From Ginsengibacter hankyongi (GTDB lineage: Bacteria > Bacteroidota > Bacteroidia > Chitinophagales > Chitinophagaceae): a DNA stretch of 64,000 bases. The stretch lies in NCBI RefSeq assembly GCF_008710285.1, contig NZ_VYQF01000003.1, positions 1 through 64,000 of the forward strand. Reading direction: 5' to 3'. The translations under genes and the position numbers were made by a program. How positions within the stretch are numbered: the stretch's first letter is position 1; the number at the start of each line of letters is the position of its first letter. The notes under the pieces are model-generated. The model saw nothing but the letters and a program-made list of their open reading frames with translations. It made no database searches and had not been told where the DNA came from. Below, in pieces: positions 1 to 64,000 of the stretch.

Positions 1-92
1 AAAAAGTCCGTCTTACAAACTCATTTGAATTATACATTTTACACTTAATTTGTGTAAACCTATTTTAGGACAAGACAATAACAATTCAGGAA

Positions 93-106
93 TGTCCGGA
101 TGGACA
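93..106. repeat. Small hairpin repeat, copy 1
   Basis: A perfect 5-bp inverted repeat (TGTCC, loop GGAT, GGACA) is embedded in a longer block that begins with ATTCAGGAATGTCCGG. The same block recurs at 2929-2958 with a different loop. It lies between genes. It could be a REP-like dispersed element or an operator; the sequence alone does not decide. Confidence 0.45.
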
Positions 107-241
107 CCGCCCCGGAGCGAGGGAAACTTAGGATAGCAGTACTTTTATAATTTAAACATTCTAAGAAATCCGGGGGTGGTGTACTGTTATAATTTATACT
201 TCTACTGCTGGCTGGGGCCGGGCCGATAATAAAAAATACCC

Positions 242-556
242 TCATCCCTTTAAAAAATTCCTAAGTGGATGAAAACTCTTTTTCAAATAAACAGTAGTGT
301 GAACGCCGCATTGATTGTGCTGTTCAATTGGATTTGGACCGGGGTTGGCAACCTGGGATGAAACTGTTGAAATATCAATTTCAACTCCCACCACTACATA
401 AGTAACACCTTTAATAATTACTTTCTCAGTTCTTGCAATGGTTTGCGTGGGAACAACGCCAGACAAAACCGACATATCTTTGGTTTCTAAAAGTAAATTT
501 CCAGTACCACTTTCCTGGAATGTATAAATAGTACTATTGTCATTATTATTTTGCAT
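242..556 (-). CDS. Hypothetical protein, 104 aa
   Basis: I do not recognise this protein. It has no signal peptide and no obvious membrane segment. The first 80 residues look like a small beta-rich domain with alternating polar and hydrophobic stretches (for example KVIIKGVTYVVVGVEIDIST), followed by a Pro/Asn-rich linker (ANPGPNPIEQHNQCG) and a basic tail. The ATG at 556 is preceded by an AT-rich leader without a Shine-Dalgarno sequence, which is normal for Bacteroidota. No neighbour is close enough to suggest an operon. It may be a real lineage-specific gene; the reading frame is clean but short. Confidence 0.5.
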   Translation of the reverse strand: MQNNNDNSTIYTFQESGTGNLLLETKDMSVLSGVVPTQTIARTEKVIIKGVTYVVVGVEIDISTVSSQVANPGPNPIEQHNQCGVHTTVYLKKSFHPLRNFLKG

Positions 557-965
557 ATCTGTAATTTTTTTAATTAAGATTCCGCTTGTCTTATTTCAAA
601 CTATTAAGATACGTCTTGAAGCCACGATTGAAAGGAGTATGTTAATAAAGCGCCCGTATTGAACTAAATTGGTTTTCCTTCGCTTAAAGGTACGTTACTT
701 ATAGGGCATGGGCTTATCTGTTTTGTTAAGTATTTTATTGAATTCCTTATGGCTGATTTTATAGGTTGAAATAATTGATACCAATCGTTTTAACCATTTT
801 GTTGGCCTGTCGGGTTTTCATAGCGCAGCAAAACGGGGAAGCATGAAATCCCTTATGCACTTCATGTTTAAGCTTTAGGCTGATACATGAAGATAAAAAC
901 TTCGAAGAGTGGGCAACACCTGCGCCGACTGGAAGTGATATATAGATAGTTTTGCAAATCAAAAA
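557..965. other. Intergenic, no gene supported
   Basis: This 409-nt stretch separates the hypothetical gene from the cupin gene, both on the minus strand. A 67-codon open frame at 759-962 (minus) has no recognisable motif and an unlikely composition, so it is not called. No hairpin terminator or tRNA was seen. Confidence 0.4.
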
Positions 966-1373
966 CTACTTTTCAGTTGTTATACCATCAAATTCCTCTT
1001 TATTTGCTTTTGCTTCTGCTTCTGTTTTCGTTTGGCGTATTACTCCATCTTTATGGTTAGGTGGTGAATAGATGGTATAAAGCTTTAATGCTTCTGTATC
1101 TGATGTATTAATGACATTATGTTTTGCGCCGGCAGGTACAGTAACGGCATCCCCATCTTTAACCTCATATTCATTACTATCAATAATACATTTGCCCTTC
1201 CCACTTTCAAAACGAAAAAACTGATCATTTTTTTCATGGGTTTCCATGCCAATTTCTTCGTTAGGCTGAAGGCTCATTAAAACAAGCTGGCTATACTTTG
1301 CCGTATATAAAACTTTTCGGAAACTATTGTTTTGCAAAGTCTCTTTTGCGATGTTAGTTGTAAATCCTTTCAT
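966..1373 (-). CDS. Cupin domain protein, 135 aa
   Basis: A single-domain cupin. The core runs from about residue 30 to 110: METHEKNDQFFRFESGKG supplies the first metal-binding cupin motif (two His, a Glu-like position) and VPAGAKHNVIN the second. Cupins of this small type bind a divalent metal and serve as enzymes or binding proteins; the substrate cannot be read from the sequence. It is a close paralogue of the gene at 43654-44067: both begin MKGFT.NI.K.TL, share KVLYT and LVLMSL.P, and end with PPNH.DG..R.TK. The gene stands alone and points away from the divergent peroxidase gene at 1620, so the 246-nt gap probably holds both promoters. Confidence 0.85.
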   Translation of the reverse strand: MKGFTTNIAKETLQNNSFRKVLYTAKYSQLVLMSLQPNEEIGMETHEKNDQFFRFESGKGKCIIDSNEYEVKDGDAVTVPAGAKHNVINTSDTEALKLYTIYSPPNHKDGVIRQTKTEAEAKANKEEFDGITTEK

Positions 1374-1619
1374 GATGTTTATTGTTTATTTATTAATTAA
1401 TATTCCTGGATTTATGTGTTCCCTTTCATAGTTATACTTTTCGATTTGATAAATATTTTGATCGATTTTCCTTTGAATTGGAAGTACATAGTTAAACAGC
1501 TTTATCAAATACTTCTATGACAATAATCATTGAATATGATAATGATGGTCATTTTCATAACCTAATAATTAACATATTTTTAAAGGGCATCTAATTCAAA
1601 AACTCCTAAAAAAAATTGT

Positions 1620-2798
1620 ATGAAAAAAAATATTTTATACATCATCCTGGGTGGTATTTTATTGACTATCATCTTAATGCAAGGCTGTATGAAAGAAAAA
1701 ACGCCTCCCGGCCCGTTTGCCATAAATAACATAGAAACATTAGGTAAAAACATATTCTTTGATAAAATTTCTGTTCCGGACAACATGTCCTGCGCCTCTT
1801 GCCACGCTCCGGATTATGGCTTTACGGGATCTGCAGAATCTAACATCTCGGGAATCTATGAAGGAGCTTTTCCGGGACGTTATGGAAACCGTAAGCCTCC
1901 AAGTGCTGCCTATGCAGCTTTTAGTCCGATTCTTCACTATGATGGCTTGAGTTTTATAGGCGGTAATTTCTGGGATGGCAGAGCCACAGGTGAGCGTTTG
2001 AAAAATCCTGCGGCAGAGCAGGCTTTGGGGCCTTTCCTTAATCCGCTTGAGATGAATAACCCCTCCAAGAAATATGTTTTGAAGCAAATTGCCAAATCAA
2101 GCTATGCGAAAATGTGGAAAAGCGTTTGGGGTGAACCCATCAGTTACTCAGAACCAGATATTGAAAAAAATTATGACAGGGTGGGTTTGGCGATAGCAGC
2201 TTATGAAGCGTCCAGCCAGGTAAGTCAATTTTCATCAAAGTTCGACTATTATCTTAAAGGCAAAGTGCAACTCAGTAAAGATGAAGAAGCCGGAAGAATT
2301 CTATTCAACGGCAACAAGGCTCAATGTTCGTCATGCCATTTGAGTGATGGGAATCAACCTTTATTTACCGATTTCACCTTTGAAAATATCGGTACGCCCA
2401 AAAATCCGGATAATCCGTTTTACAAAGAAGATAAGGTTTATCTTCCCGATGGCCAGGCTATTAATCCTGCGGGAAATGCATGGATCGATCCCGGCCTCGG
2501 AGGCTTCCTTATAACCCGCCCGGATTGGAGTTATCTGGCTGATGCAAATTTGGGTAAACAAAAAGTCCCCACTTTAAGAAATGTTGATAAGAGAAACGGT
2601 CCATATATGCATAATGGCGTTTTTAAATCCTTGAAGGAGGTGGTACATTTTTATAACACAAGGGATATCTCTAAGTTCAACTGGCCGGCACCTGAAGTGC
2701 CACAAAATGTGAATGCTGTGGTGGGCAACCTGGGTCTTACAGATAAAGAAGAAAATGAGATAGTAGCATTCTTGAAAACGCTTTCTGATGGGTATTAA
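1620..2798 (+). CDS. Di-haem cytochrome c peroxidase / MauG-like lipoprotein
   Basis: A 392-residue exported c-type cytochrome. The N-terminus is a lipoprotein signal (hydrophobic stretch, then MQGC with Cys23 as the lipidation site). Two haem-binding motifs are present: CASCH at residues 58-62 and CSSCH at 236-240, which is the CCP/MauG arrangement. The C-terminal KVPTLRNVDKRNGPYMHNG and a following FKSLKEVVHFYN are the usual end of this family. The protein probably sits on a periplasmic membrane face and either reduces peroxide or oxidises a protein or organic substrate; MauG relatives act in cofactor maturation but no partner gene is next to it. Length is normal. The ATG follows an A-rich leader. 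Confidence 0.92.
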   Translation: MKKNILYIILGGILLTIILMQGCMKEKTPPGPFAINNIETLGKNIFFDKISVPDNMSCASCHAPDYGFTGSAESNISGIYEGAFPGRYGNRKPPSAAYAAFSPILHYDGLSFIGGNFWDGRATGERLKNPAAEQALGPFLNPLEMNNPSKKYVLKQIAKSSYAKMWKSVWGEPISYSEPDIEKNYDRVGLAIAAYEASSQVSQFSSKFDYYLKGKVQLSKDEEAGRILFNGNKAQCSSCHLSDGNQPLFTDFTFENIGTPKNPDNPFYKEDKVYLPDGQAINPAGNAWIDPGLGGFLITRPDWSYLADANLGKQKVPTLRNVDKRNGPYMHNGVFKSLKEVVHFYNTRDISKFNWPAPEVPQNVNAVVGNLGLTDKEENEIVAFLKTLSDGY

Positions 2799-2818
2799 TC
2801 AGATTATCACAACACCCC

Positions 2819-2859
2819 GGTTCGTGTCTCAGAATAAAGAGGTTCGTGAGGCACGAACC
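2819..2859. terminator. Hairpin, probable terminator or REP element after the peroxidase gene
   Basis: GGTTCGTG occurs at 2819-2826 and again at 2841-2848, and CACGAACC at 2852-2859. The second copy makes a tight hairpin with a 3-nt loop; the first can pair in an alternative larger hairpin. There is no U-tract, so a palindromic dispersed repeat is as likely as a terminator. Confidence 0.45.
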
Positions 2860-2928
2860 CCGGCGCAGAATTACTTTCTGCCGAACCGTTGCGAAATTTA
2901 TAATTAAAAGTTTATTGTTGCTACTATC

Positions 2929-2958
2929 GATTCAGGAATGTCCGGTGGTGGACACCGG
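2929..2958. repeat. Small hairpin repeat, copy 2
   Basis: This repeats the block seen at 93-106: ATTCAGGAATGTCCGG followed by a hairpin. Here two pairings are possible: TGTCC/GGACA (2939-2954) and CCGGTG/CACCGG (2942-2958). The loop has changed while the stem is kept, which suggests structure is conserved. Confidence 0.45.
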
Positions 2959-3029
2959 CCAGGAAGAGGATTTTTTTTAAATATTCTCAGCACGCATAAC
3001 CAATTTAATACCTTATTAAAATCAAAAAC

Positions 3030-3479
3030 ATGTTTGGAAATTTAAACAACCACGCAATTGAGCATTTATTGAAATACCAACTTTTAGGACACATTGGATG
3101 CCATGCTAACGATAAGACATACATTGTTCCAATATGTTATGCTTATGATGGCAACTGCATTTATGGCCGTACTTTCGAAGGCATGAAATTGAGAATAATG
3201 CGCGAAAACCCTAAAGTATGTTTTCAGTTAGAGCATTTGGAAAGTATGGGTAAGTGGCAAAGTGTAATATGTTGGGGAGAATTTGAAGAACTAACGGACA
3301 AGGATAAACGTGAGAAGGGAATTAAAGTTTTGCAAAATCGTGTAACAGCACCAATGGGCGACAAGAATTTACTGGTATCATATCACTGGCCTTTTTCCTT
3401 AAATGATTCGGATTATACGGAAGGGATAATTTTTTGTATTCATATAAGTGAGAAAACCGGGAAGTTTGAAATGATCTGA
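3030..3479 (+). CDS. Pyridoxamine 5'-phosphate oxidase-like flavin-binding protein
   Basis: A 149-residue protein of the split-barrel FMN-binding superfamily (nitroimidazole-resistance/NimA-like or general PNPOx-like group). The N-terminal half shows the usual pattern: GHIGCHANDKTYIVPICYAYDG, then IYGRTFEGMKLRIMRENPKVCFQLE, which corresponds to the strands that contact the phosphate and ring of FMN, and later SVICWGEFEEL. Proteins of this type reduce or bind flavins and small nitro or quinone compounds in the cytoplasm. It stands alone. The C-terminal 40 residues are less conserved. I am sure of the fold and not of the substrate. Confidence 0.85.
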   Translation: MFGNLNNHAIEHLLKYQLLGHIGCHANDKTYIVPICYAYDGNCIYGRTFEGMKLRIMRENPKVCFQLEHLESMGKWQSVICWGEFEELTDKDKREKGIKVLQNRVTAPMGDKNLLVSYHWPFSLNDSDYTEGIIFCIHISEKTGKFEMI

Positions 3480-3838
3480 TTTTAGCTGATAATTTCTATG
3501 ACAAACAAAACTATCTTAAGCTGATTTTTCACATTCGATGCTACCTGCAAAAAAAGATCGAAAAATAATAAAAAGCAGGTAAAATAACCGCAATGCGCAG
3601 TTACCAATTCCTCCCATTTTCTTAACTCGGGCATTTTTAAAATTGTATGTGCTTAAAAGTGATCAAATTATTTTTGTGTTGGCGTTCCCACATGGGTTAT
3701 TAACCTTAACGTTTCAAGACTACTATTTCATTAATAAACATTTTTTATAAGAGCGCTGAGGGGATACTGAGGAAGGAGGATTTTTGGGAACTATATATTA
3801 AATATGCAAAAAAATAACTTACCTGGGTGATCTTAATC
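3480..3838. other. Intergenic, no gene supported
   Basis: AT-rich sequence following the flavin-binding gene. No open frame of note, no clear terminator directly after the stop codon. The stem-loop element at 3899 follows. Confidence 0.4.
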
Positions 3839-3898
3839 ATATTAACGAATAACAGTCGTCAGTGTGCAATAAAAATATCGGTGCTATTATTGCTTATT

Positions 3899-3958
3899 GG
3901 TTTTTCATAGGATATTGGATTTTTAAAACGGGCATGGATTTCTATCCAAGCCCTTTTT
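3899..3958 (+). ncRNA. Stem-loop element with U-tract, copy 1 (terminator or end of a small RNA)
   Basis: A 24-nt block (GGTTTTTCATAGGATATTGG and four more bases, 3899-3922) leads into a 10-bp hairpin (GGGCATGGAT at 3930-3939 pairing with ATCCAAGCCC at 3944-3953, one A-A mismatch) and a T5 tract. The same block and an equivalent hairpin occur at 6239-6296, with different stem bases that still pair. It lies about 420 nt after the nearest plus-strand gene, too far for a simple gene terminator, so it may be the 3' end of an independent small transcript. Confidence 0.5.
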
Positions 3959-4061
3959 ATTTATCTTTCATCTCCCCTCCACAATCCCCACCTCCTTAAC
4001 TATTTCTTTTTTAAACCCAATTCTAGCCTTTGTTTGAAAAGGCGACTAGTTAAGGGATATT

Positions 4062-4475
4062 TTACAGGGTTAAATGATCAAATAATCGGTTAATAATAAC
4101 ATCTTTTGGAAGCTGATTATAGCAATCAAAATAATTTTTTACACCACGTACAAATAATGTAGCCGCCTCATCTTCAAAGTCTGCATCTACCCATTCATTT
4201 TCGCCACTGTCATTGTGCTTCAATTCGTTTTTAATTTTATTAATTTTCGCAATTAAAAATCTATCCTCAGGAATCTTTCCAGAAAAATATTCATAAACGC
4301 TTCTCAAATATGCAATCTCACCTTTTAATTGATTAGACTTTGTTCTTTTTAAAGCTATCCTGCCTAAAATTTCTTCAGCAGCGCCTGACAAAGTGATCGA
4401 ACAAATATAATCTCCAGAATTATAATGTCGAGCCGCAGCTTTCAACTGTCTTAACGCGATGTCTCTTTTTTCCAT
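4062..4475 (-). CDS. Hypothetical helical protein, possibly HEPN-like, 137 aa
   Basis: The protein is predicted by eye to be mostly alpha-helical and soluble. The first half (LKAAARHYNSGDYICSITLSGAAEEILGRIA) and the motif NKIKNELKHND near residue 88 recall the HEPN-type helical bundles often found beside restriction or toxin genes, but the diagnostic Arg-x4-6-His RNase motif is not clearly present. It stands just downstream of a truncated restriction-modification gene fragment on the same strand, so it may be a leftover of a defence locus. Function is unknown. Confidence 0.5.
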   Translation of the reverse strand: MEKRDIALRQLKAAARHYNSGDYICSITLSGAAEEILGRIALKRTKSNQLKGEIAYLRSVYEYFSGKIPEDRFLIAKINKIKNELKHNDSGENEWVDADFEDEAATLFVRGVKNYFDCYNQLPKDVIINRLFDHLTL

Positions 4476-4553
4476 AACGCCAACTAATTAATTTTTGTCT
4501 CCCTTCCACGATCGCCACTACTTCATCATTCAACCCAAACAATATATTTAAAC

Positions 4554-4772
4554 TTATTTATTTTTATCATCTTCGTGTATCACTTCCCGGTAGGTTTCCC
4601 ATGCTCCATGCTTGTTATTCATATACCACCCCAGCGCTTCAAAAAAAGGATCAATAAAATCTTTACGGGTTTGTGTTTCGTTGTAGTCGCCTCTCTTGTA
4701 ATTATTAAATTGATCAGAAAATCTTTCAACGAGTTCAGCAATCTTCGGGTAAGCCTCTTCTTTAGAATACAT
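4554..4772 (-). pseudogene. N-terminal fragment of a type IIG/Eco57I-like restriction-modification enzyme
   Basis: Only 72 codons remain. The sequence (SDQFNNYKRGDYNETQTRKD, then FIDPFFEALGWYMNNKHG, then EVIHED) is the typical first segment of large combined restriction-methylase proteins, which usually exceed 900 residues; the D and E positions after the ALGW block belong to the N-terminal nuclease domain. The rest, including any methylase motifs, is missing: a stop follows EDDKNK. I read it as a truncated remnant, although an expressed 72-residue product cannot be excluded. Confidence 0.75.
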
Positions 4773-4978
4773 TAGTAGTTATGATATTTATCAAATATAA
4801 ATATTATTGGATGATTAAAAACAAACGCGGTGCAGCGAGACTAACGCCTTCAAATTTTCTTTTTTTTAAAAAAAAGGGTGGCGTTCAATTAGAAAATTTC
4901 AATTAGAGCTTACAAGATAATATTTTTTTATAAAAATAAATTTGCCTTAGCGGGCAATGTCATTAAGTTAAGCGTTTA

Positions 4979-5089
4979 TGTTCCGGCGGAACATTTCGCA
5001 GGTAGAACAAAAGTTCAAATTCGCAAAGCGTTCCGTAGGAGCGCATCGTGCTATAGCGGGAAAACAGCACCCGGCGTTCCGCCGGAACG
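4979..5089. repeat. REP-like palindrome cluster
   Basis: Three palindromes lie within 111 bp: TGTTCCG-G-CGGAACA at 4979-4993, GCGTTCC-GTA-GGAGCGC at 5028-5044 (one wobble), and CGTTCCG-C-CGGAACG at 5075-5089. All share the core GTTCCG. The cluster lies 460 bp from the tail of a REP-type (IS200-like) transposase remnant, the enzyme family known to mobilise such palindromes. Confidence 0.6.
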
Positions 5090-5250
5090 TTAAGTCTATC
5101 ATTTACCTGGCCTTCTACCCATCAATTGTTCCCCTGGAACAAAACCGTTTTCCCTCACTTAATTCCATTGCCACCGGCAGGTCGCTTGCTTCCTAACGGT
5201 TAGCGCCGGTAGCGAGCGTAAAAAATACGGTAAGGCAATAATCAACCGGG

Positions 5251-5418
5251 AGGAAGCCCCACCTTTCTGAACGGAAGCCCCACCTTTCTGAACGGAAGCC
5301 CCACCTTTCTGAACGGAAGCCTCACCTTTCTGAAAGGAAGCCCCACCTTTCTGAAAGGAAGCCCCACCTTTCTGAAAGGAGGCCCCACCTTTCTGAAAGG
5401 AGGCCGCTCTTTTCTGAA
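5251..5418. repeat. Tandem repeat, 8 copies of 21 bp
   Basis: Eight head-to-tail copies of a 21-bp unit (AGGAAGCCCCACCTTTCTGA plus A) with a few substitutions; the last copy is most diverged. The period is exactly seven codons. Read on the minus strand it encodes repeats of Gly-Gly-Ala-Ser-Phe-Gln-Lys inside an open frame (5159-5434, 91 codons) with no recognisable family and no likely start context. C/T substitutions at fixed positions suggest growth by slippage. I annotate the DNA repeat and do not call the frame as a gene. Confidence 0.85.
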
Positions 5419-5549
5419 AAAAACGGGCGATCAAAGGCCCGCGAGTGCCAATTTTTTAGCCGGCGCTGCAATTTATTATTACATTTTTTAAATATTTTTT
5501 TATTGATATGTCCCTTCAGAAAAAACCGATGTTCCTATTTTTCAAAAAC

Positions 5550-5732
5550 TTATAAAGTAAACACATGACCGTTATGGGCGCTTTTGCCCACTTCGTTTAT
5601 CCGTTTGGCGTCCCCGCCAAAATTCAACCATAGTTGAAAAGGTAGCCAGTAAAAATTCTTTAGCCCTGTTTCATAAAATCTTGCTGATGACCATTTATAT
5701 TCTTCCGGGGAGGTTGCCAAGGCATCAACCAC
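5550..5732 (-). pseudogene. C-terminal remnant of a REP-associated (IS200-like) transposase
   Basis: About 60 codons match the end of Y1-type transposases of the REP-associated group: ATSPEEYKWSSARFYETG is the standard block that follows the catalytic helix, where these enzymes have a run such as NPV...P..Y.WSS. The His-hydrophobic-His and catalytic Tyr parts are missing. No start codon is convincing; the frame runs upstream into the response-regulator remnant on the other strand, so the copy was cut there. Confidence 0.65.
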
Positions 5733-5733
5733 C

Positions 5734-6002
5734 GCATGCTTTATTCATAAAGAAATTGGTGAGTTTAAACCTGATCTTTTAATACTGGATATATATTTAG
5801 CAGGGCTTGACGGGCGAGAGATATGCAAGAATCTGCGACAGCACCCTGAAACTAATAACTTCCCCATCCTGTTAACTTCTACCGTGCCTGCATTTTGGTT
5901 AAGTATAAATCTTACTTAGCCGATAATTATTTAGAAAAACCTTTTGATTTAAGCACATTGCATGAAATGACACAATCATTATTAGAGCGGGTTCCTGTAT
6001 AA
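5734..6002 (+). pseudogene. Frameshifted response-regulator receiver remnant
   Basis: Translation from 5734 gives FKPDLLILDIYLAGLDGREI and continues CKNLRQHPETNNFPILLTS before a stop near 5917. A change of frame there restores ADNYLEKPFDLSTLHEMTQS and a stop at 6002. The phospho-acceptor Asp (LILD), the switch Ser/Thr (LLTS) and the conserved Lys-Pro (EKPF) are all visible, so this is a CheY-like receiver domain broken by a frameshift and lacking its first strand and acidic pair. It resembles the intact receiver protein encoded at 6357-6722. Confidence 0.75.
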
Positions 6003-6238
6003 ATAAACCTTCAATTTAAGTAACCACCGTAAGATATTAGATGGAATTTATTGAACTCCCCGCACAGAGCCACGCACCAGATCAATCAGTTACGATCTCA
6101 CTCTGTCCTTTTTCTATGGCCCAACTTTTTTTCGTTTACTTAATTCCACGCACATTTTTTGCGTTACCTATTAAAGGAAAGTGAATTAAATATGAATAAA
6201 TATTTTCATATGTGAAAATAAAAGCCTAATTTAAAAGT
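6003..6238. other. Intergenic, no gene supported
   Basis: AT-rich stretch between the receiver remnant and the second stem-loop element. No open frame or other signal was seen. Confidence 0.35.
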
Positions 6239-6296
6239 GGTTTTTCATAGGATATTGGATTTAAAACGGCCCTGGATATCTATCCGGGGCCTTTTT
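6239..6296 (+). ncRNA. Stem-loop element with U-tract, copy 2
   Basis: Second copy of the element at 3899-3958. The 24-nt leader is nearly identical; the hairpin is GGCCCTGGAT (6268-6277) pairing with ATCCGGGGCC (6282-6291) followed by T5. Differences in the stem keep base pairing, which favours a selected RNA structure. It faces the convergent response-regulator gene at 6357 and could also serve as a terminator. Confidence 0.5.
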
Positions 6297-6356
6297 GTAT
6301 CATTATCTTAAAAAGAGTTTTAATAGATGCTATTAACGCAGTTTGGCCGGCATTGC

Positions 6357-6722
6357 CTAGTTCTCTATTGCGTGCTCCCTGATTTTATTTACCAGCTGGT
6401 CAGTATCGAAAGGCTTGGCTAAAAAACCGTCTGCCCCGCTTTCGGAATACGTTTCTATTAAGTTGTGCATAGCCGAAAACAAAATAACCGGAACATGTTT
6501 ACAGGGGCTTCCGGCAGCTTTTAATTCTTTACATAACTCTCTGCCGTCATAGTTTGCAATATTTACATCGAGCAATATTACATCTGGCATAAAGAATTTT
6601 GCCTGCTCCATAAAATCTTTTGCGGTAATTACCGCTTTTACATTAAATCCATGGATTACTAAAACAAGTTCAACAACTTCTAATAACTCAGAATCATCGT
6701 CTGCAACCAAAACTTTCACCAT
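6357..6722 (-). CDS. Single-domain response regulator (CheY-like)
   Basis: A receiver domain of 122 residues with no output domain. Starting at the ATG at 6720-6722 gives MVKVLVADDDSELLEVV, the classic beginning with the acidic pocket; the longer open frame upstream has no such fit. The phospho-acceptor Asp is in VILLDVN, the switch Ser in ILFSAMHN and the Lys in LAKPFDTD. It probably acts in a phosphorelay or by binding a partner protein. No kinase is adjacent. A decayed relative lies at 5734-6002. Confidence 0.88.
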   Translation of the reverse strand: MVKVLVADDDSELLEVVELVLVIHGFNVKAVITAKDFMEQAKFFMPDVILLDVNIANYDGRELCKELKAAGSPCKHVPVILFSAMHNLIETYSESGADGFLAKPFDTDQLVNKIREHAIEN

Positions 6723-7143
6723 AGTGAGAGGTTTAAAAACATCACTTTCGTAATTTATTATCCGGGGCATTAGTGTTTTACTATTTGCGCCATTATAATA
6801 ATTGACGCACAATAGGAACACCAGCACCAAAAGTTTTGCGTTTAACAGAACTTTTCAAATATATAAATGGTAACGAAAGAGATTACTACACGAAAGCAAT
6901 TCCTGTGCCGGTATTAATTAAATAATCCCGCTAGTGACGGCGGACCGGTACGGTAAATGCAAATGGGCGAGGCCACCCGGATGAGGTTGCTAAATCTCAT
7001 TCCATGTAAGTGCAATTTTGCTTCGATTAATGTTGTCGCACGACTGTGGGGTGAAAATTGCCAGCCATGCCGCAATAAGCCCTCGCCTTCAACATTTTCG
7101 CCCGAGAAGTGAGAAAGCACAACATACATGAATATTCAGCTAC
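6723..7143. other. Intergenic, no gene supported
   Basis: A 71-codon minus-strand frame at 6914-7129 has no recognisable motif and is not called. The stretch contains the promoter region of the receiver gene and the end of the ABC operon. Confidence 0.35.
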
Positions 7144-7956
7144 TCATTTAAATTTCTTCAAGGCTCCACCGGACATAATGATTGCAGAACTGTCTGCTAT
7201 ATTAAGTTGTAGAGACTGAATCTGTGCATGGCCAACATCGAGTATAGAATATCCCTGCAGATTTGCGTTAACCGAGTTAATGTACATCGCTTCATCACTC
7301 TTTATGTTATCCAAGCCATTGGCAGGAGGAGCTGTGTTATCGCCAAAATGAATTGCTAAGCCTTTGTTTATAACTGAATCCTCTCTTCTTTTTGAATTAT
7401 AATCAGGCGACATTTCAAATTCAACAGAAGCAGAATCTTTCTGAATTACATTGATTGAGTCCATATCAGGAATCATGCTTTCCACTTCAAATTTAGATTT
7501 GCCGGACATATTTACTGATATGCTTTTTTGTTTCAGTTTAAACATTTCAAAGTCAGTATTAAAACCTTCAACCGAAAGAAGTTCCGGTGAAAAGATGCGC
7601 ACCAACGTGGTCCATTTCATCCAGTCTTTTTCATTTTGATTGCTGCCGCTGTGTACAAACTTTATAAAAAGCGTGTCATTCTTTACAAACGAGTGTATGA
7701 GCTCGGGATGGTACCGCTGCCAATCATTTAACACACGCACTGAACAGTTTTTATTTTGTTCAAACGCTATTTTGGTAATGTTGCCTCCTTCTATTTTTAG
7801 GTATTTAAAAGGCTGCGTGAGAACGCTTGTATAGTTCCAGTGCAGATCGCTTTTATCAATTTTATTGTATTCTTTTTTCAATACCATATTTGATAATAGT
7901 AAGCCCGCTATGAGTATAATCAGCATGCTTAGTAATATCCGGGAACTCAATTTCAT
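7144..7956 (-). CDS. Hypothetical membrane-anchored periplasmic protein
   Basis: Residues 5-25 (ILLSMLIILIAGLLLSNMVL) form an N-terminal signal anchor. The rest is a beta-rich region with repeated short strands (LSVEGFNTDFEMFKLKQKS, SVNMSGKSKFEVES, DSASVEFEM, SAIIMSGGALKKF), which resembles the DUF2807-like beta-solenoid proteins common in Bacteroidota, though without certainty. It is the last gene of the minus-strand operon ABC ATPase, permease, GntR regulator, this gene, with 1 nt between the GntR stop and its own start region. The context suggests a cell-envelope accessory of the transporter. Confidence 0.6.
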   Translation of the reverse strand: MKLSSRILLSMLIILIAGLLLSNMVLKKEYNKIDKSDLHWNYTSVLTQPFKYLKIEGGNITKIAFEQNKNCSVRVLNDWQRYHPELIHSFVKNDTLFIKFVHSGSNQNEKDWMKWTTLVRIFSPELLSVEGFNTDFEMFKLKQKSISVNMSGKSKFEVESMIPDMDSINVIQKDSASVEFEMSPDYNSKRREDSVINKGLAIHFGDNTAPPANGLDNIKSDEAMYINSVNANLQGYSILDVGHAQIQSLQLNIADSSAIIMSGGALKKFK

Positions 7957-7957
7957 A

Positions 7958-8335
7958 TTATTTGGTTTTAAAATTGTCTTTTACAAATTGGTCAAACGAA
8001 GATTTTATTTCTTTAAAATCTATTTTTAAGAGATAGATGTTTCGCATAAAAACAGGTAATTCATTTTCTATAAACTGTTCTCTTCTGAAACTGAGAATTC
8101 TTTCCATTGCATCCTCTTCAATAAAATATCCAATACCTCTCTTATTAGTAATAATATTCCTTTGCTGCAGAAAATCATAAGCTCGTTGCACCGTGTTGGG
8201 ATTAACTTCCATAGTTATGGCAAGGTCTCTTATACTGATAATCTTGTCGCCCAGCTTCCATTTTTTTAATAAAATCTGTTCGCAAACATATTCTGCTATC
8301 TGTATGTAAATCGCCGGTGTTTCTTTAAACTCCAT
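7958..8335 (-). CDS. GntR-family transcriptional regulator (YtrA-like)
   Basis: A 125-residue regulator with the winged-helix of the GntR family in residues 5-75: YIQIAEYVCEQILLKKWKLG, DKIISIRDLAITMEVNPNTVQRAYDFLQQRNII and TNKRGIGYFI. The C-terminal part is a short helical tail, as in the YtrA subfamily, rather than an acid-binding domain. YtrA-type regulators usually control an adjacent ABC transporter, and this one lies inside an operon with an ABC ATPase and permease, so autoregulation of the transporter operon is likely. Confidence 0.9.
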   Translation of the reverse strand: MEFKETPAIYIQIAEYVCEQILLKKWKLGDKIISIRDLAITMEVNPNTVQRAYDFLQQRNIITNKRGIGYFIEEDAMERILSFRREQFIENELPVFMRNIYLLKIDFKEIKSSFDQFVKDNFKTK

Positions 8336-8344
8336 TTATTTATT

Positions 8345-9139
8345 TTAAAATTCTTTTTCCCGCAACCGTATGAACGAAACTCCCCACAATATTACCGGAA
8401 GGCCATAATTTATAAAATACCAAACGGGATCATGCACATTTTTAGGAAGTTCCACAGAACCTACTTCTTTCCCAACAAGGATAGCAACGTGCTGAAAGGG
8501 AAATGCATCGTCAATATTGCTAAACATAAACTCCGCAAATAGATAATTCAGTCCGTAAAGGCCGAAAAAAAGTATGCATACAGCCAGGGCTGTTTTTACC
8601 AACGCAACCTTATTAAAATAAAGTGATCCTATTAGCATCAATCCTGAAAAAATGAGGAACATCGGGTAAACTATTCGCGGCAGGCGGCCGGTAAACGAGA
8701 ATAGATAAACTGAATCATATCTTATCTTATAAAAGGGACCGTTAGGATCAAGACTATTATGATAAGCAGCTACAAAACCTGCGTCCATTACCCGGTAAAA
8801 TATCATAAAAATTAACGGGTATAAAATCGCGGCTATTAAAACGGCACAAAGCCATTTTTCCAAATTTGAAACAGGTAGCGTTAGATAAGATGAACCGCCT
8901 GCAGTGGAGCTAAAATAGTTAAACACAAACGAGGCCAATATAAAATCTCCTCCTACCAACCCCCAAAGAAACGAAACATTCTGTGCAACCTGGAAATTCA
9001 CAAAAGTTTTTATAATGTAGTACACTATCAATATAAAAAGAAAAATAAGACCGGTGAAACCGAACATTTGCATTGGTTTTTCCAGCAGCGTTTTTTTAAA
9101 CAGAAGTCCAAACCGTTTTAAGTTGAATGTGTTGCTCAT
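8345..9139 (-). CDS. ABC transporter membrane subunit
   Basis: Six or so hydrophobic segments are visible (FGFTGLIFLFILIVYYIIKT, WGLVGGDFILASFVFNYF, CAVLIAAILYPLIFMIFY, MFLIFSGLMLIGSLYF, LAVCILFFGLYGLNYLF, FINYGLPVILWGVSF), so this is an integral membrane protein without a recognised name, acting as the partner of the ATPase encoded just upstream. I chose the ATG at 9137-9139 (MSNTFNLKRFG) because it clears the end of the ATPase gene by 10 nt; an upstream ATG at 9173-9175 would overlap it by 26 nt. The transported substrate is unknown. Confidence 0.75.
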   Translation of the reverse strand: MSNTFNLKRFGLLFKKTLLEKPMQMFGFTGLIFLFILIVYYIIKTFVNFQVAQNVSFLWGLVGGDFILASFVFNYFSSTAGGSSYLTLPVSNLEKWLCAVLIAAILYPLIFMIFYRVMDAGFVAAYHNSLDPNGPFYKIRYDSVYLFSFTGRLPRIVYPMFLIFSGLMLIGSLYFNKVALVKTALAVCILFFGLYGLNYLFAEFMFSNIDDAFPFQHVAILVGKEVGSVELPKNVHDPVWYFINYGLPVILWGVSFIRLREKEF

Positions 9140-9149
9140 CAGGTCTTTT

Positions 9150-9986
9150 TTAATTTTTAAAAATTGCTTTTGCAATTACGGGTTTCTCCGTAATCGCGTT
9201 GAAGAGATGCTCCAGGTTTACCTTGCTGTCTTCAGCATTAATGTTTTTTGTAACGACAGAAAAACCTTTTAAAGACTCTTCACTATAGAGAATTTCATCC
9301 GGCCTTTCTAATTCGCTCACCGTCTTAAAACAAAGCCTTTCAGCTATATCACCAACTGAGGCATTTAGTAGCAACTCACCATTGTCAACTATAATTACCC
9401 GGTCAATTAAATTATCAAGATCGCGGATCTGGTGGGTAGAAATAAAAATTAGCTTGTCATCAGTAAATACAGACGCAATTAATTTTCGAAATTTTATTTT
9501 AGAAGGAATATCCAGGCCGTTAGTAGGTTCATCCAGCAACAACACCCTCGTATTACAGGCAAGCGCAAACGCAATTATAAATTTCTTTTGCTGCCCGAAG
9601 GATAGGGAATTGAGCTTGCCTTTATCTTTTACATCCAGCTGATCAAGATAGCTATAAAATTGCTCGTCATTAAATTTAGGATAGAAGGGTGCGAATAAAT
9701 TTTTATAACCGTCAATAGTCAAAGCAGGCACATATACCTCTTCCGGAATAAAGTAAATAGTTTCTAAAAAAGCAGGCCATCTTTTCTTTGGAATAAATCC
9801 GTTTACTGCGATATTGCCACTTGTGGGAAACAATAAGCCAATGAAATTTTTAAGCAGCGTCGATTTGCCGGCTCCATTTTTACCGAGCAGTCCATAGATG
9901 CTTCCTACTTCAAGTTTCAGGTTTAGATTTTTATAAAGCAGGTTTCTTTTTTTATAACCAAAAGACAGGTTTTGAATCTCTATCAT
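9150..9986 (-). CDS. ABC transporter ATP-binding protein
   Basis: A full ABC ATPase domain: Walker A in GLLGKNGAGKSTLLKN, signature LSFGQQKKF, Walker B LLLDEPTNGLD, and the H-loop ISTHQIRD. The start at 9986 (MIEIQNLSFGYKKRN) fits the family; an ATG at 10010 would add eight unsupported residues. The last 70 residues form the usual C-terminal extension of the CcmA/YtrB-type exporters. With the neighbouring membrane protein it forms an ABC-2-like transporter, under a GntR/YtrA regulator, so it probably exports a peptide, lipid or drug; the substrate cannot be read. Confidence 0.93.
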   Translation of the reverse strand: MIEIQNLSFGYKKRNLLYKNLNLKLEVGSIYGLLGKNGAGKSTLLKNFIGLLFPTSGNIAVNGFIPKKRWPAFLETIYFIPEEVYVPALTIDGYKNLFAPFYPKFNDEQFYSYLDQLDVKDKGKLNSLSFGQQKKFIIAFALACNTRVLLLDEPTNGLDIPSKIKFRKLIASVFTDDKLIFISTHQIRDLDNLIDRVIIVDNGELLLNASVGDIAERLCFKTVSELERPDEILYSEESLKGFSVVTKNINAEDSKVNLEHLFNAITEKPVIAKAIFKN

Positions 9987-10101
9987 TAGTGTATTAGTTA
10001 AGTAGTACACCGTAAAAATATAGCTTTTAATTAAAGGGACAAATATTTTTTAAAGAAAATAGATAGATTGAATATCCTATGGTGTTTATAAAAGCAGTCA
10101 T

Positions 10102-11346
10102 TTAAAGCGCTGCCATCGCTCTCACCCTTTTCATGTTTTTTTCAATGGTGGTCTTATCAGCATGGGAACTTGTAAGGGTTGATGCTTTTTGATAATGCTG
10201 CAGCGCTTTTTCATTATCAACATCAGTGTAGAGATTTCCCAGTAAAGTATAATACAAATGATTGCCGGTAAGATTTAATTTTTCAGCTTCTGCTATTGCC
10301 TCCATTTTGCCGTTAGCTTTTGCAAGGGCAAATGTGCGGTTTAAGGCAGCGATGGGAGAATATTCTATTAGGAGTAATTGATTATAGAGTTGCAAAATGT
10401 TTTCCCACTTTTGCCCGGTATCTTCTTTGTGCGTATGCCAATAAGCAATGGCCGCTTCCAGGTGATACTTTGATAATTCATCACCTTTTGATGAGAGGTT
10501 TAAATAATATTCGCCTCTTTCAACCAGTTCTTTATTCCACAGGTTGGTGTCCTGGTCTTCATATAAAATATTGTCGCCATCTTCGTTTATCCTTGCCTCA
10601 AAGCGGGATGAATGAAAACACATTAATGAGAAGAGCGCATTTACAGCAGGCTTGTTGGTATGGTCATTTTCAATAAGTAAATAAGTTAGTCTCATCGCCT
10701 CAAGGCACAGGTCTTTTCGCAGACTCACATCCTGGTTTGAGGAGTAATACCCTTCATTAAAAAGCAGGTACAACGTTAGTAACACGGCCGGCAGCCGTTC
10801 GTCTATTTCATGTAAACCCGGTTGTTCTATTTTAATTTTTGCACTTCTTAGTTTTTCTTTGCCGCGTTGCAGCCTTTTATAAATTACCTCTTTGTTGGTT
10901 AAAAAAGCGTTGGCAATTTCCACTGCACCAAAGCCACAAAGTAGGTTTAAGGCCAATCCAATCTGCACTTCTGCGGGATTACAAGGATTACAAACTGCAA
11001 ATATCATTGCCAGCTGGCTGTCGTTAATATTTTTAGTTGATAGATCAATTTCTATTTCATGAAATGTTGGTGCAGCATATTTTATTTCTTTGGAAATCTT
11101 TTGAGTAAAAATTGAATGATGTTTCAAATAATCTTTCGTCTTATTTTTTGCAACGGTATAAAGCCATGCTGTTGGGTTTTCAGGCAACCCTTTCAGTCCC
11201 CACAATTCAGAAGCTGAAAGAAAAGTATCGCTTACAATATCTTCTGCAATTTCAATGTGCTCAATGCCAAATAATTTATAAAGCACAGAAACGATTTTCC
11301 TGTACTCTGTTCTGAATAAATGAGGTATCAGTTCTGTTTGTTTCAT
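10102..11346 (-). CDS. ECF RNA polymerase sigma factor, ECF42-like, with C-terminal TPR region
   Basis: A 414-residue sigma factor. Residues 10-75 hold the sigma-2 domain (FRTEYRKIVSVLYKLFGIEH, and EIAEDIVSDTFLSASELWGLKG), residues 115-175 sigma-4 with the HTH (NAFLTNKEVIYKRLQRGKEKLR), and the remaining 230 residues are helical with TPR-like units (YYTLLGNLYTDVDNEKALQHYQKAS). This long C-terminal extension is the hallmark of the ECF42 group, whose members lack an anti-sigma factor and are encoded beside DGPF-domain genes. Exactly that gene lies upstream at 11402. It probably switches on the two following genes through the boxes at 11764 and 12305; no such box precedes its own start. Confidence 0.9.
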   Translation of the reverse strand: MKQTELIPHLFRTEYRKIVSVLYKLFGIEHIEIAEDIVSDTFLSASELWGLKGLPENPTAWLYTVAKNKTKDYLKHHSIFTQKISKEIKYAAPTFHEIEIDLSTKNINDSQLAMIFAVCNPCNPAEVQIGLALNLLCGFGAVEIANAFLTNKEVIYKRLQRGKEKLRSAKIKIEQPGLHEIDERLPAVLLTLYLLFNEGYYSSNQDVSLRKDLCLEAMRLTYLLIENDHTNKPAVNALFSLMCFHSSRFEARINEDGDNILYEDQDTNLWNKELVERGEYYLNLSSKGDELSKYHLEAAIAYWHTHKEDTGQKWENILQLYNQLLLIEYSPIAALNRTFALAKANGKMEAIAEAEKLNLTGNHLYYTLLGNLYTDVDNEKALQHYQKASTLTSSHADKTTIEKNMKRVRAMAAL

Positions 11347-11401
11347 AAAAATAAATGCCCTTGCAAAAGTACAAAGGCATTTAGCTTTTCAGGGTACATA
11401 A

Positions 11402-11737
11402 TTACATTGCGAGAATCTCTCTCACTTCTACACTTCCACCGGTTGTAAGCCCGGGACATCCTTTTGCCAACTCTGCGGCTTCTTCAAGAGAATTTGCTTT
11501 TACGATGCTGTAGCCTCCAATGGATTCTTTAATGTCTGAATATGGGCCGTCGGTAATAATGTTGCCGGGCTTTACAACTTTACCTGAAGGAAAAAGGCGG
11601 TTTCCACGGTCTCCTAATTTGTTTTGAGCTGCAATGCCGCCTATCCAGTCCATCCAGCGTTTGGTCATCGCCTGCATTTCATCGGGTGAAGCATCTGGTA
11701 TGCCGTTGGCCCTGAATACGAATAAGAAATCTTTCAT
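11402..11737 (-). CDS. DGPF/YciI-like domain protein
   Basis: A 111-residue protein of the YciI-related DGPF family. The signature ITDGPYSDIKESIGGYSIV is intact, preceded by RLFPSGKVVKPGN and by KDFLFVFRANG at the N-terminus. These small ferredoxin-like folds may have peroxidase or isomerase-type activity; in ECF42 clusters they are the standard target of the sigma factor. The start at 11737 is 27 nt after the -10-like box on the minus strand at 11764-11794. The sigma gene follows 55 nt downstream, without the box of its own, so read-through from this promoter could feed it. Confidence 0.92.
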   Translation of the reverse strand: MKDFLFVFRANGIPDASPDEMQAMTKRWMDWIGGIAAQNKLGDRGNRLFPSGKVVKPGNIITDGPYSDIKESIGGYSIVKANSLEEAAELAKGCPGLTTGGSVEVREILAM

Positions 11738-11763
11738 TTTGTTTATGTTTTAATGGTTAAAAA

Positions 11764-11794
11764 TAATAACGATTTTGTTTTGTGAATTGGACAA
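11764..11794 (-). promoter_or_regulatory. Candidate ECF42 promoter box, upstream of the DGPF gene
   Basis: On the minus strand TTGTCCAATTC (11794-11784), an 11-nt spacer, then TCGTTATTA (11772-11764), ending 27 nt before the ATG at 11737. The same two blocks with the same 11-nt gap occur at 12305-12335. Elsewhere in the window I saw no matching pair. Confidence 0.7.
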
Positions 11795-11817
11795 TTGTTT
11801 CTAGATAACCAAAACAA

Positions 11818-12279
11818 TTAATTAAATTGACCAACCACGTACGTTCCCACCGGCGGCCGAAAAGCAATATTGATGCGGTTGTAAGTATTGATGGTCGTAA
11901 CCGCAAGCGTAAGATCAATTAATTCCTGTTCAGAAAATTGTTTTCTTGCTGTTGCAAACACTTCATCGGGAATATTGCCATTGGTAATTTTTGTTACAGC
12001 CTCTGCCCAGTCAAGCGCCGCAAGTTCATGATCGCTATAAAAAGGCGCTTCGCGCCAGGCATTCAAAGTATGAAGGCGCTGTTCGGTTTCGCCCGCGGCC
12101 CGCAAATCTTTTGAGTGCATATCTAAGCAAAAAGCACAACCATTTATTTGAGACACTCTGAAATAAACCAGATCTAAAAGCGATTTGCCGAGTTGCGATT
12201 TCGCTAAGTAACCTCCGACAGGATACAATGTTTTCAAGGCATCTTTTCCATTTTCTAAAAAATTAATTCTTGTTTCCAT
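11818..12279 (-). CDS. AhpD-like carboxymuconolactone decarboxylase family protein
   Basis: A 153-residue alkylhydroperoxidase-like protein. The redox motif is CAFCLDMHSKDLRAAGE, where the CxxC followed by a His matches the AhpD core; the surrounding ALDWAEAVTKITNGNIPDEV and TINTYNRINIAF regions also belong to this family. It probably detoxifies peroxides or handles a reactive compound, using a thiol cycle. It is encoded upstream of the DGPF gene on the same strand with its own copy of the promoter box (12305-12335), so it is likely part of the ECF42 response. Confidence 0.92.
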   Translation of the reverse strand: METRINFLENGKDALKTLYPVGGYLAKSQLGKSLLDLVYFRVSQINGCAFCLDMHSKDLRAAGETEQRLHTLNAWREAPFYSDHELAALDWAEAVTKITNGNIPDEVFATARKQFSEQELIDLTLAVTTINTYNRINIAFRPPVGTYVVGQFN

Positions 12280-12304
12280 TCTAATTGTTTTTGTGATTAA
12301 AAAC

Positions 12305-12335
12305 TAATAACGACTGAGTTTTTAGAATTGGACAA
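12305..12335 (-). promoter_or_regulatory. Candidate ECF42 promoter box, upstream of the AhpD-like gene
   Basis: On the minus strand TTGTCCAATTC (12335-12325), 11-nt spacer, TCGTTATTA (12313-12305), ending 26 nt before the ATG at 12279. It matches the box before the DGPF gene at all 20 core positions, while the spacers are different in sequence. Confidence 0.7.
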
Positions 12336-12340
12336 GAGTC

Positions 12341-12396
12341 GTGAATGGTGAGGCGTCAATGGTGAATGGTGAAGCGTCAATGGGGAATGGGGAATG
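12341..12396 (+). repeat. Short direct repeat
   Basis: GTGAATGGTGAGGCGTCAAT is repeated immediately as GTGAATGGTGAAGCGTCAAT and then degrades (GGGGAATGGGGAATG). It is non-coding, between the AhpD-like gene and the b561 fusion gene. It resembles low-complexity direct repeats and could be slippage-prone. Confidence 0.6.
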
Positions 12397-12544
12397 CAAA
12401 GATGCATCCGTACTCGTGAATTTTTGTTTGCAGGGTAAGACTTATGAAAGGAAGGAAGACGAATGGTTGCGCATGCTCACAGCTGCAAGTTGTCGTTTGC
12501 AATTGTAATCATCATCCCGCTTTAATCGATTATCTTTATTAGCA

Positions 12545-14215
12545 ATGTTTACTCATTTTACCAAAGAAGAAAGAGCGGTACATTACCCACCTGACCGTCG
12601 TGCTTTCATGGCTTTAAAACCTTACATGTTATTGTTTTTCGGAGTCATTATTTTTGGAGCCATTGCTGCAGCGTGGCTTCAATATTTGTTGATGGGTTTA
12701 CCGGAAGATCCTTCTTTATCTTTTCCGGCGGCTACAGCTACAGACGCAAAAGACTTTCCCATGTGGCTTAACCTGAGCCACTGGGTTAATTTCTTTTTTC
12801 TTGTACTGATAATAAGAAGCGGACTTTCTATTCTTGCAGATCATCCCCGGCTTTATTGGAATAATGGCTGTGCGCCCGAAACAGAATGGATACGCTTTAC
12901 GCCCATAAAAGTGCCAAAAGATAAAACCTGGACTGCTAAAGAAGATGCCCGCTACATCAGTCCCATTGCAGGGTTGCCAGGTTACAAACATACCATTGGC
13001 ATAGCAAGAACATGGCACTTTCTTACGGTTCCCTTTTTTGTTTTAAATGGCGTTGTTTTCATTTTTCTTTTATTTTATACCCATCAGTGGCAGCGCCTCG
13101 TTCCTGTATCCTGGAAAATTATTCCTGATTCATGGAATGTTTTTGTGCATTACGCAACGTTCCATTTTCCTGTAGAACCCAATGGATTTTATCATTTTAA
13201 TGCACTGCAGCAACTCTCCTATTTTGCCGTCGTATTTATATTGGCACCGCTCGCCATGCTTACCGGCCTGGCTATGTCTCCTGCCATTGAAAACCGTTTT
13301 CACTGGTATCCAACCTTATTTGGTAATCGCCAGAGCGCCCGTTCTATCCATTTTATGGTTATGTTTTCTTATGTCATTTTCATCATTATACATGTTGCAT
13401 TGGTAGCGGCTACAGGGCTTACAAGAAATATGAACCACATTGTACTGGGGACCGATAACACAACCAGCGTTGCAGGTATATATATTGGCGCAGGTATTAT
13501 TGCATTCACTATATTGTTTTGCCTACTGGCGCACTGGCTTTCGTGGAATAAACAACGTGCTTTACAACATGCTGATGCTGCCATTAATGGAAATTTATGG
13601 CGTATTACATTGAACCGTTTTAAGCCCAAGCCTTATTATAAAAGAGCAGATATATCGCCCTACTTCTGGCCTAACGGAAAAGCGCCTTCTTCAGAAGAAT
13701 GGCAAAAGCTGGCAATAAATAATTTTAAAGATTACAAACTTAGAATTGGCGGATTGGTTGAAAACCCGATGGAATTATCATTAACAGAACTTAAGAATTT
13801 AGGAAAAGAACAAAACATTACTATGCATCATTGTATCCAGGGATGGTCGGGCATAGCAGAATGGGGCGGCATACCTATCAGCAAGATTGTGGAACTGGTC
13901 AAGCCATATCCCTCTGTAACGACGGTCGCTTTTTATTCCTTTGGTGAAGGGCTTTACGGAGGATTGTATTACGATACCAATACACTTGATAATTGCCTGA
14001 AGCCACAATCTATACTTGCATGGGAGATGAATTACGATCCGCTTTCGCTGGTACACGGCGCCCCATTAAGGCTTCGGGTAGAAAACCAGTTGGGATATAA
14101 AATGGTTAAGTGGATCAGCTCAATTGAATTTGTAGAAACTTATAAAACGTTGGGTAAAGGGCAGGGTGGTAAAAATGAAGATGATGAATATTTTAATTTA
14201 CTGGCGGATACTTAA
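12545..14215 (+). CDS. Cytochrome b561-molybdopterin oxidoreductase fusion protein
   Basis: A 556-residue fusion. The first 350 residues carry about six membrane segments (KPYMLLFFGVIIFGAIAAAW, SHWVNFFFLVLIIRSG, WHFLTVPFFVLNGVVFIFLL, FAVVFILAPLAMLTGLAM, HFMVMFSYVIFIIIHVALVA, YIGAGIIAFTILFCLLAHW) with His residues placed as haem b ligands. Residues 365-545 form a sulfite-oxidase-type Mo-pterin domain: LRIGGLVENPMELSLTEL, then HHCIQGWSG with Cys430 as the likely Mo ligand, and YDTNTLDNC. The likely role is electron transfer between quinol or a haem and a small substrate at the outer membrane face, in the manner of MsrPQ, here in one chain. No cofactor-synthesis genes are close. Confidence 0.88.
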   Translation: MFTHFTKEERAVHYPPDRRAFMALKPYMLLFFGVIIFGAIAAAWLQYLLMGLPEDPSLSFPAATATDAKDFPMWLNLSHWVNFFFLVLIIRSGLSILADHPRLYWNNGCAPETEWIRFTPIKVPKDKTWTAKEDARYISPIAGLPGYKHTIGIARTWHFLTVPFFVLNGVVFIFLLFYTHQWQRLVPVSWKIIPDSWNVFVHYATFHFPVEPNGFYHFNALQQLSYFAVVFILAPLAMLTGLAMSPAIENRFHWYPTLFGNRQSARSIHFMVMFSYVIFIIIHVALVAATGLTRNMNHIVLGTDNTTSVAGIYIGAGIIAFTILFCLLAHWLSWNKQRALQHADAAINGNLWRITLNRFKPKPYYKRADISPYFWPNGKAPSSEEWQKLAINNFKDYKLRIGGLVENPMELSLTELKNLGKEQNITMHHCIQGWSGIAEWGGIPISKIVELVKPYPSVTTVAFYSFGEGLYGGLYYDTNTLDNCLKPQSILAWEMNYDPLSLVHGAPLRLRVENQLGYKMVKWISSIEFVETYKTLGKGQGGKNEDDEYFNLLADT

Positions 14216-14470
14216 TGTCGGCATCAAAAGAACTTTAGCGAAGACACAACCTGGTAGCTAAAAGATAAAAGTAATATGGATAAAACTCCCTTCTCAGCAA
14301 CCTCTCCCTTTAGGCGACATTGCATACATAACGGTTTGTTTTATTTTTGAAAATGGCGATTCAGCAAACTATTCTACACAATAGTGGTCTTTGCTTTATA
14401 ACATCCTTCGTACGAGAAAAAATTATAAATTTAGTTTGATACAATCATAGAAATAGGAAGCTTGCGTAAG

Positions 14471-15298
14471 ATGCAAATACAATTTCGTCATATTGAACCT
14501 CATTTTTTGTTGAAAAATTACATTGAAAAAATGTGGTTTTTTGAAAGCAGCGGGAAAATGCCTGTTGATGATATGAAACTGGTGGTGCCGAACGGAAATA
14601 TTAAACTAACGGTTTCTTATCAAAATGGAATTGTTGCGGCAGTGAATGGAAAAACATTTGCTTCAAAAGAACATGATATTACTTTAACGGGTTTGGTTGA
14701 TGTGCCTGTTATTTTAGACGTTGATGAAGACGTTGCCACGGGAACCATCGGCATTGAATTTAATCCCCAGGGAGCCTATCGCTTTTTCCATTTCACACTG
14801 AATGATATTCAAAATCAGATTTATCCTTTGAGTGACGTGTTGGGAAACCTGGGAAAACAATTAACAGAACAAATTAATAACACAACATCTACGCAAGAAA
14901 AAATAGTGGCATTGCAACAATTCTTACTCAAACAACTTTCGTTGCACAATGAAGATTTGATTTTTGAGTTTTGCATAGAAAAAATAATCGCTTCAAAAGG
15001 AAGAATAACCGTTAAAGAATTAGAAAAGAAAACAGGTTATAGCAGCCGCTGGCTTAATATGAAGTTCAATGATAAATTAGGTGTAAGTCCCAAAAATTTA
15101 TCTTCAATTATTCGTTTCAAACAATATTATCAGGCATTTATTAAGGGCAATGAAAGATCATTTTTCAGGAATGATTTTTACGAGTTGTATTACGACCAAT
15201 CTCATTTTATAAAAGACTTCAAACGCTTTACCGGGTTACCGCCTACAAAGTATGAAAAGCAACTAAACAACTTCGGTAAAAGTTATTACAAAGAGTAA
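14471..15298 (+). CDS. AraC-family transcriptional regulator
   Basis: A 275-residue regulator with the start at the ATG at 14471 (a TTG at 14462 would extend it by three residues). The first 170 residues are an all-beta sensing region (IEPHFLLKNYIEKMWFFESS, MKLVVPNGNIKLTVSY, TGTIGIEFNPQGAYRFFHF) with the DUF6597 style of related regulators. The C-terminal 100 residues are the AraC double HTH (ITVKELEKKTGYSSRWLNMK; SPKNLSSIIRFKQYYQAF; YDQSHFIKDFKRFTGLPPTKY). It lies 71 nt before the SRPBCC gene, which it probably regulates. Confidence 0.9.
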   Translation: MQIQFRHIEPHFLLKNYIEKMWFFESSGKMPVDDMKLVVPNGNIKLTVSYQNGIVAAVNGKTFASKEHDITLTGLVDVPVILDVDEDVATGTIGIEFNPQGAYRFFHFTLNDIQNQIYPLSDVLGNLGKQLTEQINNTTSTQEKIVALQQFLLKQLSLHNEDLIFEFCIEKIIASKGRITVKELEKKTGYSSRWLNMKFNDKLGVSPKNLSSIIRFKQYYQAFIKGNERSFFRNDFYELYYDQSHFIKDFKRFTGLPPTKYEKQLNNFGKSYYKE

Positions 15299-15369
15299 CA
15301 CTTCCGATTTTTACAATATCACGTTGATTGTTTTATCTTTTTTTGTTTTAAAATTAAAAATAAAGCAAG

Positions 15370-16683
15370 ATGAAAAATAAAGATTATAAAAAAGCAAATT
15401 ATTCAGTAGCAATTGAATTTGCAGAATCTCCGAATGATGTTTTTAATCATGTCATTAATCTTTCAAAATGGTGGCCTGAAGAATTTGAAGGAGAAAGCAT
15501 CAAACTTAATACTGAGTTTATATTTAAAACAGGAGATGGGCATTATTCAAAAAATAAAGTGGTTGAATTTGTGCCAAATAAAAAAATTGTATGGCTTACA
15601 ATTGAAAGCATACGTAAAACAGACAATTTTGATCGGACAGGAACAAAAATGATTTTTGAACTAACTCCTAATGGCAGTAACACTTTGCTCAAATTTACTT
15701 ATGACGGTGTTGTTCTTGAAGATGAATCTGACAGATTAGTGGAGATATGCGATTTTGTGATTAAGGAGAAGCTATACAACTTGATAGAAAGTTTCACCGC
15801 AACTATAGAAGTAGCAAAAACACCGCAAGATGTTTTTAATTGTATCAATGATGTTACAAAATGGTGGAGCAAAGATTTTGAAGGCAATAGTACAAAACTG
15901 AATGATGAATTTATCATTAACCATCCTAAGCAGCATTATTCAAAACAAAAACTGGTTGAAGTTATTCCTGGTAAAAAAGTCGTTTGGCTTGTTACAGAAA
16001 GCAAACTGGATTGGCTTAAAAACAATACGGAAGAATGGACAAACACAAAGATGATTTTTGAGATAAGCGCGAGTGGCGATAAAACTGTTCTTGATTTTAC
16101 ACACGAAGGACTTACTCCTGAAAAAGAATGTTATGCGATGTGTGAGAAAGGCTGGAGCATTATTATTAAAGATTGGTTATTTCACTTTATAACAGTGGGT
16201 ACACCTTCAAAAGAAATGGCTAAAGCAGCAGAGGTAAGAAACCAGCTTCTTGAAAATAAAACTAAAATGGAAAAGAAAGATTTTCATAGAGCAATTACGG
16301 TAAATGCTTCAACTGAAGAAGCAATGAAAAAAATCAGCCAAATAAATCTTTGGTGGAGAAAAGACTTTTTAGGCAATGCTGAGAAATTGAATGATAAATT
16401 TACCGTTCCGTTTGGAGAACCTTCTTTTGTCGATTTTATCATAAGCGAATTTGTGCCCGGTAAAAAAGTGGTTTGGAAAGTTACCGATTGTTATTTGCCC
16501 TGGTTCCAGGATAAAAAAGAATGGAATAATACTGAAGTTGTTTTCCAGCTTTCAGAAGAGAATGATACAACTAAAATTGATTTTACCCATATTGGCCTTG
16601 TGCCTGAAGTGGAATGTTACGAGGTTTGTGAGAAAGGATGGAATGGTCATATCGACACGTTAGTGAAATTCATCAATGAGTGA
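15370..16683 (+). CDS. Triple SRPBCC (AHSA1-like) domain protein
   Basis: A 437-residue protein built from three copies of one SRPBCC/START-like fold of about 140 residues: residues 10-140, 145-280 and 300-437. Each copy contains a first beta strand and helix (AESPNDVFNHVINLSKWW; AKTPQDVFNCINDVTKWW; NASTEEAMKKISQINLWW), then a FxG or FLG loop, VPNKKIVWL / IPGKKVVWL / VPGKKVVWK, and (F)T.(E)G L P E..C Y. Single-copy relatives are usually about 150 residues. The fold binds hydrophobic ligands or acts as a small lyase. It is encoded right after an AraC regulator on the same strand. Confidence 0.88.
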   Translation: MKNKDYKKANYSVAIEFAESPNDVFNHVINLSKWWPEEFEGESIKLNTEFIFKTGDGHYSKNKVVEFVPNKKIVWLTIESIRKTDNFDRTGTKMIFELTPNGSNTLLKFTYDGVVLEDESDRLVEICDFVIKEKLYNLIESFTATIEVAKTPQDVFNCINDVTKWWSKDFEGNSTKLNDEFIINHPKQHYSKQKLVEVIPGKKVVWLVTESKLDWLKNNTEEWTNTKMIFEISASGDKTVLDFTHEGLTPEKECYAMCEKGWSIIIKDWLFHFITVGTPSKEMAKAAEVRNQLLENKTKMEKKDFHRAITVNASTEEAMKKISQINLWWRKDFLGNAEKLNDKFTVPFGEPSFVDFIISEFVPGKKVVWKVTDCYLPWFQDKKEWNNTEVVFQLSEENDTTKIDFTHIGLVPEVECYEVCEKGWNGHIDTLVKFINE

Positions 16684-17463
16684 AAAGGACTAGCCGGATA
16701 AGGGCGGTTGATAGCGAGGTCGGATAATTATTTAATCGGGCATTGAAGAACAGGCACCGTGTACTGCTGCACAGAGGCCAGTTTAGAGAGAACGCCGGGA
16801 AAAAACAAAGGCTTCAATCATACCCCTGCTTTAATAATTTTGTTCGCCTCCTTACTTATAGCAGTGTTACGAAGTACGACTTTTTCACCAGGTACATCTA
16901 TGCTTAACTCCATCCAGCCATTGTAACAGTTACCATTTTCAACCACCTGGTAAGGGAGGTATTTGTGAACTGCATTTTTCCAATGTCCTTCTAACAAGGT
17001 GCCGCCGTAAAACATGCTTCAAAAACTTCCGAGAAGTGAAACAGTATATATCAGTTTACGATGTGAAAGACGAAGAAGTTGCTGGAATCACGAAGTGCCG
17101 GTATTTATATTCGTGTGTGGTTCGCTGTTAGTTAACTTCTGCCGTTTTCCGGGTTATGATTTTTCGGGCTTTTTCTTTTACGCGAGGGAGTAGATACTTC
17201 TTATTTGCAATATAAAGCTGGCGGCATGAACTTCCCACGCCGGGCACATTTCACAACTTAATAAAAACGATTCTGTCGAACGTTTGTGCTTAGACGTTAG
17301 TTCTTAAATTTTTTAGTTTATGTTTGGAATTCCCGTCGCGGCTACATAAGCTTTCAGTAATCGAATATATATTTCGGTAAGGACATAATAGTCTTGTACA
17401 TTTTGGTAAATTACCCGTAGTATTTTAAATTTACTTTAGTCCTTAATTTTACCACAGGAAGCC
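16684..17463. other. Intergenic, no convincing gene
   Basis: A 780-nt stretch without a supported gene. A 65-codon minus frame at 16818-17015 begins MFYGGTLLEGHW and has a plausible soluble composition; it could be the tail of a broken gene, but no family is evident and the frame has no promoter-like context. The remaining sequence has no repeat longer than a few bases. Confidence 0.4.
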
Positions 17464-18342
17464 ATGGTCAATTTTATAGAAAGAGTATTAACGCATCCCG
17501 AATATTCCCGCCAGTTCAACTGCGGCGATAGCCTTATTACGGTTTTCAATTGCCCGCTTGAGGCACGCCTGATGAAGAATCGTTTTACGGATTTATGGAG
17601 CCAGAATAATTATGTTTTTTATGTAATTGACGGCAGAAAAGTGTGGCATACCGCAAATGGCTCATACGATTTGCAAAAAGGAAGTTGTGTTTTTATACAA
17701 AAAGGTGCAAGCATTATTGAACAATTCTTTGATATTGGTTTTTGCCTGATACTTTTTTTTATACCCGACGGTTTTATTTGCGAAACTTTAAAATCTAAAA
17801 CAATACCTGCCAGTAAGGGCGTCAGAAAATATGATCCTGTTATAATGCTCAACAGCAGCGAAACATTAGCTGCTTTTTTTGTTTCGATGTCTTCTTATTT
17901 TGCCAATACCAAAGAACCTGATCCGCTTTTGCTGGAATTAAAATTCAGAGAGTTGATTTTAACTCTTGCGGATAACCCGCTTAATGCAGAATTACTTTCG
18001 TATTTCTGTTCCTTAATGAACGAACCGCAGTCACTGTGCATGCAGCGGGTTATGAATGATAATTATTGTTTCAACCTTACGCTGGAACAGTATGCCGTAC
18101 TTTGCAATCGCAGCCTGTCTGCCTTTAAAAGAGATTTCAAAAAACTCTATCATACTACACCCGGCAAGTGGCTGCACGAAAAGAGACTGAATCATGCCAT
18201 GCACCTTTTAACCAATTTAAATAAGACAGTGAGTGAAGCCGCATTTGCCAGTGGCTTTGAAAACCCATCTCATTTCAGCCGTGCATTTAAAGCCCGGTTT
18301 GGTAAACATCCGACAGCAATAAAGAAATTGCCTGCAGCCTGA
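17464..18342 (+). CDS. AraC-family transcriptional regulator
   Basis: A 292-residue regulator. The C-terminal 100 residues are the AraC double HTH: LTLEQYAVLCNRSLSAFKRD, then TTPGKWLHEKRLNHAMHLL and VSEAAFASGFENPSHFSRAF, which are textbook positions. The first 190 residues form a cupin-like sensing domain (NYVFYVIDGRKVWHTANGSY, KGSCVFIQKGASIIEQFF). The start is the ATG at 17464. It is encoded 98 nt before the MddA-like gene on the same strand and probably controls that operon. Confidence 0.92.
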   Translation: MVNFIERVLTHPEYSRQFNCGDSLITVFNCPLEARLMKNRFTDLWSQNNYVFYVIDGRKVWHTANGSYDLQKGSCVFIQKGASIIEQFFDIGFCLILFFIPDGFICETLKSKTIPASKGVRKYDPVIMLNSSETLAAFFVSMSSYFANTKEPDPLLLELKFRELILTLADNPLNAELLSYFCSLMNEPQSLCMQRVMNDNYCFNLTLEQYAVLCNRSLSAFKRDFKKLYHTTPGKWLHEKRLNHAMHLLTNLNKTVSEAAFASGFENPSHFSRAFKARFGKHPTAIKKLPAA

Positions 18343-18440
18343 ACTTTTAAGAATGATATCTGGACTTTACAGTAATGCCTTACCGTGAGGGGGTAATTAG
18401 TTTTACACGGTAATTAATATCATCTTAAAAAATAAGTATT

Positions 18441-19187
18441 ATGAAAAAATTAATCGTCTTTCTTTATGGCATTATCGCTTATGTCGTTTTCCTTGTAGCC
18501 TTTCTTTATGCAATAGGATTTGTTGGAAACTTTATTGTACCGAAAACAATTGATTCCGGCGTTGGTATAAGTGTTACGCAAGCCCTTTTATTCGATTCTC
18601 TTTTATTAGGCCTGTTTGCAATACAGCATAGTGTAATGGCCAGGCCTGCATTTAAAAAATGGTGGACAAATATTATTCCATCGGCGATCGAGCGCAGCAC
18701 TTATGTTCTTTTGTCAAGCCTTATCCTGGTGTTGTTGTATTGGCAATGGCAACCAATAACGTCGGTAGTTTGGAAGACTGAAAACAAAACGGCTGTTACA
18801 ATTTTAAACGCCGTTTATTTTTTCGGATGGCTAATTGTATTTCTTTCTACTTTTATGATTAATCACTTTGAATTGTTTGGGTTGAAGCAAATTTTTGAAA
18901 ATTTGTTAAGCAGGCAAAAGCAGGTTCAACACCCGGTTTTGAAAATGATCTTTTTCTATCAGATAGTAAGGCACCCTATTATGCTGGGTTTTATCATTGC
19001 ATTCTGGGCAACTCCGGTTATGACCATGGGGCATCTAATATTTGCGATAACCACAACCCTGTATATTCTTATTGCTATAAAATTTTTAGAAGAAAAAGAC
19101 CTGCGTAAAATTCATGGACAAGAATATGAAGAATATCAGAAAAAGGTACCCATGATTGTACCATTCACCGGAAAAGGAACCCGGTAG
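18441..19187 (+). CDS. mddA: Methanethiol S-methyltransferase-like membrane protein
   Basis: A 248-residue integral membrane protein with about five transmembrane helices. The segment IQHSVMARPAFKKWW, then PSAIERSTYVLLSSLILVLLY with WQWQPI, and further on YQIVRHPIMLGF and a C-terminal FLEEKDLRKIHGQEYEEYQK, match the MddA/NnrU-isoprenylcysteine methyltransferase superfamily; the RHP and E..L..hG.eY.eY motifs bind the methyl donor. MddA methylates methanethiol to dimethyl sulfide with SAM. The symbol is a family assignment; similar proteins of the group may have other substrates. The following PLP decarboxylase starts only 5 nt after its stop. Confidence 0.7.
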   Translation: MKKLIVFLYGIIAYVVFLVAFLYAIGFVGNFIVPKTIDSGVGISVTQALLFDSLLLGLFAIQHSVMARPAFKKWWTNIIPSAIERSTYVLLSSLILVLLYWQWQPITSVVWKTENKTAVTILNAVYFFGWLIVFLSTFMINHFELFGLKQIFENLLSRQKQVQHPVLKMIFFYQIVRHPIMLGFIIAFWATPVMTMGHLIFAITTTLYILIAIKFLEEKDLRKIHGQEYEEYQKKVPMIVPFTGKGTR

Positions 19188-19192
19188 CCATT

Positions 19193-20743
19193 GTGTTGAA
19201 AAACTATAACCAACAAATCGACTTCAACAAAAACAAAACCCTTGTAATGACAAACAATCGCAACTCCCCCATTGAAATCAGTAAAGCTGAATTTAAAAAA
19301 GTTGGCTATCAATTAATCGATACCATTTCTGATTTCATGAACACTATTGATGAAAGACCTGTTACTACGGGAGAAACTCCGGCACAAATACAAAATGTAT
19401 TGGGAAACTCTTCATTGCCCGAAGATGGTGTACCTGTTTCAGCATTGGTTTCTAAAACGGCTGATCTGTTACTTAACCATTCATTGCTTAACGGGCATCC
19501 AAAATTTTTTGGTTACATCACTTCGTCGCCTACACCCATTGGTGCGTTGGCAGATTTGTTAGCAGCCGCTGTAAACCCCAATGTGGGTGCAAACATTTTA
19601 AGCCCTATAGCAACAGAAATTGAAAAGCAGACAATAAAATGGCTCGCAGAATTTATTGGTATTGCTCCTTCCTGCGGTGGAATATTGGTCAGCGGCGGCA
19701 ACATGGCAAACTTTACCGCTTTCTTAGCTGCAAGAACTGCCAAAGCTCCGAAGAGTATAAAGGAAACCGGGTTAATGAACATGCATGATGAAATGATTTT
19801 GTATTGTTCGAAAGCAACGCACACATGGGTTGAAAAAGCTGCAGTTCTATTCGGGCATGGTACAAAAGCTATCAGGTGGATACCGGCAGATGCAGACAAC
19901 AAAATGAAAACGGAAATTCTCTCACAAACAATTAAGGATGATTTAAATAAGGGTAAAAAACCTTTCCTGGTAATTGCCAACGCAGGAGATGTTAGCACCG
20001 GTGCAGTTGATAATCTTTCCGAAATAGCAGCTATTTGCAAAGCGCACGATTTATGGTTTCATGTTGATGGCGCTTATGGAATTCCTGCCGCAGTAATTCC
20101 ACGATACAAAAACATGTTCAAGGGAATTGAAGAAGCGGATTCCATTGCACTAGATCCACACAAATGGTTGTATGCGCCGCTCGAAGCTGGCTGCACTCTG
20201 GTAAAAAATCCACAGCACCTCGTTGACACCTATAGTGCTCATCCTGTTTATTACAACTTCGATAACAGCGAAGACGAACCATCTCTTAATTTTTATGAAT
20301 ATGGCCTGCAGAATTCAAGAGGATTCAGGGCATTAAAAGTTTGGATGGCTTTACAACAGGCAGGAAAGAATGGTTACATAGAAATGATAAACAAAAATAT
20401 TGAACTATCACAGCTACTGTTTGAAGAGGCAAAAAAGCATCCCGAGATTGAAGCAATATCAAATAACTTAAGCATTACCACATTCCGCTACGTTCCTGCA
20501 GATTATTTGCAAGACGAAAAAATAAATGAAACTTATTTGAACGGCTTAAATGAAAAATTACTGAATGAATTACAACGCGGAGGGGAATTATTTCTATCAA
20601 ACGCAGTGGTAGCAGATAAATATTGTTTAAGAGCCTGTATTGTAAATTTCAGAACTTCAGCAAAAGATATCGTGGAAATTATTGAAATAATAGCCCGGGA
20701 AGGGAAACAGCTTCATCAAAAATTTAGTAGCAAAGCGGGTTAA
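19193..20743 (+). CDS. PLP-dependent amino acid decarboxylase (group II)
   Basis: A 516-residue PLP enzyme of the aromatic amino-acid/glutamate decarboxylase family. Visible elements are the substrate loop SALVSKTADLLLNHSLLNGH, then PKFFGYITSSPTPIGALADL, VSGGNMANFTAFLAAR, ATHTWVEKAAVLFG (with the His that stacks on the cofactor), VIANAGDVSTGAVDNLSEI, FHVDGAYG, and DPHKWLYAPLEAG, whose Lys carries PLP. The start is uncertain: GTG at 19193, 5 nt after the previous gene, or ATG at 19247 (MTNNRNSP), which looks more like a normal N-terminus. The substrate (Tyr, Trp, Dopa or other) is not evident. It is translationally linked with the MddA-like gene. Confidence 0.93.
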   Translation: MLKNYNQQIDFNKNKTLVMTNNRNSPIEISKAEFKKVGYQLIDTISDFMNTIDERPVTTGETPAQIQNVLGNSSLPEDGVPVSALVSKTADLLLNHSLLNGHPKFFGYITSSPTPIGALADLLAAAVNPNVGANILSPIATEIEKQTIKWLAEFIGIAPSCGGILVSGGNMANFTAFLAARTAKAPKSIKETGLMNMHDEMILYCSKATHTWVEKAAVLFGHGTKAIRWIPADADNKMKTEILSQTIKDDLNKGKKPFLVIANAGDVSTGAVDNLSEIAAICKAHDLWFHVDGAYGIPAAVIPRYKNMFKGIEEADSIALDPHKWLYAPLEAGCTLVKNPQHLVDTYSAHPVYYNFDNSEDEPSLNFYEYGLQNSRGFRALKVWMALQQAGKNGYIEMINKNIELSQLLFEEAKKHPEIEAISNNLSITTFRYVPADYLQDEKINETYLNGLNEKLLNELQRGGELFLSNAVVADKYCLRACIVNFRTSAKDIVEIIEIIAREGKQLHQKFSSKAG

Positions 20744-21063
20744 TAACGGCGTGCATAAGAGTATGGAATAAAGGAACAGGCAATAAGCTTTCATTGTTAT
20801 ATTTGGTAATATTTATTTAAGTAATTCTTTTTTACTTAATAATTAAAGACCGTCACTTGTTAAAAGTTTATTTGTGCGTTTTAGCTTCTCCGTTAGTTAC
20901 TCCATATTTTAAAAAGTATATGTTATAATCCACCATACCTGCACAACTATTACTTATGAACTTTTGCATTTTTGTTTGCATTTTACTGCTGAAACAAAAT
21001 GCTAATTTTGCGATGATCAAACATGCGTGAACGTTAGTGATAAATGTTTGACAAGAAGATAAT
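20744..21063. other. Intergenic with a short dispersed repeat
   Basis: No gene supported. At 20871-20898 the block GTGCGTTTTAGCTTCTCCGT resembles the block at 23664-23695 (ATGCGTTTGCGCTTCTCCGT, both followed by TAGTTA), so this is a small dispersed repeat. A minus-strand frame of 77 codons at 20868-21101 is dominated by this and is not called. Confidence 0.4.
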
Positions 21064-21915
21064 ATGGAAGAACCCAATATAATATCAGAACCCGATAACA
21101 CTGCAGTAAGGACAGCCTTATGGAGAGCTTTGCACGTTCAAATAGATGCAAAACCTTATATACTTGAAGACGAAATCGGGTTGAAATTGATAGCACCACC
21201 TGCCAGCTGGCAGGAGCGGCCCGATATGAAATATACAAGACGGCTCAGGGCTGCTATTGTAGCCCGTGCACGTTTTATTGAAGATTTAATTATTGAACAA
21301 AGCAAAAAGGGAATTAGTCAGTATGTTATTCTGGGTGCAGGGCTCGACACCTTTGCCCTGCGAAGGCCGGCGGCGGCGGCTAACCTACAGGTATACGAAG
21401 TGGACCAGCCGGGTACATTGGAGTGGAAGCAACAACGGTTGGCGGAGCTGGGGTTTCCTGTTCCCCGCACGTTGCACTTTGTTCCTGCTAATTTTGAAAC
21501 TTCTTCCTGGAGCGCAGAGTTAATAAAAGCCGGATTTGACAAGAGCAAGCCTGCAGTTGTTGCATGCACCGGTGTTACTTTATACCTTACAAAAGAAGCG
21601 ATAAGGGCCACCCTCACTCAAATTGCCACCCTTGCACCGGGCTCGAAGCTTGCGATGACATTTTACCTGCCTATGGAGCTCCTGGATGATGAAGACAAAC
21701 CGATGCAGGAAATTGGCGAGAAGAGTGCCCGGGAAGCAGGAACACCGTTTGTAAGTTTTTTTGCACCAAATGAAATATTGGCTTTAGCTCAGGAAACAGG
21801 TCTTAAAGAGGCCAGGACCGTTTCAACAAAAGAAATAGAACAGCTTTATTTTACTGGCAGAACGGATAATCTTTTACCTGCAAGCGGCGAAGTATTTTTA
21901 TTAGCAACAACATAA
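21064..21915 (+). CDS. Class I SAM-dependent methyltransferase (LCMT/PPM family)
   Basis: A 283-residue methyltransferase of the family that includes leucine carboxyl methyltransferase and bacterial TIGR00027 proteins. The SAM-binding core is ISQYVILGAGLDTFALRRP, followed by VYEVDQPGTLEWKQQRL and FVPANFET; VACTGVTLYLTKEAIRATL is the family's next block. Members of this group methylate polyketides or small carboxylates. It stands alone. The ATG at 21064 gives MEEPNIISEPDNTAVRTALW. The substrate is unknown. Confidence 0.9.
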   Translation: MEEPNIISEPDNTAVRTALWRALHVQIDAKPYILEDEIGLKLIAPPASWQERPDMKYTRRLRAAIVARARFIEDLIIEQSKKGISQYVILGAGLDTFALRRPAAAANLQVYEVDQPGTLEWKQQRLAELGFPVPRTLHFVPANFETSSWSAELIKAGFDKSKPAVVACTGVTLYLTKEAIRATLTQIATLAPGSKLAMTFYLPMELLDDEDKPMQEIGEKSAREAGTPFVSFFAPNEILALAQETGLKEARTVSTKEIEQLYFTGRTDNLLPASGEVFLLATT

Positions 21916-22100
21916 ACTGCCGGCCGCTGTGAATCACTCACGAACCTCATCCATTTTATTTCGTGTGTCCTTATGCGTTATCTTAAAGTAATTGCGCTAT
22001 CAATTGTAAGCTTCTAACTATTCATTCCAATCCGGAGAATGGCAGAGATCGATATCCTTTTCTATTTGCAGTGTGCGGCCTGCAGCTACGTTTAATGATA

Positions 22101-22637
22101 TTACTTCTTCATTTTGCTGCTTTCACCGGCGTTCATTTTACCTTGCATGCTCATCATTTCTTTTGCCACCTCGGCATCGTCAGTAAATCCCCAATGCTCA
22201 GCCATTTTATTATCTTTCAGCTTTATAACATCTACACCTTTTTGATCTATTGCTTCGCCGGCCTTACCCATAGCAGAATCAGCGAGGGTGCCTGTAACAT
22301 GCACGAGGCTAAAAATATAATCGCCATTGGCTGCGCTGCTAATTACATCAAGCTTGAAATCCTTTATGTGATTATGAAGATCCGCCAGCATGTGTAATAC
22401 ACTGTCCTTGCCCTTAACATCGGTCCCATGCGGGCCGTCATGGTCCAGAACGTCTGTTGCAAACAGTGAATCCACAGAAGCCATGTTGCCGGTTTCGATA
22501 GCTTTGTATACTTTAAGATTGTTTTCGATGTTTTTCTCGTTTTGGGAATTGTCGTTTCCTGTAGCTGTTGTTGAATTGTCTTTACAGGCAACCAGGAAAA
22601 ACAGAATAGCTAACGAACTGAAATAAATCTTTTTCAT
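22101..22637 (-). CDS. SnoaL-like (NTF2-fold) lipoprotein
   Basis: A 178-residue lipoprotein: the signal ends at VAC with Cys18 as the lipidation site. The mature part carries a SnoaL-type fold (NNLKVYKAIETGNMASVDSL, ATDVLDHDGPHGTDVKGKDS, IFSLVHVTGTL, and VIKLKDNKMAEHWGF), as in polyketide-cyclase-like proteins that bind small hydrophobic ligands. The low-complexity tail GKMNAGESSKMKK is atypical. It stands between a plus-strand methyltransferase and a minus-strand cupin. Confidence 0.8.
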   Translation of the reverse strand: MKKIYFSSLAILFFLVACKDNSTTATGNDNSQNEKNIENNLKVYKAIETGNMASVDSLFATDVLDHDGPHGTDVKGKDSVLHMLADLHNHIKDFKLDVISSAANGDYIFSLVHVTGTLADSAMGKAGEAIDQKGVDVIKLKDNKMAEHWGFTDDAEVAKEMMSMQGKMNAGESSKMKK

Positions 22638-22822
22638 TTGATGATAATTTAAAAAGTTAAGATTTGTTGTAAACTGTAGCTAAGTGGAAAGCAGTATAAT
22701 TTTCAAGGGAAGGAACAGATATTAAAACTAAAACTTTTATACAAAAAAGAAATGCATTTTAAAAAACGGATAATAAAATAACACTTGGGCTATTTAGGTT
22801 ATAAAGAAATCACAAAGGAAGG

Positions 22823-23395
22823 TTACATCTTTAAATTTTTGAGTGGCGGCCCCACCCGCTTAATTCCATGGTCGCCCCAAAATTTATCTTTTTCTTCTTC
22901 GGACATGCTCTTTGTTACCCCCTCACTGATTTTCTTAAAGAAGTCTTCCATTTTACCGGCGGGCTGAAAGAACATCAGCAATTTCCCTTCTCCTTCTCCG
23001 ACCTTTGCAAAAGCATGCGCTATTTTTCTAGGCCCGAAAACGCTGTCACCCGCCTTAGCCCGGTAAGTGGTCTCTCCTACCTTAATCAGGAATTCTCCCT
23101 GGAGAACATACCACCATTCATCCTGATCAAAATGAAAGTGCAGGCCCGGACCGCCTTCTTTTAACCGGCTCGATTCAAAAACGAATATATCACCGTCCGT
23201 GTCTTCTGTAGCTACTTTTGTATAAAAGGTATCGCCTTCAAAAAGCGAAATGCTTTTATCAAACCTGTCTTTACCGGCATCTACTTTAAAGCCTTTGCCT
23301 ACCCTCTTAATGTCTTTTTTGGCAAATGAGGAAAAAGGAGAAGATACAACAGAGCCTGCGGCAAGAAACAACTTAAAAAATGAACTGCGCTTCAT
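22823..23395 (-). CDS. Exported cupin domain protein
   Basis: A 190-residue protein with an N-terminal export signal (MKRSSFFKLFLAAGSVVSSP with SFA at the cleavage region), which lacks the twin-arginine pair. The cupin core covers residues 70-160: GLHFHFDQDEWWYVLQGEFL is the first metal-binding motif with two His and Glu, and GDSVFGPRKIAHAFAKVG the second with a His. Periplasmic cupins of this type often bind a metal and a small substrate. The gene points away from no close partner; the SnoaL-like lipoprotein is 185 nt downstream on the same strand, so they could be cotranscribed. Confidence 0.85.
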   Translation of the reverse strand: MKRSSFFKLFLAAGSVVSSPFSSFAKKDIKRVGKGFKVDAGKDRFDKSISLFEGDTFYTKVATEDTDGDIFVFESSRLKEGGPGLHFHFDQDEWWYVLQGEFLIKVGETTYRAKAGDSVFGPRKIAHAFAKVGEGEGKLLMFFQPAGKMEDFFKKISEGVTKSMSEEEKDKFWGDHGIKRVGPPLKNLKM

Positions 23396-23747
23396 AACTA
23401 TTTATTTAAATGTTACAAGGCACGGAAGATTACAAAGGGAACGGGAATTAAGAAAGATGCTATGCTATTTCAAATTTAAAAATAATTTTTTAATATACTA
23501 ACGGTGTACAGCAGGATGATAAGTTCGGTAAAAGTGAATAGAGAACGGGTAGCACGCTACCTTGTGATGTTGGAATTGTATACTAACCTATTTATGCAGG
23601 GCTCTCATTATCGTTGATGAAAATATAAGTTATGAAGTTCGATTTTTAAAGATGTAGAAATTATTTTATGCGTTTGCGCTTCTCCGTTAGTTATTACCAG
23701 TTTCAGTGCTGATGCTGCGAAAAATCTTTCGGCTAATCTGCTCCGTT
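23396..23747. other. Intergenic with a small palindrome and repeat
   Basis: No gene supported. GGTAGC-AC-GCTACC at 23548-23561 forms a perfect 6-bp hairpin. The dispersed block shared with 20871-20898 lies at 23664-23695. Confidence 0.4.
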
Positions 23748-24998
23748 TCACTGCACTTCAATCGGTGCCGTCCACCTAAACGAACCCCATTCCATCACGA
23801 GCATTCCATGCCGCGGGTCGGTACCGGAAACGATTGAAATGGTAAACTTCTCCACCGGCGTGGCGGCAGATTGCGTTGTAAACCTTGCTACGCCCAGGTT
23901 GCGTGAGGCATTGTATTCAGTGCCCCATTGCCCAGTTTGCTTGTTCACCACAAGGTCTACCCCACCCGTATGTGGGATGGTCCATAGCGTGTATGCTCCA
24001 GTAGGTACCAGCATGCCAGCAAGCTTTATCGGTGCCGAAGTTGTAAATTGTGTGGCAGCATTGGCCCCCGTCCGCCACACACGGTCATAAGGTATTACAT
24101 CACCCAACAGCGTGCGTCCACGCAGCAGCGGCCTGCCATAGTCGACAGTAAACATCGCATTGCCAATTTGTGCCCGCACGGTATCCCGCACGCTTAACTG
24201 TTTTACACCGCCGGCTTTCTGCTCTTCTGTCTCAAACCGGGCAGCAAAACTTTTTACATCAGGCGGCGTGGCGAGGCGCCTCACTTCAACTTTATAGGTT
24301 GTCCGCGCCCCGGAATAGCTAAGCATGTGTTGGCTGGAGTCCATTATCGCTTCTCCGGTTCCAGACAGCCAGTCATGGGTTATATCCATCTTGCCACCAC
24401 CCTCCAATGTAACACTTGCATTGCCCAGTGGGAACTTGTCAAACTCGCGATCAATATAAAACTGTCGCATCTCCACGGCGGCACCGGGCCCGGGCGTTGA
24501 CGTCTCTGCTTTCTTCATTGCAGCAGCAAAGTAAAGCTCATAAAGGCTATACATTTGTGGCACGTGGGACACCACTATAGCCCCACCGGTTGCAAATACA
24601 CGATTAACGGTACCCGTACCATCTGTTTTGGAAAGGTGCACTTCATTATTGTCAACATCGGCTGTCACTTTGCGTTCCCGCTCATTTGCCGGTTCGCTGG
24701 GCGTATGAATGTCCATCACCAGATGCCGGATACTGCCGTCAGGGTTAAGCTTAATAACGGTGTGCCGTACCCGCACACGCGGAAACCGGTCAACCTCATC
24801 ACTGGTTACCGTGTTGCCCTTCCGGGCCACACTCTCTACGGAAATAGTATCACGGCCAAGCTGCGTAATGAAGCCATAGTGTTCAGCCGGTGGTGCCTGG
24901 CTACAGGAACCCAGGAAAATGCACACACTAAGAAAAAAGCACATCACAGGAGATATGACGGGATAGAAATTACTTGAATGAATATCTTGATTATTCAT
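23748..24998 (-). CDS. DUF2911 lipoprotein
   Basis: A 416-residue lipoprotein (signal ending FLGSC, lipidation Cys near residue 32). Residues 35-270 are a beta-rich region without a named family. The C-terminal 150 residues are the DUF2911 domain: ISYGRP-like MFTVDYGRPLLRGRTLLGDV, VWRTGANAATQFTTSAPI and VPTGAYTLWTIP. DUF2911 proteins are periplasmic and of unknown activity. Its base composition looks richer in G+C than the neighbouring genes, which could reflect selection or acquisition. It stands alone. Confidence 0.85.
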   Translation of the reverse strand: MNNQDIHSSNFYPVISPVMCFFLSVCIFLGSCSQAPPAEHYGFITQLGRDTISVESVARKGNTVTSDEVDRFPRVRVRHTVIKLNPDGSIRHLVMDIHTPSEPANERERKVTADVDNNEVHLSKTDGTGTVNRVFATGGAIVVSHVPQMYSLYELYFAAAMKKAETSTPGPGAAVEMRQFYIDREFDKFPLGNASVTLEGGGKMDITHDWLSGTGEAIMDSSQHMLSYSGARTTYKVEVRRLATPPDVKSFAARFETEEQKAGGVKQLSVRDTVRAQIGNAMFTVDYGRPLLRGRTLLGDVIPYDRVWRTGANAATQFTTSAPIKLAGMLVPTGAYTLWTIPHTGGVDLVVNKQTGQWGTEYNASRNLGVARFTTQSAATPVEKFTISIVSGTDPRHGMLVMEWGSFRWTAPIEVQ

Positions 24999-25845
24999 GG
25001 AATAAATATTTATAAAGAGAAAGCACAGCGTACAGGTAAATCTATAAAATTAATGGGCAGATCTTTTGCCGTCTATAAAATATTGCCCTTATATTTTGGC
25101 CATTGGTTTAACACCTGCCTAAGCTTGAACTTTGATTAACAGTTTACTGATTCCTCTTATAAGTCTCACCCAAACTTCTCTCACCTATGACGCGAGTATG
25201 AGGCTTAGCCCTTGCTGGCTTGCTTGTGCCATCACTACTCGCAATAACTTAATGAAACCAATTTTTTCATCACGCAAAAATGATATTCGCTGCTATATTT
25301 CGAATGTTCTTCTTTTGTTACAAAGCCTTCCAGCAACGCTTCAGCAATTTTCTCATCAATAAATGGGAGATGGTGCTTTGATTTATAAAAAAAAGTTTCA
25401 ATCTTTGTACTGATAAAACGATTGAAGTTTGTTGCTTAAAAACATAACCCCGAAGAATATCGGCAATAAACAAATACTCACCCTTAAGACGATAAAAGGT
25501 TAAGATCTAATTTTTAGCTCCTAATCAATTATTACCTCTACACAATTTATTATTTCTGCCGCAACAAGAAAAGCTATTTATTATTTATAGAGTGGCGTTA
25601 TACATTCTGGTTATTAATAAATTCAACAATAGCAGCCTGTTGTGTTATCGCAACAAAAGCTGTATTTATTAAAAACAAAATCAACCAGGTTGTGGCTTTT
25701 TAAGCTTGCAAACTGACTTGGAAGAAACCTTTGGTTGTCTAAAAGCAAGCTTATCCATGCTGAAATTTTTGCATTGTAAAAAGTAAAAAATACAAATCTA
25801 TAATTGCAAATCAAAATCAATTAATAAAATTTAAAAAATACAATT
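24999..25845. other. Intergenic with one degenerate coding stretch
   Basis: No intact gene. On the minus strand between 25235 and 25435 an open stretch of about 66 codons without a start codon encodes FYKSKHHLPFIDEKIAEALL and FVTKEEHSKYSSEYHFCVMK, which has normal protein-like composition and ends in TAG. It looks like the tail of a decayed gene I could not identify. The rest is AT-rich. Confidence 0.4.
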
Positions 25846-28116
25846 ATGAAAGATAAAATTCAGCGTCTGGCCGTCCAGGTTAGTTTTGAACAACCCCCTG
25901 AAAAAGAAACCCCGTTTATCGGCTTTCTGTTTCTGTGCAATGGGCTTTTATTGCAACAGCAATATGTAAAAAACAATATTTTGGAATTTAACCTGGGCGA
26001 TACGCCAGGCGTCGCGGGGCAATCAAACATTGATATTAAACAACTCAGGCTTGTTATTGCGCCGGCAAGTGACAAAACCATTGAAAAAGTATCAACCATT
26101 GAAGAACTGGAAGGTTTTAAACCCTATGAGCCTATTTTGCAAACAAATGCCGATGGTAATGTTTCGATATTACCTGTGCCAGCGGCCGTTTCACAATTCT
26201 GGCCATTTTGCAATTGCCGGGTAACCGGCAAAGTGTCCAAATGGTTTCACGTTGGCAATAAATGGGTTGATCGTTCTGTATGCCGGGCAAGAGTACACAT
26301 TTGCGAGATCGATTCTATTTGGTGGTGGATTTACCGGATACCCGATTACATCATTGCAAAAATTCCGGAAGCCATTTTAAACCCAAAGGAAATTATTAAA
26401 TTTCCGATTCCAATTCCCGATCCGCCTCCGTTTCTTCTTAATGAGACAAACGTGCTTACCCGGCAACAAATGCAAAATATTTTCAAGACCCGTTCTGTTG
26501 AAGAAACACAAACGGCTGCTGTTGCTTCTTTGCCTGAATTAAGTATGGAAATAAGGCAAAACCTGGTATCTGGCAATTTAAATCTCATTAGGGACACCAT
26601 CGCCAAAAACTATGCTATTCTTCATCCATGGTTTTGCATTTGGCCCTGGTGGTGGCCTTATTTTTATCGCTGCAAAGAATTAGCCATTGTGTATACTGAT
26701 GCCAACGGTCGATTTGATACCAATGTTTCGTATTGGTGTTTTGGGGACAAGCCAGATATTTATATATGGGTTGAATACCTAATCAATGGTGTTTGGACAA
26801 CTGTATATAACCCGCCTGTACCTTGCAATACATTTTGGGATTATGCATGCGGTACTAACATTAATATTCACATAACAGATCCAAGAGTTCCTGGAAATTG
26901 TTGTTGTGATTGTCCTATTCCAGGTGAATTGGTATGGATCCGGTCGATAGGTTCTACGAGTGTAGCACATATTAACCAGGCAAGTTATTTGCAATCGCCT
27001 CCCGGGCAATTGGTAAGTTATGACCGTATAGGTCTTACAGATGCTGCGGCCATTTATGACGATTTCCTTGTTACTACTGTTGGCGACTTTAAGCGTCCGT
27101 TTGGAGGAAGTCCCACCGTCTATATGGGCTTTGGCAGCGACCTTCCAAATTCAGGAATTTATTATTATCGCTGGAGGTACAAACAAGTTGCAAATGCGCA
27201 ATTAAATCCTGTAAGCGATTCTTATAAAGCATTGGAACCAATAGGAGGTGTTGTAAATAAAGGTTATGAATATACTTACATTGATTCACACGGCGACACT
27301 CAATTCGGCGCAAATAGCGTAAAGCTTGGGCCTTTTACAGTAGGCAGCAATGACAACCTCTATATCATTCCGCCTGTTCAGCCCTACATGGCTCCTTTTA
27401 ATGTGCCCGAAACAAGTCCTTTATGGCATGAGCAAACTTATAATATGAACACAATAAGTTTCGATTCAAATCAACTAAAAAACTGGTTATTGGCCGGTGG
27501 AGATGGCTTGTATGAATTCGAATTACAATTGTTTGACCAAGCTGGAAATCTTTTGAGTAATATACCAAAAGCAACTTTCAAAATACCTGATTATAACGAT
27601 GCAGACTTTAGCGTAAATGCTCCAGATGAATTATTGGAAAACCCGACTATATCCACAGCTAATGCCTATAACATGCTCATGCGTATTGACAACGGACAAT
27701 GTAATGCCGATATTTTCACTGTAAAAGTGAACGGTAGCCCCGCTTCAATCGACTGTTGTGGATTTGTAAATTACAAACCTGGAGGTGTAGATGCAGACCT
27801 CGAGCTAAGCTTCCTGGCAACGCAACCCAATAATTTTGCAGTATTTAGCTTCGGCGTGGTAAAGGGAACCTGCGGCGATGTTCCCATTGCTGACGCATCC
27901 GGAATGGTGATTGACAGTGCATCAGGCTATACATTAAGCGGTGGTATTTATGACAAACATTTTACCCCGGCTGATTTGTTAGGAACCTGTTATGGTGATG
28001 GAACCGGTAAAGCGGCATTTGCAGAAACTTTATCAGTAATTGCAATGGCAACTGATGGTACTTTCCGTGTAAGGAATGATGCGGGTAAGGTAGCTGCATT
28101 TGCACTAGAACCTTAG
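25846..28116 (+). CDS. Large Trp/Cys-rich protein of unknown family (756 aa)
   Basis: I do not recognise this as a named family. It has no signal peptide. Residues 100-150 and 270-340 look like transthyretin or carboxypeptidase-regulatory type beta domains (CRVTGKVSKWFHVGNKWVDR, SVCRARVHICEID; and ELAIVYTDANGRFDTNVSYW). Between them are unusual aromatic-Cys motifs (IWWWIYRIPD, HPWFCIWPWWWPYFYRC) and GNCCCDCPIPGELVWIR. The C-terminal half contains domains typical of extracellular or ligand-binding modules. A strong terminator follows. The DUF1360 and small-protein genes come right after on the same strand, so a functional unit is plausible. Role unknown. Confidence 0.75.
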   Translation: MKDKIQRLAVQVSFEQPPEKETPFIGFLFLCNGLLLQQQYVKNNILEFNLGDTPGVAGQSNIDIKQLRLVIAPASDKTIEKVSTIEELEGFKPYEPILQTNADGNVSILPVPAAVSQFWPFCNCRVTGKVSKWFHVGNKWVDRSVCRARVHICEIDSIWWWIYRIPDYIIAKIPEAILNPKEIIKFPIPIPDPPPFLLNETNVLTRQQMQNIFKTRSVEETQTAAVASLPELSMEIRQNLVSGNLNLIRDTIAKNYAILHPWFCIWPWWWPYFYRCKELAIVYTDANGRFDTNVSYWCFGDKPDIYIWVEYLINGVWTTVYNPPVPCNTFWDYACGTNINIHITDPRVPGNCCCDCPIPGELVWIRSIGSTSVAHINQASYLQSPPGQLVSYDRIGLTDAAAIYDDFLVTTVGDFKRPFGGSPTVYMGFGSDLPNSGIYYYRWRYKQVANAQLNPVSDSYKALEPIGGVVNKGYEYTYIDSHGDTQFGANSVKLGPFTVGSNDNLYIIPPVQPYMAPFNVPETSPLWHEQTYNMNTISFDSNQLKNWLLAGGDGLYEFELQLFDQAGNLLSNIPKATFKIPDYNDADFSVNAPDELLENPTISTANAYNMLMRIDNGQCNADIFTVKVNGSPASIDCCGFVNYKPGGVDADLELSFLATQPNNFAVFSFGVVKGTCGDVPIADASGMVIDSASGYTLSGGIYDKHFTPADLLGTCYGDGTGKAAFAETLSVIAMATDGTFRVRNDAGKVAAFALEP

Positions 28117-28128
28117 TTTTTATTTTGG

Positions 28129-28169
28129 AAGGCTATGGTATACTAACATATCATAGCCTTTTTATTTTT
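28129..28169 (+). terminator. Rho-independent terminator after the 756-aa gene
   Basis: AAGGCTATG at 28129-28137 pairs with CATAGCCTT at 28152-28160, followed by TTTATTTTTT. It lies 13 nt after the stop of the large protein and before the DUF1360 gene, so the downstream genes either depend on read-through or have their own promoter. Confidence 0.8.
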
Positions 28170-28186
28170 TAAGAAGATCAATTATA

Positions 28187-28501
28187 ATGTATTTCTGGTT
28201 TATCATTATTTCGCTTGCCGTTTGGAGACTTACTCATTTGCTTTCAACGGAAGATGGACCTTTTGACATTGTATTTTTAATAAGAAAAAAAGCAGGGACA
28301 GGCTTTTTAGGAAAACTGCTCGATTGCTTTTATTGTACAAGTATATGGGTTGCCCTGCCTTTTGGCATTTGGCAGGGAAGTATATGGTGGCAAAAATTAT
28401 TATATTGGCTGGCATTTTCAGCAGCAGCGTGTTTGCTGGAACAGGCTACTGCCGGAGGAAAAAATAATACTGATGATATTCCCCATTATAAAGAAGATTA
28501 A
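28187..28501 (+). CDS. DUF1360 membrane protein
   Basis: A 104-residue integral membrane protein. It begins WFIIISLAVWRLTHLLSTEDGPFD and continues IRKKAGTGFLGKLLDCFYCTSIWVALPF, where the CxxCTSxW pattern is the DUF1360 signature, then WWQKLLYWLAFSAAACLLE. DUF1360 proteins have three or four membrane segments and are of unknown activity; the group has members in spore formers and phages. It is encoded directly after the large aromatic-Cys protein and 12 nt before the small Cys protein. Confidence 0.85.
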   Translation: MYFWFIIISLAVWRLTHLLSTEDGPFDIVFLIRKKAGTGFLGKLLDCFYCTSIWVALPFGIWQGSIWWQKLLYWLAFSAAACLLEQATAGGKNNTDDIPHYKED

Positions 28502-28513
28502 AAAATTTAAACT

Positions 28514-28777
28514 ATGTGCAACTGCGGAAATAAAAGAAATCAATTTTCATCTCAGCAAACATTTAAAACAAACGATACCGTTAGAACTGAATTATTACAG
28601 AAAAAAATGTGGCCTGACGTATCTTTTGCATACATGGGTAAAACGGCTCTTACTACGAAGGGAAATATTACCGGCAAAAATTATCGTTTTAATTATCCCG
28701 GGGATGTTCAGTCAATTGATTACAGGGATGCAACATCCATGATGACCATCCCTGTATTGAAAAGGGTTTATAAATAA
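28514..28777 (+). CDS. Small conserved protein with an N-terminal CxCG motif, 87 aa
   Basis: A small protein beginning MCNCGNKRNQF. The C-terminal half reads FAYMGKTALTTKGNITGKNY with RFNYPGDVQSIDYRDATSMM. This pattern (aromatic, Tyr-x-Gly-x-Thr-Ala-Leu-Thr, x-Gly-x2-Thr-Gly-x2-Tyr-Arg-Phe, Pro-Gly, Asp-Tyr-Arg-Asp-Ala) is striking and I recall relatives in other bacterial phyla next to membrane or phage-like genes, but I cannot name a family. It starts 12 nt after the DUF1360 gene. No signal peptide or membrane segment. Confidence 0.7.
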   Translation: MCNCGNKRNQFSSQQTFKTNDTVRTELLQKKMWPDVSFAYMGKTALTTKGNITGKNYRFNYPGDVQSIDYRDATSMMTIPVLKRVYK

Positions 28778-28787
28778 CAGTATCCTA

Positions 28788-29540
28788 CTATTGTTTCGTT
28801 AGATAAAGCCATGCTATTGGCAAATAGAATAGTATTATCCAGCCAGTAATAGCCACCAATATTGCCGCACAAATTAACCTCAGCCAAAATAGTCTAAGCC
28901 GCGCCCGTTTGAATATATCGAAAGAGAACCAAAAATTATATAAGAACGAAAGCGCAGTCTGCCACAGAAAAACAGGAGCGTTTAGAACATTAACCTTACA
29001 TATGATTCCAAGTACAATATCACTTAGAAATAGCATCATAAAATAGGTGCCTCCTCCATACAAGGATAGGACAAGCAGTTCAGTAAAATTATATTTCGGC
29101 CTAGCTAAAACATAATATATAGAAAGTGCGCAAGCAAACACTGCAGGAATGATAAATAGGGTAAAGTGCTTCTGCAATAGCCTGTTGGCTTCCCCACTTT
29201 TATCTAATTGAGTAATTACTTCTCCTGATAACAGATAATTGAAATGATTTACAATTTTATCATGCAGGACAATATATAATCCTGTCCATATTAAGAAATA
29301 GCTTACCGGTGTTTGAAATTGTTTCCTTTTACCGGAAATATAATTTATGGAAGATATGCCCGGCTTTATTAAAAAACTCCATGTTGTAAAAAGAAACCCT
29401 TTTTCAAGATGTGTAAAAACGTGCAGAACGTCTGCCATTAATGAAGTAGCTGTTATCCTCTCAACAGTAGCTTTTTGTCCGCAATTAGGACAATAATTTC
29501 CCTTGAAATGGTGTCCGCAATTCAAACAGATGGTTGACAT
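28788..29540 (-). CDS. DUF3667 membrane protein with zinc ribbon
   Basis: A 250-residue membrane protein. The N-terminus is a zinc ribbon (CLNCGHHFKGNYCPNCGQKA, two CxxC pairs), followed by TATSLMADVLHVFTHLEKGF and LIKPGISSINYISGKRKQF, the DUF3667 signature, then four or five hydrophobic segments (VSYFLIWTGLYIVL, FIIPAVFACALSIYYVL, YGGGTYFMMLFLSDIVLGI, ICAAILVAITGWIILFYL). These are cytoplasmic-membrane proteins of unknown function that are common in Bacteroidota. Convergent with the small-protein gene, 10 nt apart. Confidence 0.9.
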   Translation of the reverse strand: MSTICLNCGHHFKGNYCPNCGQKATVERITATSLMADVLHVFTHLEKGFLFTTWSFLIKPGISSINYISGKRKQFQTPVSYFLIWTGLYIVLHDKIVNHFNYLLSGEVITQLDKSGEANRLLQKHFTLFIIPAVFACALSIYYVLARPKYNFTELLVLSLYGGGTYFMMLFLSDIVLGIICKVNVLNAPVFLWQTALSFLYNFWFSFDIFKRARLRLFWLRLICAAILVAITGWIILFYLPIAWLYLTKQ

Positions 29541-29649
29541 AATGCTTGTAAAATAAATTTAGCATTTTTATTTTATATAACCATTTTGAAGTCAAAAGGC
29601 CACCGAAGCAGTAATGAGCACATAGCTCTTCTTATTCTATAAGGGAAGG

Positions 29650-29910
29650 CGCTGGCATGGGTTTGGAATCAAAAGTGTTTACAAACTATAATTCTCCGAT
29701 ACAAATTGCCATAGAATATTAGCGTTCCTTCAAGTTTATCCCCTTCTATATTTAAGGTCCAAATTCCTTTATACGCAGTTGAGATGGGTTTGTTTGTTTT
29801 CTTATTAAAGCGCAGGGTACAATACCAATTTCTTATTCAACGCCATTCACAATGTTAACGGCATTAATATAATAAGTGTCCAGGTAAGCTCCCCCCATTA
29901 TTAAGTTTAT
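29650..29910 (-). pseudogene. Degenerate paralogue of the secreted protein at 56171-56578
   Basis: Base-by-base comparison shows this segment and the gene at 56171 share long runs: CTTCAAGTTTATC, CCTTCTATATT, TCCTTTATA.GC.GTTGAG, the A.CGCAGGGTA.AATACC region and ACG.CATT.ACAAT.TTA. Here the frame contains stops and length changes (for example the region near 29830), so no continuous protein can be read. It lies in an otherwise empty 654-nt gap between a DUF3667 gene and a LytTR gene. The intact copy is 26 kb away. Confidence 0.75.
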
Positions 29911-30194
29911 CTAATACTTTTACCATAAGAAAAGAAGTTTGGTTAATTGACAAGGTGTGCCCAGAGATTGCAACCAACTTCGGTTAGTCCGGTCAACGGT
30001 ATTTCTCTTCAGATATAATTCAATTTGCGAACGATTCTAAGCGGCTTTAAAAATATTTAAAAGGTGGCTGAAATAATTTTGAAAGGAAGTCCCCGCAATT
30101 ATGAAGCCTTCGAAAAACAACGTATTTTTCAATTTAACTATGGAAAGGATTGAATTTAAGAAAGCCTGTGATAAAAGCGTTTTAGAAAATGTAT

Positions 30195-30917
30195 TTAAAC
30201 ATTTAATAATTTCTCCACCTCATGACGATACATCCTGCTTATAGGTAGTTCGTGTCTTGCAATTTCTATAGTATCATTAGTAAAGGATTCAACTTTATTA
30301 ATGGCAACAATGAACGAACGATGAATCCGTAAAAATTTATCGTTTGGAAGCGTTTCTTCCAGTGAGGAAATAGATTGTTTAGTTATGATATTTTTTGAAA
30401 GAGTCACAATCTTAATGTAATCTTTCAGACTTTCGATATATAAAATATCGTCCAGAGCAATCTTTAAGTTTTTCCGATCTGCCCGTACCGTTATAAAATT
30501 ATGAGGCACCGGATTTTCGGCGTTCATTTCCGCACTGTCACTTTCTTTAAAGTTGGTTTCCATTACTTTATTTACTGCTTTTAAAAACCTTTCAAATGAA
30601 ATGGGTTTCAGTAAGTAATCAACTGCGTCCAGTTCAAAACCTTCTATTGCGTACTTTCTATAAGCAGTTGTAAAAATTACTTTTGGCGGATTTTTGAAGG
30701 TTCTTATCAGGTCGGTGCCCAGCAGATCGGGCATTTCTATGTCCAGGAATAAAAGATCAATAGTTTTTGCACTAAGAAAATTCAAAGCCTCAACAGCATT
30801 GTTACTGGTACCTGCCAATTCCAGTGATGCAACAGCTCCAATATATTTTTTTAGAACCTCCAGGGCCGGTGGCTCGTCGTCTACCAGGAGACAGTTAATT
30901 TTTTTATTGTTATGCAT
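30195..30917 (-). CDS. LytTR-family response regulator
   Basis: A 240-residue regulator; the start at 30917 (MHNNKKINCLLVDDEPPALE) is preferred over the long upstream extension in the same frame, because it begins at the acidic pocket and overlaps the kinase stop by 8 nt. The receiver domain has the Asp in LLFLDIEMPD, the Thr in VIFTTAYRK and Lys-Pro in YLLKPISF. Residues 140-240 are a LytTR DNA-binding domain (FITVRADRKNLKIALDDIL, YIESLKDYIKIV, FLRIHRSFIVAINKVESF). It is cotranscribed with the histidine kinase upstream, its likely partner. Confidence 0.93.
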   Translation of the reverse strand: MHNNKKINCLLVDDEPPALEVLKKYIGAVASLELAGTSNNAVEALNFLSAKTIDLLFLDIEMPDLLGTDLIRTFKNPPKVIFTTAYRKYAIEGFELDAVDYLLKPISFERFLKAVNKVMETNFKESDSAEMNAENPVPHNFITVRADRKNLKIALDDILYIESLKDYIKIVTLSKNIITKQSISSLEETLPNDKFLRIHRSFIVAINKVESFTNDTIEIARHELPISRMYRHEVEKLLNV

Positions 30918-32034
30918 ACATAAAGTTTTGCGAAACAGAAGCCACCGCTTTTCCAGCCGCTTCCACAGGTATGGGCAATATTGGGATTTGAAGGACGACA
31001 CTAAATTCGTCATCCGTCGATTGTATGAAGAGCTCATATTTTTCAGGGAATAACAATTCCAGCCTCTTTTGTGCATTTTCCAATCCAATACCTTGCTTTC
31101 CTTTTCGGGAGCCAGGTTTTGAAGGCTTGCTGTTTCGAAGATCCATATAAAGCATGGTTTCGCCAATCACAATACTTAGCCTTATCCAAGGATTTTTGAG
31201 GACTTTACCGCTGCCATGCTTAAAGCAGTTTTCAACAAAAGGAATTAAAAGCAATGGAGCTATAAGCTTATTTTGACATTCGCCTTTGATTTCAACTAAC
31301 ATTTGCAAGCGGTTTCCGTACCTTACTTTTTCCAGGCTAATATAATCTTCGATCATCTTCAATTCCTTTTCAACCGGAACGAAATCTGCATTACAATCAT
31401 TGATCATATAAGTAAGGGTATCGTAAAGTTTTAAAACGAGCGTTCCGGCAAGTGGTGATTTACTTAATGTGAACGAATAAATATTATTTAAAGTGTTGAA
31501 TAAAAAATGCGGATGGACCTGTGCTTTTAAAAATTGTATTTCCGCGTTCGCTTTCTCCCTTTCAAGCGTTTCTTTTTCTTCCAATTTTACATAATAGTGC
31601 TTCATCATTTTCACGGAAATAAAAAGAACAGTTATAAATACCGGGCCTACCCCTATAAAATTTCCAATGCTGAACCAAACGTTATATAACAGCTTATAGG
31701 AAGTTTTGTCCTGTATGAGGTAATAAATGTAAAATACAGTGACAATGCCAAAGAAGGTATAAATAAAAAAAGAAGCTTTTTTATTGTTCATATAGAACCG
31801 GGGAACTAAAAAGTAAACAATACCGTAAACAAGCCCAATTTCTGATAATAACTCAATAACTTCTTTGACGAATGGATCTCCCACTCCAAATAGAACCGCT
31901 GTGCCGGGAGGATTAACAATTTTAGTATAAAATTCATTGGAGATTATATAAACAAACCATGTAGCCCAAAATAAAATGTGCCTGTAATATTTTACCGGGT
32001 ATTTCCTGCCAAAAAGAAAATCATATAGCTTCAT
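30910..32034 (-). CDS. LytS/YehU-type sensor histidine kinase
   Basis: A 374-residue membrane kinase of the His_kinase family. Four hydrophobic segments lie in residues 1-145 (ILFWATWFVYIIS, IGLVYGIVYFLVP, FFIYTFFGIVTVFYIYYLI, GPVFITVLFISVKMM). The phospho-acceptor His is in KAQVHPHFLFNTLNNI. The ATP lid is intact: IPFVENCFKHGSGK and the G-rich GKQGIGLENAQKRLELLF. Such kinases signal through the LytTR regulator encoded 8 nt overlapping downstream. It is followed upstream by a related gene (32064-33116) with changes in these very motifs. Confidence 0.93.
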   Translation of the reverse strand: MKLYDFLFGRKYPVKYYRHILFWATWFVYIISNEFYTKIVNPPGTAVLFGVGDPFVKEVIELLSEIGLVYGIVYFLVPRFYMNNKKASFFIYTFFGIVTVFYIYYLIQDKTSYKLLYNVWFSIGNFIGVGPVFITVLFISVKMMKHYYVKLEEKETLEREKANAEIQFLKAQVHPHFLFNTLNNIYSFTLSKSPLAGTLVLKLYDTLTYMINDCNADFVPVEKELKMIEDYISLEKVRYGNRLQMLVEIKGECQNKLIAPLLLIPFVENCFKHGSGKVLKNPWIRLSIVIGETMLYMDLRNSKPSKPGSRKGKQGIGLENAQKRLELLFPEKYELFIQSTDDEFSVVLQIPILPIPVEAAGKAVASVSQNFMYA

Positions 32035-32063
32035 AGAAATATCATGTTTTTAAAAGATCAGAA

Positions 32064-33116
32064 TTATGAAAAAGAAGATACGGGATGTGACAGCCCGATA
32101 TCTATTTCAATTGTATCCCTGACGTTTTCATGTTGCAACTTAAACCGGTAATTGCTTTTCAACAAAAGGTCGAGGCGCTCCCTTATGCCGGCAAAAACAT
32201 TATCCAGGTCAACAAGGGGAAGATTCTCTTTTAATGGTTGAACTGATAACAGGAACGCAAGGTGATCTTCTCCTATATTTATTTTTATATCCGTTTTAAT
32301 CGCCTCAACTTTATTTATATAAAATAAATTAAAATAATCCTGGAGTATTGATAACAGAAGAGAAGGTACTATCCATTTTCCTGCGGCATCACCCGAATGG
32401 TTTAAATTAAAAACACAATCTCCATTGTTGGTCATAGACTCCAGCCCGACATATTCCTGGATAATTACCAACTCTTTTTCCAATGGTATAAATTCCGGCT
32501 CACAGTCATAGAGAGTATAGCTCAATATTTCAGAAAATTTTAAAACCAATTTTGATGAGCCTGAATATCCTGATTGTATTTTCTGATACAAACTCATAAG
32601 CGAATGAAAAAGAAAATCCGGCTGTATCCGTGATTTCAAAACCTGGAGGTCTGATTTTGATTTCAGGGTTGCTAATGCAAGATTTTGCTTTTGTTGTTTA
32701 TACCATTCAATAGAGAACCTGATGCCTACGGCTACAAGACCTATAGCAGTAGCAAGAAATGCATTATTGTTAGCAAACCCCAGTATTCTGAAGGGGCTCA
32801 TCAGGCTTACATTACAATTGCAGGTAATTTTGAAAAACAAGATTGTCATAAAATAATTTATTACATTGAATGCGACGTATAGAAACACAACAGCAATAAA
32901 AAAATGGACATATTTTTTTTCCTGTAAATACCGTGGAAATAAAAAATGAAGGAACGTGTAAACCGATGCGATACAAACCGGCAAGTAACAACAAACACTA
33001 ACCCAGCCAAAATGAAAAGCATTTGAATGATACGTTTCAGTGATGACTTCGGGTGTAACACTTTGAAGATAAAAAAAAACGATATACGCGATCCAAAAAA
33101 TGACATGTCGCTTCAT
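32064..33116 (-). CDS. Kinase-like protein of the LytS type, phospho-acceptor His replaced by Asp
   Basis: A 350-residue membrane protein similar to the kinase next door: four or five hydrophobic segments, then KSRIQPDFLFHSLMSLYQ, ILSYTLYDCEPEFIPLEKEL and VPSLLLSILQDYF. Where active kinases have PHFLFN, Asp167 replaces the His; the N-box (VENCFKHG in the neighbour) is DYFNLFY, and the G-rich lid is lost. ATP binding and autophosphorylation are therefore unlikely, and a regulatory or scaffolding role with the neighbouring kinase is a reasonable guess. The start at ATG 33116 (MKRHVIFWIAY) is preferred. The gene precedes the kinase by 29 nt. Confidence 0.85.
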   Translation of the reverse strand: MKRHVIFWIAYIVFFYLQSVTPEVITETYHSNAFHFGWVSVCCYLPVCIASVYTFLHFLFPRYLQEKKYVHFFIAVVFLYVAFNVINYFMTILFFKITCNCNVSLMSPFRILGFANNNAFLATAIGLVAVGIRFSIEWYKQQKQNLALATLKSKSDLQVLKSRIQPDFLFHSLMSLYQKIQSGYSGSSKLVLKFSEILSYTLYDCEPEFIPLEKELVIIQEYVGLESMTNNGDCVFNLNHSGDAAGKWIVPSLLLSILQDYFNLFYINKVEAIKTDIKINIGEDHLAFLLSVQPLKENLPLVDLDNVFAGIRERLDLLLKSNYRFKLQHENVRDTIEIDIGLSHPVSSFS

Positions 33117-33442
33117 ATGAGCGCTCTTGTTGTCTTTTAATATAAATGAACTTACATCCAAAATAAACAAAATGAAAGGGTTGAATAATAAGATATGACC
33201 ACATTCCCCAAGCCATTTCTTCTCTAAAATTATACATCCCGGGCCTTTTCTAAAAGCTTTTGCACATATATTCTACCGCCCGCAGGGTTTTGTAGATAAA
33301 TGCCATTTATCGACAATGAATGAATAATGCTGTATTAAACGAGTTAAATATTGTTTGGAAAGCTGATGCTGCCGAATAATAAAAAAACGGGGGAAATGCC
33401 AATATACTTTTGAGTCACCAAATCACTTAAAAAGTTACAGTT
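33117..33442. other. Intergenic, divergent promoter region
   Basis: Separates the kinase-like gene on the minus strand from the PepSY-like gene on the plus strand; both promoters should lie here. No repeat or operator could be assigned. Confidence 0.35.
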
Positions 33443-33982
33443 ATGAAAACAATATTAATTAGCCGCGTAAGCTCCTTGGTCTTATCAACACTTTTCGCCG
33501 CGAATTTATTTGCTCAAAAAGATTTTAGCAATCTTTCCGCTTACCGGTATGTTACCGATCAATTCAATGCCGGTAATCTTTCAACCCATAATTATTCGAG
33601 AGATAATACAGCGGTTAGCGAAAAGGTGTTATACCACTTTGGTAAAAAGTTTAAAAATGTGAACAAGGCAAGATGGGAACTCGTTGACAATAACTACCTG
33701 GCAAGATTTTTAAAAGACGGGATTTCAACCCAGATTTTATTTAACAAAAACGGAAAAGTATTATATACTATTCTTTATGCCACCGGCGAAATATTGCCCA
33801 ATTCTGTAAAAAATATAGTTACAGATAATTATAAAAATTATAGGATTACCAGCGTGGCCAAAATTTCAGAAGCCGGCTACAAAATCTGGATTGTAAAGCT
33901 TGCCAGTAATAAAAGTTATGCTGCTGTTGCGGTTGAAGATGGAACTATACAGGAAATAGAAAGTTTTCAAAAAGCAAATTAA
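33443..33982 (+). CDS. PepSY-like (beta-lactamase-inhibitor-like) secreted protein
   Basis: A 179-residue exported protein: signal peptide MKTILISRVSSLVLSTLFA with ANLFAQ at the cleavage site. The mature part has two alpha-beta-type units of the PepSY-like group: VLYHFGKKFKNVNKARWELV, then ILFNKNGKVLYTILYATGEI and IVTDNYKNYRITSVAKISEA with IWIVKLAS. These small periplasmic proteins are common in Bacteroidota near two-component genes. Divergent from the kinase-like gene. Confidence 0.75.
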   Translation: MKTILISRVSSLVLSTLFAANLFAQKDFSNLSAYRYVTDQFNAGNLSTHNYSRDNTAVSEKVLYHFGKKFKNVNKARWELVDNNYLARFLKDGISTQILFNKNGKVLYTILYATGEILPNSVKNIVTDNYKNYRITSVAKISEAGYKIWIVKLASNKSYAAVAVEDGTIQEIESFQKAN

Positions 33983-34083
33983 AATTACTCTGATCAAGCG
34001 AAGTGTTAATGTTCAGGCTGTTCCGATTCTTCGGAAGAGCCCTTTTTTTCAGCCCGATCTTTCTAAGCCGGATGACCCAGTAT

Positions 34084-34545
34084 TTAAGGTTTTGCAACAA
34101 TTAATGTTTGAGGCGCTGCTGATTTCATCCGGGTCATCAGCCAGGATGATTGCCGCGTGGTTTGTTGCTCGATTTCTTCGCATACGGCAACGAGCTCTTC
34201 ATCAGCCAGGGCAGTGCCACCCTGCTTTAAAATTGTACAGCATACCAACACTTCGTTCACAATTAAATATAGATCGTGCAAATCACGCAGCATTGCCATG
34301 CTACCTTTACGTGCTTTTTTTAATAATGTTTTTGTAAGCCTGTCTGGTTCCTTATCATTTTCTTTATTGTACCGGTTTGCCACCGGCTCCATTATTTGAG
34401 CTAGTTGTTGTGACCACGATGAGAGCAATAAACAAGTTTGCTCAATATCAACTTCATCCCTGTGCGCTTTTGCAACTACTTTAAAAGCATCCACCAGGTC
34501 CTTCTCGGTCCGGTGAACCAAATCAATGTATTTTCCTATGTGCAT
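34084..34545 (-). CDS. Helical hypothetical protein linked to the molybdoenzyme
   Basis: A 153-residue, mostly alpha-helical protein without a signal peptide or membrane segment; residues include IEQTCLLLSSWSQQLAQIME and AMLRDLHDLYLIVNEVLVCC. I do not recognise the family; a four-helix bundle is plausible. The start at 34545 is decided by a Shine-Dalgarno AGGAGG at 34552-34557 (minus strand) and by the 1-nt gap to the stop of the molybdoenzyme gene, a coupling that is uncommon in this genome. It is probably expressed with the molybdoenzyme and may serve its assembly. Confidence 0.65.
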   Translation of the reverse strand: MHIGKYIDLVHRTEKDLVDAFKVVAKAHRDEVDIEQTCLLLSSWSQQLAQIMEPVANRYNKENDKEPDRLTKTLLKKARKGSMAMLRDLHDLYLIVNEVLVCCTILKQGGTALADEELVAVCEEIEQQTTRQSSWLMTRMKSAAPQTLIVAKP

Positions 34546-34546
34546 A

Positions 34547-36910
34547 TTATACCTCCTGTAGTTTAAGTTTTTCAGTAAGCGTTTCAATTGATTTACCTAT
34601 CTTTTTAAGCATACCATCTTCTTCTTTGCTAATACTAACGGCCGCATACTTGAAATATGGCTGCTTACTCACAGGATCCCATTCCGTAAGAGTGAGTTCG
34701 TTGGCAGCACGTGACCTTTTATCATTATCCCAGTAACCATAATGAAATGGAATAAAAACAAGTCCAGGCTCTATGCCACCGATCTTCGCAGGTTCTGTTA
34801 CTTTGCCACGGCGGGAAGTGACCGTTATCATATCACCTTCCCGGATACCATACTTTGCAGCGTCCTCGTCTGAAATCTGTACATAACCATCCGGGGCAGC
34901 ATCATGCAACTGCTGAGACCTGCCTGTTTTGGTACGCGTATGAAAATGATACACAATTCTGCCGGTAGTAAGCCATAAGGGATAGTCTTCATCCGGTACT
35001 TCATGTGGAGGAAGATAGTCACTGCCTTTCAAAAAAGCCTTGCCTGCAGGATTCTTTACTTTGTATTCCTGCTCTGTAACTGCTGCACCGGTGTCAAGGT
35101 CGTGACCATAAGTTTCACACTGGTTAATGTCAGTATTAAAAACTCCATCCGTGTAAAGATGACGGGCGCCATAAGGATATTTTTCATTGCATGGCCATTG
35201 AATTCCGGAACCTTCCGAAAGCTTTGCATAGCTCATCCCTGTGTAATCGCAGGGTCTTCCTCTGGTACATTTTTTCCAGGCTTCAAAAGCTTCTTCCGGC
35301 GTAGTCCATTGTATCAGCGGGTTGCCATCCTTATCGCGGAAATCCATCCTTCGGCTATAATCGAGAAATATATCCAAATCTGATCTTGCTTCTCCCGGAG
35401 GCTCCACTGCTTTATGCGAAATATGAACAGTACGGTCAACATTGGTAAAACAGCCCGTCTTTTCTCCCCATATTGCTGCCGGCAGCACCACATCTGCGTA
35501 TTTCGTTGTTTCTGTATTAAAGGCATCCTGCACCACTACAAATAACTTTCTCTTCTTCAATATCTTTCTTATCCGCGAGAGTTCCGGCATGGACACTGCC
35601 GGGTTTGTGCCGCTGATCCACAACATTTTGATCGTGCCACTTTCAGCAAATCTCCATATCTGCATGGCATGTGTAGGCGGTGACCAATGTGGTATTTTAT
35701 CAAGTGGCACATTCCATAACGTGGCCAGTTGTTGTACGTGCTCTTTATTACCCCAGTTCCTAAAGCCGGGCAGGTCGCCATCTGCCCCACATTCACGGGT
35801 ATTTTGCGCAGTAGGTTGCCCGTTCATTTGGTAGATTGCGCATCCGTCCCTGCCGATCAAACCACGTATCAGATGCAGGTTATTTACCTGCACGGCGGCC
35901 GCCGTTCCCTGCATAGATTGATACACGCCTTGCAATACCGTTGATACCACTGATTTGGCGGTACCTAATATTTCCGCGGCTTCCCGCAATTTCAATGCGG
36001 GCACACCACTCACTTCCTCAACACGCTCAGGTGGCCAGGCGGAAACAATTTTTTTCAGCTCTTCAAAGCCGGTTGTGTGTGCCTCTATATATCCCTTATC
36101 AATATTACCCGATTGTATGATTAAATTCAAAATCCCGTTCATGACGGGCACGTTAGTCCCGGGCTTCAGAGCAAGGTGAACGGTAGCTTTTTCTGCCGTA
36201 TAAGTTTCCCTTGGGTCTATTACAACAATCTTAGGGGGATTAGGTCCGGCAAGCCTGTCTAATATTCTCATCCAGAGAACTGTTTGTTGCGAGGCGATGT
36301 TATGCCCGAAATGCAAAATGGCATCTGTAGTATCAAGATCTGTATAGGAACCCGGCTGTCCATCCGATCCGAAAGAAACCTTTAGCGCCGCTGCCGACGT
36401 GGCCGTGCAGAGACGCGTGTTGCCGTCCATATGAGGAGTGCCCAGCCCCGCTTTCCCAAGAACACCCAGAGTATAATATTCTTCCAGGAAAAGTTGTCCT
36501 GAGGTATAAAAGCCGAGCCCAAGGCTTGTATCCTGTTCAATGATATCTTTGGATTTTTGTACAATAAGATCCATGGCTTCATCCCAGGTCGCCTCCCTGA
36601 GTTTTCCATTTCTTCGTATAAGCGGCTTCGTTAGCCTGTCTGTGCTATTATTTGCTACCCATGCATGTAAACCTTTTGGCCCAAGCCTGCCATGGTTTAC
36701 CCGGTCGCCCTCCCGTCCTCGCACCCCAACAATACGTCCATTTTTTACCCCAATATCCATTCCACACCCGTTAGAGCAGAGTACACATGCCGACTGCACC
36801 CATTTGTCGGGCTCTTCGCCAGTACGTTGGTCCTGTCTCACAGGCCATTCTTCCCTGTAAGGGGTTCGTTCGCCCCAGATATCTTTTATGCTGTCCCTTG
36901 ATTCGTTCAT
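34547..36910 (-). CDS. Molybdopterin oxidoreductase, assimilatory nitrate reductase/formate dehydrogenase-like
   Basis: A 787-residue Mo-bis-MGD enzyme of the DMSO-reductase superfamily. No signal peptide, so cytoplasmic. The cluster motif is C42-x2-C45-x3-C49 but the expected fourth Cys is Gly77 (GRLGPKG instead of GRLCPKG). Cys168 in GNTRLCTATSAA is the likely Mo ligand. Further markers are NTRECGADGDLPGF, HWSPPTHAMQIWR, KMLWISGTNPAVSMPEL, WGEKTGCFTNVDRTVH and LWLTTGRIVYHFHTRTKTG. It resembles NasC/NarB-type reductases; the real substrate is not proven. No flavin or cytochrome partner gene is adjacent. A helical protein is coupled downstream. Confidence 0.85.
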   Translation of the reverse strand: MNESRDSIKDIWGERTPYREEWPVRQDQRTGEEPDKWVQSACVLCSNGCGMDIGVKNGRIVGVRGREGDRVNHGRLGPKGLHAWVANNSTDRLTKPLIRRNGKLREATWDEAMDLIVQKSKDIIEQDTSLGLGFYTSGQLFLEEYYTLGVLGKAGLGTPHMDGNTRLCTATSAAALKVSFGSDGQPGSYTDLDTTDAILHFGHNIASQQTVLWMRILDRLAGPNPPKIVVIDPRETYTAEKATVHLALKPGTNVPVMNGILNLIIQSGNIDKGYIEAHTTGFEELKKIVSAWPPERVEEVSGVPALKLREAAEILGTAKSVVSTVLQGVYQSMQGTAAAVQVNNLHLIRGLIGRDGCAIYQMNGQPTAQNTRECGADGDLPGFRNWGNKEHVQQLATLWNVPLDKIPHWSPPTHAMQIWRFAESGTIKMLWISGTNPAVSMPELSRIRKILKKRKLFVVVQDAFNTETTKYADVVLPAAIWGEKTGCFTNVDRTVHISHKAVEPPGEARSDLDIFLDYSRRMDFRDKDGNPLIQWTTPEEAFEAWKKCTRGRPCDYTGMSYAKLSEGSGIQWPCNEKYPYGARHLYTDGVFNTDINQCETYGHDLDTGAAVTEQEYKVKNPAGKAFLKGSDYLPPHEVPDEDYPLWLTTGRIVYHFHTRTKTGRSQQLHDAAPDGYVQISDEDAAKYGIREGDMITVTSRRGKVTEPAKIGGIEPGLVFIPFHYGYWDNDKRSRAANELTLTEWDPVSKQPYFKYAAVSISKEEDGMLKKIGKSIETLTEKLKLQEV
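34552..34557 (-). promoter_or_regulatory. Shine-Dalgarno site for the helical protein
   Basis: AGGAGG on the minus strand, six nt before the ATG at 34545 and inside the last codons of the molybdoenzyme gene. Strong sites of this kind are rare in Bacteroidota, so this one decides the start of the downstream gene. Confidence 0.6.
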
Positions 36911-37116
36911 GATGTTGATGTTTAGCTGGTTTAATTAAAATTATCATGCGGCTCCCGTGATAATTATTATGTTGAAAATTCAATAATATCTTCCCACATA
37001 GATAATTTTTTCTTGATTTCCAGGAAGCTGCATTACATACAACTACAAATACTGTGCTTATCAAATATCTGGCATCTCTTTTTCTTAGTTCCTGGTATTA
37101 CCTAAAGCAATTAAGT

Positions 37117-37491
37117 ATGAAAATCAGGATTTCAGGAAACAGCATAAGATTCCGGTTAAAACAAGCGGAAGTAAAACGTTTCGGCGAAGAAGGTGAAATA
37201 AAGGAGGAAATATTATTTGGGATTCTACCGGCAGATAAGCTTTCATTTATTCTGAAGGCAAGCAATTCAGATAGCTTTGAAATTCTATGGGAATCGAATG
37301 CCGTAACGCTGCAAGTGCCGGCTGGCGTTTGGGCCGAATGGACAAATACGGATTTAGTAGGCTTTGAAAAAGATATATCTACCGGTAACGGACAAATGAT
37401 AACGATATTGGTAGAAAAGGATTTTAAATGCCTCGATGGTTCCGACGTTGACAACGAGGATGCCTATCCCAACCCGACTCAACATTGCTGA
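37117..37491 (+). CDS. DUF7009-like small protein
   Basis: A 124-residue protein that starts at the ATG at 37117 (MKIRISGNSIRFRLKQAEVK), a typical N-terminus of a small Bacteroidota family (DUF7009). It continues RFGEEGEIKEEILFGILPAD, ILWESNAVTLQVPAGVWAEW and ITILVEKDFKCLDG. A longer ATG at 37054 adds a hydrophobic stretch that does not fit the family. It is divergent from the molybdoenzyme gene; relatives often sit beside such oxidoreductases. Confidence 0.7.
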   Translation: MKIRISGNSIRFRLKQAEVKRFGEEGEIKEEILFGILPADKLSFILKASNSDSFEILWESNAVTLQVPAGVWAEWTNTDLVGFEKDISTGNGQMITILVEKDFKCLDGSDVDNEDAYPNPTQHC

Positions 37492-37552
37492 TTTGCACCG
37501 GAGAAACAAACAATATAACAATTTTGTTGGGTATCGACGTGTCTAAAGACAT

Positions 37553-39715
37553 TTAGCCGGCAACATGAAACAAAACGTCAGCCGGAATCGCTTCTCTATT
37601 TCCATTACTATTTTGCCAGGAAACTTTCAACTCATTACCACCACCGGCATCAAAATAAACAACCTTTATTTTATGGTATCCTTTCTTCAAAGCTGCTGTG
37701 CCACTAACTTCTGCAGCACCGTGTTCCCCGTCATTATTGACTATTTCTTCATTATCAATGAACAGTTTACTGCCATCGTCCGACAAGGTAAAGAACTTAT
37801 ATATCCCCCCTTTTTTTATATTAATATATCCATCAAATTGCAGTGCATACCTGTCTTCACGCTGTTTTACTTTTTCCGAAATACTACGGGTAACTCCTTC
37901 TTTTTTTACAGGCGAAGTTTGAATGGACTCCAAATTGATAGTCCCTTCAGGTTCATAATATTTCCACGAAATGCCGTTCTTGAGATTTTTTACTTTAGTT
38001 GCTTTTAGCCATGGAAAGCATTTTACGTCAGTAGAAGTAACATCACTGGATAAAGCGTTTGGCAACATCGCAATCGCTTTTATAACAGACGTTTTATTTA
38101 TTAAAAACGGCTTCAGATATAATGACGAATTGCCGTCAGGTTCGCTGCCATCTAATGTATAACGTATCTCAGCACCATCATTTTTCGAAAAAGCTACCAC
38201 AGGCTTAAGGGAATTATTTGCATAAGAAACTTCCATTACCGGCTTATGTGCGAATTTTCCGTAGTTCGATATTTTCACTACATAAGCATAAGGCGCCTTG
38301 ATTTTATTAGGATCATAACCGGGCAACGAAACCACTACGTCTTTCCCTTGCTGTTGCCATGAAAGATTTTCTTTTGTTGATAAAAAATTTATAGTCGTCC
38401 TTTCGGGTAAGGTTAGACCTTTTAATACTATTTTTTTATCATCCGGGTATTTAGGGAAAATAGCATACAATGAATTGGTTGTTGGGTTATAAGTATAAAA
38501 GATTTCTTTTACCGCATAGTCAGGATCCGGGTCAACAGTGATCTTCAACAACAAATCATTGTCACCTTTTTTGGGCTTGTACTTCCTGTTACCCCCGCTC
38601 CATTGTGAAGATATTTTCCATCTTTCTGTATTGTAGATGGCTTCCGAATTAATGTCCATCCAGCTACCAATCTGCAATAAACGCTCCTGCATCACAGGGG
38701 GAATTTTTCCATGTGCATCAGGACCGATATCCAACAGGAAATTCCCGCCCCGGCTTACTTTATCTATTAACTGTAAAACCAATGATTGAGCAGAGTTATA
38801 ATCCCACGCATCTTCTGCACGATTGTATCCGTAACTGGCTCCCATGCCACGGCTTTCTTCCCATGGATGATCTTCAAAATCAAGGTCGGGCTGGTATTCC
38901 GGCGTGTACACGCCACCGTGATGAAAGCGAACACCACTACCCCACCTGTCATACGTTACTATCTTATCTTTAACCGGGCTGTCATTATATAACCATGCAA
39001 GAAACTCCTGTGATTTCCACGTCGTAGGAGGTGCATCCCAATCTCCGTCTGTCCAGAAAACATCGGGCTTATAAGTATTGATGAGCTCTTTCATTTGCGG
39101 CCACATGTGTTCACTTACATACTTGCCCTTGTCACTTACCCATAAAGGATCGTACCATTCATACAGGGAATAATACATACCTGCATGGACGGAAGTTTTA
39201 CGAAGGGCTTTAAAAAGATCGCCTAACAGATCCCTGTGTGGTCCGGCTGATACTGCGTTCCATGGAAAACCCCAATCCCTGTCGGCCTCTTTACTGGGCC
39301 ACAAACAGAATCCATCATGATGCTTTGATGTAAGCACGACATATTTTGCGCCCGACTTTTCAATTAATTGCGCCCAGGCATCAGGGTTAAATAATTCAGC
39401 ATGAAAATTTTTAACCAGGTCATAATAAGAACGGTCTCCAAAATTTTCGTGCTGGTATTTTATTCTTGCCGAATCGCCGCTTTTCAAACCATTTTGATAC
39501 CATTCGGCATATTGGCCTTTTGAAGAATATCCCGGAACAGAATACACCCCCCAATGAATAAATATTCCAAACTTGGCATTGGTGTACCATTGCGGCACCG
39601 GCCTTGTATCGAGAGATTCCCAGGAAGGCTTGTATTGCGCAAAAATGTCGCTATAAAAAAACAGCCAAAGGCAGGTGAATAAAATTTGGAGAAAACTACT
39701 TTTTTTAAATTTCAT
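37553..39715 (-). CDS. Alpha-L-fucosidase, GH29 family, with PA14-like C-terminus
   Basis: A 720-residue exported enzyme: signal peptide MKFKKSSFLQILFTCLWLFF with IFAQ. The GH29 domain covers residues 30-390 (WYTNAKFGIFIHWGVYSVPG; KYVVLTSKHHDGFCLWPSK; PDVFWTDGDWDAP with the catalytic nucleophile Asp; RGGNFLLDIGPDAHGK). Residues 510-600 resemble a chitobiase C-terminal domain (EIRYTLDGSEPDGNSSLYLK), and the last 110 resemble PA14 (YKFFTLSDDGSKLFIDNEEI). It removes fucose from glycans, likely in the periplasm or at the cell surface. The start at 39715 is preferred over 39787. Confidence 0.93.
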   Translation of the reverse strand: MKFKKSSFLQILFTCLWLFFYSDIFAQYKPSWESLDTRPVPQWYTNAKFGIFIHWGVYSVPGYSSKGQYAEWYQNGLKSGDSARIKYQHENFGDRSYYDLVKNFHAELFNPDAWAQLIEKSGAKYVVLTSKHHDGFCLWPSKEADRDWGFPWNAVSAGPHRDLLGDLFKALRKTSVHAGMYYSLYEWYDPLWVSDKGKYVSEHMWPQMKELINTYKPDVFWTDGDWDAPPTTWKSQEFLAWLYNDSPVKDKIVTYDRWGSGVRFHHGGVYTPEYQPDLDFEDHPWEESRGMGASYGYNRAEDAWDYNSAQSLVLQLIDKVSRGGNFLLDIGPDAHGKIPPVMQERLLQIGSWMDINSEAIYNTERWKISSQWSGGNRKYKPKKGDNDLLLKITVDPDPDYAVKEIFYTYNPTTNSLYAIFPKYPDDKKIVLKGLTLPERTTINFLSTKENLSWQQQGKDVVVSLPGYDPNKIKAPYAYVVKISNYGKFAHKPVMEVSYANNSLKPVVAFSKNDGAEIRYTLDGSEPDGNSSLYLKPFLINKTSVIKAIAMLPNALSSDVTSTDVKCFPWLKATKVKNLKNGISWKYYEPEGTINLESIQTSPVKKEGVTRSISEKVKQREDRYALQFDGYINIKKGGIYKFFTLSDDGSKLFIDNEEIVNNDGEHGAAEVSGTAALKKGYHKIKVVYFDAGGGNELKVSWQNSNGNREAIPADVLFHVAG

Positions 39716-40117
39716 TGATGAATTTTGAAATGGTAGAAATTGATCAAAGTAAAAACAATTTATCCAATAAATGTCAGGCAAAGGCACGCCAGATCTTTTT
39801 GGTCAATTACACCCCTTAGTCTGACCAATTAACACAGCTTTGCGCTTTGCAACAGTGAGGCCAGCACAGACCAGTTCAACAGCATGCATAGCGCTGCCCA
39901 TCGCGATCTTGTAAGAGCGTATGTGAATGCAGCCAGAAAAACCTGTCTAAAAGTTGGACTTTTTATTCGCCTTTAGACTGGCGGTTTCCGGGTTTTCCTT
40001 TCCAAAAATGTAGCGGATCAGTGCCGAAGAAATGAAAACGAAAACCTACGGCAACTTGCTGCGGGCTACTTCGCAGGCTATATGCACACCAGCAATTGTT
40101 ACCACCATGCCTTTACG
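39716..40117. other. Intergenic, no gene supported
   Basis: A 402-nt stretch. On the minus strand parts can be read as protein-like (for example GTDPLHFWKGKPGNR) but with stops and no start; it may be a remnant. Nothing can be named. Confidence 0.35.
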
Positions 40118-40507
40118 TTATAAAACAGGTTTTCTTATAAACAAGCCGTTATAATAACTGCGGTAAGCATATCCTAAGAAAAGATTAGGCACCATCAGAA
40201 AAACGCCCATTAACCAACCGGACGGAGCTAGAATAGTATGAAAAAGTAAAACGTTCAAACTAATTGGGAAAAGTACTACTGCGAAAAAAGGCGCATACCG
40301 GTTAATCAGTAGTGATATGCCGCCCAATATCTGGATAGTCTTCATCATCGGATAAAAGTAACCCGCGGCCTTCAGGCCCGCTTTAAATGCTCCCGCATTG
40401 CCGGTATGTAAAGGCTGATAAGGAATAAAATTAAAAAAATAGTCCAGTCCGAATACGAGGTAAATAAAACCAAGCAGTATCCTGAAAATTATTGTTGCAT
40501 TTTTCAT
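40118..40507 (-). CDS. DoxX-like membrane protein
   Basis: A 129-residue protein with four membrane segments (ATIIFRILLGFIYLVFGLDY, MKTIQILGGISLLI, FAVVLFPISLNVLLFHTIL, WLMGVFLMVPNLFLGYAY), the layout of the small DoxX superfamily. Members support respiration or oxidative-stress defence, but no precise role is given. It is encoded 12 nt downstream of the phosphosulfolactate synthase gene on the same strand, so the two probably form an operon. Confidence 0.82.
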   Translation of the reverse strand: MKNATIIFRILLGFIYLVFGLDYFFNFIPYQPLHTGNAGAFKAGLKAAGYFYPMMKTIQILGGISLLINRYAPFFAVVLFPISLNVLLFHTILAPSGWLMGVFLMVPNLFLGYAYRSYYNGLFIRKPVL

Positions 40508-40519
40508 AATGAGCCTACA

Positions 40520-41290
40520 TTAATCTTCTGAAAGGAAAAAATCAAAACTATCGGCTCTAAGGCCTAAACGCATCGCTTCCAGCGCTATTACTTCTGCAGG
40601 TGATATGTTGGCCAGGTTAGCATTAGACCCCAAAAGCCTGATAAAATACAGTTGCTGGTCTTTGTTCGGCGCTTCCCAAATAATGCGCTCCGGAGCAATT
40701 TTGTGGAGTATTTCTGCTACCAGGCCTTCCCGCACTTCGCCTGAGTCGCGGTAGATACCTGCAGTGCCGGATTCTTTAGCTTCAGCGACAACGTATTTTG
40801 AACCGGCGTCCAGCTCGGCCTGCATAAGTTCTATCCACCTGTATGGCGGGGTCACATGCACCCTGTCTTTATCGCCGGAGCCTACCTCACTGATAACTGT
40901 CGTGGTCTTAGAAAATTGCCGGATGTAGTCACATTTCCGGCTGTGGGTGATATCAATAGTGCCGTCAGAAACCTCGAGCCAATCTATCTTATATGCTTCA
41001 GTTAGCCTGATAAACTCCGGCACCTGGTCGCGGATTACAAACGCTTCAAACAAAAGCCCCCCGAAATATACAGGGATGTTATAAGACTGGTACAGTTCAA
41101 TCTTTTCTCCTAACAGGGAGGTCACCATAGCAGTACCAAAAGCAAGCTTTACCATATCAATGTAGGGAGCGGCAACCGATAAAAGATTTCTTGTTTCTGC
41201 AAGACTGAGTCCCTTGTCACTGATAATTGTAAGACCGCTAGTACGCGGCTGAGGCTCACGGACCGGAATTTTGCTAAGGTTAAAATTCAT
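40520..41290 (-). CDS. Phosphosulfolactate synthase (ComA-type)
   Basis: A 256-residue TIM-barrel-type enzyme: KIPVREPQPRTSGLTIISDK, VKLAFGTAMVTSLLGEKIEL, NIPVYFGGLLFEAFVI, WLEVSDGTIDITHSRKCDY, VISEVGSGDKDRV and YVVAEAKESGTAGIYRDSGE, then IIWEAPNKDQQLYFI, all of the ComA family. ComA adds sulfite to phosphoenolpyruvate to give phosphosulfolactate; in Archaea this leads to coenzyme M. In Bacteroidota a homologue could feed cysteate for sulfonolipids, which is inference. No other coenzyme M gene is in the window. The start at 41290 (MNFNLSKIP) fits better than the 9-residue longer one. Confidence 0.9.
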   Translation of the reverse strand: MNFNLSKIPVREPQPRTSGLTIISDKGLSLAETRNLLSVAAPYIDMVKLAFGTAMVTSLLGEKIELYQSYNIPVYFGGLLFEAFVIRDQVPEFIRLTEAYKIDWLEVSDGTIDITHSRKCDYIRQFSKTTTVISEVGSGDKDRVHVTPPYRWIELMQAELDAGSKYVVAEAKESGTAGIYRDSGEVREGLVAEILHKIAPERIIWEAPNKDQQLYFIRLLGSNANLANISPAEVIALEAMRLGLRADSFDFFLSED

Positions 41291-41567
41291 GAAAGTGAAT
41301 TTTAGATTGATAAACAAAGGTGCAACTTAAATGAACAGGGAAAAAGATTTTTTTGCGTTCTCAGCCTAAGTGCCCGCACGTAAAAAGCCAGGAAATATAT
41401 CCCGGGCGGGTCTTTTGTGTTAAACCAGTTCCCATCTATTCATAGAAGGGTGATATAAATCGCATTTTTACATTCCGGTATTTAATCCTGTTTTTAATGC
41501 CAGGCAATCGAAATGCTTGCAACAGGTGCGGGAATTGATTTGCTTTTACCTGATACCTTTGGAAATA

Positions 41568-43427
41568 TTAGTTAATTCGGGCAAACGGAAACGCGTCCCT
41601 GAACAGGTCATCGATCCGTACATTAATAGAATTGACGAGTTCAACGGTATCAACTTTCGCCCTGGGCAAGGCCCAGTTATAATGGTCATTATAAAATCTT
41701 GAATGCTGGGTATTGCTGTCAGCATACAAGCCATAGCTAATTAGCCTGACGGAAGTAGTGGCATAATAATCAGCGATTTGGGCAGCGACGATCCTTTGCG
41801 CATTCTTCATTTGTGTAAAGATATCCTGGTAAGATAACTTCAGCAATGCCGGGCCGTTTTCAACGATGCTGTCGGCAAACCGTAACGCCTCATTCCCTAA
41901 AGATACCGCGATCGACGGATCAAAGACCGTTACCAGCGCACTGGGCCTCGTCAATGCAAGTGCATCTGCTTTTTGTATCATTTCAGTGCCTTCACGTATA
42001 AATAAGATGGATGGAAATACAAATACCGCGGAGCCTAAAGAGGTAAGATGTTTAAAGAATACCTGGTACCGGTTTTTTACATCCTGTGTCATTTGATCTG
42101 GGGTAAATGTCGCTGCCTGTTGCTGAAAATCGGCTGGGTTAATGCTGTTGGCTAAACTGCGAGCCACATTGGGAAACGCACAGTTCAAACCGAATTTATT
42201 TAGGTGTACAACGGTGTCAATATAAAATGTCTGCCCAAGGGAATGATCTTCCAGGTTTTTTGACATCAGCGCCAGCCCAAAAGTTGAACCAAGCACATTC
42301 AGCAGCGATTCAGGATTGGTTGACATCTCGTCGTTGATCAGCGTTTGTGCGCCGGTGTTAGGTCCGCTGATGCGGATCGTTTCTGCTGCAACAAAACGGC
42401 GCCATCCGCCAATGAAGCCGGCGATCCAGTATACGGGGTGCAACTCGTTCCAGTGATCATGTCCATTATCCACTGTCCACGTTCCAGTCATCCACACACG
42501 CTTATTGGCAAAAGGTTCCGCATCGGCGCTAAATCCGATATTAGTTTTCCCCCTGAACCATTCACACATTTCACAATGCAATATAAAATCCCTTTTCGGT
42601 TGAGTCGCTGGGAACCTCGCGGCATTATCAGGATTCGTGAGATATCCATAGTGAGGTTCTGTTATCGCTTCCCAGTCAATGTCGCCGTCTTCGCCCGATG
42701 GAGTTGCGTTGAACACCACTCCTTCGGCACACACAAACGGGATCACACCCCGCTGGCTTCCCCACGGCGGATTTATTTTTCTGGACCTTACCAACACCTG
42801 CGGGTAGCCGTAATGGTTATCGCAATCACCGTTCAGGCAATCACCGGGATGATTGGGGTTCATATGATCACCTTCCCACGCGGTTTCCCCATCCTGGCTG
42901 GCCGATTGATTATGTTGCAGCGCAAATAACAGCGGGTTATATTTCCGGGTAAAATATTGTAATAAGTTTTGTCTTGATGCGTCCAGGTAGATGTTGATGT
43001 TAGTAAGCAGGCCTTCATTATTGAGGTCATTGATCCATTTGGTGCTGTCGGGCGACCAAACTTCTGCATTGTAAAAAGGAATATTAGTTCCCGTAATTTG
43101 GGCAACGGTTATCTGCTGTACTTCATTTTGAAAACTAACGCGGATGCCAACGTCGGCGTGGGGATTGGTTACACAAAGCTGAAAAGTGCCAAGAGCATCT
43201 GTAATCACAGGCCCTGTAAGTGTTGATGTAATGTGCAGGCCGTCATCCGCCTGTAGCGAATACCCGGTAACGAAGTTCACTGACGCATTGGCAACGGGAA
43301 AACCAAAAAGATCATATACATGCCCGGTTACGCAGACTTTAACAGGGTTACAGCTATCCAGCCGAACTACATATGCTGCCAGCGTACCAGTGCTGATCTT
43401 AATAAAAGTTCTCCTTGAGACGCTCAT
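41568..43427 (-). CDS. Large exported protein of unknown function, 619 aa
   Basis: The N-terminus (SRRTFIKISTGTLAAYVV) has a twin-arginine-type signal, so it may be Tat-exported as a folded or cofactor-bearing protein. Residues 30-125 form a carboxypeptidase-regulatory type beta domain (KVCVTGHVYDLFGFPVANAS, GTFQLCVTNP). The middle contains HNQSASQDGETAWEGDHMNP, NHPGDCLNGDCDNHYGYP and a WTVDNGHDHWNELHPVYWIA motif with several His residues that might bind a metal, and CEMCEW. The C-terminal half is helical. I cannot name a family. It stands alone. Confidence 0.75.
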   Translation of the reverse strand: MSVSRRTFIKISTGTLAAYVVRLDSCNPVKVCVTGHVYDLFGFPVANASVNFVTGYSLQADDGLHITSTLTGPVITDALGTFQLCVTNPHADVGIRVSFQNEVQQITVAQITGTNIPFYNAEVWSPDSTKWINDLNNEGLLTNINIYLDASRQNLLQYFTRKYNPLLFALQHNQSASQDGETAWEGDHMNPNHPGDCLNGDCDNHYGYPQVLVRSRKINPPWGSQRGVIPFVCAEGVVFNATPSGEDGDIDWEAITEPHYGYLTNPDNAARFPATQPKRDFILHCEMCEWFRGKTNIGFSADAEPFANKRVWMTGTWTVDNGHDHWNELHPVYWIAGFIGGWRRFVAAETIRISGPNTGAQTLINDEMSTNPESLLNVLGSTFGLALMSKNLEDHSLGQTFYIDTVVHLNKFGLNCAFPNVARSLANSINPADFQQQAATFTPDQMTQDVKNRYQVFFKHLTSLGSAVFVFPSILFIREGTEMIQKADALALTRPSALVTVFDPSIAVSLGNEALRFADSIVENGPALLKLSYQDIFTQMKNAQRIVAAQIADYYATTSVRLISYGLYADSNTQHSRFYNDHYNWALPRAKVDTVELVNSINVRIDDLFRDAFPFARIN

Positions 43428-43653
43428 ATAAGCATTATTCGCACAGTATTAAATCTAATAAAAAAATACCGCGATTTAAAATGCGTAGCCCTTTTATGAC
43501 AATCATCTTGCAATTCCGTATCCCGGTTAACGATCGTAACAGCAGGGACCGGAAACCAAGGCAAGCCTTCCTAGTTCAGTAAGTATATTCCCTGAAGAGC
43601 CCGGCGGAAGGCCACCGGAAGGGGCTATGCTTCAAGGACCGGCGGGAAAAATA

Positions 43654-44067
43654 TTATTGAAGAACCGCTTTTTCGGTTATTTTTCCATCAAATTTTTCCG
43701 CATTCTTTTGAGCATCTTGTTTTGTAACCCTTACAATACCATCCTGGTGATTGGGTGGGCCATACAAAGTGTAGAGCTTTAAATCCTTTGTATCACCGTT
43801 ATTAATAATATTGTGTTTGGCTCCGGCCGGTACTACGATTACAGTCCCTGCTTTCAATTTATATTCATTTCCATCAATAATGCATTTCCCTGAGCCGGAT
43901 TCAAAACTGAAGAATTGGTCTACGTTTCGATGGGTTTCCTCCCCGATATCTTCTCCGGGTTTAAGGCTCATTAGCACAAGTTGAAGATGTTTACCGGTAT
44001 ATAATACTTTCCGAAAATCTTTATTTTCTAAAGTATCCTTTTCAATGTTGGCTGTAAATCCTTTCAT
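43654..44067 (-). CDS. Cupin domain protein, paralogue of 966-1373
   Basis: A 137-residue cupin. ETHRNVDQFFSFESGSGKCI gives the first metal motif and VPAGAKHNIINN the second. It is about two-thirds identical to the protein at 966-1373; it differs mainly at the C-terminus (QKNAEKFDGKITEKAVLQ versus KANKEEFDG). It stands alone on the minus strand. A duplication inside the genome is the likely origin. Confidence 0.85.
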   Translation of the reverse strand: MKGFTANIEKDTLENKDFRKVLYTGKHLQLVLMSLKPGEDIGEETHRNVDQFFSFESGSGKCIIDGNEYKLKAGTVIVVPAGAKHNIINNGDTKDLKLYTLYGPPNHQDGIVRVTKQDAQKNAEKFDGKITEKAVLQ

Positions 44068-44425
44068 ATTAATATTTTTTTGACAGGTGAATTTTATAGT
44101 GAAATTTACTACCCTAATTACGGATAATGAATAATTACAATCAGCTAAAAGCGTGATACTGGTCAGTGTACCTTACTTAAACGAAAAAGTTTCTTCGGCA
44201 GATAGCATATGCTGCCGTTACATCGAAATACGCATTCCCGTACATACCGCCTAATGGTCCCGGTCCGCCTGCGGATATAACGGTATCGATTATTCGATTT
44301 CCAGACTGGATCGTATTTGTTATACCAACATCTGAGGCATTATATCAATAATCCATGTCATACCTCATTCCTATTTACCTACGGAAAAATACCGGCAAAA
44401 GATAAAATTTATGATAAGGTATCCT
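44068..44425. other. Intergenic, no gene supported
   Basis: 358 nt between the cupin gene and the RMD1-family gene, no open frame, no hairpin with a U-tract. Confidence 0.35.
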
Positions 44426-45211
44426 TTAGTGCAATCGTAATTTTTCCACCAGAAGATTAATTACTTCTACCAATATCAGAATAATAATGATCCACTCAAG
44501 CCTGGCACTGTTCCGGTTTTGAAGCAGTTCTCTCAGCAATTCAAGATTTTCCTTTACGATCCCCAGACCTTCCTGCACGTTGCGGAAACGGGATTGCAAT
44601 TCGAAGGTTTTTTTTAATCCTACATCCAATTGATTCAAAGCCTCATTCTCCCACGTTTCTTCGGGCGAATCAAAAATATACAGGTTGGCCGCAATCTTAT
44701 TTTTGAGATTTAACGTACGGCCGATATATTTTTTTAAATTAATTCCGCCCAGTTCTATCTTACCCTTTTTTTCGAGTATCTGTGTATGATAGTTTGTTTC
44801 TGCCAGCAGCAGGTTGGTCTGCTGGTCATAATAATCCAACGCCACACTTTGAGACACATTCAGCATAATAAGCCTGAGCGTTTCGATGTCTGCCTTCGGA
44901 ATTTCCACTTTGCTAAAACCATAAATCACTGATGGTGCTTCGGTTTCTATATCAAACTCGTCACTGAGCCGCTGCTCAATATAGTTCCGGCAATAGGGTT
45001 TTATTAATTGCAAAAAGGCAGACATCTCCGTTTCACTATATCCAATGAAACTTACAATGCCATGCTTAAACACATACAGGTATTTTTGATTCCCGATATC
45101 ATAGAACAACTCTTCCATATCAGCATAATGTATATCGGCTGTAAATACATTTTTAAATTGTCTTACATCAATATTATCTGCCACCTGGAAGGAAATCACT
45201 CTTAATGTCAT
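44426..45211 (-). CDS. RMD1/DUF155-family protein
   Basis: A 261-residue protein: FYDIGNQKYLYVFKHGIVSF, LSDEFDIETEAPSVIYGFSK, LDYYDQQTNLLLAETNYHTQ and LNLKNKIAANLYIFDSPEETWENEALNQL, ending with a single transmembrane helix (LEWIIIILILVEVINLLVEK). This is the DUF155/RMD1 pattern known mostly from mitochondrial proteins of eukaryotes (RMD1, RMND1), with bacterial homologues. The cytoplasmic part may act in membrane or ribosome-associated tasks; no role is proven in bacteria. Confidence 0.82.
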   Translation of the reverse strand: MTLRVISFQVADNIDVRQFKNVFTADIHYADMEELFYDIGNQKYLYVFKHGIVSFIGYSETEMSAFLQLIKPYCRNYIEQRLSDEFDIETEAPSVIYGFSKVEIPKADIETLRLIMLNVSQSVALDYYDQQTNLLLAETNYHTQILEKKGKIELGGINLKKYIGRTLNLKNKIAANLYIFDSPEETWENEALNQLDVGLKKTFELQSRFRNVQEGLGIVKENLELLRELLQNRNSARLEWIIIILILVEVINLLVEKLRLH

Positions 45212-45295
45212 ATAAAACCGTACTTAGTTCCTTAAAGTTAAAATAAGTTAAGCAGAGATAAAATGGGTGAGCACCTGTATTGCATATTCAATGCA

Positions 45296-45324
45296 AAAAG
45301 GCACTGCAATATGCAATGCCTTTT
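45296..45324 (-). terminator. Terminator of the small secreted protein gene
   Basis: AAAAGGCA at 45296-45303 pairs with TGCCTTTT at 45317-45324 (with inner TGCA pairing). On the minus strand it is followed by a T-run, 11 nt beyond the stop at 45335. Confidence 0.65.
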
Positions 45325-45334
45325 CAGAGTGTAT

Positions 45335-45742
45335 TTACATTTTTACTGAGTTTGAATACAGGCGGTTTATTTTATATATTTTATGAAAAGCATCATAACT
45401 GGTAAGCTCTGCATCGGTGTTGAAATTTGCATCCAAAGCATCATGAAAAGCATGATTTTGAGGAAAAGCATATTTCAGGTTCATTTTAGTAAGCTCCTTC
45501 AAAGTATCAGAAGAAGGCGTAGTAAAAAAATACTTCGGACCATGTTTTTCCGCCTCTTTTGGAGAATGAGCCGCATGTATGTATTTGTAAATCATAATGG
45601 TTTCCCCGGGGTTCAAAATAGTATACCCGTTAGATTTTGTTGCTGTTTTGGATGTAAGTATCCCCTTTTGTGCCGCTGCATTTTGAGAACTGATTACAAG
45701 CAGCCCGGCACTTAATGCAATCAGAAAAAATAACTTTTTCAT
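45335..45742 (-). CDS. Small secreted hypothetical protein
   Basis: A 135-residue protein starting at 45742 (MKKLFFLIALSAGLLVISSQ) with a signal peptide ending at AAAQ. The mature part, KGILTSKTATKSNGYTILNP, GPKYFFTTPSSDTLKELTKM, and FHDALDANFNTDAELTSYDA, has no known family to me. An upstream ATG at 45775 would extend it by 11 residues, but the signal fits better from 45742. A terminator follows. Confidence 0.6.
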   Translation of the reverse strand: MKKLFFLIALSAGLLVISSQNAAAQKGILTSKTATKSNGYTILNPGETIMIYKYIHAAHSPKEAEKHGPKYFFTTPSSDTLKELTKMNLKYAFPQNHAFHDALDANFNTDAELTSYDAFHKIYKINRLYSNSVKM

Positions 45743-45868
45743 TGTAATAATTTTAAATGTGAGTAAACAGATCATAAATTGTTTCTTATTGAATTCGCAT
45801 CAAACTGGTGCGTAATAAATTGCAGGAAGAATTTATTTCTTTTATAAGAACTTCCTTTTATATGCAGT

Positions 45869-46249
45869 CTAAATTCTGAAGACCCGGATGCGCAGGTATA
45901 ATGGCCAGGTACAACTTCGCAGGTCGAAATTGTTTGTGATTGTATTACCAGGAATTTTTCTACGTAATATAATATCAGGATCATAGATGGATGAACCTGT
46001 ATTAAAATGAGGTAAGCTTACATAAATTGATGGAACTATTGAATGATTGTCAACTTTGTGATAGAGCAAATGACTTTTACAGCAATCCGTTAACTTATTA
46101 GCATGATTGCACTTATAGCCGTTGCATTCTTTACATCCCGGCATAGCGACCTTGCTAACCTGTTTGCTGCAATAGCGAATAGAGACAACCGTTCCAAATA
46201 CAGCACTGGTGTATATAACAAGAAATAATATTGCTAATACTCTTTTCAT
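45869..46249 (-). CDS. Small Cys-rich exported protein
   Basis: A 126-residue protein starting at 46249 (MKRVLAILFLVIYTSAVFGT) with a signal sequence. Cys residues are clustered (RYCSKQVSKVAMPGCKECNG, YKCNHANKLTDCCKSHLL) and may bind copper or zinc, or form disulfides; the layout recalls the HYC_CC_PP small proteins found in Bacteroidota, without a firm match. The upstream ATG at 46327 is less likely. Confidence 0.5.
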   Translation of the reverse strand: MKRVLAILFLVIYTSAVFGTVVSIRYCSKQVSKVAMPGCKECNGYKCNHANKLTDCCKSHLLYHKVDNHSIVPSIYVSLPHFNTGSSIYDPDIILRRKIPGNTITNNFDLRSCTWPLYLRIRVFRI

Positions 46250-46572
46250 TTGTAAATATAAAACTACTTTATCTCCGTGCATTTGCAAATGATCCCGGTT
46301 AGAAATATACCTGACCTTCATCAGCATTGCGATTCACGTTATAGTAACCGTGAGAAGCTATCATCTCAAGAAAAATTAAGTATCAATTTAAACCCTATCT
46401 ATCTTATAAATTTATAATTCAATAAAAAAGGAAAGATCAATCCTTTTATCAGCGTTTAAATCAGCATATTTTTACCAACTATCGTAAACGGATACACGAG
46501 ACTTTTTCTCCCGCCAATATAAATAGAATGCTTAAATTTATGACTTACTGTTGACGTTAAATGCTGCGTATA
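46250..46572. other. Intergenic, upstream of the kdp regulator
   Basis: 323 nt containing the promoter of the sigma-54-type regulator gene on the plus strand. No clear sigma-54 or other box was identified. Confidence 0.35.
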
Positions 46573-47904
46573 ATGAACAAGGTTTTGATTATAGACGACG
46601 AGGAGAAGCTAAGAAATTTATTAGGAAGGCTTATTAAGTTAGAAGGTTTTGCAGTTACCGAAAGCGGCAATCTAAAACAGGCATACAGGGCAATTGAAAA
46701 AGAAGAGCCCGATGTAATTCTTTGTGATGTAAAATTACCTGATGGCAATGGCATTGATTTCATTAAAGAAATAAAAGCAAGATATTTTGTCGTAGAAGTT
46801 ATTTTACTAACCGCTTACGGAAACATACCCGATGGCATACAGGCTATGAAAAACGGTGCTTTTGATTACCTAGTAAAAGGTAATGATAACGATAAAGTGA
46901 TTCCGTTATTAAATAAGGCTATCGAAAAAGTTGAATTAAAAAAGAAGATAGCATCGTTGGAAAAACAGGTCGGTAAAAAATATACTTTCGAAAGTATAAT
47001 AGGAACTTCTTCACTAATAATTGATGCCGTTAACTTAGCAAAGAAAGTTGCGCCCACAGATGCCACAGTTTTATTATTGGGTGAAACAGGAACCGGGAAA
47101 GAAGTATTTGCACAGGCGATTCATAATGCAAGCAGCAGAGTGGACAAGCCTTTCATGGCTTTAAACTGCAGTTCATTTACCAAGGAACTTTTGGAGAGTG
47201 AAATATTCGGCCACAAAGCAGGTGCATTTACAGGAGCAATAAAAGATAAGAAAGGGCTAATAGAAGAAGCCGATTCCGGAACATTGTTTTTAGATGAAAT
47301 TGGTGAAATGCCTTTGGAATTACAGTCAAAACTATTGCGTGTATTAGAAACGGGCGAGTTTATAAAGGTGGGTGATACTCACACCACCAAAGTGGATGTA
47401 AGGGTTATTGCAGCAACTAACCGCAACCTGCAGGAAGATGTAGAAAATTTAAAATTCAGGGAAGATCTTTTTTACCGGTTAAACGTATTTACAATAGTAC
47501 TGCCTCCGCTGCGTGAAAGAAGAAAAGATATTCCTGCTCTGTCACAGTTTTTTCTTAAAATTTTTTCAGCAAAAACTAATAATGTTGCTTCAGGTATGAG
47601 TAAAGAATTTGTAGAACACCTGCAGCAACACGACTGGAAAGGAAATATCCGGGAACTAAAAAACATAATAGAGAGAGCTGTTATTTTAACCGGCAGCCCT
47701 GAACTCACATTAGAAAATCTTCCTTTAGATCTACAGGTTAGTTCTTCAAAAACGGCATCATCATTTGATCTTGCAACTGTAGAAAAATCACACATCCAAA
47801 AAGTATTGCTTTATACAAAAGGCAATAAAACGGAAGCTGCAAAATTGCTTAATATTGGCTTAACCACTCTGTACAGGAAGATTGAAGAATATGGGTTGTC
47901 ATAA
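46573..47904 (+). CDS. NtrC-type sigma-54-dependent response regulator of the kdp locus
   Basis: A 443-residue regulator. Receiver domain: MNKVLIIDDEEKLRNLLGRL, Asp in ILCDVKLPDGNG, Thr in ILLTAYGN and Lys in YLVKGNDN. The AAA+ domain has Walker A GETGTGKE, the sigma-54 contact GAFTGA, Walker B TLFLDEIGEMP, and the sensor region DVRVIAATNRNLQEDV. The C-terminal HTH is NKTEAAKLLNIGLTTLYRKI. Its gene precedes the kdp operon on the same strand, so it probably replaces KdpE as the activator. The start at 46573 is preferred over the ATG at 46561. Confidence 0.93.
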   Translation: MNKVLIIDDEEKLRNLLGRLIKLEGFAVTESGNLKQAYRAIEKEEPDVILCDVKLPDGNGIDFIKEIKARYFVVEVILLTAYGNIPDGIQAMKNGAFDYLVKGNDNDKVIPLLNKAIEKVELKKKIASLEKQVGKKYTFESIIGTSSLIIDAVNLAKKVAPTDATVLLLGETGTGKEVFAQAIHNASSRVDKPFMALNCSSFTKELLESEIFGHKAGAFTGAIKDKKGLIEEADSGTLFLDEIGEMPLELQSKLLRVLETGEFIKVGDTHTTKVDVRVIAATNRNLQEDVENLKFREDLFYRLNVFTIVLPPLRERRKDIPALSQFFLKIFSAKTNNVASGMSKEFVEHLQQHDWKGNIRELKNIIERAVILTGSPELTLENLPLDLQVSSSKTASSFDLATVEKSHIQKVLLYTKGNKTEAAKLLNIGLTTLYRKIEEYGLS

Positions 47905-47929
47905 TAATCAAGCCTGTTCATTTTGATAC

Positions 47930-47957
47930 AACCCTTTCCAAAATGAAAGGGTTTTTT
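47930..47957 (+). terminator. Rho-independent terminator after the kdp regulator
   Basis: AACCCTTTC (47930-47938) pairs with GAAAGGGTT (47945-47953), followed by a T4 tract (47954-47957). It separates the regulator gene from the kdpF-kdpC operon, so the latter has its own promoter. Confidence 0.8.
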
Positions 47958-48087
47958 ATTTCCTTCCGGGCATCGCAAAATAAAGCAGATCAACCGAAAA
48001 CCCAATCAGCGCTGCATCTTGCGTCTCACTTCGCACACCAAAATTATCCCGGTATTGGTTTTGGAATATAGAGCCAAAAACAAACAA

Positions 48088-48171
48088 ATGCTTACATTAA
48101 TATTACTGTTTACAGGCTTCTTAGGCTTTGCAATATTTTTTAAATCTATTGATTTCTTTGATAAAATCTAA
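48088..48171 (+). CDS. 27-residue membrane micropeptide upstream of KdpF
   Basis: A small open frame beginning ATG at 48088 and ending TAA at 48171: MLTLILLFTGFLGFAIFFKS, ending IDFFDKI. It is one hydrophobic helix with a short charged C-terminus. It lies 4 nt before kdpF on the same strand. I recall similar short peptides in Bacteroidota kdp operons, but I know of no named family. It may assist assembly of the Kdp complex, which is inference. Confidence 0.55.
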   Translation: MLTLILLFTGFLGFAIFFKSIDFFDKI

Positions 48172-48175
48172 AACC

Positions 48176-48253
48176 ATGATAGCTCTATTTATTATCTCGT
48201 TACTGGTATTTTGTTACCTCTGTTATGTACTCATTAAACCGGAAAAATTTTAA
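48176..48253 (+). CDS. kdpF: KdpF, small subunit of the K+-transporting ATPase
   Basis: A 25-residue membrane peptide: MIALFIISLLVFCYLCYVLI, ending KPEKF, the standard KdpF pattern of one helix with the Lys-Pro-Glu C-terminus. KdpF stabilises the KdpABC complex in the inner membrane. It is too short for automatic frame finders. It starts 4 nt after the 27-residue micropeptide and is followed by kdpA after 3 nt. Confidence 0.9.
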   Translation: MIALFIISLLVFCYLCYVLIKPEKF

Positions 48254-48256
48254 ATT

Positions 48257-49957
48257 ATGAACACTGAAATTTTTGGCGTTATAGCCATGTTTGTTATTAC
48301 GGTGCTGCTCGCAATACCACTTGGGCGCTATATTGGCAAAGTGTATAATGGTGATAAAACCTGGCTGGATTTCATCTTCAATCCCGTTGACAACTTATTT
48401 TTTAAAGCCGGTGGGATAAAGCCTGAAAAAGAAATGACGTGGCAACAAAGCATGGTTGCGTTGCTGGTTATTAATTTAGTATGGTTCCTCTTATCAATGT
48501 TGGTGTTAATGAGCATGAGTTGGCTCCCGTTAAATCCGGATGGCAATCCATCTATGACTCCGGATTTAGCGTTTAACACCACCGTTAGTTTTGTAGCAAA
48601 TACTAATCTTCAGCACTATTCCGGTGAAACAGGTGTGTCTTATTTGGGACAATTATTACTGATGTTTTTTCAGTTTGTAAGTGCTGGTACGGGCATGGCA
48701 GCATGTGCAGTTGTGTTTAAAGCAATAAAAGAAAAAAGCACTCAAAACCCGGGTAACTTCTACAACTACTTTATAAAGTCATGTACGAGGATTTTGTTGC
48801 CACTTTCAATAGTAGTTGCTATTATTTTAATGTTCAATGGCACACCCATGACTTTCAAGGGTAAGGATCAATTTATAAGCATGCAGGGAGATACAGTCAA
48901 TGTATCAAGAGGTCCGGCTGCAGCGATGATAGCTATTAAGCAATTAGGCACTAACGGTGGCGGCTACTTCGGCGTAAACAGTGCGCATCCTTTCGAAAAT
49001 CCCAACTACTTTACCAATATGGTCGAGAATATTTGCATCATATTAATTCCAGCCGCTTTGATCTTTGCTTTGGGCTATATGCTTAAAAGAAAAAGATTTA
49101 CCTGGATTGTGTTTGGTATAATGACGTTGGGTTTTTTACTGCTTGTGATTCCATCGATCTATAATGAAAAGCATGGGAGTACGGCAGTTGGGAAAATGGG
49201 CATATTGCAAAGCCACGGAAGCACGGAGGGTAAAGAAGTTCGGTTTGGAGCAGCCGCATCCGCGTATTGGGGTATTAGTACAACGGTAACATCTAACGGT
49301 AGCGTAAACGCAATGCATGATAGCTTTACACCTTTAACCGGAATGTTTGCCATGTTGGGTATGATGATCAATTCATTTTACGGAGGCGTTGGGGTAGGGT
49401 TTTTAAATTTCTACATCTTCATCATCATCGCAGTTTTTATTAGTGGCTTAATGGTTGGCAGAACTCCGGAATTTATGGGTAAAAAAATTGAAGCAAAAGA
49501 AATAAAGATCGCTTCCATTATCGCGTTACTTCACCCGTTTTTGATCCTTGTTGGAACAGCCATTGCATCACGCCTGTATGCTCACGATCCAACTGCTTAT
49601 GCAGGCTGGCTCAATAATCCAGGTAATCATGGCTTCAGCGAAATGCTATATGAATTCACTTCTTCATCGGCCAATAACGGCAGCGGCTTCGAAGGCCTCG
49701 GGGATAACACACCTTTCTGGAATATAGCCTGCGGAACAGTGATGCTGCTTGCAAGATTTTTACCTATTATCGGCCCCGTTGCCATTGCAGGTATTCTTGC
49801 AAAGAAGAAGTATGTACCCGAAAGCGCCGGAACACTCAAAACAGATACATCCACATTCGGGATTATGGTATTCGCCGTAATATTTATCGTTGCTGCATTG
49901 AGTTTTTTCCCGGCATTGGCACTGGGGCCCATTTCAGAGTTCTTTGGAATGAGATAA
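48257..49957 (+). CDS. kdpA: KdpA, K+-translocating subunit
   Basis: A 566-residue membrane protein with about ten segments. Identifying blocks are NPVDNLFFKAGGIKPEKEMT, WQQSMVALLVINLVWFLLSM, PLNPDGNPSMTPDLAFNTTV, SFVANTNLQHYSGE (first selectivity loop), GTNGGGYFGVNSAHPFENPN (second), and LTGMFAMLGMMINSFYGGVG, SSANNGSGFEGLGDNTPFWN (later loops). KdpA forms the K+ pathway of the high-affinity Kdp pump, used at low external K+. Length is typical. 3 nt after kdpF. Confidence 0.97.
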   Translation: MNTEIFGVIAMFVITVLLAIPLGRYIGKVYNGDKTWLDFIFNPVDNLFFKAGGIKPEKEMTWQQSMVALLVINLVWFLLSMLVLMSMSWLPLNPDGNPSMTPDLAFNTTVSFVANTNLQHYSGETGVSYLGQLLLMFFQFVSAGTGMAACAVVFKAIKEKSTQNPGNFYNYFIKSCTRILLPLSIVVAIILMFNGTPMTFKGKDQFISMQGDTVNVSRGPAAAMIAIKQLGTNGGGYFGVNSAHPFENPNYFTNMVENICIILIPAALIFALGYMLKRKRFTWIVFGIMTLGFLLLVIPSIYNEKHGSTAVGKMGILQSHGSTEGKEVRFGAAASAYWGISTTVTSNGSVNAMHDSFTPLTGMFAMLGMMINSFYGGVGVGFLNFYIFIIIAVFISGLMVGRTPEFMGKKIEAKEIKIASIIALLHPFLILVGTAIASRLYAHDPTAYAGWLNNPGNHGFSEMLYEFTSSSANNGSGFEGLGDNTPFWNIACGTVMLLARFLPIIGPVAIAGILAKKKYVPESAGTLKTDTSTFGIMVFAVIFIVAALSFFPALALGPISEFFGMR

Positions 49958-50014
49958 ATTCTTATAAAGTCGTCCAACATAGTTAAACCTCGTACACATC
50001 GATTGTAACAAATA

Positions 50015-50101
50015 ATGAACAATATGAATCACACAGATACAAAGACAGAAAGTAACACAAAGCAAATCCTTCTGACCTTAGAAAACTTTGTCTCTTATTA
50101 G
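50015..50101 (+). CDS. Possible 28-residue peptide between kdpA and kdpB
   Basis: ATG at 50015 to TAG at 50101: MNNMNHTDTKTESNTKQILL, then TLENFVSY. It is polar with no membrane segment. Nothing supports translation beyond the frame itself; it may be noise in a 162-nt gap. Included because it lies inside the operon. Confidence 0.2.
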   Translation: MNNMNHTDTKTESNTKQILLTLENFVSY

Positions 50102-50119
50102 TTCAATAAACTTTAAACC

Positions 50120-52168
50120 ATGTCAATTCATAGAAGAACACAAAGATTATTTGAATCTTCATTGGTGAAAGAAGCTCTTGGGCAATCATTCATCAAACTC
50201 AATCCGCGTATCATGTTTCGCAACCCGGTAATGTTTACAGTAGAGATCTGCACGGCAATAATGCTGGCGGTTTGTATATGGATTTTAACGGGTGAAAAAA
50301 CACAAGGCGGCCTGGTATATAACATAATCGTGTTCGCCGTATTATTCTTAACATTATTGTTCGCCAACTTTGCAGAGGCAATTGCAGAAGCAAGAGGTAA
50401 GGCACAGGCAGATAGTCTTAGAAAAACAAGAGAAGACACCCCTGCAAAAAAAATATTTCCTGTTGGTGAAATACTTACCAATGAAGTTAAAATCGTTCCT
50501 TCTTCTCAATTAAGTAAAGGGGATCTCTTTCTTTGTGAAGCGGGTGACATAATACCAATGGACGGAGAAATAATCCATGGCATTGCAACGATTGATGAGA
50601 GTGCAATTACCGGCGAATCTGCTCCCGTGATACGGGAAGCAGGGGGCGATAAATCTTCAGTAACGGGTGGTACCAAGGTACTCAGCGATCATATAAAAGT
50701 TCGTGTTACAACCGAACCAGGCGAAAGTTTTTTAGATAAAATGATAGCATTGGTAGAAGGTGCATCAAGACAAAAAACACCAAACGAAATTGCATTGACA
50801 ATTTTATTGGCTGGCTTCACACTCATTTTTATAATTGTATGTGTAACGCTCGAACCTTTTGGTAAATATGCCAACACGCCTATAACAATTGCGGCTTTTA
50901 TTTCATTGTTTGTATGTCTTATACCTACAACGATCGGAGGTCTGCTGAGCGCCATCGGTATCGCCGGAATGGACAGGGCTTTAAGAGCAAACGTTATTAC
51001 GAAAAGCGGCAAGGCAGTTGAAACCGCCGGTGACGTTGATACCTTGTTATTAGATAAAACCGGAACTATCACAATCGGTAACCGCAAAGCGACCAACTTT
51101 TATCCGGCTAACGGTGTAGCGATAGACGCGTTTATCCAGGCATGTGCTTTATCTTCTTTAGCAGATGAAACACCGGAAGGAAAGTCGATAATAGAATTAT
51201 CAAATCTTGATAAAAATTCTTTCAATACTACCGGCGCAAAATTTATTGAGTTTACTGCGGAAACAAGAAGTAGTGGAATTGATTTACCGAATGGTTTAAA
51301 AATCCTTAAGGGAGCTTTTGATTCTATAAGGAATATAATAACAAAGGCTGGCAATGATTTTCCGGTTGAAACCGCAGACAGAGTAAAAATAATTTCTTCG
51401 AATGGCGGCACTCCGTTAGTAGTAAGTGAAAATGGAAAAGTGCTGGGCGTAATAGAATTGCAGGACATTATTAAACCCGGTATTAATGAGCGTTTTGAAA
51501 GACTAAGAAGGATGGGAATTAAAACCGTTATGGTTACCGGCGATAATCCATTAACAGCAAAATTTATTGCTGAAAAAGCCGGCGTAGACGATTTTATTGC
51601 CGAGGCAAAGCCGGAAGATAAAATGGTTTATATAAAAAAAGAACAACAACAGGGAAAATTAGTTGCCATGATGGGCGATGGAACCAATGATGCGCCAGCA
51701 TTGGCCCAGGCTGATGTAGGTGTTGCAATGAACAGCGGCACAGCCGCAGCAAAAGAAGCGGGTAACATGGTTGACCTTGATAATGATCCTACAAAATTGA
51801 TTGAAGTAGTGGAGATTGGCAAACAGCTTTTAATGACAAGAGGAACCCTGACCACCTTCTCTATTGCAAATGACGTAGCAAAGTATTTTGCTATTGTTCC
51901 TGCATTATTTATCATATCTATTCCTGCATTGCAAGGTTTAAATATTATGCATTTGCACAGTCCTGAAAGTGCCATTTTATCAGCAGTAATTTTTAATGCG
52001 ATCATTATTCCTTTGCTGATACCGCTTGCATTAAAAGGAGTTGCCTACAAGCCGATTGGCGCAAGTGCATTACTAAGGAGAAACTTATTAGTCTATGGAT
52101 TAGGCGGTGTGATAGTTCCTTTTATCGGTATAAAATTATTAGACATGATTGTTAGCATTTGGTTTTAA
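50120..52168 (+). CDS. kdpB: KdpB, P-type ATPase subunit
   Basis: A 682-residue P-type ATPase. The phosphorylated Asp312 is in [16 protein letters not shown] (ITGESAPVI) is the actuator motif; the hinge [10 protein letters not shown] and [20 protein letters not shown] are the P-domain motifs; and the KdpB-specific [20 protein letters not shown] follows the third helix. It hydrolyses ATP to drive K+ uptake with KdpA. Length is typical. Start at ATG 50120. Confidence 0.97.
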
Positions 52169-52199
52169 CACAGTCATTATTTCTTCAAAAAATTAAAAT

Positions 52200-52763
52200 A
52201 TGAAACAACATTTTTTTCCCGCTTTAAGGCTCACTCTCATCTGCATAGTAGTGTTCATGGGATTATACACATTGCTTATTTGGGTCGTTGCACAGGCAGC
52301 ATCTGGCGGTGGTAAGGGCGAAACTGTATCAGTAAACAACAAAGTTGTCGGTTACAAATTAGAAGGTCAAAGTTTTACAGACGATAAATATTTTAACAGC
52401 CGGCCTTCTGCATGTGGTTTTAACGCAGCGGGTAGCGGAGCCAGCAATAAAGGCCCATCCAACCCTGATTATTTAAAAGAAGTTCAAAACCGGATAGATA
52501 CCTTTATGGTGCATAACCCTTTTGTAAAAAAAGAAGATATACCTTCTGAGTTAGTGACAGCGTCCGGTAGTGGCTTAGATCCGGATCTTTCTCCTCAAGG
52601 CGCTTATGTGCAGGTTCCGAGAATCGCAAAAACAAGAAATATTTCTGAAGAAAAAATAAAAGCACTTGTTGCACAACAAATTCAAAAACCTTTATTGGGT
52701 TTATTCGGACCAGGTAAAGTGAATCTTTTACAGTTGAATATCGAATTAGATAAATTAAAATAA
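52200..52763 (+). CDS. kdpC: KdpC subunit
   Basis: A 187-residue protein with one N-terminal membrane helix (LRLTLICIVVFMGLYTLLIW). The periplasmic part has YFNSRPSACGFNAAGSGASN, GPSNPDYLKEV, PSELVTASGSGLDPDLSPQG and IQKPLLGLFGPGKVNLLQLN, all KdpC features. KdpC acts with KdpA and KdpB and may help ATP binding. Length is normal. 31 nt after kdpB. Confidence 0.96.
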   Translation: MKQHFFPALRLTLICIVVFMGLYTLLIWVVAQAASGGGKGETVSVNNKVVGYKLEGQSFTDDKYFNSRPSACGFNAAGSGASNKGPSNPDYLKEVQNRIDTFMVHNPFVKKEDIPSELVTASGSGLDPDLSPQGAYVQVPRIAKTRNISEEKIKALVAQQIQKPLLGLFGPGKVNLLQLNIELDKLK

Positions 52764-52798
52764 TAATAAACGAAGTTGTAACATTTAAAAAGTTTCAA

Positions 52799-53935
52799 TT
52801 GACTGAGCAAGACGATAACGATAAAAAAGTACAACAGTTTTTAGACCTGAATCGTAAAAGTGCGAGAGGGAAGTTTAAAATTTACATCGGCATGAGCGCT
52901 GGTGTGGGTAAAACTTATCGCATGTTGCAGGAAGCGCATAAACTTTTAGAGAACGGAGTAAATATAAAAGTGGGATATGTTGAAACGCATGGAAGACAGG
53001 AAACACAGGCATTAATGGATGGTCTTCCTGTTGTTCCCCGAAGGGAAGTTTTTTACAAAGGCAAGCGCTTAGAAGAACTGGATGTACAGGCCGTATTATT
53101 GCTTCATCCGGATGTTGTGATTGTAGATGAGCTTGCCCACACGAATATTCCCGGGAGTAAAAATGAAAAGAGATGGCAGGATGTTTTAGATATACTGGAT
53201 GCAGGAATTGATGTAATATCAGCTGTAAACATTCAGCATATTGAAAGCATCAATGAAGATGTAAAACAAATTACCGGGGTTGAAGTAAAAGAAAGAATAC
53301 CCGATAAAATGTTGCAAATAGCTGATGAAGTGGTAAACATAGATCTTACCGCCGATGAATTAATAACAAGATTAAAAGAAGGAAAGATCTATGATCACAC
53401 AAAAGTTCAGCAGGCATTACAGAATTTTTTTCAACCAGATCAAATACTGCAGCTTCGGGAACTCGCTTTAAAAGAAGTTGCCGGCCAGGTAGAAAGAAAA
53501 GTCGATTACCAGGTCACAGCTAAAAAAAATCCATATCGTCATGAACGGTTCCTGGCTTGTGTTTCTTCAAATTACCAAATAGCACAACGCATTATTCGAA
53601 AAACTGCAAGACTGGCATCCTATTACAACAGCCAATGGTATGTTCTGTATGTTCAATCTTCAAAAGAATCGGCAGAGAAAATTCCCTTAGCAACACAAAG
53701 GCATTTAATTAATAACTTTAAAAACGCAACAGAGTTAGGAGCTGAAGTGATTCAGAAAAAAGATGATAATATCGCTGCTGCAATAATGGAAATGGTTAAC
53801 GAAAAACAGATTACCACTATTTGTATCGGAAAGCCACATTTAAATCTTTTTCAAATTATCTTAAAAACAAGTGTATTTAACCAGCTATTGAAAACACTTT
53901 CAAAAAACAATATTGATATTGTAATATTTTCCTGA
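52799..53935 (+). CDS. KdpD-type sensor module without kinase domains
   Basis: A 378-residue cytoplasmic protein with the N-terminal KdpD domain: GKFKIYIGMSAGVGKTYRML (Walker A-like), VGYVETHGRQETQALMDGLP, PDVVIVDELAHTNIPGSKNE and KRWQDVLDILDAGIDVISAV, followed by a USP-like domain (RFLACVSSNYQIAQRIIRKT and TTICIGKPHLNLFQIILKTS). The DUF4118, HisKA and HATPase parts of full KdpD are absent; a separate kinase gene overlaps by 1 nt. The start is a TTG at 52799, as no ATG fits; the frame is open upstream. Confidence 0.9.
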   Translation: MTEQDDNDKKVQQFLDLNRKSARGKFKIYIGMSAGVGKTYRMLQEAHKLLENGVNIKVGYVETHGRQETQALMDGLPVVPRREVFYKGKRLEELDVQAVLLLHPDVVIVDELAHTNIPGSKNEKRWQDVLDILDAGIDVISAVNIQHIESINEDVKQITGVEVKERIPDKMLQIADEVVNIDLTADELITRLKEGKIYDHTKVQQALQNFFQPDQILQLRELALKEVAGQVERKVDYQVTAKKNPYRHERFLACVSSNYQIAQRIIRKTARLASYYNSQWYVLYVQSSKESAEKIPLATQRHLINNFKNATELGAEVIQKKDDNIAAAIMEMVNEKQITTICIGKPHLNLFQIILKTSVFNQLLKTLSKNNIDIVIFS

Positions 53936-55623
53936 TGGCACTAAGCGTGAAAAATAAAATATGGCTGGGAACTTTATTCCTGTTTCTCCTGTTGTTACTA
54001 ACGGGAGCTCTCGGAATTTATTACATTGCAAAATTGAAAACCGAAGGGCAAAATGTTTTAAAAGCTAATTATGAAAGCTTGTCGTACTGCCACCTGATGC
54101 AGCACCAGTTAGATAGCATTGAAGGAGGTTATATTCCTTCCCTGCCCAAATTTGAAGATGCTTTAAAGCTCCAGGAAAGCAACATTACCGAACCAGGTGA
54201 AAATAAAGTTACAGGCGATTTAAGAACCTATTTCAATAAACTTATAGCCGGCGATACAAGCAAACAAAATATCCAGGCCATAAAAGACAGAATACAATCT
54301 ATTCTTACTTTAAATATGGAAGCGATTCAAAGAAAAAGTAAGTTCGCCCAAAAAACCGCCGCCAATGCATTCACCATCATCATATCACTTGGCAGTCTTG
54401 TTTTTTTGATTTCTTTTACATTCCTGATAAATTTTCCTTCGGTAGTTACAAATCCTATCAATCGTTTTGCAGAAGCGATCAAGGAGATTGCGAATAAGAA
54501 TTATACGCACCGCATTCATCTTGATAATAAGGATGAATTTGGAAAACTAGCGGACGCCTTTAATGACATGGCAGAAAAACTTCAGTATTTTGAAAATAGC
54601 AATCTGAATAAATTGATGTTTGAAAAAAAACGGGCAGAGGCTGTAATTAATAGTTTAAAAGATGCAAGCATAGGAATTGATAAAAATGATATGGTACTTT
54701 TTGCCAATCACCAGGCACTGCAATTGTTAGGGTTAAAAACTGAGGAGATTGTCGGGAAATCAGTAAATGAAATTAGTGCAAGAAATGATTTATTTCGGTT
54801 TCTCATTGAAGCCGGAAATTCTGCGCCCTTTAAAGTAGTTGTGGATGACAGGGAAAACTTTTATACCAAAGAAGTTATTGAAATTGCACAAGGTGAAACT
54901 AAAAACAGGGTGATAGTATTAAAAAATATTACTTCATTTAAAGAGCTGGATGTTGCTAAAACCAATTTTATTGCTACTATATCACATGAATTAAAGACAC
55001 CCCTGGCTTCATCAGATTTTAGCTTAAAATTACTGGAAGACGAGCGTGTAAGTAAACTTACCAAAGAACAGAAAATATTAATCCAAAATCTGAAACACGA
55101 TAATGAGCGAATGCTTAAAATATTAAGTGAGCTGCTAAACATGTCGCAGGTGGAAGCCGGCAAAATACAATTAATGGTAAAAAATATAAATCCTGAAACT
55201 ATTATAGAAAACGCAATTCAGGCTGTTGCAGGCAATGCCAGGGAAAAAGAAATTACTATTAGAAATACAACCAATTCAAAATTGCCGGATATCAAAGCAG
55301 ATGCAGACAAAACCACATGGGTTCTGAATAACCTTTTAACCAACGCCATAAAATATTCTTTTAATAGTAGCACAGTAGAAGTTAATGCCACACAACAAGA
55401 TGATATGATTGTCTTTTCGGTTAAGGATCACGGTCCGGGCATGGACGCAGCCTATCTCCCAAGATTGTTTGAAAGATATTTCCAGGTGCCTGGTTCAAAA
55501 GAAAAAGGAACGGGTCTTGGTTTAGCCATTTCAAAAGAATTTATAATAGCCCAAAATGGAAAAATTTGGGTGGAAAGTGAAATTGGTAAGGGATCTACTT
55601 TCTATTTTTGCATGCCTGTATAA
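53935..55623 (+). CDS. Sensor histidine kinase of the kdp locus (HAMP-PAS-HisKA-HATPase)
   Basis: A 562-residue membrane kinase. Two membrane segments (IWLGTLFLFLLLLLTGALGI and AFTIIISLGSLVFLISFTFL) flank a periplasmic sensor of about 110 residues. Then HAMP (NPINRFAEAIKEIANKNYTH), PAS (DASIGIDKNDMVLFANHQAL), HisKA with FIATISHELKTPLAS, and HATPase (WVLNNLLTNAIKYSFN, GPGMDAAYLPRLFERYF, GTGLGLAISK). Its gene overlaps the KdpD-type module by 1 nt (TGATG). It probably phosphorylates the NtrC-type regulator at 46573. This separate layout replaces a single KdpD. Confidence 0.95.
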   Translation: MALSVKNKIWLGTLFLFLLLLLTGALGIYYIAKLKTEGQNVLKANYESLSYCHLMQHQLDSIEGGYIPSLPKFEDALKLQESNITEPGENKVTGDLRTYFNKLIAGDTSKQNIQAIKDRIQSILTLNMEAIQRKSKFAQKTAANAFTIIISLGSLVFLISFTFLINFPSVVTNPINRFAEAIKEIANKNYTHRIHLDNKDEFGKLADAFNDMAEKLQYFENSNLNKLMFEKKRAEAVINSLKDASIGIDKNDMVLFANHQALQLLGLKTEEIVGKSVNEISARNDLFRFLIEAGNSAPFKVVVDDRENFYTKEVIEIAQGETKNRVIVLKNITSFKELDVAKTNFIATISHELKTPLASSDFSLKLLEDERVSKLTKEQKILIQNLKHDNERMLKILSELLNMSQVEAGKIQLMVKNINPETIIENAIQAVAGNAREKEITIRNTTNSKLPDIKADADKTTWVLNNLLTNAIKYSFNSSTVEVNATQQDDMIVFSVKDHGPGMDAAYLPRLFERYFQVPGSKEKGTGLGLAISKEFIIAQNGKIWVESEIGKGSTFYFCMPV

Positions 55624-55738
55624 GTCATAAATTTTGGCCTCCAATTGCCGGAACTAATAGTGAATTACCGGATGATATCCTTTAATTTTAAACCTTATTA
55701 CACACAAGAACCTTTCTGAATATTATAAATAAATATTT

Positions 55739-56140
55739 ATGGAATTATCTGCACAGGTAAGCAATCTTTTTTTATTGGCTTTGCCCATTGCATGTATTGC
55801 CTGGACAATAACGCATGAAGAAGTATTTAAAGAGCCCAGGGAGTTTTGTGTAAGAAAATCCAAGTCATGCGATAAATTACTGAAACGAAAGTTCTTTTAC
55901 CTTTTTACCTGTGAATATTGTTTCAGTCATTATGTTACAGTATTTTTTTTATTCATTACCGGTTACCACCTGCTGTTTGCAGACTGGCGTGGTTATTTGA
56001 TCGGGGGCTTTGCTTTAGTGTGGATAGCCAATATTTATATGAGCATATTTGGATTGGTAAGAGTTGGGCTGAAGAGAGAAAAAATGGAAGCGAATATTAA
56101 AGAGGAAGAATTAAATGATATCAAAAAAGAAGTGGCATGA
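55739..56140 (+). CDS. DUF1360-like small membrane protein
   Basis: A 133-residue membrane protein. Three segments are visible (FLLALPIACIAWTITH; YVTVFFLFITGYHLLF; GGFALVWIANIYMSIFGL). The motif FTCEYCFSHYVTV, CxxC followed by Ser-His, resembles the Cys motif in the DUF1360 protein at 28187. The C-terminus is a charged helix. It lies 115 nt after the kinase gene on the same strand, but it is not part of any known kdp operon. Confidence 0.6.
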   Translation: MELSAQVSNLFLLALPIACIAWTITHEEVFKEPREFCVRKSKSCDKLLKRKFFYLFTCEYCFSHYVTVFFLFITGYHLLFADWRGYLIGGFALVWIANIYMSIFGLVRVGLKREKMEANIKEEELNDIKKEVA

Positions 56141-56170
56141 TTGTTTCCGGGCTCACGCATGGGTTTAGCA

Positions 56171-56578
56171 TTAGTAGTGCTTATAAACTGTAATTTTCCT
56201 ATACAAATCGCCATGAAATAGCAGGGTCCCTTCAAGTTTATCTCCTTCTATATTAAAAGTCCAGGTTCCTTTATAAGCCGTTGAGTTGAGTTGATTTGTT
56301 TTGGTATTATAAACGCAGGGTATAATACCCATTCCTTCTTCCACGCCATTTACAATTTTACCGGCATTGATATAAAAAGTGTCGGCCGCTGTATTTTTTG
56401 AAATGTGATATACGACGGTCTCGTCATGGCATGGCGAATTTTTCACCTGGCATATAGATGTACCTTTCCAGGTGCCTGGCAGTAAAGTGTCAAGTCTAAC
56501 AAGACTACTCTGGGCCTGGTTCAATTTACTAAGTAAACAAAGAGTAAGAGAAAATAAATTAGCTAGTAGAATTTTCAT
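56171..56578 (-). CDS. Secreted hypothetical protein with an intact pseudogene-source sequence
   Basis: A 135-residue exported protein starting at 56578 (MKILLANLFSLTLCLLSKLN, ending QAQSS). The frame continues further upstream to 56818, where a second signal-like sequence (MYRRVIIGLLVSGTAFHAGA) appears; I regard the downstream ATG as the start. The mature part has GTWKGTSICQVKNSPCHDET and YKGTWTFNIEGDKLEGTLLF, a lipocalin-like or small beta-barrel pattern also seen in 62967-63551. Function unknown. A decayed copy lies at 29650-29910. Confidence 0.65.
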   Translation of the reverse strand: MKILLANLFSLTLCLLSKLNQAQSSLVRLDTLLPGTWKGTSICQVKNSPCHDETVVYHISKNTAADTFYINAGKIVNGVEEGMGIIPCVYNTKTNQLNSTAYKGTWTFNIEGDKLEGTLLFHGDLYRKITVYKHY

Positions 56579-57085
56579 TTTGGTCTTTAATTTTCCCGTT
56601 TCAAATTTAATATATTTTAAAACGTGAAACATCTCATCTGCTCCCAATGGGCCTATTGGCCTGCTTACCTCGTTCTGTAAAATGCTATCCGTAAAAGCCC
56701 TTAACCGTTCTAAATTTTTATTGTTTTGTGCACCCGCATGAAACGCGGTGCCTGATACAAGGAGGCCAATTATGACTCTTCTATACATCAACGATATTTT
56801 TATTAAATGTTTTATCACCCATTAATTAAATGAAGATAGGCAGATAAATATTCAAGGGTGACATCTGAGGAATTCGTTGTCTGCAAAATTGAGGAAGCCA
56901 TTTTGCAAGCCAGGGCCCCTACTCCCATCCACATCTTATTATTTCAACATGCTAATGTTGGATCGGGAACCAATATGCTGATTATAATCATACAAATTAT
57001 AGTCCCGCGTCATAAATGCTTAAAATTACTCTAACTATCTTGGATAGCCGATATAAATATATTGTGCACTATAAACTTTTTGGTC
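56579..57085. other. Intergenic; upstream half of a two-signal frame
   Basis: The first 240 nt (to 56818) are in frame with the secreted-protein gene and encode MIKHLIKISLMYRRVIIGLL, then an exported segment with VSRPIGPLGADEMFHVLKYI. It may be a separate small secreted gene or a remnant. The rest has no support. Confidence 0.4.
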
Positions 57086-57217
57086 ATGAAAAATAATACT
57101 AAAGTATTAATCGCATTGGCTGCAGGTGTACTTGTTGAGGCGGTCGTGGGTCTTTTGTTGTCACCCGACAAAGGCAGTGAAACAGGAAAAAGAATTGCCG
57201 GTGCCGAAAGAAATTGA
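57086..57217 (+). CDS. YtxH-like small protein, probably truncated
   Basis: A 43-residue protein: MKNNTKVLIALAAGVLVEAV, then VGLLLSPDKGSETGKRIAGA. The N-terminal membrane helix followed by SPDKGSETGK is the YtxH pattern, but intact proteins continue with a longer helical tail of 40 or more residues. The frame ends after AERN, so the gene is either short or frameshifted. YtxH proteins are induced by stress in other bacteria. The lmo0937-like gene follows 236 nt downstream. Confidence 0.65.
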   Translation: MKNNTKVLIALAAGVLVEAVVGLLLSPDKGSETGKRIAGAERN

Positions 57218-57453
57218 ACAAATCAATTAAAGCAACATTCAACAGGGGCTAGAATAAATTCCCCGGTTGAAAAAGGAATGAAAGAATAACAGGAACACTG
57301 AATGAACAAGTGAGCGTATTTGTGTGAGCAATATTTGTTGTACGGGTAACTAACAAGAAGAGATTCAATTGATGCTATTTGTCTGTTTATTTGTTGACAG
57401 ACTTTTATACAGTGGATTAATGAATTTATTTATAACCTTAAAATTTTTTAAAC

Positions 57454-57612
57454 ATGGGAAACATATTATACGTTATTGCAGTAGTACTGATAATAATTTG
57501 GGCAATTAGCTTTTTGGGAGGCTATTATACCGGTGGATTAATTCATATACTTTTAGTTATAGCTATCATAGCTATCGTATATAAACTTCTTACCGGTCGA
57601 AACGCTGTCTGA
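57454..57612 (+). CDS. lmo0937-like small membrane protein
   Basis: A 52-residue protein: MGNILYVIAVVLIIIWAISF, GGYYTGGLIHILLVIAIIAI and VYKLLTGRN. Two hydrophobic segments separated by GYYTGG, as in the lmo0937/DUF5670 family, a widespread small membrane-protein family of unknown role. It sits beside a YtxH-like gene, in agreement with a stress-related cluster. It is below usual length limits of gene finders. Confidence 0.75.
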   Translation: MGNILYVIAVVLIIIWAISFLGGYYTGGLIHILLVIAIIAIVYKLLTGRNAV

Positions 57613-57708
57613 TAATTTACAAAAAGTACTGTGAAAAAGATAACAACGTAATGTTGGTGACAGGGCTTTGCATCTACAGAATTGTTATCCACTCATACTG
57701 TCGTGAGA

Positions 57709-57921
57709 ATGTTAAAAAAAAATGCCCAATATTCGCGGAAGGCAAATACCTGGTCCTGTACGTCATGTCAGGCAAAAGTAAGAGAATTAAAAACAAACGA
57801 TGAACTTGCCATTGCAGCCGAACACTTGTATCCATTTGTTTACAAGAAAATACAGGAGATCATTAATCATCCCGGCTTGGTAAGAATGAAGCTCATTACC
57901 TCTTTCCGTATCCGCGAATAA
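57709..57921 (+). CDS. Small hypothetical protein with a CxxC motif
   Basis: A 70-residue frame beginning MLKKNAQYSRKANTWSCTSC (CxxC) and ending RMKLITSFRIRE. Normal protein-like composition, no signal or membrane segment, and no recognised family. The longer start TTG at 57682 would add nine residues. It may be a real small gene near the stress-related genes. Confidence 0.4.
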   Translation: MLKKNAQYSRKANTWSCTSCQAKVRELKTNDELAIAAEHLYPFVYKKIQEIINHPGLVRMKLITSFRIRE

Positions 57922-58204
57922 GCTATACCGTTATATTATACCTTAATTAATAAAAAAGCAGGCTGGCATATACGTCCGCTTGACTCGCAGGGCAGCACGG
58001 GGCAGCGATTCCCGGCCATTAAAACATTCTACGGAAATCCGGGGGAAACTTAATAACTTAGAGTTATAACTTCATTCAGCCCTTATGGAGTTATTCCATC
58101 ATCCCCATCCGTTATCCTGTAATAACACACCGGTTGTAAAACCTTGCTTCAATTAACACAGGAAAGAATCTCAAATAAATTCAGGCCACCTGTAAATTAT
58201 TACA

Positions 58205-59422
58205 ATGGAAAATAAATTGATCACTTCCAGGTTTTTATTCATGGCAATACTAGTTTGCCTGGTACATATTCGTTGCAATTCCCAACCTGCCGGGAAGCCG
58301 CAACAGGTTTCAGTTTCAGTAACCGGGATTGACTATGATGATGCAGGCGTTACTTCATTGCGTGAAAAGCTGAAAAGCACCAGGAATGTAACAAACTTCA
58401 AAGAAAGTTATAACAACGGATCCGAGGCGATTACATTCACCTATACCAATACGGCCATAAACTTATGGGATCAAATGCCCTCTTCAGTAAAACAGCTCTT
58501 TAAGGTAACTTCCATTGATGACCAGCATGTCATCCTGAGCAGTAAGGGAAGCAGTTCACCTGCTTCCGTTACCACAGCCAGCAATACGTCAACAGCTAAC
58601 GACGATGATTGCAAAACCTGCTACTACAACCTTTGCAAGTATGATGAAACAAAATCCTTCCAGGGGGTGCTGTACAAAGGGATTAACTGGGACCAGGGAA
58701 CATATTATTACAACTGTGATAATGGAGTGGTAACCCGAAAAATAATTACAGTAAACGCCGCCGGCGTTGTCACCCGCACTACCACGGATACGCTTATTAT
58801 GAGCAACGTACCGGCCGGTACTGCATGGGGAGTAACGCAATCTCCTGATGGCAACACCTATTCCGGTTATACACTGATTGCAAAGAACCTTTCAGTGAAC
58901 GTAAAAAATAAACAATATAATGATGTAATAATAGTGAACATACGGCAGTACAATCGTTTTTCAAATACCGGTTCCTCCGTCAATTATTATTATGCAAGAG
59001 GCGCCGGTCCTATTTCATCAGAGCAAATTGATTACACAAAAGACCCGATGCAGGTTTACCAGGGTAATCTAAAGGTCGAAGCCACTGCGCAAAGTTTACC
59101 CGGGCAAATTGATCCGGGACTTACAGGGGTTTGGAAATGGGCTCCTCCCAATGATATTAGTACCATCTATAAATTCAACAGTGACGGCACTTTTAATTAT
59201 TATGTCGGCAGCAACACTACTACGGGTGAGGAGATGTATAAAGACGGTAAAAACTTCTGGAGATTAAATGGCAGCAAGCTGGAAATTTACTACTCGGGCA
59301 TGAACGTAAAATCAGAATATGCTTTGAAGAAAGTTACAGATGCTGCTTCCGGAAAGCCTGCGTTGTCCATTCAATTCAGAGATGCAGAATACAGAACATA
59401 CATAAAGATGGACGATAAATAA
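58205..59422 (+). CDS. Exported hypothetical protein, 405 aa
   Basis: The first 27 residues (SRFLFMAILVCLVHIRCNSQ) form a signal, with Cys24 as a possible lipidation site. Residues 30-110 have VTGIDYDDAGVTSLREKLKS, then a linker of Ser/Thr and DDDCKTCYYNLCKYDETKSF. The C-terminal part has VWKWAPPNDISTIYKFNSDG and DGTFNYYVGSNTTTGEEMYK, a lipocalin-like pattern similar to small proteins elsewhere in this window. I do not recognise the whole family. Presumably surface or periplasmic. Confidence 0.7.
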   Translation: MENKLITSRFLFMAILVCLVHIRCNSQPAGKPQQVSVSVTGIDYDDAGVTSLREKLKSTRNVTNFKESYNNGSEAITFTYTNTAINLWDQMPSSVKQLFKVTSIDDQHVILSSKGSSSPASVTTASNTSTANDDDCKTCYYNLCKYDETKSFQGVLYKGINWDQGTYYYNCDNGVVTRKIITVNAAGVVTRTTTDTLIMSNVPAGTAWGVTQSPDGNTYSGYTLIAKNLSVNVKNKQYNDVIIVNIRQYNRFSNTGSSVNYYYARGAGPISSEQIDYTKDPMQVYQGNLKVEATAQSLPGQIDPGLTGVWKWAPPNDISTIYKFNSDGTFNYYVGSNTTTGEEMYKDGKNFWRLNGSKLEIYYSGMNVKSEYALKKVTDAASGKPALSIQFRDAEYRTYIKMDDK

Positions 59423-60005
59423 GTACGATCAGTGAACTGCAATGTTGGCTTGGGCACAGACCTTCGTTGGCCTGGTTATGCTACTGCAGCTCTTGCAACA
59501 AATTTATACTGATCAGCAGATTTGCCCGTACCGGAAATAGCTCCTCTCCTGAACAACATTTCATTGTGATTCGTGCGACAGGACAAGGGGTTGGAGAAAC
59601 AATAACTGCGGCTAATGTGTAAATATTAAACCTTCTTCTTTTTGGGTAAAAAATAATAAATAAGAAAAGCGATAATCAAACCCAATACAACACATATGAC
59701 AACGTTTCTAATATCAGGTGCAATAATTGGCAAGCCATTATAGCTGCAAAGTCCTAAAGTTATTATAGTCAATAGGATATAAAATAAAACCTGTACAACG
59801 CGTTCTATTTTCGTATTGTATATTTTGTAGAATTACATGTTTACTAAACAAATGTAATATCAATACCTGATCTTTCATATGGCGGATGCCGAAATTTCTG
59901 CAGGAGCACTGGGAAACATAATCCGTTTAGAAACAGGTTATCATCAACTATAAAATGATTAAAAATAAAAATCAGGAAAAGACATTATAGGAGAAATATA
60001 TCTTA
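59423..60005. other. Intergenic with a possible small membrane frame
   Basis: On the minus strand between about 59626 and 59828 an open frame of about 66 codons reads LFYILLTIITLGLCSYN, then VVICVVLGLIIAFLIYYFLP and KKKKV before a stop. It has two hydrophobic segments and a Lys tail, like a small membrane protein, but no ATG or other clear start. A frameshift or a missing start is likely. Not called as a gene. Confidence 0.35.
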
Positions 60006-60440
60006 TTAACCTCTTTTAAAAGTACTGGTTTGGCTCAGAAATTTAAATACCCAGTATCCTTTTACTTTTAGCAAACTGTCATCTGTAAGCCATGCAACTG
60101 AATTCCATTTTTTTCCATTTCTTGCATCGTAAATCACCCCATCTACATATTCATTTTCATCCTGGTCATAATGAAGACCTTGCACCACATCCATTCCTAA
60201 AAGTTTCCTGGAACGTAAGGCGGGGTCAGGGTTTTTAACATCCATATAATCACTCACTCCATTCTTATCTTGTTTAAGCCATACAATTTTAGCCTTAAAT
60301 TCGTCGCTTTGTTTATAAACTTCAATCTTACAATTTCCTTCGCTAGTTACCCATGTGCCGAGTATTGCATCAGGGGCTTTCTGAGCCAGCGAAACAAACA
60401 TCAACATAGAAAATATTAAAGTTGCAGGAATTTTTTTCAT
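60006..60440 (-). CDS. DUF2147 secreted protein
   Basis: A 144-residue exported protein: signal ATLIFSMLMFVSLAQ. The mature part has ILGTWVTSEGNCKIEVYKQS, DEFKAKIVWLKQDKNG, SRKLLGMDVVQGLHYDQDEN and YVDGVIYDARNGKKWNSVAW and KVKGYWVFKFL, the full DUF2147 pattern, a lipocalin-like barrel. Family members are often exported and may bind small ligands; their role is not established. It stands alone on the minus strand. Confidence 0.92.
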   Translation of the reverse strand: MKKIPATLIFSMLMFVSLAQKAPDAILGTWVTSEGNCKIEVYKQSDEFKAKIVWLKQDKNGVSDYMDVKNPDPALRSRKLLGMDVVQGLHYDQDENEYVDGVIYDARNGKKWNSVAWLTDDSLLKVKGYWVFKFLSQTSTFKRG

Positions 60441-60794
60441 AGTAGGCGGATAAAGGATAATGTGAAGTATTGTCTAAAGTTCAACTAAATAAACCGGCTT
60501 CCTCCTGTCTAAAATCATAATTAAGAATTAAATAACTTATTAATTATAGTCCTGGAACGACACTATATCTTGCTGATTCCTGGCAAAAGGAAATTTGCGT
60601 TAAGTTTTGCTGATGATAGGATGCGCATGTGCCAAAGTTAGTATTCACGAAACTGAATTATGGTTTTCTTTGTTGTGGGATTGCTTAGTCGCGCCGCCCC
60701 GCCATGAATCACCATCACCTTAGTAGAGTTACTGTTCCCATCAATTGTTGATTTTCCCGTTTACGTCTATAAAGCTAATCACCAAAACCAAAAG
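60441..60794. other. Intergenic, no gene supported
   Basis: 354 nt between the DUF2147 gene and the antiporter gene, both on the minus strand. No repeat or terminator assigned. Confidence 0.35.
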
Positions 60795-62933
60795 TTATTG
60801 AATTCTTTTATTTCTTTTGAATACTTTGGAGATGAAATTCCCGGCTTCGGTTACGGCACCAACCGCAGGAGCGTTCATTTTCACACCATTGTCCAATTGA
60901 GCCGGATAGAGTATAATGAAACTATTTTTGATGAAATATTTACTAAGGTAATAAGGAAGTTTATTCAATTGCCTGTTAAAAGATACATGTCCATTCCGGG
61001 AAGATACAATTATAAAAAGGTCATTTTCCTCTACTTCGCGGCTAAGAATCAAAAAATCATTCCAGTCAGTAAATTCTTTATAATCCGCTTCTATTGGTTG
61101 TGTCTTTAGCTTATTCAATTTCTCCAGTCCGGCAATCGTTTGCGGACTTGCGTAAAATAGTATAGGCAAACTATTTTGCTTTGCAAGATTAGAAAGCGTA
61201 GTAAACCAATGGCAAAAACCTGCTTCTGATTCTGCTTTAGGGGTAACGGTTACCACTATTCGCTTTAAGGTATTAAACGGCTGTACCGCCTTATATATAT
61301 AGACGGTTTCAAAAATTCTTGTCAATACTTGCTCTGTGCCATGCCCTATAAAATCTTCTTGCTTTGCATCTTTATGCAAACCGATAACCAGGTCCTTAAT
61401 GTTTTTTTCTTTTATGGTATATACAATGCCATTGCTCACGCTTTGATCAAACCTGGTAAGCGGAATGATCTTTTTATCCATTGAAGCGCCATATTTCATT
61501 ACGGCATCCATCATCTTTTTTCCTTCAGCATGCACCTTTCCTGTAGTATCCTGTTCATCCACCACATGTAAAGCGTGTACAGATGCCTTACTTTTTTGTT
61601 CCCTTAATGAAAGCGCTAAGTTCACAAGCTCATCAACGGAATCAGGATATGCGATTGAAATAAGAATATTATCCTTCTCTTCACCTTCTTCATCAGCTGC
61701 ATTTTCATTTTCCGTCAAGGCTATCTTGCGGGATGCTTTCTCCACAATAAAGGAGCTCACAGTACAAGTAACTAATATCATAATAATAGTGCCGTTCAAT
61801 ATATCTTCATTTAATAGCCTTATAGGCGTCCCGTTGGGAGCTTCACCCAGGATGATATTGTACCCCACAAGCACCGCGGCAAGTGTGGCAGCAGCCTGTG
61901 CACTGCTGAGTCCGAAAATCATATTTTTTTCATCACGGGAAAGCCTAAACGTTTTCTGAGTAATCCAGGCAGCAATAAATTTACCGGCTAACGCCATCAC
62001 TATCATAACGCCAGCAACTTTCAATGTTTCAATTCCATGGAAGAATATCCGCACATCCACAAGCATTCCCACACCCACCAAAAAAAAAGGAATGAAAATA
62101 GCATTGCCCACAAACCCGATCCTGTTCATTAAGGCGGAATTATGCGGTATGAATTTATTGAGTGCAAGCCCTGAAAGAAAGGCACCTATGATGGGTTCTA
62201 TGCCAGCGGCTTCCGCAAGCACCCCGCCCATAAAAACCATGGCCAATACAAAGATGTATTGCGAAATGCTATCCTCATATTTCTTAAAGAACCAGCGGGC
62301 GATAACAGGAAATATAAATAATACAATGCATGCAAATACCACCACAGATACGGAAAGGGTTATCCAAAAGGACGGAGTAATATCTCCCTGCGCCATCCCA
62401 ACAATAACGGCTAACACCAGTAATGCAAGTGTGTCCGTTATCATGGTACCTCCTATCGTAATCGTGATAGCCTTATTGCCCGATATACCATAGCGGCTCG
62501 CTATAGGATAGGCAAGCAACGTGTGGGAGGCAAACATACTTGAGAGCAAAACGGAAGTCTCTATTGAAAACTGTAATAAGTAGTAAGAGGCAAGTACGCC
62601 CAGTAGCATTGGAATAGCGAACGTGAACAAACCGAAGACGAGGCTCTTGTATTTATTTTTATTAAATTCTGCCAGGTCAATTTCCAGACCTGCCATAAAC
62701 ATAATGTATAAAAGGCCTACTGTTCCAAATAATACGATGCTGCTGTCGCGTAGCAATAAGTTGAAGCCATAGGGCCCTACAATTACCCCGGCAACAATCA
62801 GCCCTATAAGATGGGGAACCTTTATCTTATTTAATAAGATAGGTGCAAAAAGTATGATGAAAAGAACCAGCGAAAAAATAATCACAGGGTTTTTTAAGGG
62901 CAAAGAAAAATCAAGGTCAGCTAACAATACCAT
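60795..62933 (-). CDS. CPA2-type cation/proton antiporter with a C-terminal USP-like region
   Basis: A 712-residue membrane transporter. The first 400 residues have about twelve helices: FSLVLFIILFAPILLNKIKV, PHLIGLIVAGVIVGPYGFNL, FGTVGLLYIMFMAGLEIDLA, MLLGVLASYYLLQFSIE, ASHTLLAYPIASRYG and GTMITDTLALLVLAVIVGMA (the Thr-Asp/ Asp core of CPA2), FMGGVLAEAAGIEPIIGAFL. The C-terminal 270 residues are cytoplasmic and contain a USP-like domain (NILISIAYPDSVDELVNLAL; IKDLVIGLHKDAKQEDFIGH). It exchanges Na+ or K+ for H+. Together with kdp it suggests cation homeostasis, although they are far apart. Confidence 0.93.
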   Translation of the reverse strand: MVLLADLDFSLPLKNPVIIFSLVLFIILFAPILLNKIKVPHLIGLIVAGVIVGPYGFNLLLRDSSIVLFGTVGLLYIMFMAGLEIDLAEFNKNKYKSLVFGLFTFAIPMLLGVLASYYLLQFSIETSVLLSSMFASHTLLAYPIASRYGISGNKAITITIGGTMITDTLALLVLAVIVGMAQGDITPSFWITLSVSVVVFACIVLFIFPVIARWFFKKYEDSISQYIFVLAMVFMGGVLAEAAGIEPIIGAFLSGLALNKFIPHNSALMNRIGFVGNAIFIPFFLVGVGMLVDVRIFFHGIETLKVAGVMIVMALAGKFIAAWITQKTFRLSRDEKNMIFGLSSAQAAATLAAVLVGYNIILGEAPNGTPIRLLNEDILNGTIIMILVTCTVSSFIVEKASRKIALTENENAADEEGEEKDNILISIAYPDSVDELVNLALSLREQKSKASVHALHVVDEQDTTGKVHAEGKKMMDAVMKYGASMDKKIIPLTRFDQSVSNGIVYTIKEKNIKDLVIGLHKDAKQEDFIGHGTEQVLTRIFETVYIYKAVQPFNTLKRIVVTVTPKAESEAGFCHWFTTLSNLAKQNSLPILFYASPQTIAGLEKLNKLKTQPIEADYKEFTDWNDFLILSREVEENDLFIIVSSRNGHVSFNRQLNKLPYYLSKYFIKNSFIILYPAQLDNGVKMNAPAVGAVTEAGNFISKVFKRNKRIQ

Positions 62934-62966
62934 AAGGATCTTTGAAAGGATGAAAGATGAATAGTT

Positions 62967-63551
62967 CTATTTTTTTTTCAATTGTAAATCATAAATAATA
63001 TGGCAGTCGTCCGGCCTTATTATTTCCCGCTCACCTTCCATTTCATTTTCTTTTGTTTTTTTAAGGCGAATTATTATCTGTACACCTTTTGATGTGGAAG
63101 TATCAATGGCTTGCGATGACAACTCCAATTTGTTTCCTGTATAAGTACCCGAGTAAGTGCGTATCACTTTATCTTTGTTAATCGCGTTTGCTATTACTGT
63201 GTTGTGCTGCAAACTGATTTCCCATTGTTCCACCTTGGAATCGCCAACGGCCGAACCGGCGCAGGTTGTCGCTGTACATAACATATCCACTGCCCATGTA
63301 CCGGTAAGATCCGGATGAAGCATTGATAAAGTATCAGGTGGAATTTTTAACAGGCTGTCGGATACGTGTTCTCTTTTATTTAATTGCTCTTCTTTTAGCT
63401 GTATCTCTTTTTCCTTAAGTGAAAGTTCCTGTTCCTTTTTATTCACTTCCTGCATTTTATTTTTAAGTTCCAATTCACGCTCGCGTAAATTACAACTGCA
63501 AAAAGTTATAAGCCAGAGCCCTGATAAACACATGATCCACTTCATAAACAT
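62967..63551 (-). CDS. Lipoprotein with coiled coil and lipocalin-like domain
   Basis: A 194-residue lipoprotein: signal ending TFCSC, with the second Cys (residue 20) as the lipid site. Residues 24-64 are a coiled coil (ERELELKNKMQEVNKKEQEL, SLKEKEIQLKEEQLNKRE). The mature end has DLTGTWAVDMLCTATTCAGS, YSGTYTGNKLELSSQAIDTS and EGEREIIRPDDCHIIYDLQL, a small beta barrel like those at 56171 and 58205. Function unknown. It lies 33 nt before the antiporter gene, so they may be cotranscribed. Confidence 0.75.
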   Translation of the reverse strand: MFMKWIMCLSGLWLITFCSCNLRERELELKNKMQEVNKKEQELSLKEKEIQLKEEQLNKREHVSDSLLKIPPDTLSMLHPDLTGTWAVDMLCTATTCAGSAVGDSKVEQWEISLQHNTVIANAINKDKVIRTYSGTYTGNKLELSSQAIDTSTSKGVQIIIRLKKTKENEMEGEREIIRPDDCHIIYDLQLKKK

Positions 63552-64000
63552 CTTTAAGGCAAATTTAAGGAATACATATAAACCAGTTTATGTTTTACAA
63601 GGCAGTGAAAACATTCTACTATTAATTATTTTCATCCCGTCATCTCTGAAGAAGTGTCTCCAATCCGTATTTATTGAAGAAATAAACTGCATTTAATGAT
63701 TAATGACTCTTTCGCTCTCCGGCATATTTAAAAGAGGTTGACATGAATATTTCTAAGATAATAGAAATTCAGGAACAGCGCATGGGGATTGCTATGATTA
63801 ATCCAAATCCCTTTCATTCGGTTTAAACTTACATATCGTTTATAACGGCCACAATTACACGATAATAATATTTATATAAGATAACCGAAAAGCCTAATCG
63901 AAATTATTTTTTGCATCTATATTACAACACTGCTAATAACATTACACATAGCTGTCGGTACGGATTGAATATCATGCAAGTTTTATATCACTGTCTTTTA
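63552..64000. other. Intergenic end of window
   Basis: No gene is supported in the last 449 nt on either strand. The sequence is AT-rich and holds short low-complexity stretches. Confidence 0.4.

Follow-up and report, generated by a model that had tools for sequence, protein, structure and literature searches.

A predicted local ECF42 sigma factor switch with two matching promoter boxes in Ginsengibacter hankyongi

We believe that an ECF42-type sigma gene in the window, by which we mean the whole 64,000-nucleotide stretch analysed here, probably forms a local switch with two promoter boxes and two adjacent targets, an AhpD-like gene and a YCII/DGPF gene, a reading drawn from the DNA sequence to which we give a probability of roughly 0.85. 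All of its parts lie on the minus strand, where the first box (12305-12335) precedes the AhpD-like gene (11818-12279; CMD family, 153 aa) and the second box (11764-11794) precedes the YCII/DGPF gene (11402-11737; 111 aa), followed by a terminator-like hairpin with a T-tract (11347-11383) and the sigma gene itself (10102-11346; 414 aa). Domain searches match the AhpD-like protein to the CMD/AhpD core, the YCII protein, encoded directly upstream of the sigma gene, to PF03795, and the sigma factor to Sigma70_r2 (region 2) and DUF6596. A profile of the sigma family, positions 312-397, matches consensus TPR proteins (E 1.8e-5), and the description of the protein in the first-pass annotation, as an ECF42 factor with a long TPR tail, is thus borne out. 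Such membership is in itself ordinary; the TPR tail, the YCII neighbour and TGTC/CGTC promoters are already known from the passages available of PMC8999054 and PMC6180224. In the AhpD-like proteins that neighbour ECF42 genes, Cys48 and Cys51 are invariant (40/40) and His55 is nearly so (39/40). Neighbours of the sigma locus comprise AhpD, YCII, an oxidoreductase, an ABC ATPase and a GntR regulator, and the neighbour at 8345-9175 matched no Pfam family. The window also encodes, at 14462-16683 of the plus strand, a DUF6597/AraC-like regulator adjoining a protein with three AHSA1 stretches.

The boxes combine a TGTC-type -35 with a CGT-type -10, as in ECF42 promoters, and read TTGTCC at -35 and CGTTA at -10, with 18 nt separating TGTC from CGT. 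Allowing up to three mismatches, TTGTCCAATTC-N11-TCGTTATTA matches the window exactly twice, both times perfectly and on the minus strand, so that the identity of all 20 core letters before the AhpD-like and DGPF genes, noted at the outset, was recovered by the scan, while the two spacers (ACAAAACAAAA and TAAAAACTCAG) are unlike, again as first described. A chance origin had been called unlikely, and the numbers agree: 0.03 occurrences of the pair are expected in the window, and none of 100 shuffles held two or more. The distances of 26 (AhpD) and 27 (YCII) given earlier equal the coordinate differences from box end to start codon, leaving 25 and 26 nt between. Short direct repeats (CCATTGACGC.TCACCATTCAC and similar) occupy 12340-12410 of the minus strand, immediately upstream of the AhpD box. 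Searching the complete genome (5,505,520 bases) revealed no scatter of the pair: at up to two mismatches the sole matches are the two window boxes, both perfect, and at three mismatches there is one further match, against two for the reversed control. A looser box core with one mismatch allowed gave 7 matches genome-wide versus 13 for the reversed control, and its perfect matches were again the two window boxes only. A wider regulon in this genome was considered and set aside, the looser patterns being no commoner than the reversed control, and from sequence the regulon of the window sigma looks local.

The same kind of box recurs beside related sigma genes. ECF42 sigma factors are widespread, with DUF6596 present in 76 of 147 genomes of the organism's family and in 39 of 198 genomes of a phylum sample; of the DUF6596 places found in the 147 family genomes, we fetched a part. 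When word pairs were counted, without using the box, in up to 160 nt before 93 YCII/AhpD genes from 81 loci including the window, the top pairs were GTCC-N17-TCGT and TGTC-N18-TCGT (27/93 each), and the best pair in three shuffles of these regions reached 7-8. Boxes could be called at 65 of 80 loci, and the Bacteroidota ECF42 promoter consensus is TGTCC-N18-[CT][GA]T[TC]A. In most loci 19 nt separate TGTC from the -10. An 18-nt spacer occurs in 22 of 156 sigma/box pairs, which are 22 of the 25 leaves of the window's clade (support 0.926), not counting an 18-nt box under the call threshold at L136. The window is thus a member of a clade with a spacer 1 nt shorter than in most ECF42 promoters, and spacer length follows the sigma tree. 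Residue 70 was tried as a reader of the spacer and rejected, T70 occurring with both lengths (22 at 18 nt, 25 at 19 nt). The alignment columns most associated with the spacer and with a variable -35 base include region 4 residues (134-160) as well as others elsewhere, an association that relatedness alone could produce.

What ties the adjacent sigma to the box is covariation between protein and DNA. In 64 sigma/box pairs, the first -10 base can be told from residue 72 without exception, C standing with Asp or Tyr (42 pairs) and T with Asn or Thr (22 pairs), and residue 68 tracks the second base, Asn going with G in 58/58 and Gln with A in 5/6; these counts come from a box caller that favoured C/T and G/A in the -10, and the caller used on held-out loci left both bases unscored. 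Both residues, numbered as in the window sigma, lie in region 2.4. The rule was fixed on these 64 loci and written before further loci were fetched, with L086 (split sigma) and L082 (box at sigma) dropped from the training set. It was right in 20 of 21 loci in a first held-out set (40 loci, 17 without a box call and 2 with an unreadable residue), in 23 of 24 in a second (40 loci, 15 and 1, respectively) and in 48 of 48 in a third (78 loci, 26 and 4), the last after removal of duplicates L285 and L296; from 44 places in the phylum sample, G000 (two places), G111 (already used) and G290 had been dropped. In a joint alignment the rule held for 90 of 93 held-out loci, with one of the three misses due to a residue that could not be read, and label shuffles reached at most 61 of 93.

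Among representatives at less than 80% identity the rule is true in 129 of 133. A tree of 156 pairs, from which sigma fragments below 350 aa were dropped, has 10 inferred changes in the first -10 base and nine at residue 72; of the 10 base changes, 8 share a branch, out of 310, with a change at residue 72. The rule is broken at L130 (R68, Y72, box ACT) and L199 (N68, N72, box TAT); L087 is an exception in the tree analysis, though a different site at this locus does have CGT. The window sigma carries N68 and D72, and D72, together with N68 one helix turn earlier, would read the first two -10 bases (C, G). In an alignment to E. coli sigma-E, the two residues fall on two Asn of region 2, which we take to be N80 and N84, presumably with a role in -10 contact. 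Outside Bacteroidota we scanned 10 plasmid ECF42 loci, requiring the second and third -10 bases to be G and T. Residue 72 was readable in nine and was Asp in all nine. CGT boxes precede YCII in four loci, two of which have one before another gene as well; one locus has AGT, another a distant GGT, and the remaining four no box. Support for the residue rule outside Bacteroidota is weak because no plasmid locus has Asn. On the Phyllobacterium (L324) and Roseibium (L325) plasmids, one TGTCG...CGTC box stands ahead of YCII and another ahead of an SRPBCC gene that follows the sigma gene, and two boxes per locus are therefore known outside Bacteroidota too.

The AhpD-like gene, proposed earlier as a further regulon member, gains support from its relatives. 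Of 239 loci, some of which were picked for closeness to the window sigma, 39 have AhpD ahead of YCII and the sigma gene, and a box stands before AhpD in 36 of these 39: at AhpD only in 32, at both genes in four (the window, L040, L041 and L080) and at neither in three. In the sigma tree the window's clade groups with loci that combine Asp72 with a YCII gene and lack AhpD, next to loci where Asn72 and AhpD occur together. The clade's own AhpD boxes carry C, in agreement with their own sigma, and the AhpD tree, consulted on how AhpD came into this lineage, has weak nodes. At up to two mismatches, the box was found in 3 of 59 genomes, the window's own included, with two copies in each, and the reversed control gave a single match in each of two other genomes. 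L040 and L041, two relatives of the same genus, have the same AhpD-YCII-sigma gene order and retain all four boxes, each with one mismatch and an altered spacer. The L040 sigma is 84% identical to that of the window, and the L041 sigma gene is truncated by a contig end.

A second ECF42 gene of the genome (L042, G000:C23:154320-154628) lies on the contig that carries the first, at a distance of about 140 kb, and likewise has a YCII gene and a hairpin beside it. It has Asn72 and a box of the form TGTCCAATT...TGTTATT with a 19-nt spacer. Searching the genome for this box gave one site without mismatches and six with two, and 148 in total versus 161 for the reversed control; the perfect boxes of each ECF42 are confined to its own locus. 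From sequence, both loci may be read as local switches, and the pairing of D72 with C as opposed to N72 with T, together with the spacer one base shorter, should separate the window switch from the second ECF42. For Mycobacterium tuberculosis sigma-H, the passages available of PMC6411747 describe a sharp reduction of activity with non-optimal spacers, and a difference of one base can therefore matter.

Two other accounts of the boxes deserve consideration. Recent copying of a promoter segment might have made them alike, leaving one copy unused, an account encouraged by the rarity of the double box, present in just 4 of the 39 AhpD-YCII-sigma loci, and by the likeness of the A/T-rich stretches downstream of both boxes. 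We regard it as very unlikely nonetheless: three species retain both boxes although every spacer has changed, and relatives of the same clade with YCII alone retain the YCII box. That the boxes are read by some other sigma, for example the second ECF42, the adjacent factor not being their partner, seems to us very improbable. The -35 part TGTCCAATT is identical at both ECF42 loci of the genome, and cross-talk is therefore possible, but residue 72, the first -10 base and the spacer all differ between the two in obedience to the rule, and within the window's clade the box adjoins relatives of this same sigma.

How the sigma gene is supplied is a separate matter. As the first-pass annotation stated, it lacks the box: none was found in the 110 nt preceding its start, and a box at the sigma gene, tried as a general feature, was rejected with two cases in 239 loci, both weak (L082 and L142). 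The 55-nt gap before the gene holds a hairpin of 14 pairs (11383-11352), ending 5 nt before the ATG, and then TTTTT (11351-11347), which abuts it; allowing up to two mismatches, the core of the hairpin has a single occurrence in the genome. Among the 239 loci, hairpins were counted in the 106 whose sigma start is certain and lies at least 20 nt from YCII/AhpD. Set aside were 52 with an uncertain start, 26 in which no YCII or AhpD gene ends within 200 nt, and 55 whose gap is below 20 nt, where translational coupling is likely. By our own scoring, 60 of the 106 gaps have a hairpin with T-tract and 52 of the 106 have it ending within 12 nt of the ATG, compared with 1 of 48 and 0 of 48 in gaps between target genes, and 5 of 94 and 0 of 94 in same-strand gaps taken from the window and a further 0.4 Mb of its genome. 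In the first 53 sigma gaps there are 29 hairpins, against 0.38 on average and 2 at most in their shuffles. With hairpins not selected for, the folding z-score is below -2 in 55 of 59 gaps of 38-66 nt (median -4.91); among control gaps (38-90 nt, median 0.03) this is so in 5 of 41. Loci with no hairpin exist, for example L239 and L265. Paired letters covary in the aligned hairpins (25/52), as for a terminator, which in a set chosen for pairing serves as illustration only.

The earlier proposal that the sigma gene is fed by read-through stands in part: its own box is indeed absent, but a terminator-like hairpin 5 nt before the ATG opposes simple read-through, which may be only partial, or another sigma promoter may exist. 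That the predicted terminator limits sigma synthesis as a brake is a suggestion that we rate a little short of even odds. A rival reading holds that the hairpin merely ends the target transcript and that sigma comes from its own housekeeping promoter, whose -7 (TAnnTTTG) would lie in the loop, with a short leader free of the hairpin; we consider this possible but rather doubtful. The window loop does contain TACTTTTG (11371-11364), TAnnTTT[AG] occurs in 22 of 52 sigma-gap hairpins versus 0 of 29 other gene-end hairpins of the window's genome, and the -7 consensus of Flavobacterium psychrophilum is TAnnTTTG according to the passages available of PMC9723704. Yet the full TAnnTTTG is found in only 8 of the 52, A freely substitutes for G, which preserves a stem pair but not the promoter consensus, many hairpins lack the TAnnTTT[AG] pattern altogether, and the 52 hairpin loci share descent. 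A TTG upstream stands at no constant distance, and a housekeeping -33 element sought ahead of the loop was rejected for want of a constant offset. A brake by termination and a promoter of the sigma gene's own may also coexist.

Returning to the local switch as we prefer to read it, the sigma factor would bring RNA polymerase to both boxes (TGTCC as the -35, CGTTA as the -10) and so drive transcription of the AhpD-like and YCII genes. Most target transcripts would then end at the hairpin, so that sigma would be produced only in small amounts, either through read-through or from a weak promoter belonging to its own gene. Control of the sigma probably acts through the TPR tail, perhaps by way of the YCII or AhpD protein. 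We infer sigma binding, transcription starts, termination, the brake and tail control in this scheme from the computed patterns, which comprise the Bacteroidota ECF42 box, the residue-base covariation and the conservation of box and hairpin. A broader view, which we put forward tentatively and would not bet on, makes Bacteroidota ECF42 loci insulated switches, separated by a two-letter code at residues 68 and 72 and a one-base spacer difference, each with a sigma throttled by a terminator whose T-tract reaches its start codon. The target operon would in this way restrain its own activator, and anti-termination or a ribosome could release the brake when the switch has to fire.

The data provide an ECF42 promoter model for Bacteroidota and a rule by which the protein sequence foretells how the -10 begins, and regulons and orthogonal sigma/promoter pairs can therefore be selected from sequence. 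AhpD-like redox proteins recurring as first targets hint at peroxide or electrophile stress signals, and the hairpin before the sigma gene offers an entry to how a sigma that may lack an anti-sigma factor stays low. Our literature search covered titles, abstract openings and passages, with few subscription papers included; within that scope we found nothing on a Bacteroidota ECF42 promoter, nothing on ECF42 residues 68/72, and no terminator before ECF42 sigma genes.

Among known systems, the ECF42 group, with Streptomyces venezuelae Sven_0747, Pseudomonas putida ECF-10 and Sinorhizobium meliloti RpoE10, is the closest, and the window likewise has the TPR tail and the YCII neighbour. In the passages available of PMC8999054, the group has a TPR-rich C-terminal extension and a YCII neighbour, control is proposed to run through the tail rather than an anti-sigma factor, and the interaction partner is still to be identified. 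The initial statement that ECF42 factors control DGPF genes through a TGTC-type -35 is favoured by the box before YCII/AhpD genes beside relatives and by the covariation, but the overexpressed S. meliloti ECF42 sigma did not induce the YCII gene (PMC6180224, in the part available). That source gives TGTC at -35 and CGTC at -10 for RpoE10, two of whose promoters have these elements 19 nt apart as counted here from its table text, whereas the window has C rather than G after TGTC, CGTTA at -10 and a spacer of 18. According to the passages available of PMC8103513, Todor et al. 2020 linked bases of the -10 and -35 with ECF residues in domains 2 and 4 of the sigma factor, a general code that rests on autoregulated ECFs, in contrast to the ECF42 loci here and their near lack of a box at the sigma gene. 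Motif SM6 of Flavobacterium psychrophilum is an ECF-type promoter from the same phylum, also with CGT in the -10, but in the available passages (PMC9723704) its associations are with genes of type IX secretion and with an ECF/anti-sigma pair rather than with YCII, AhpD or ECF42. Compared with known ECF42 systems, then, the window differs in having AhpD as a predicted second target with a box of its own, and in the hairpin that lies between the targets and the sigma gene.
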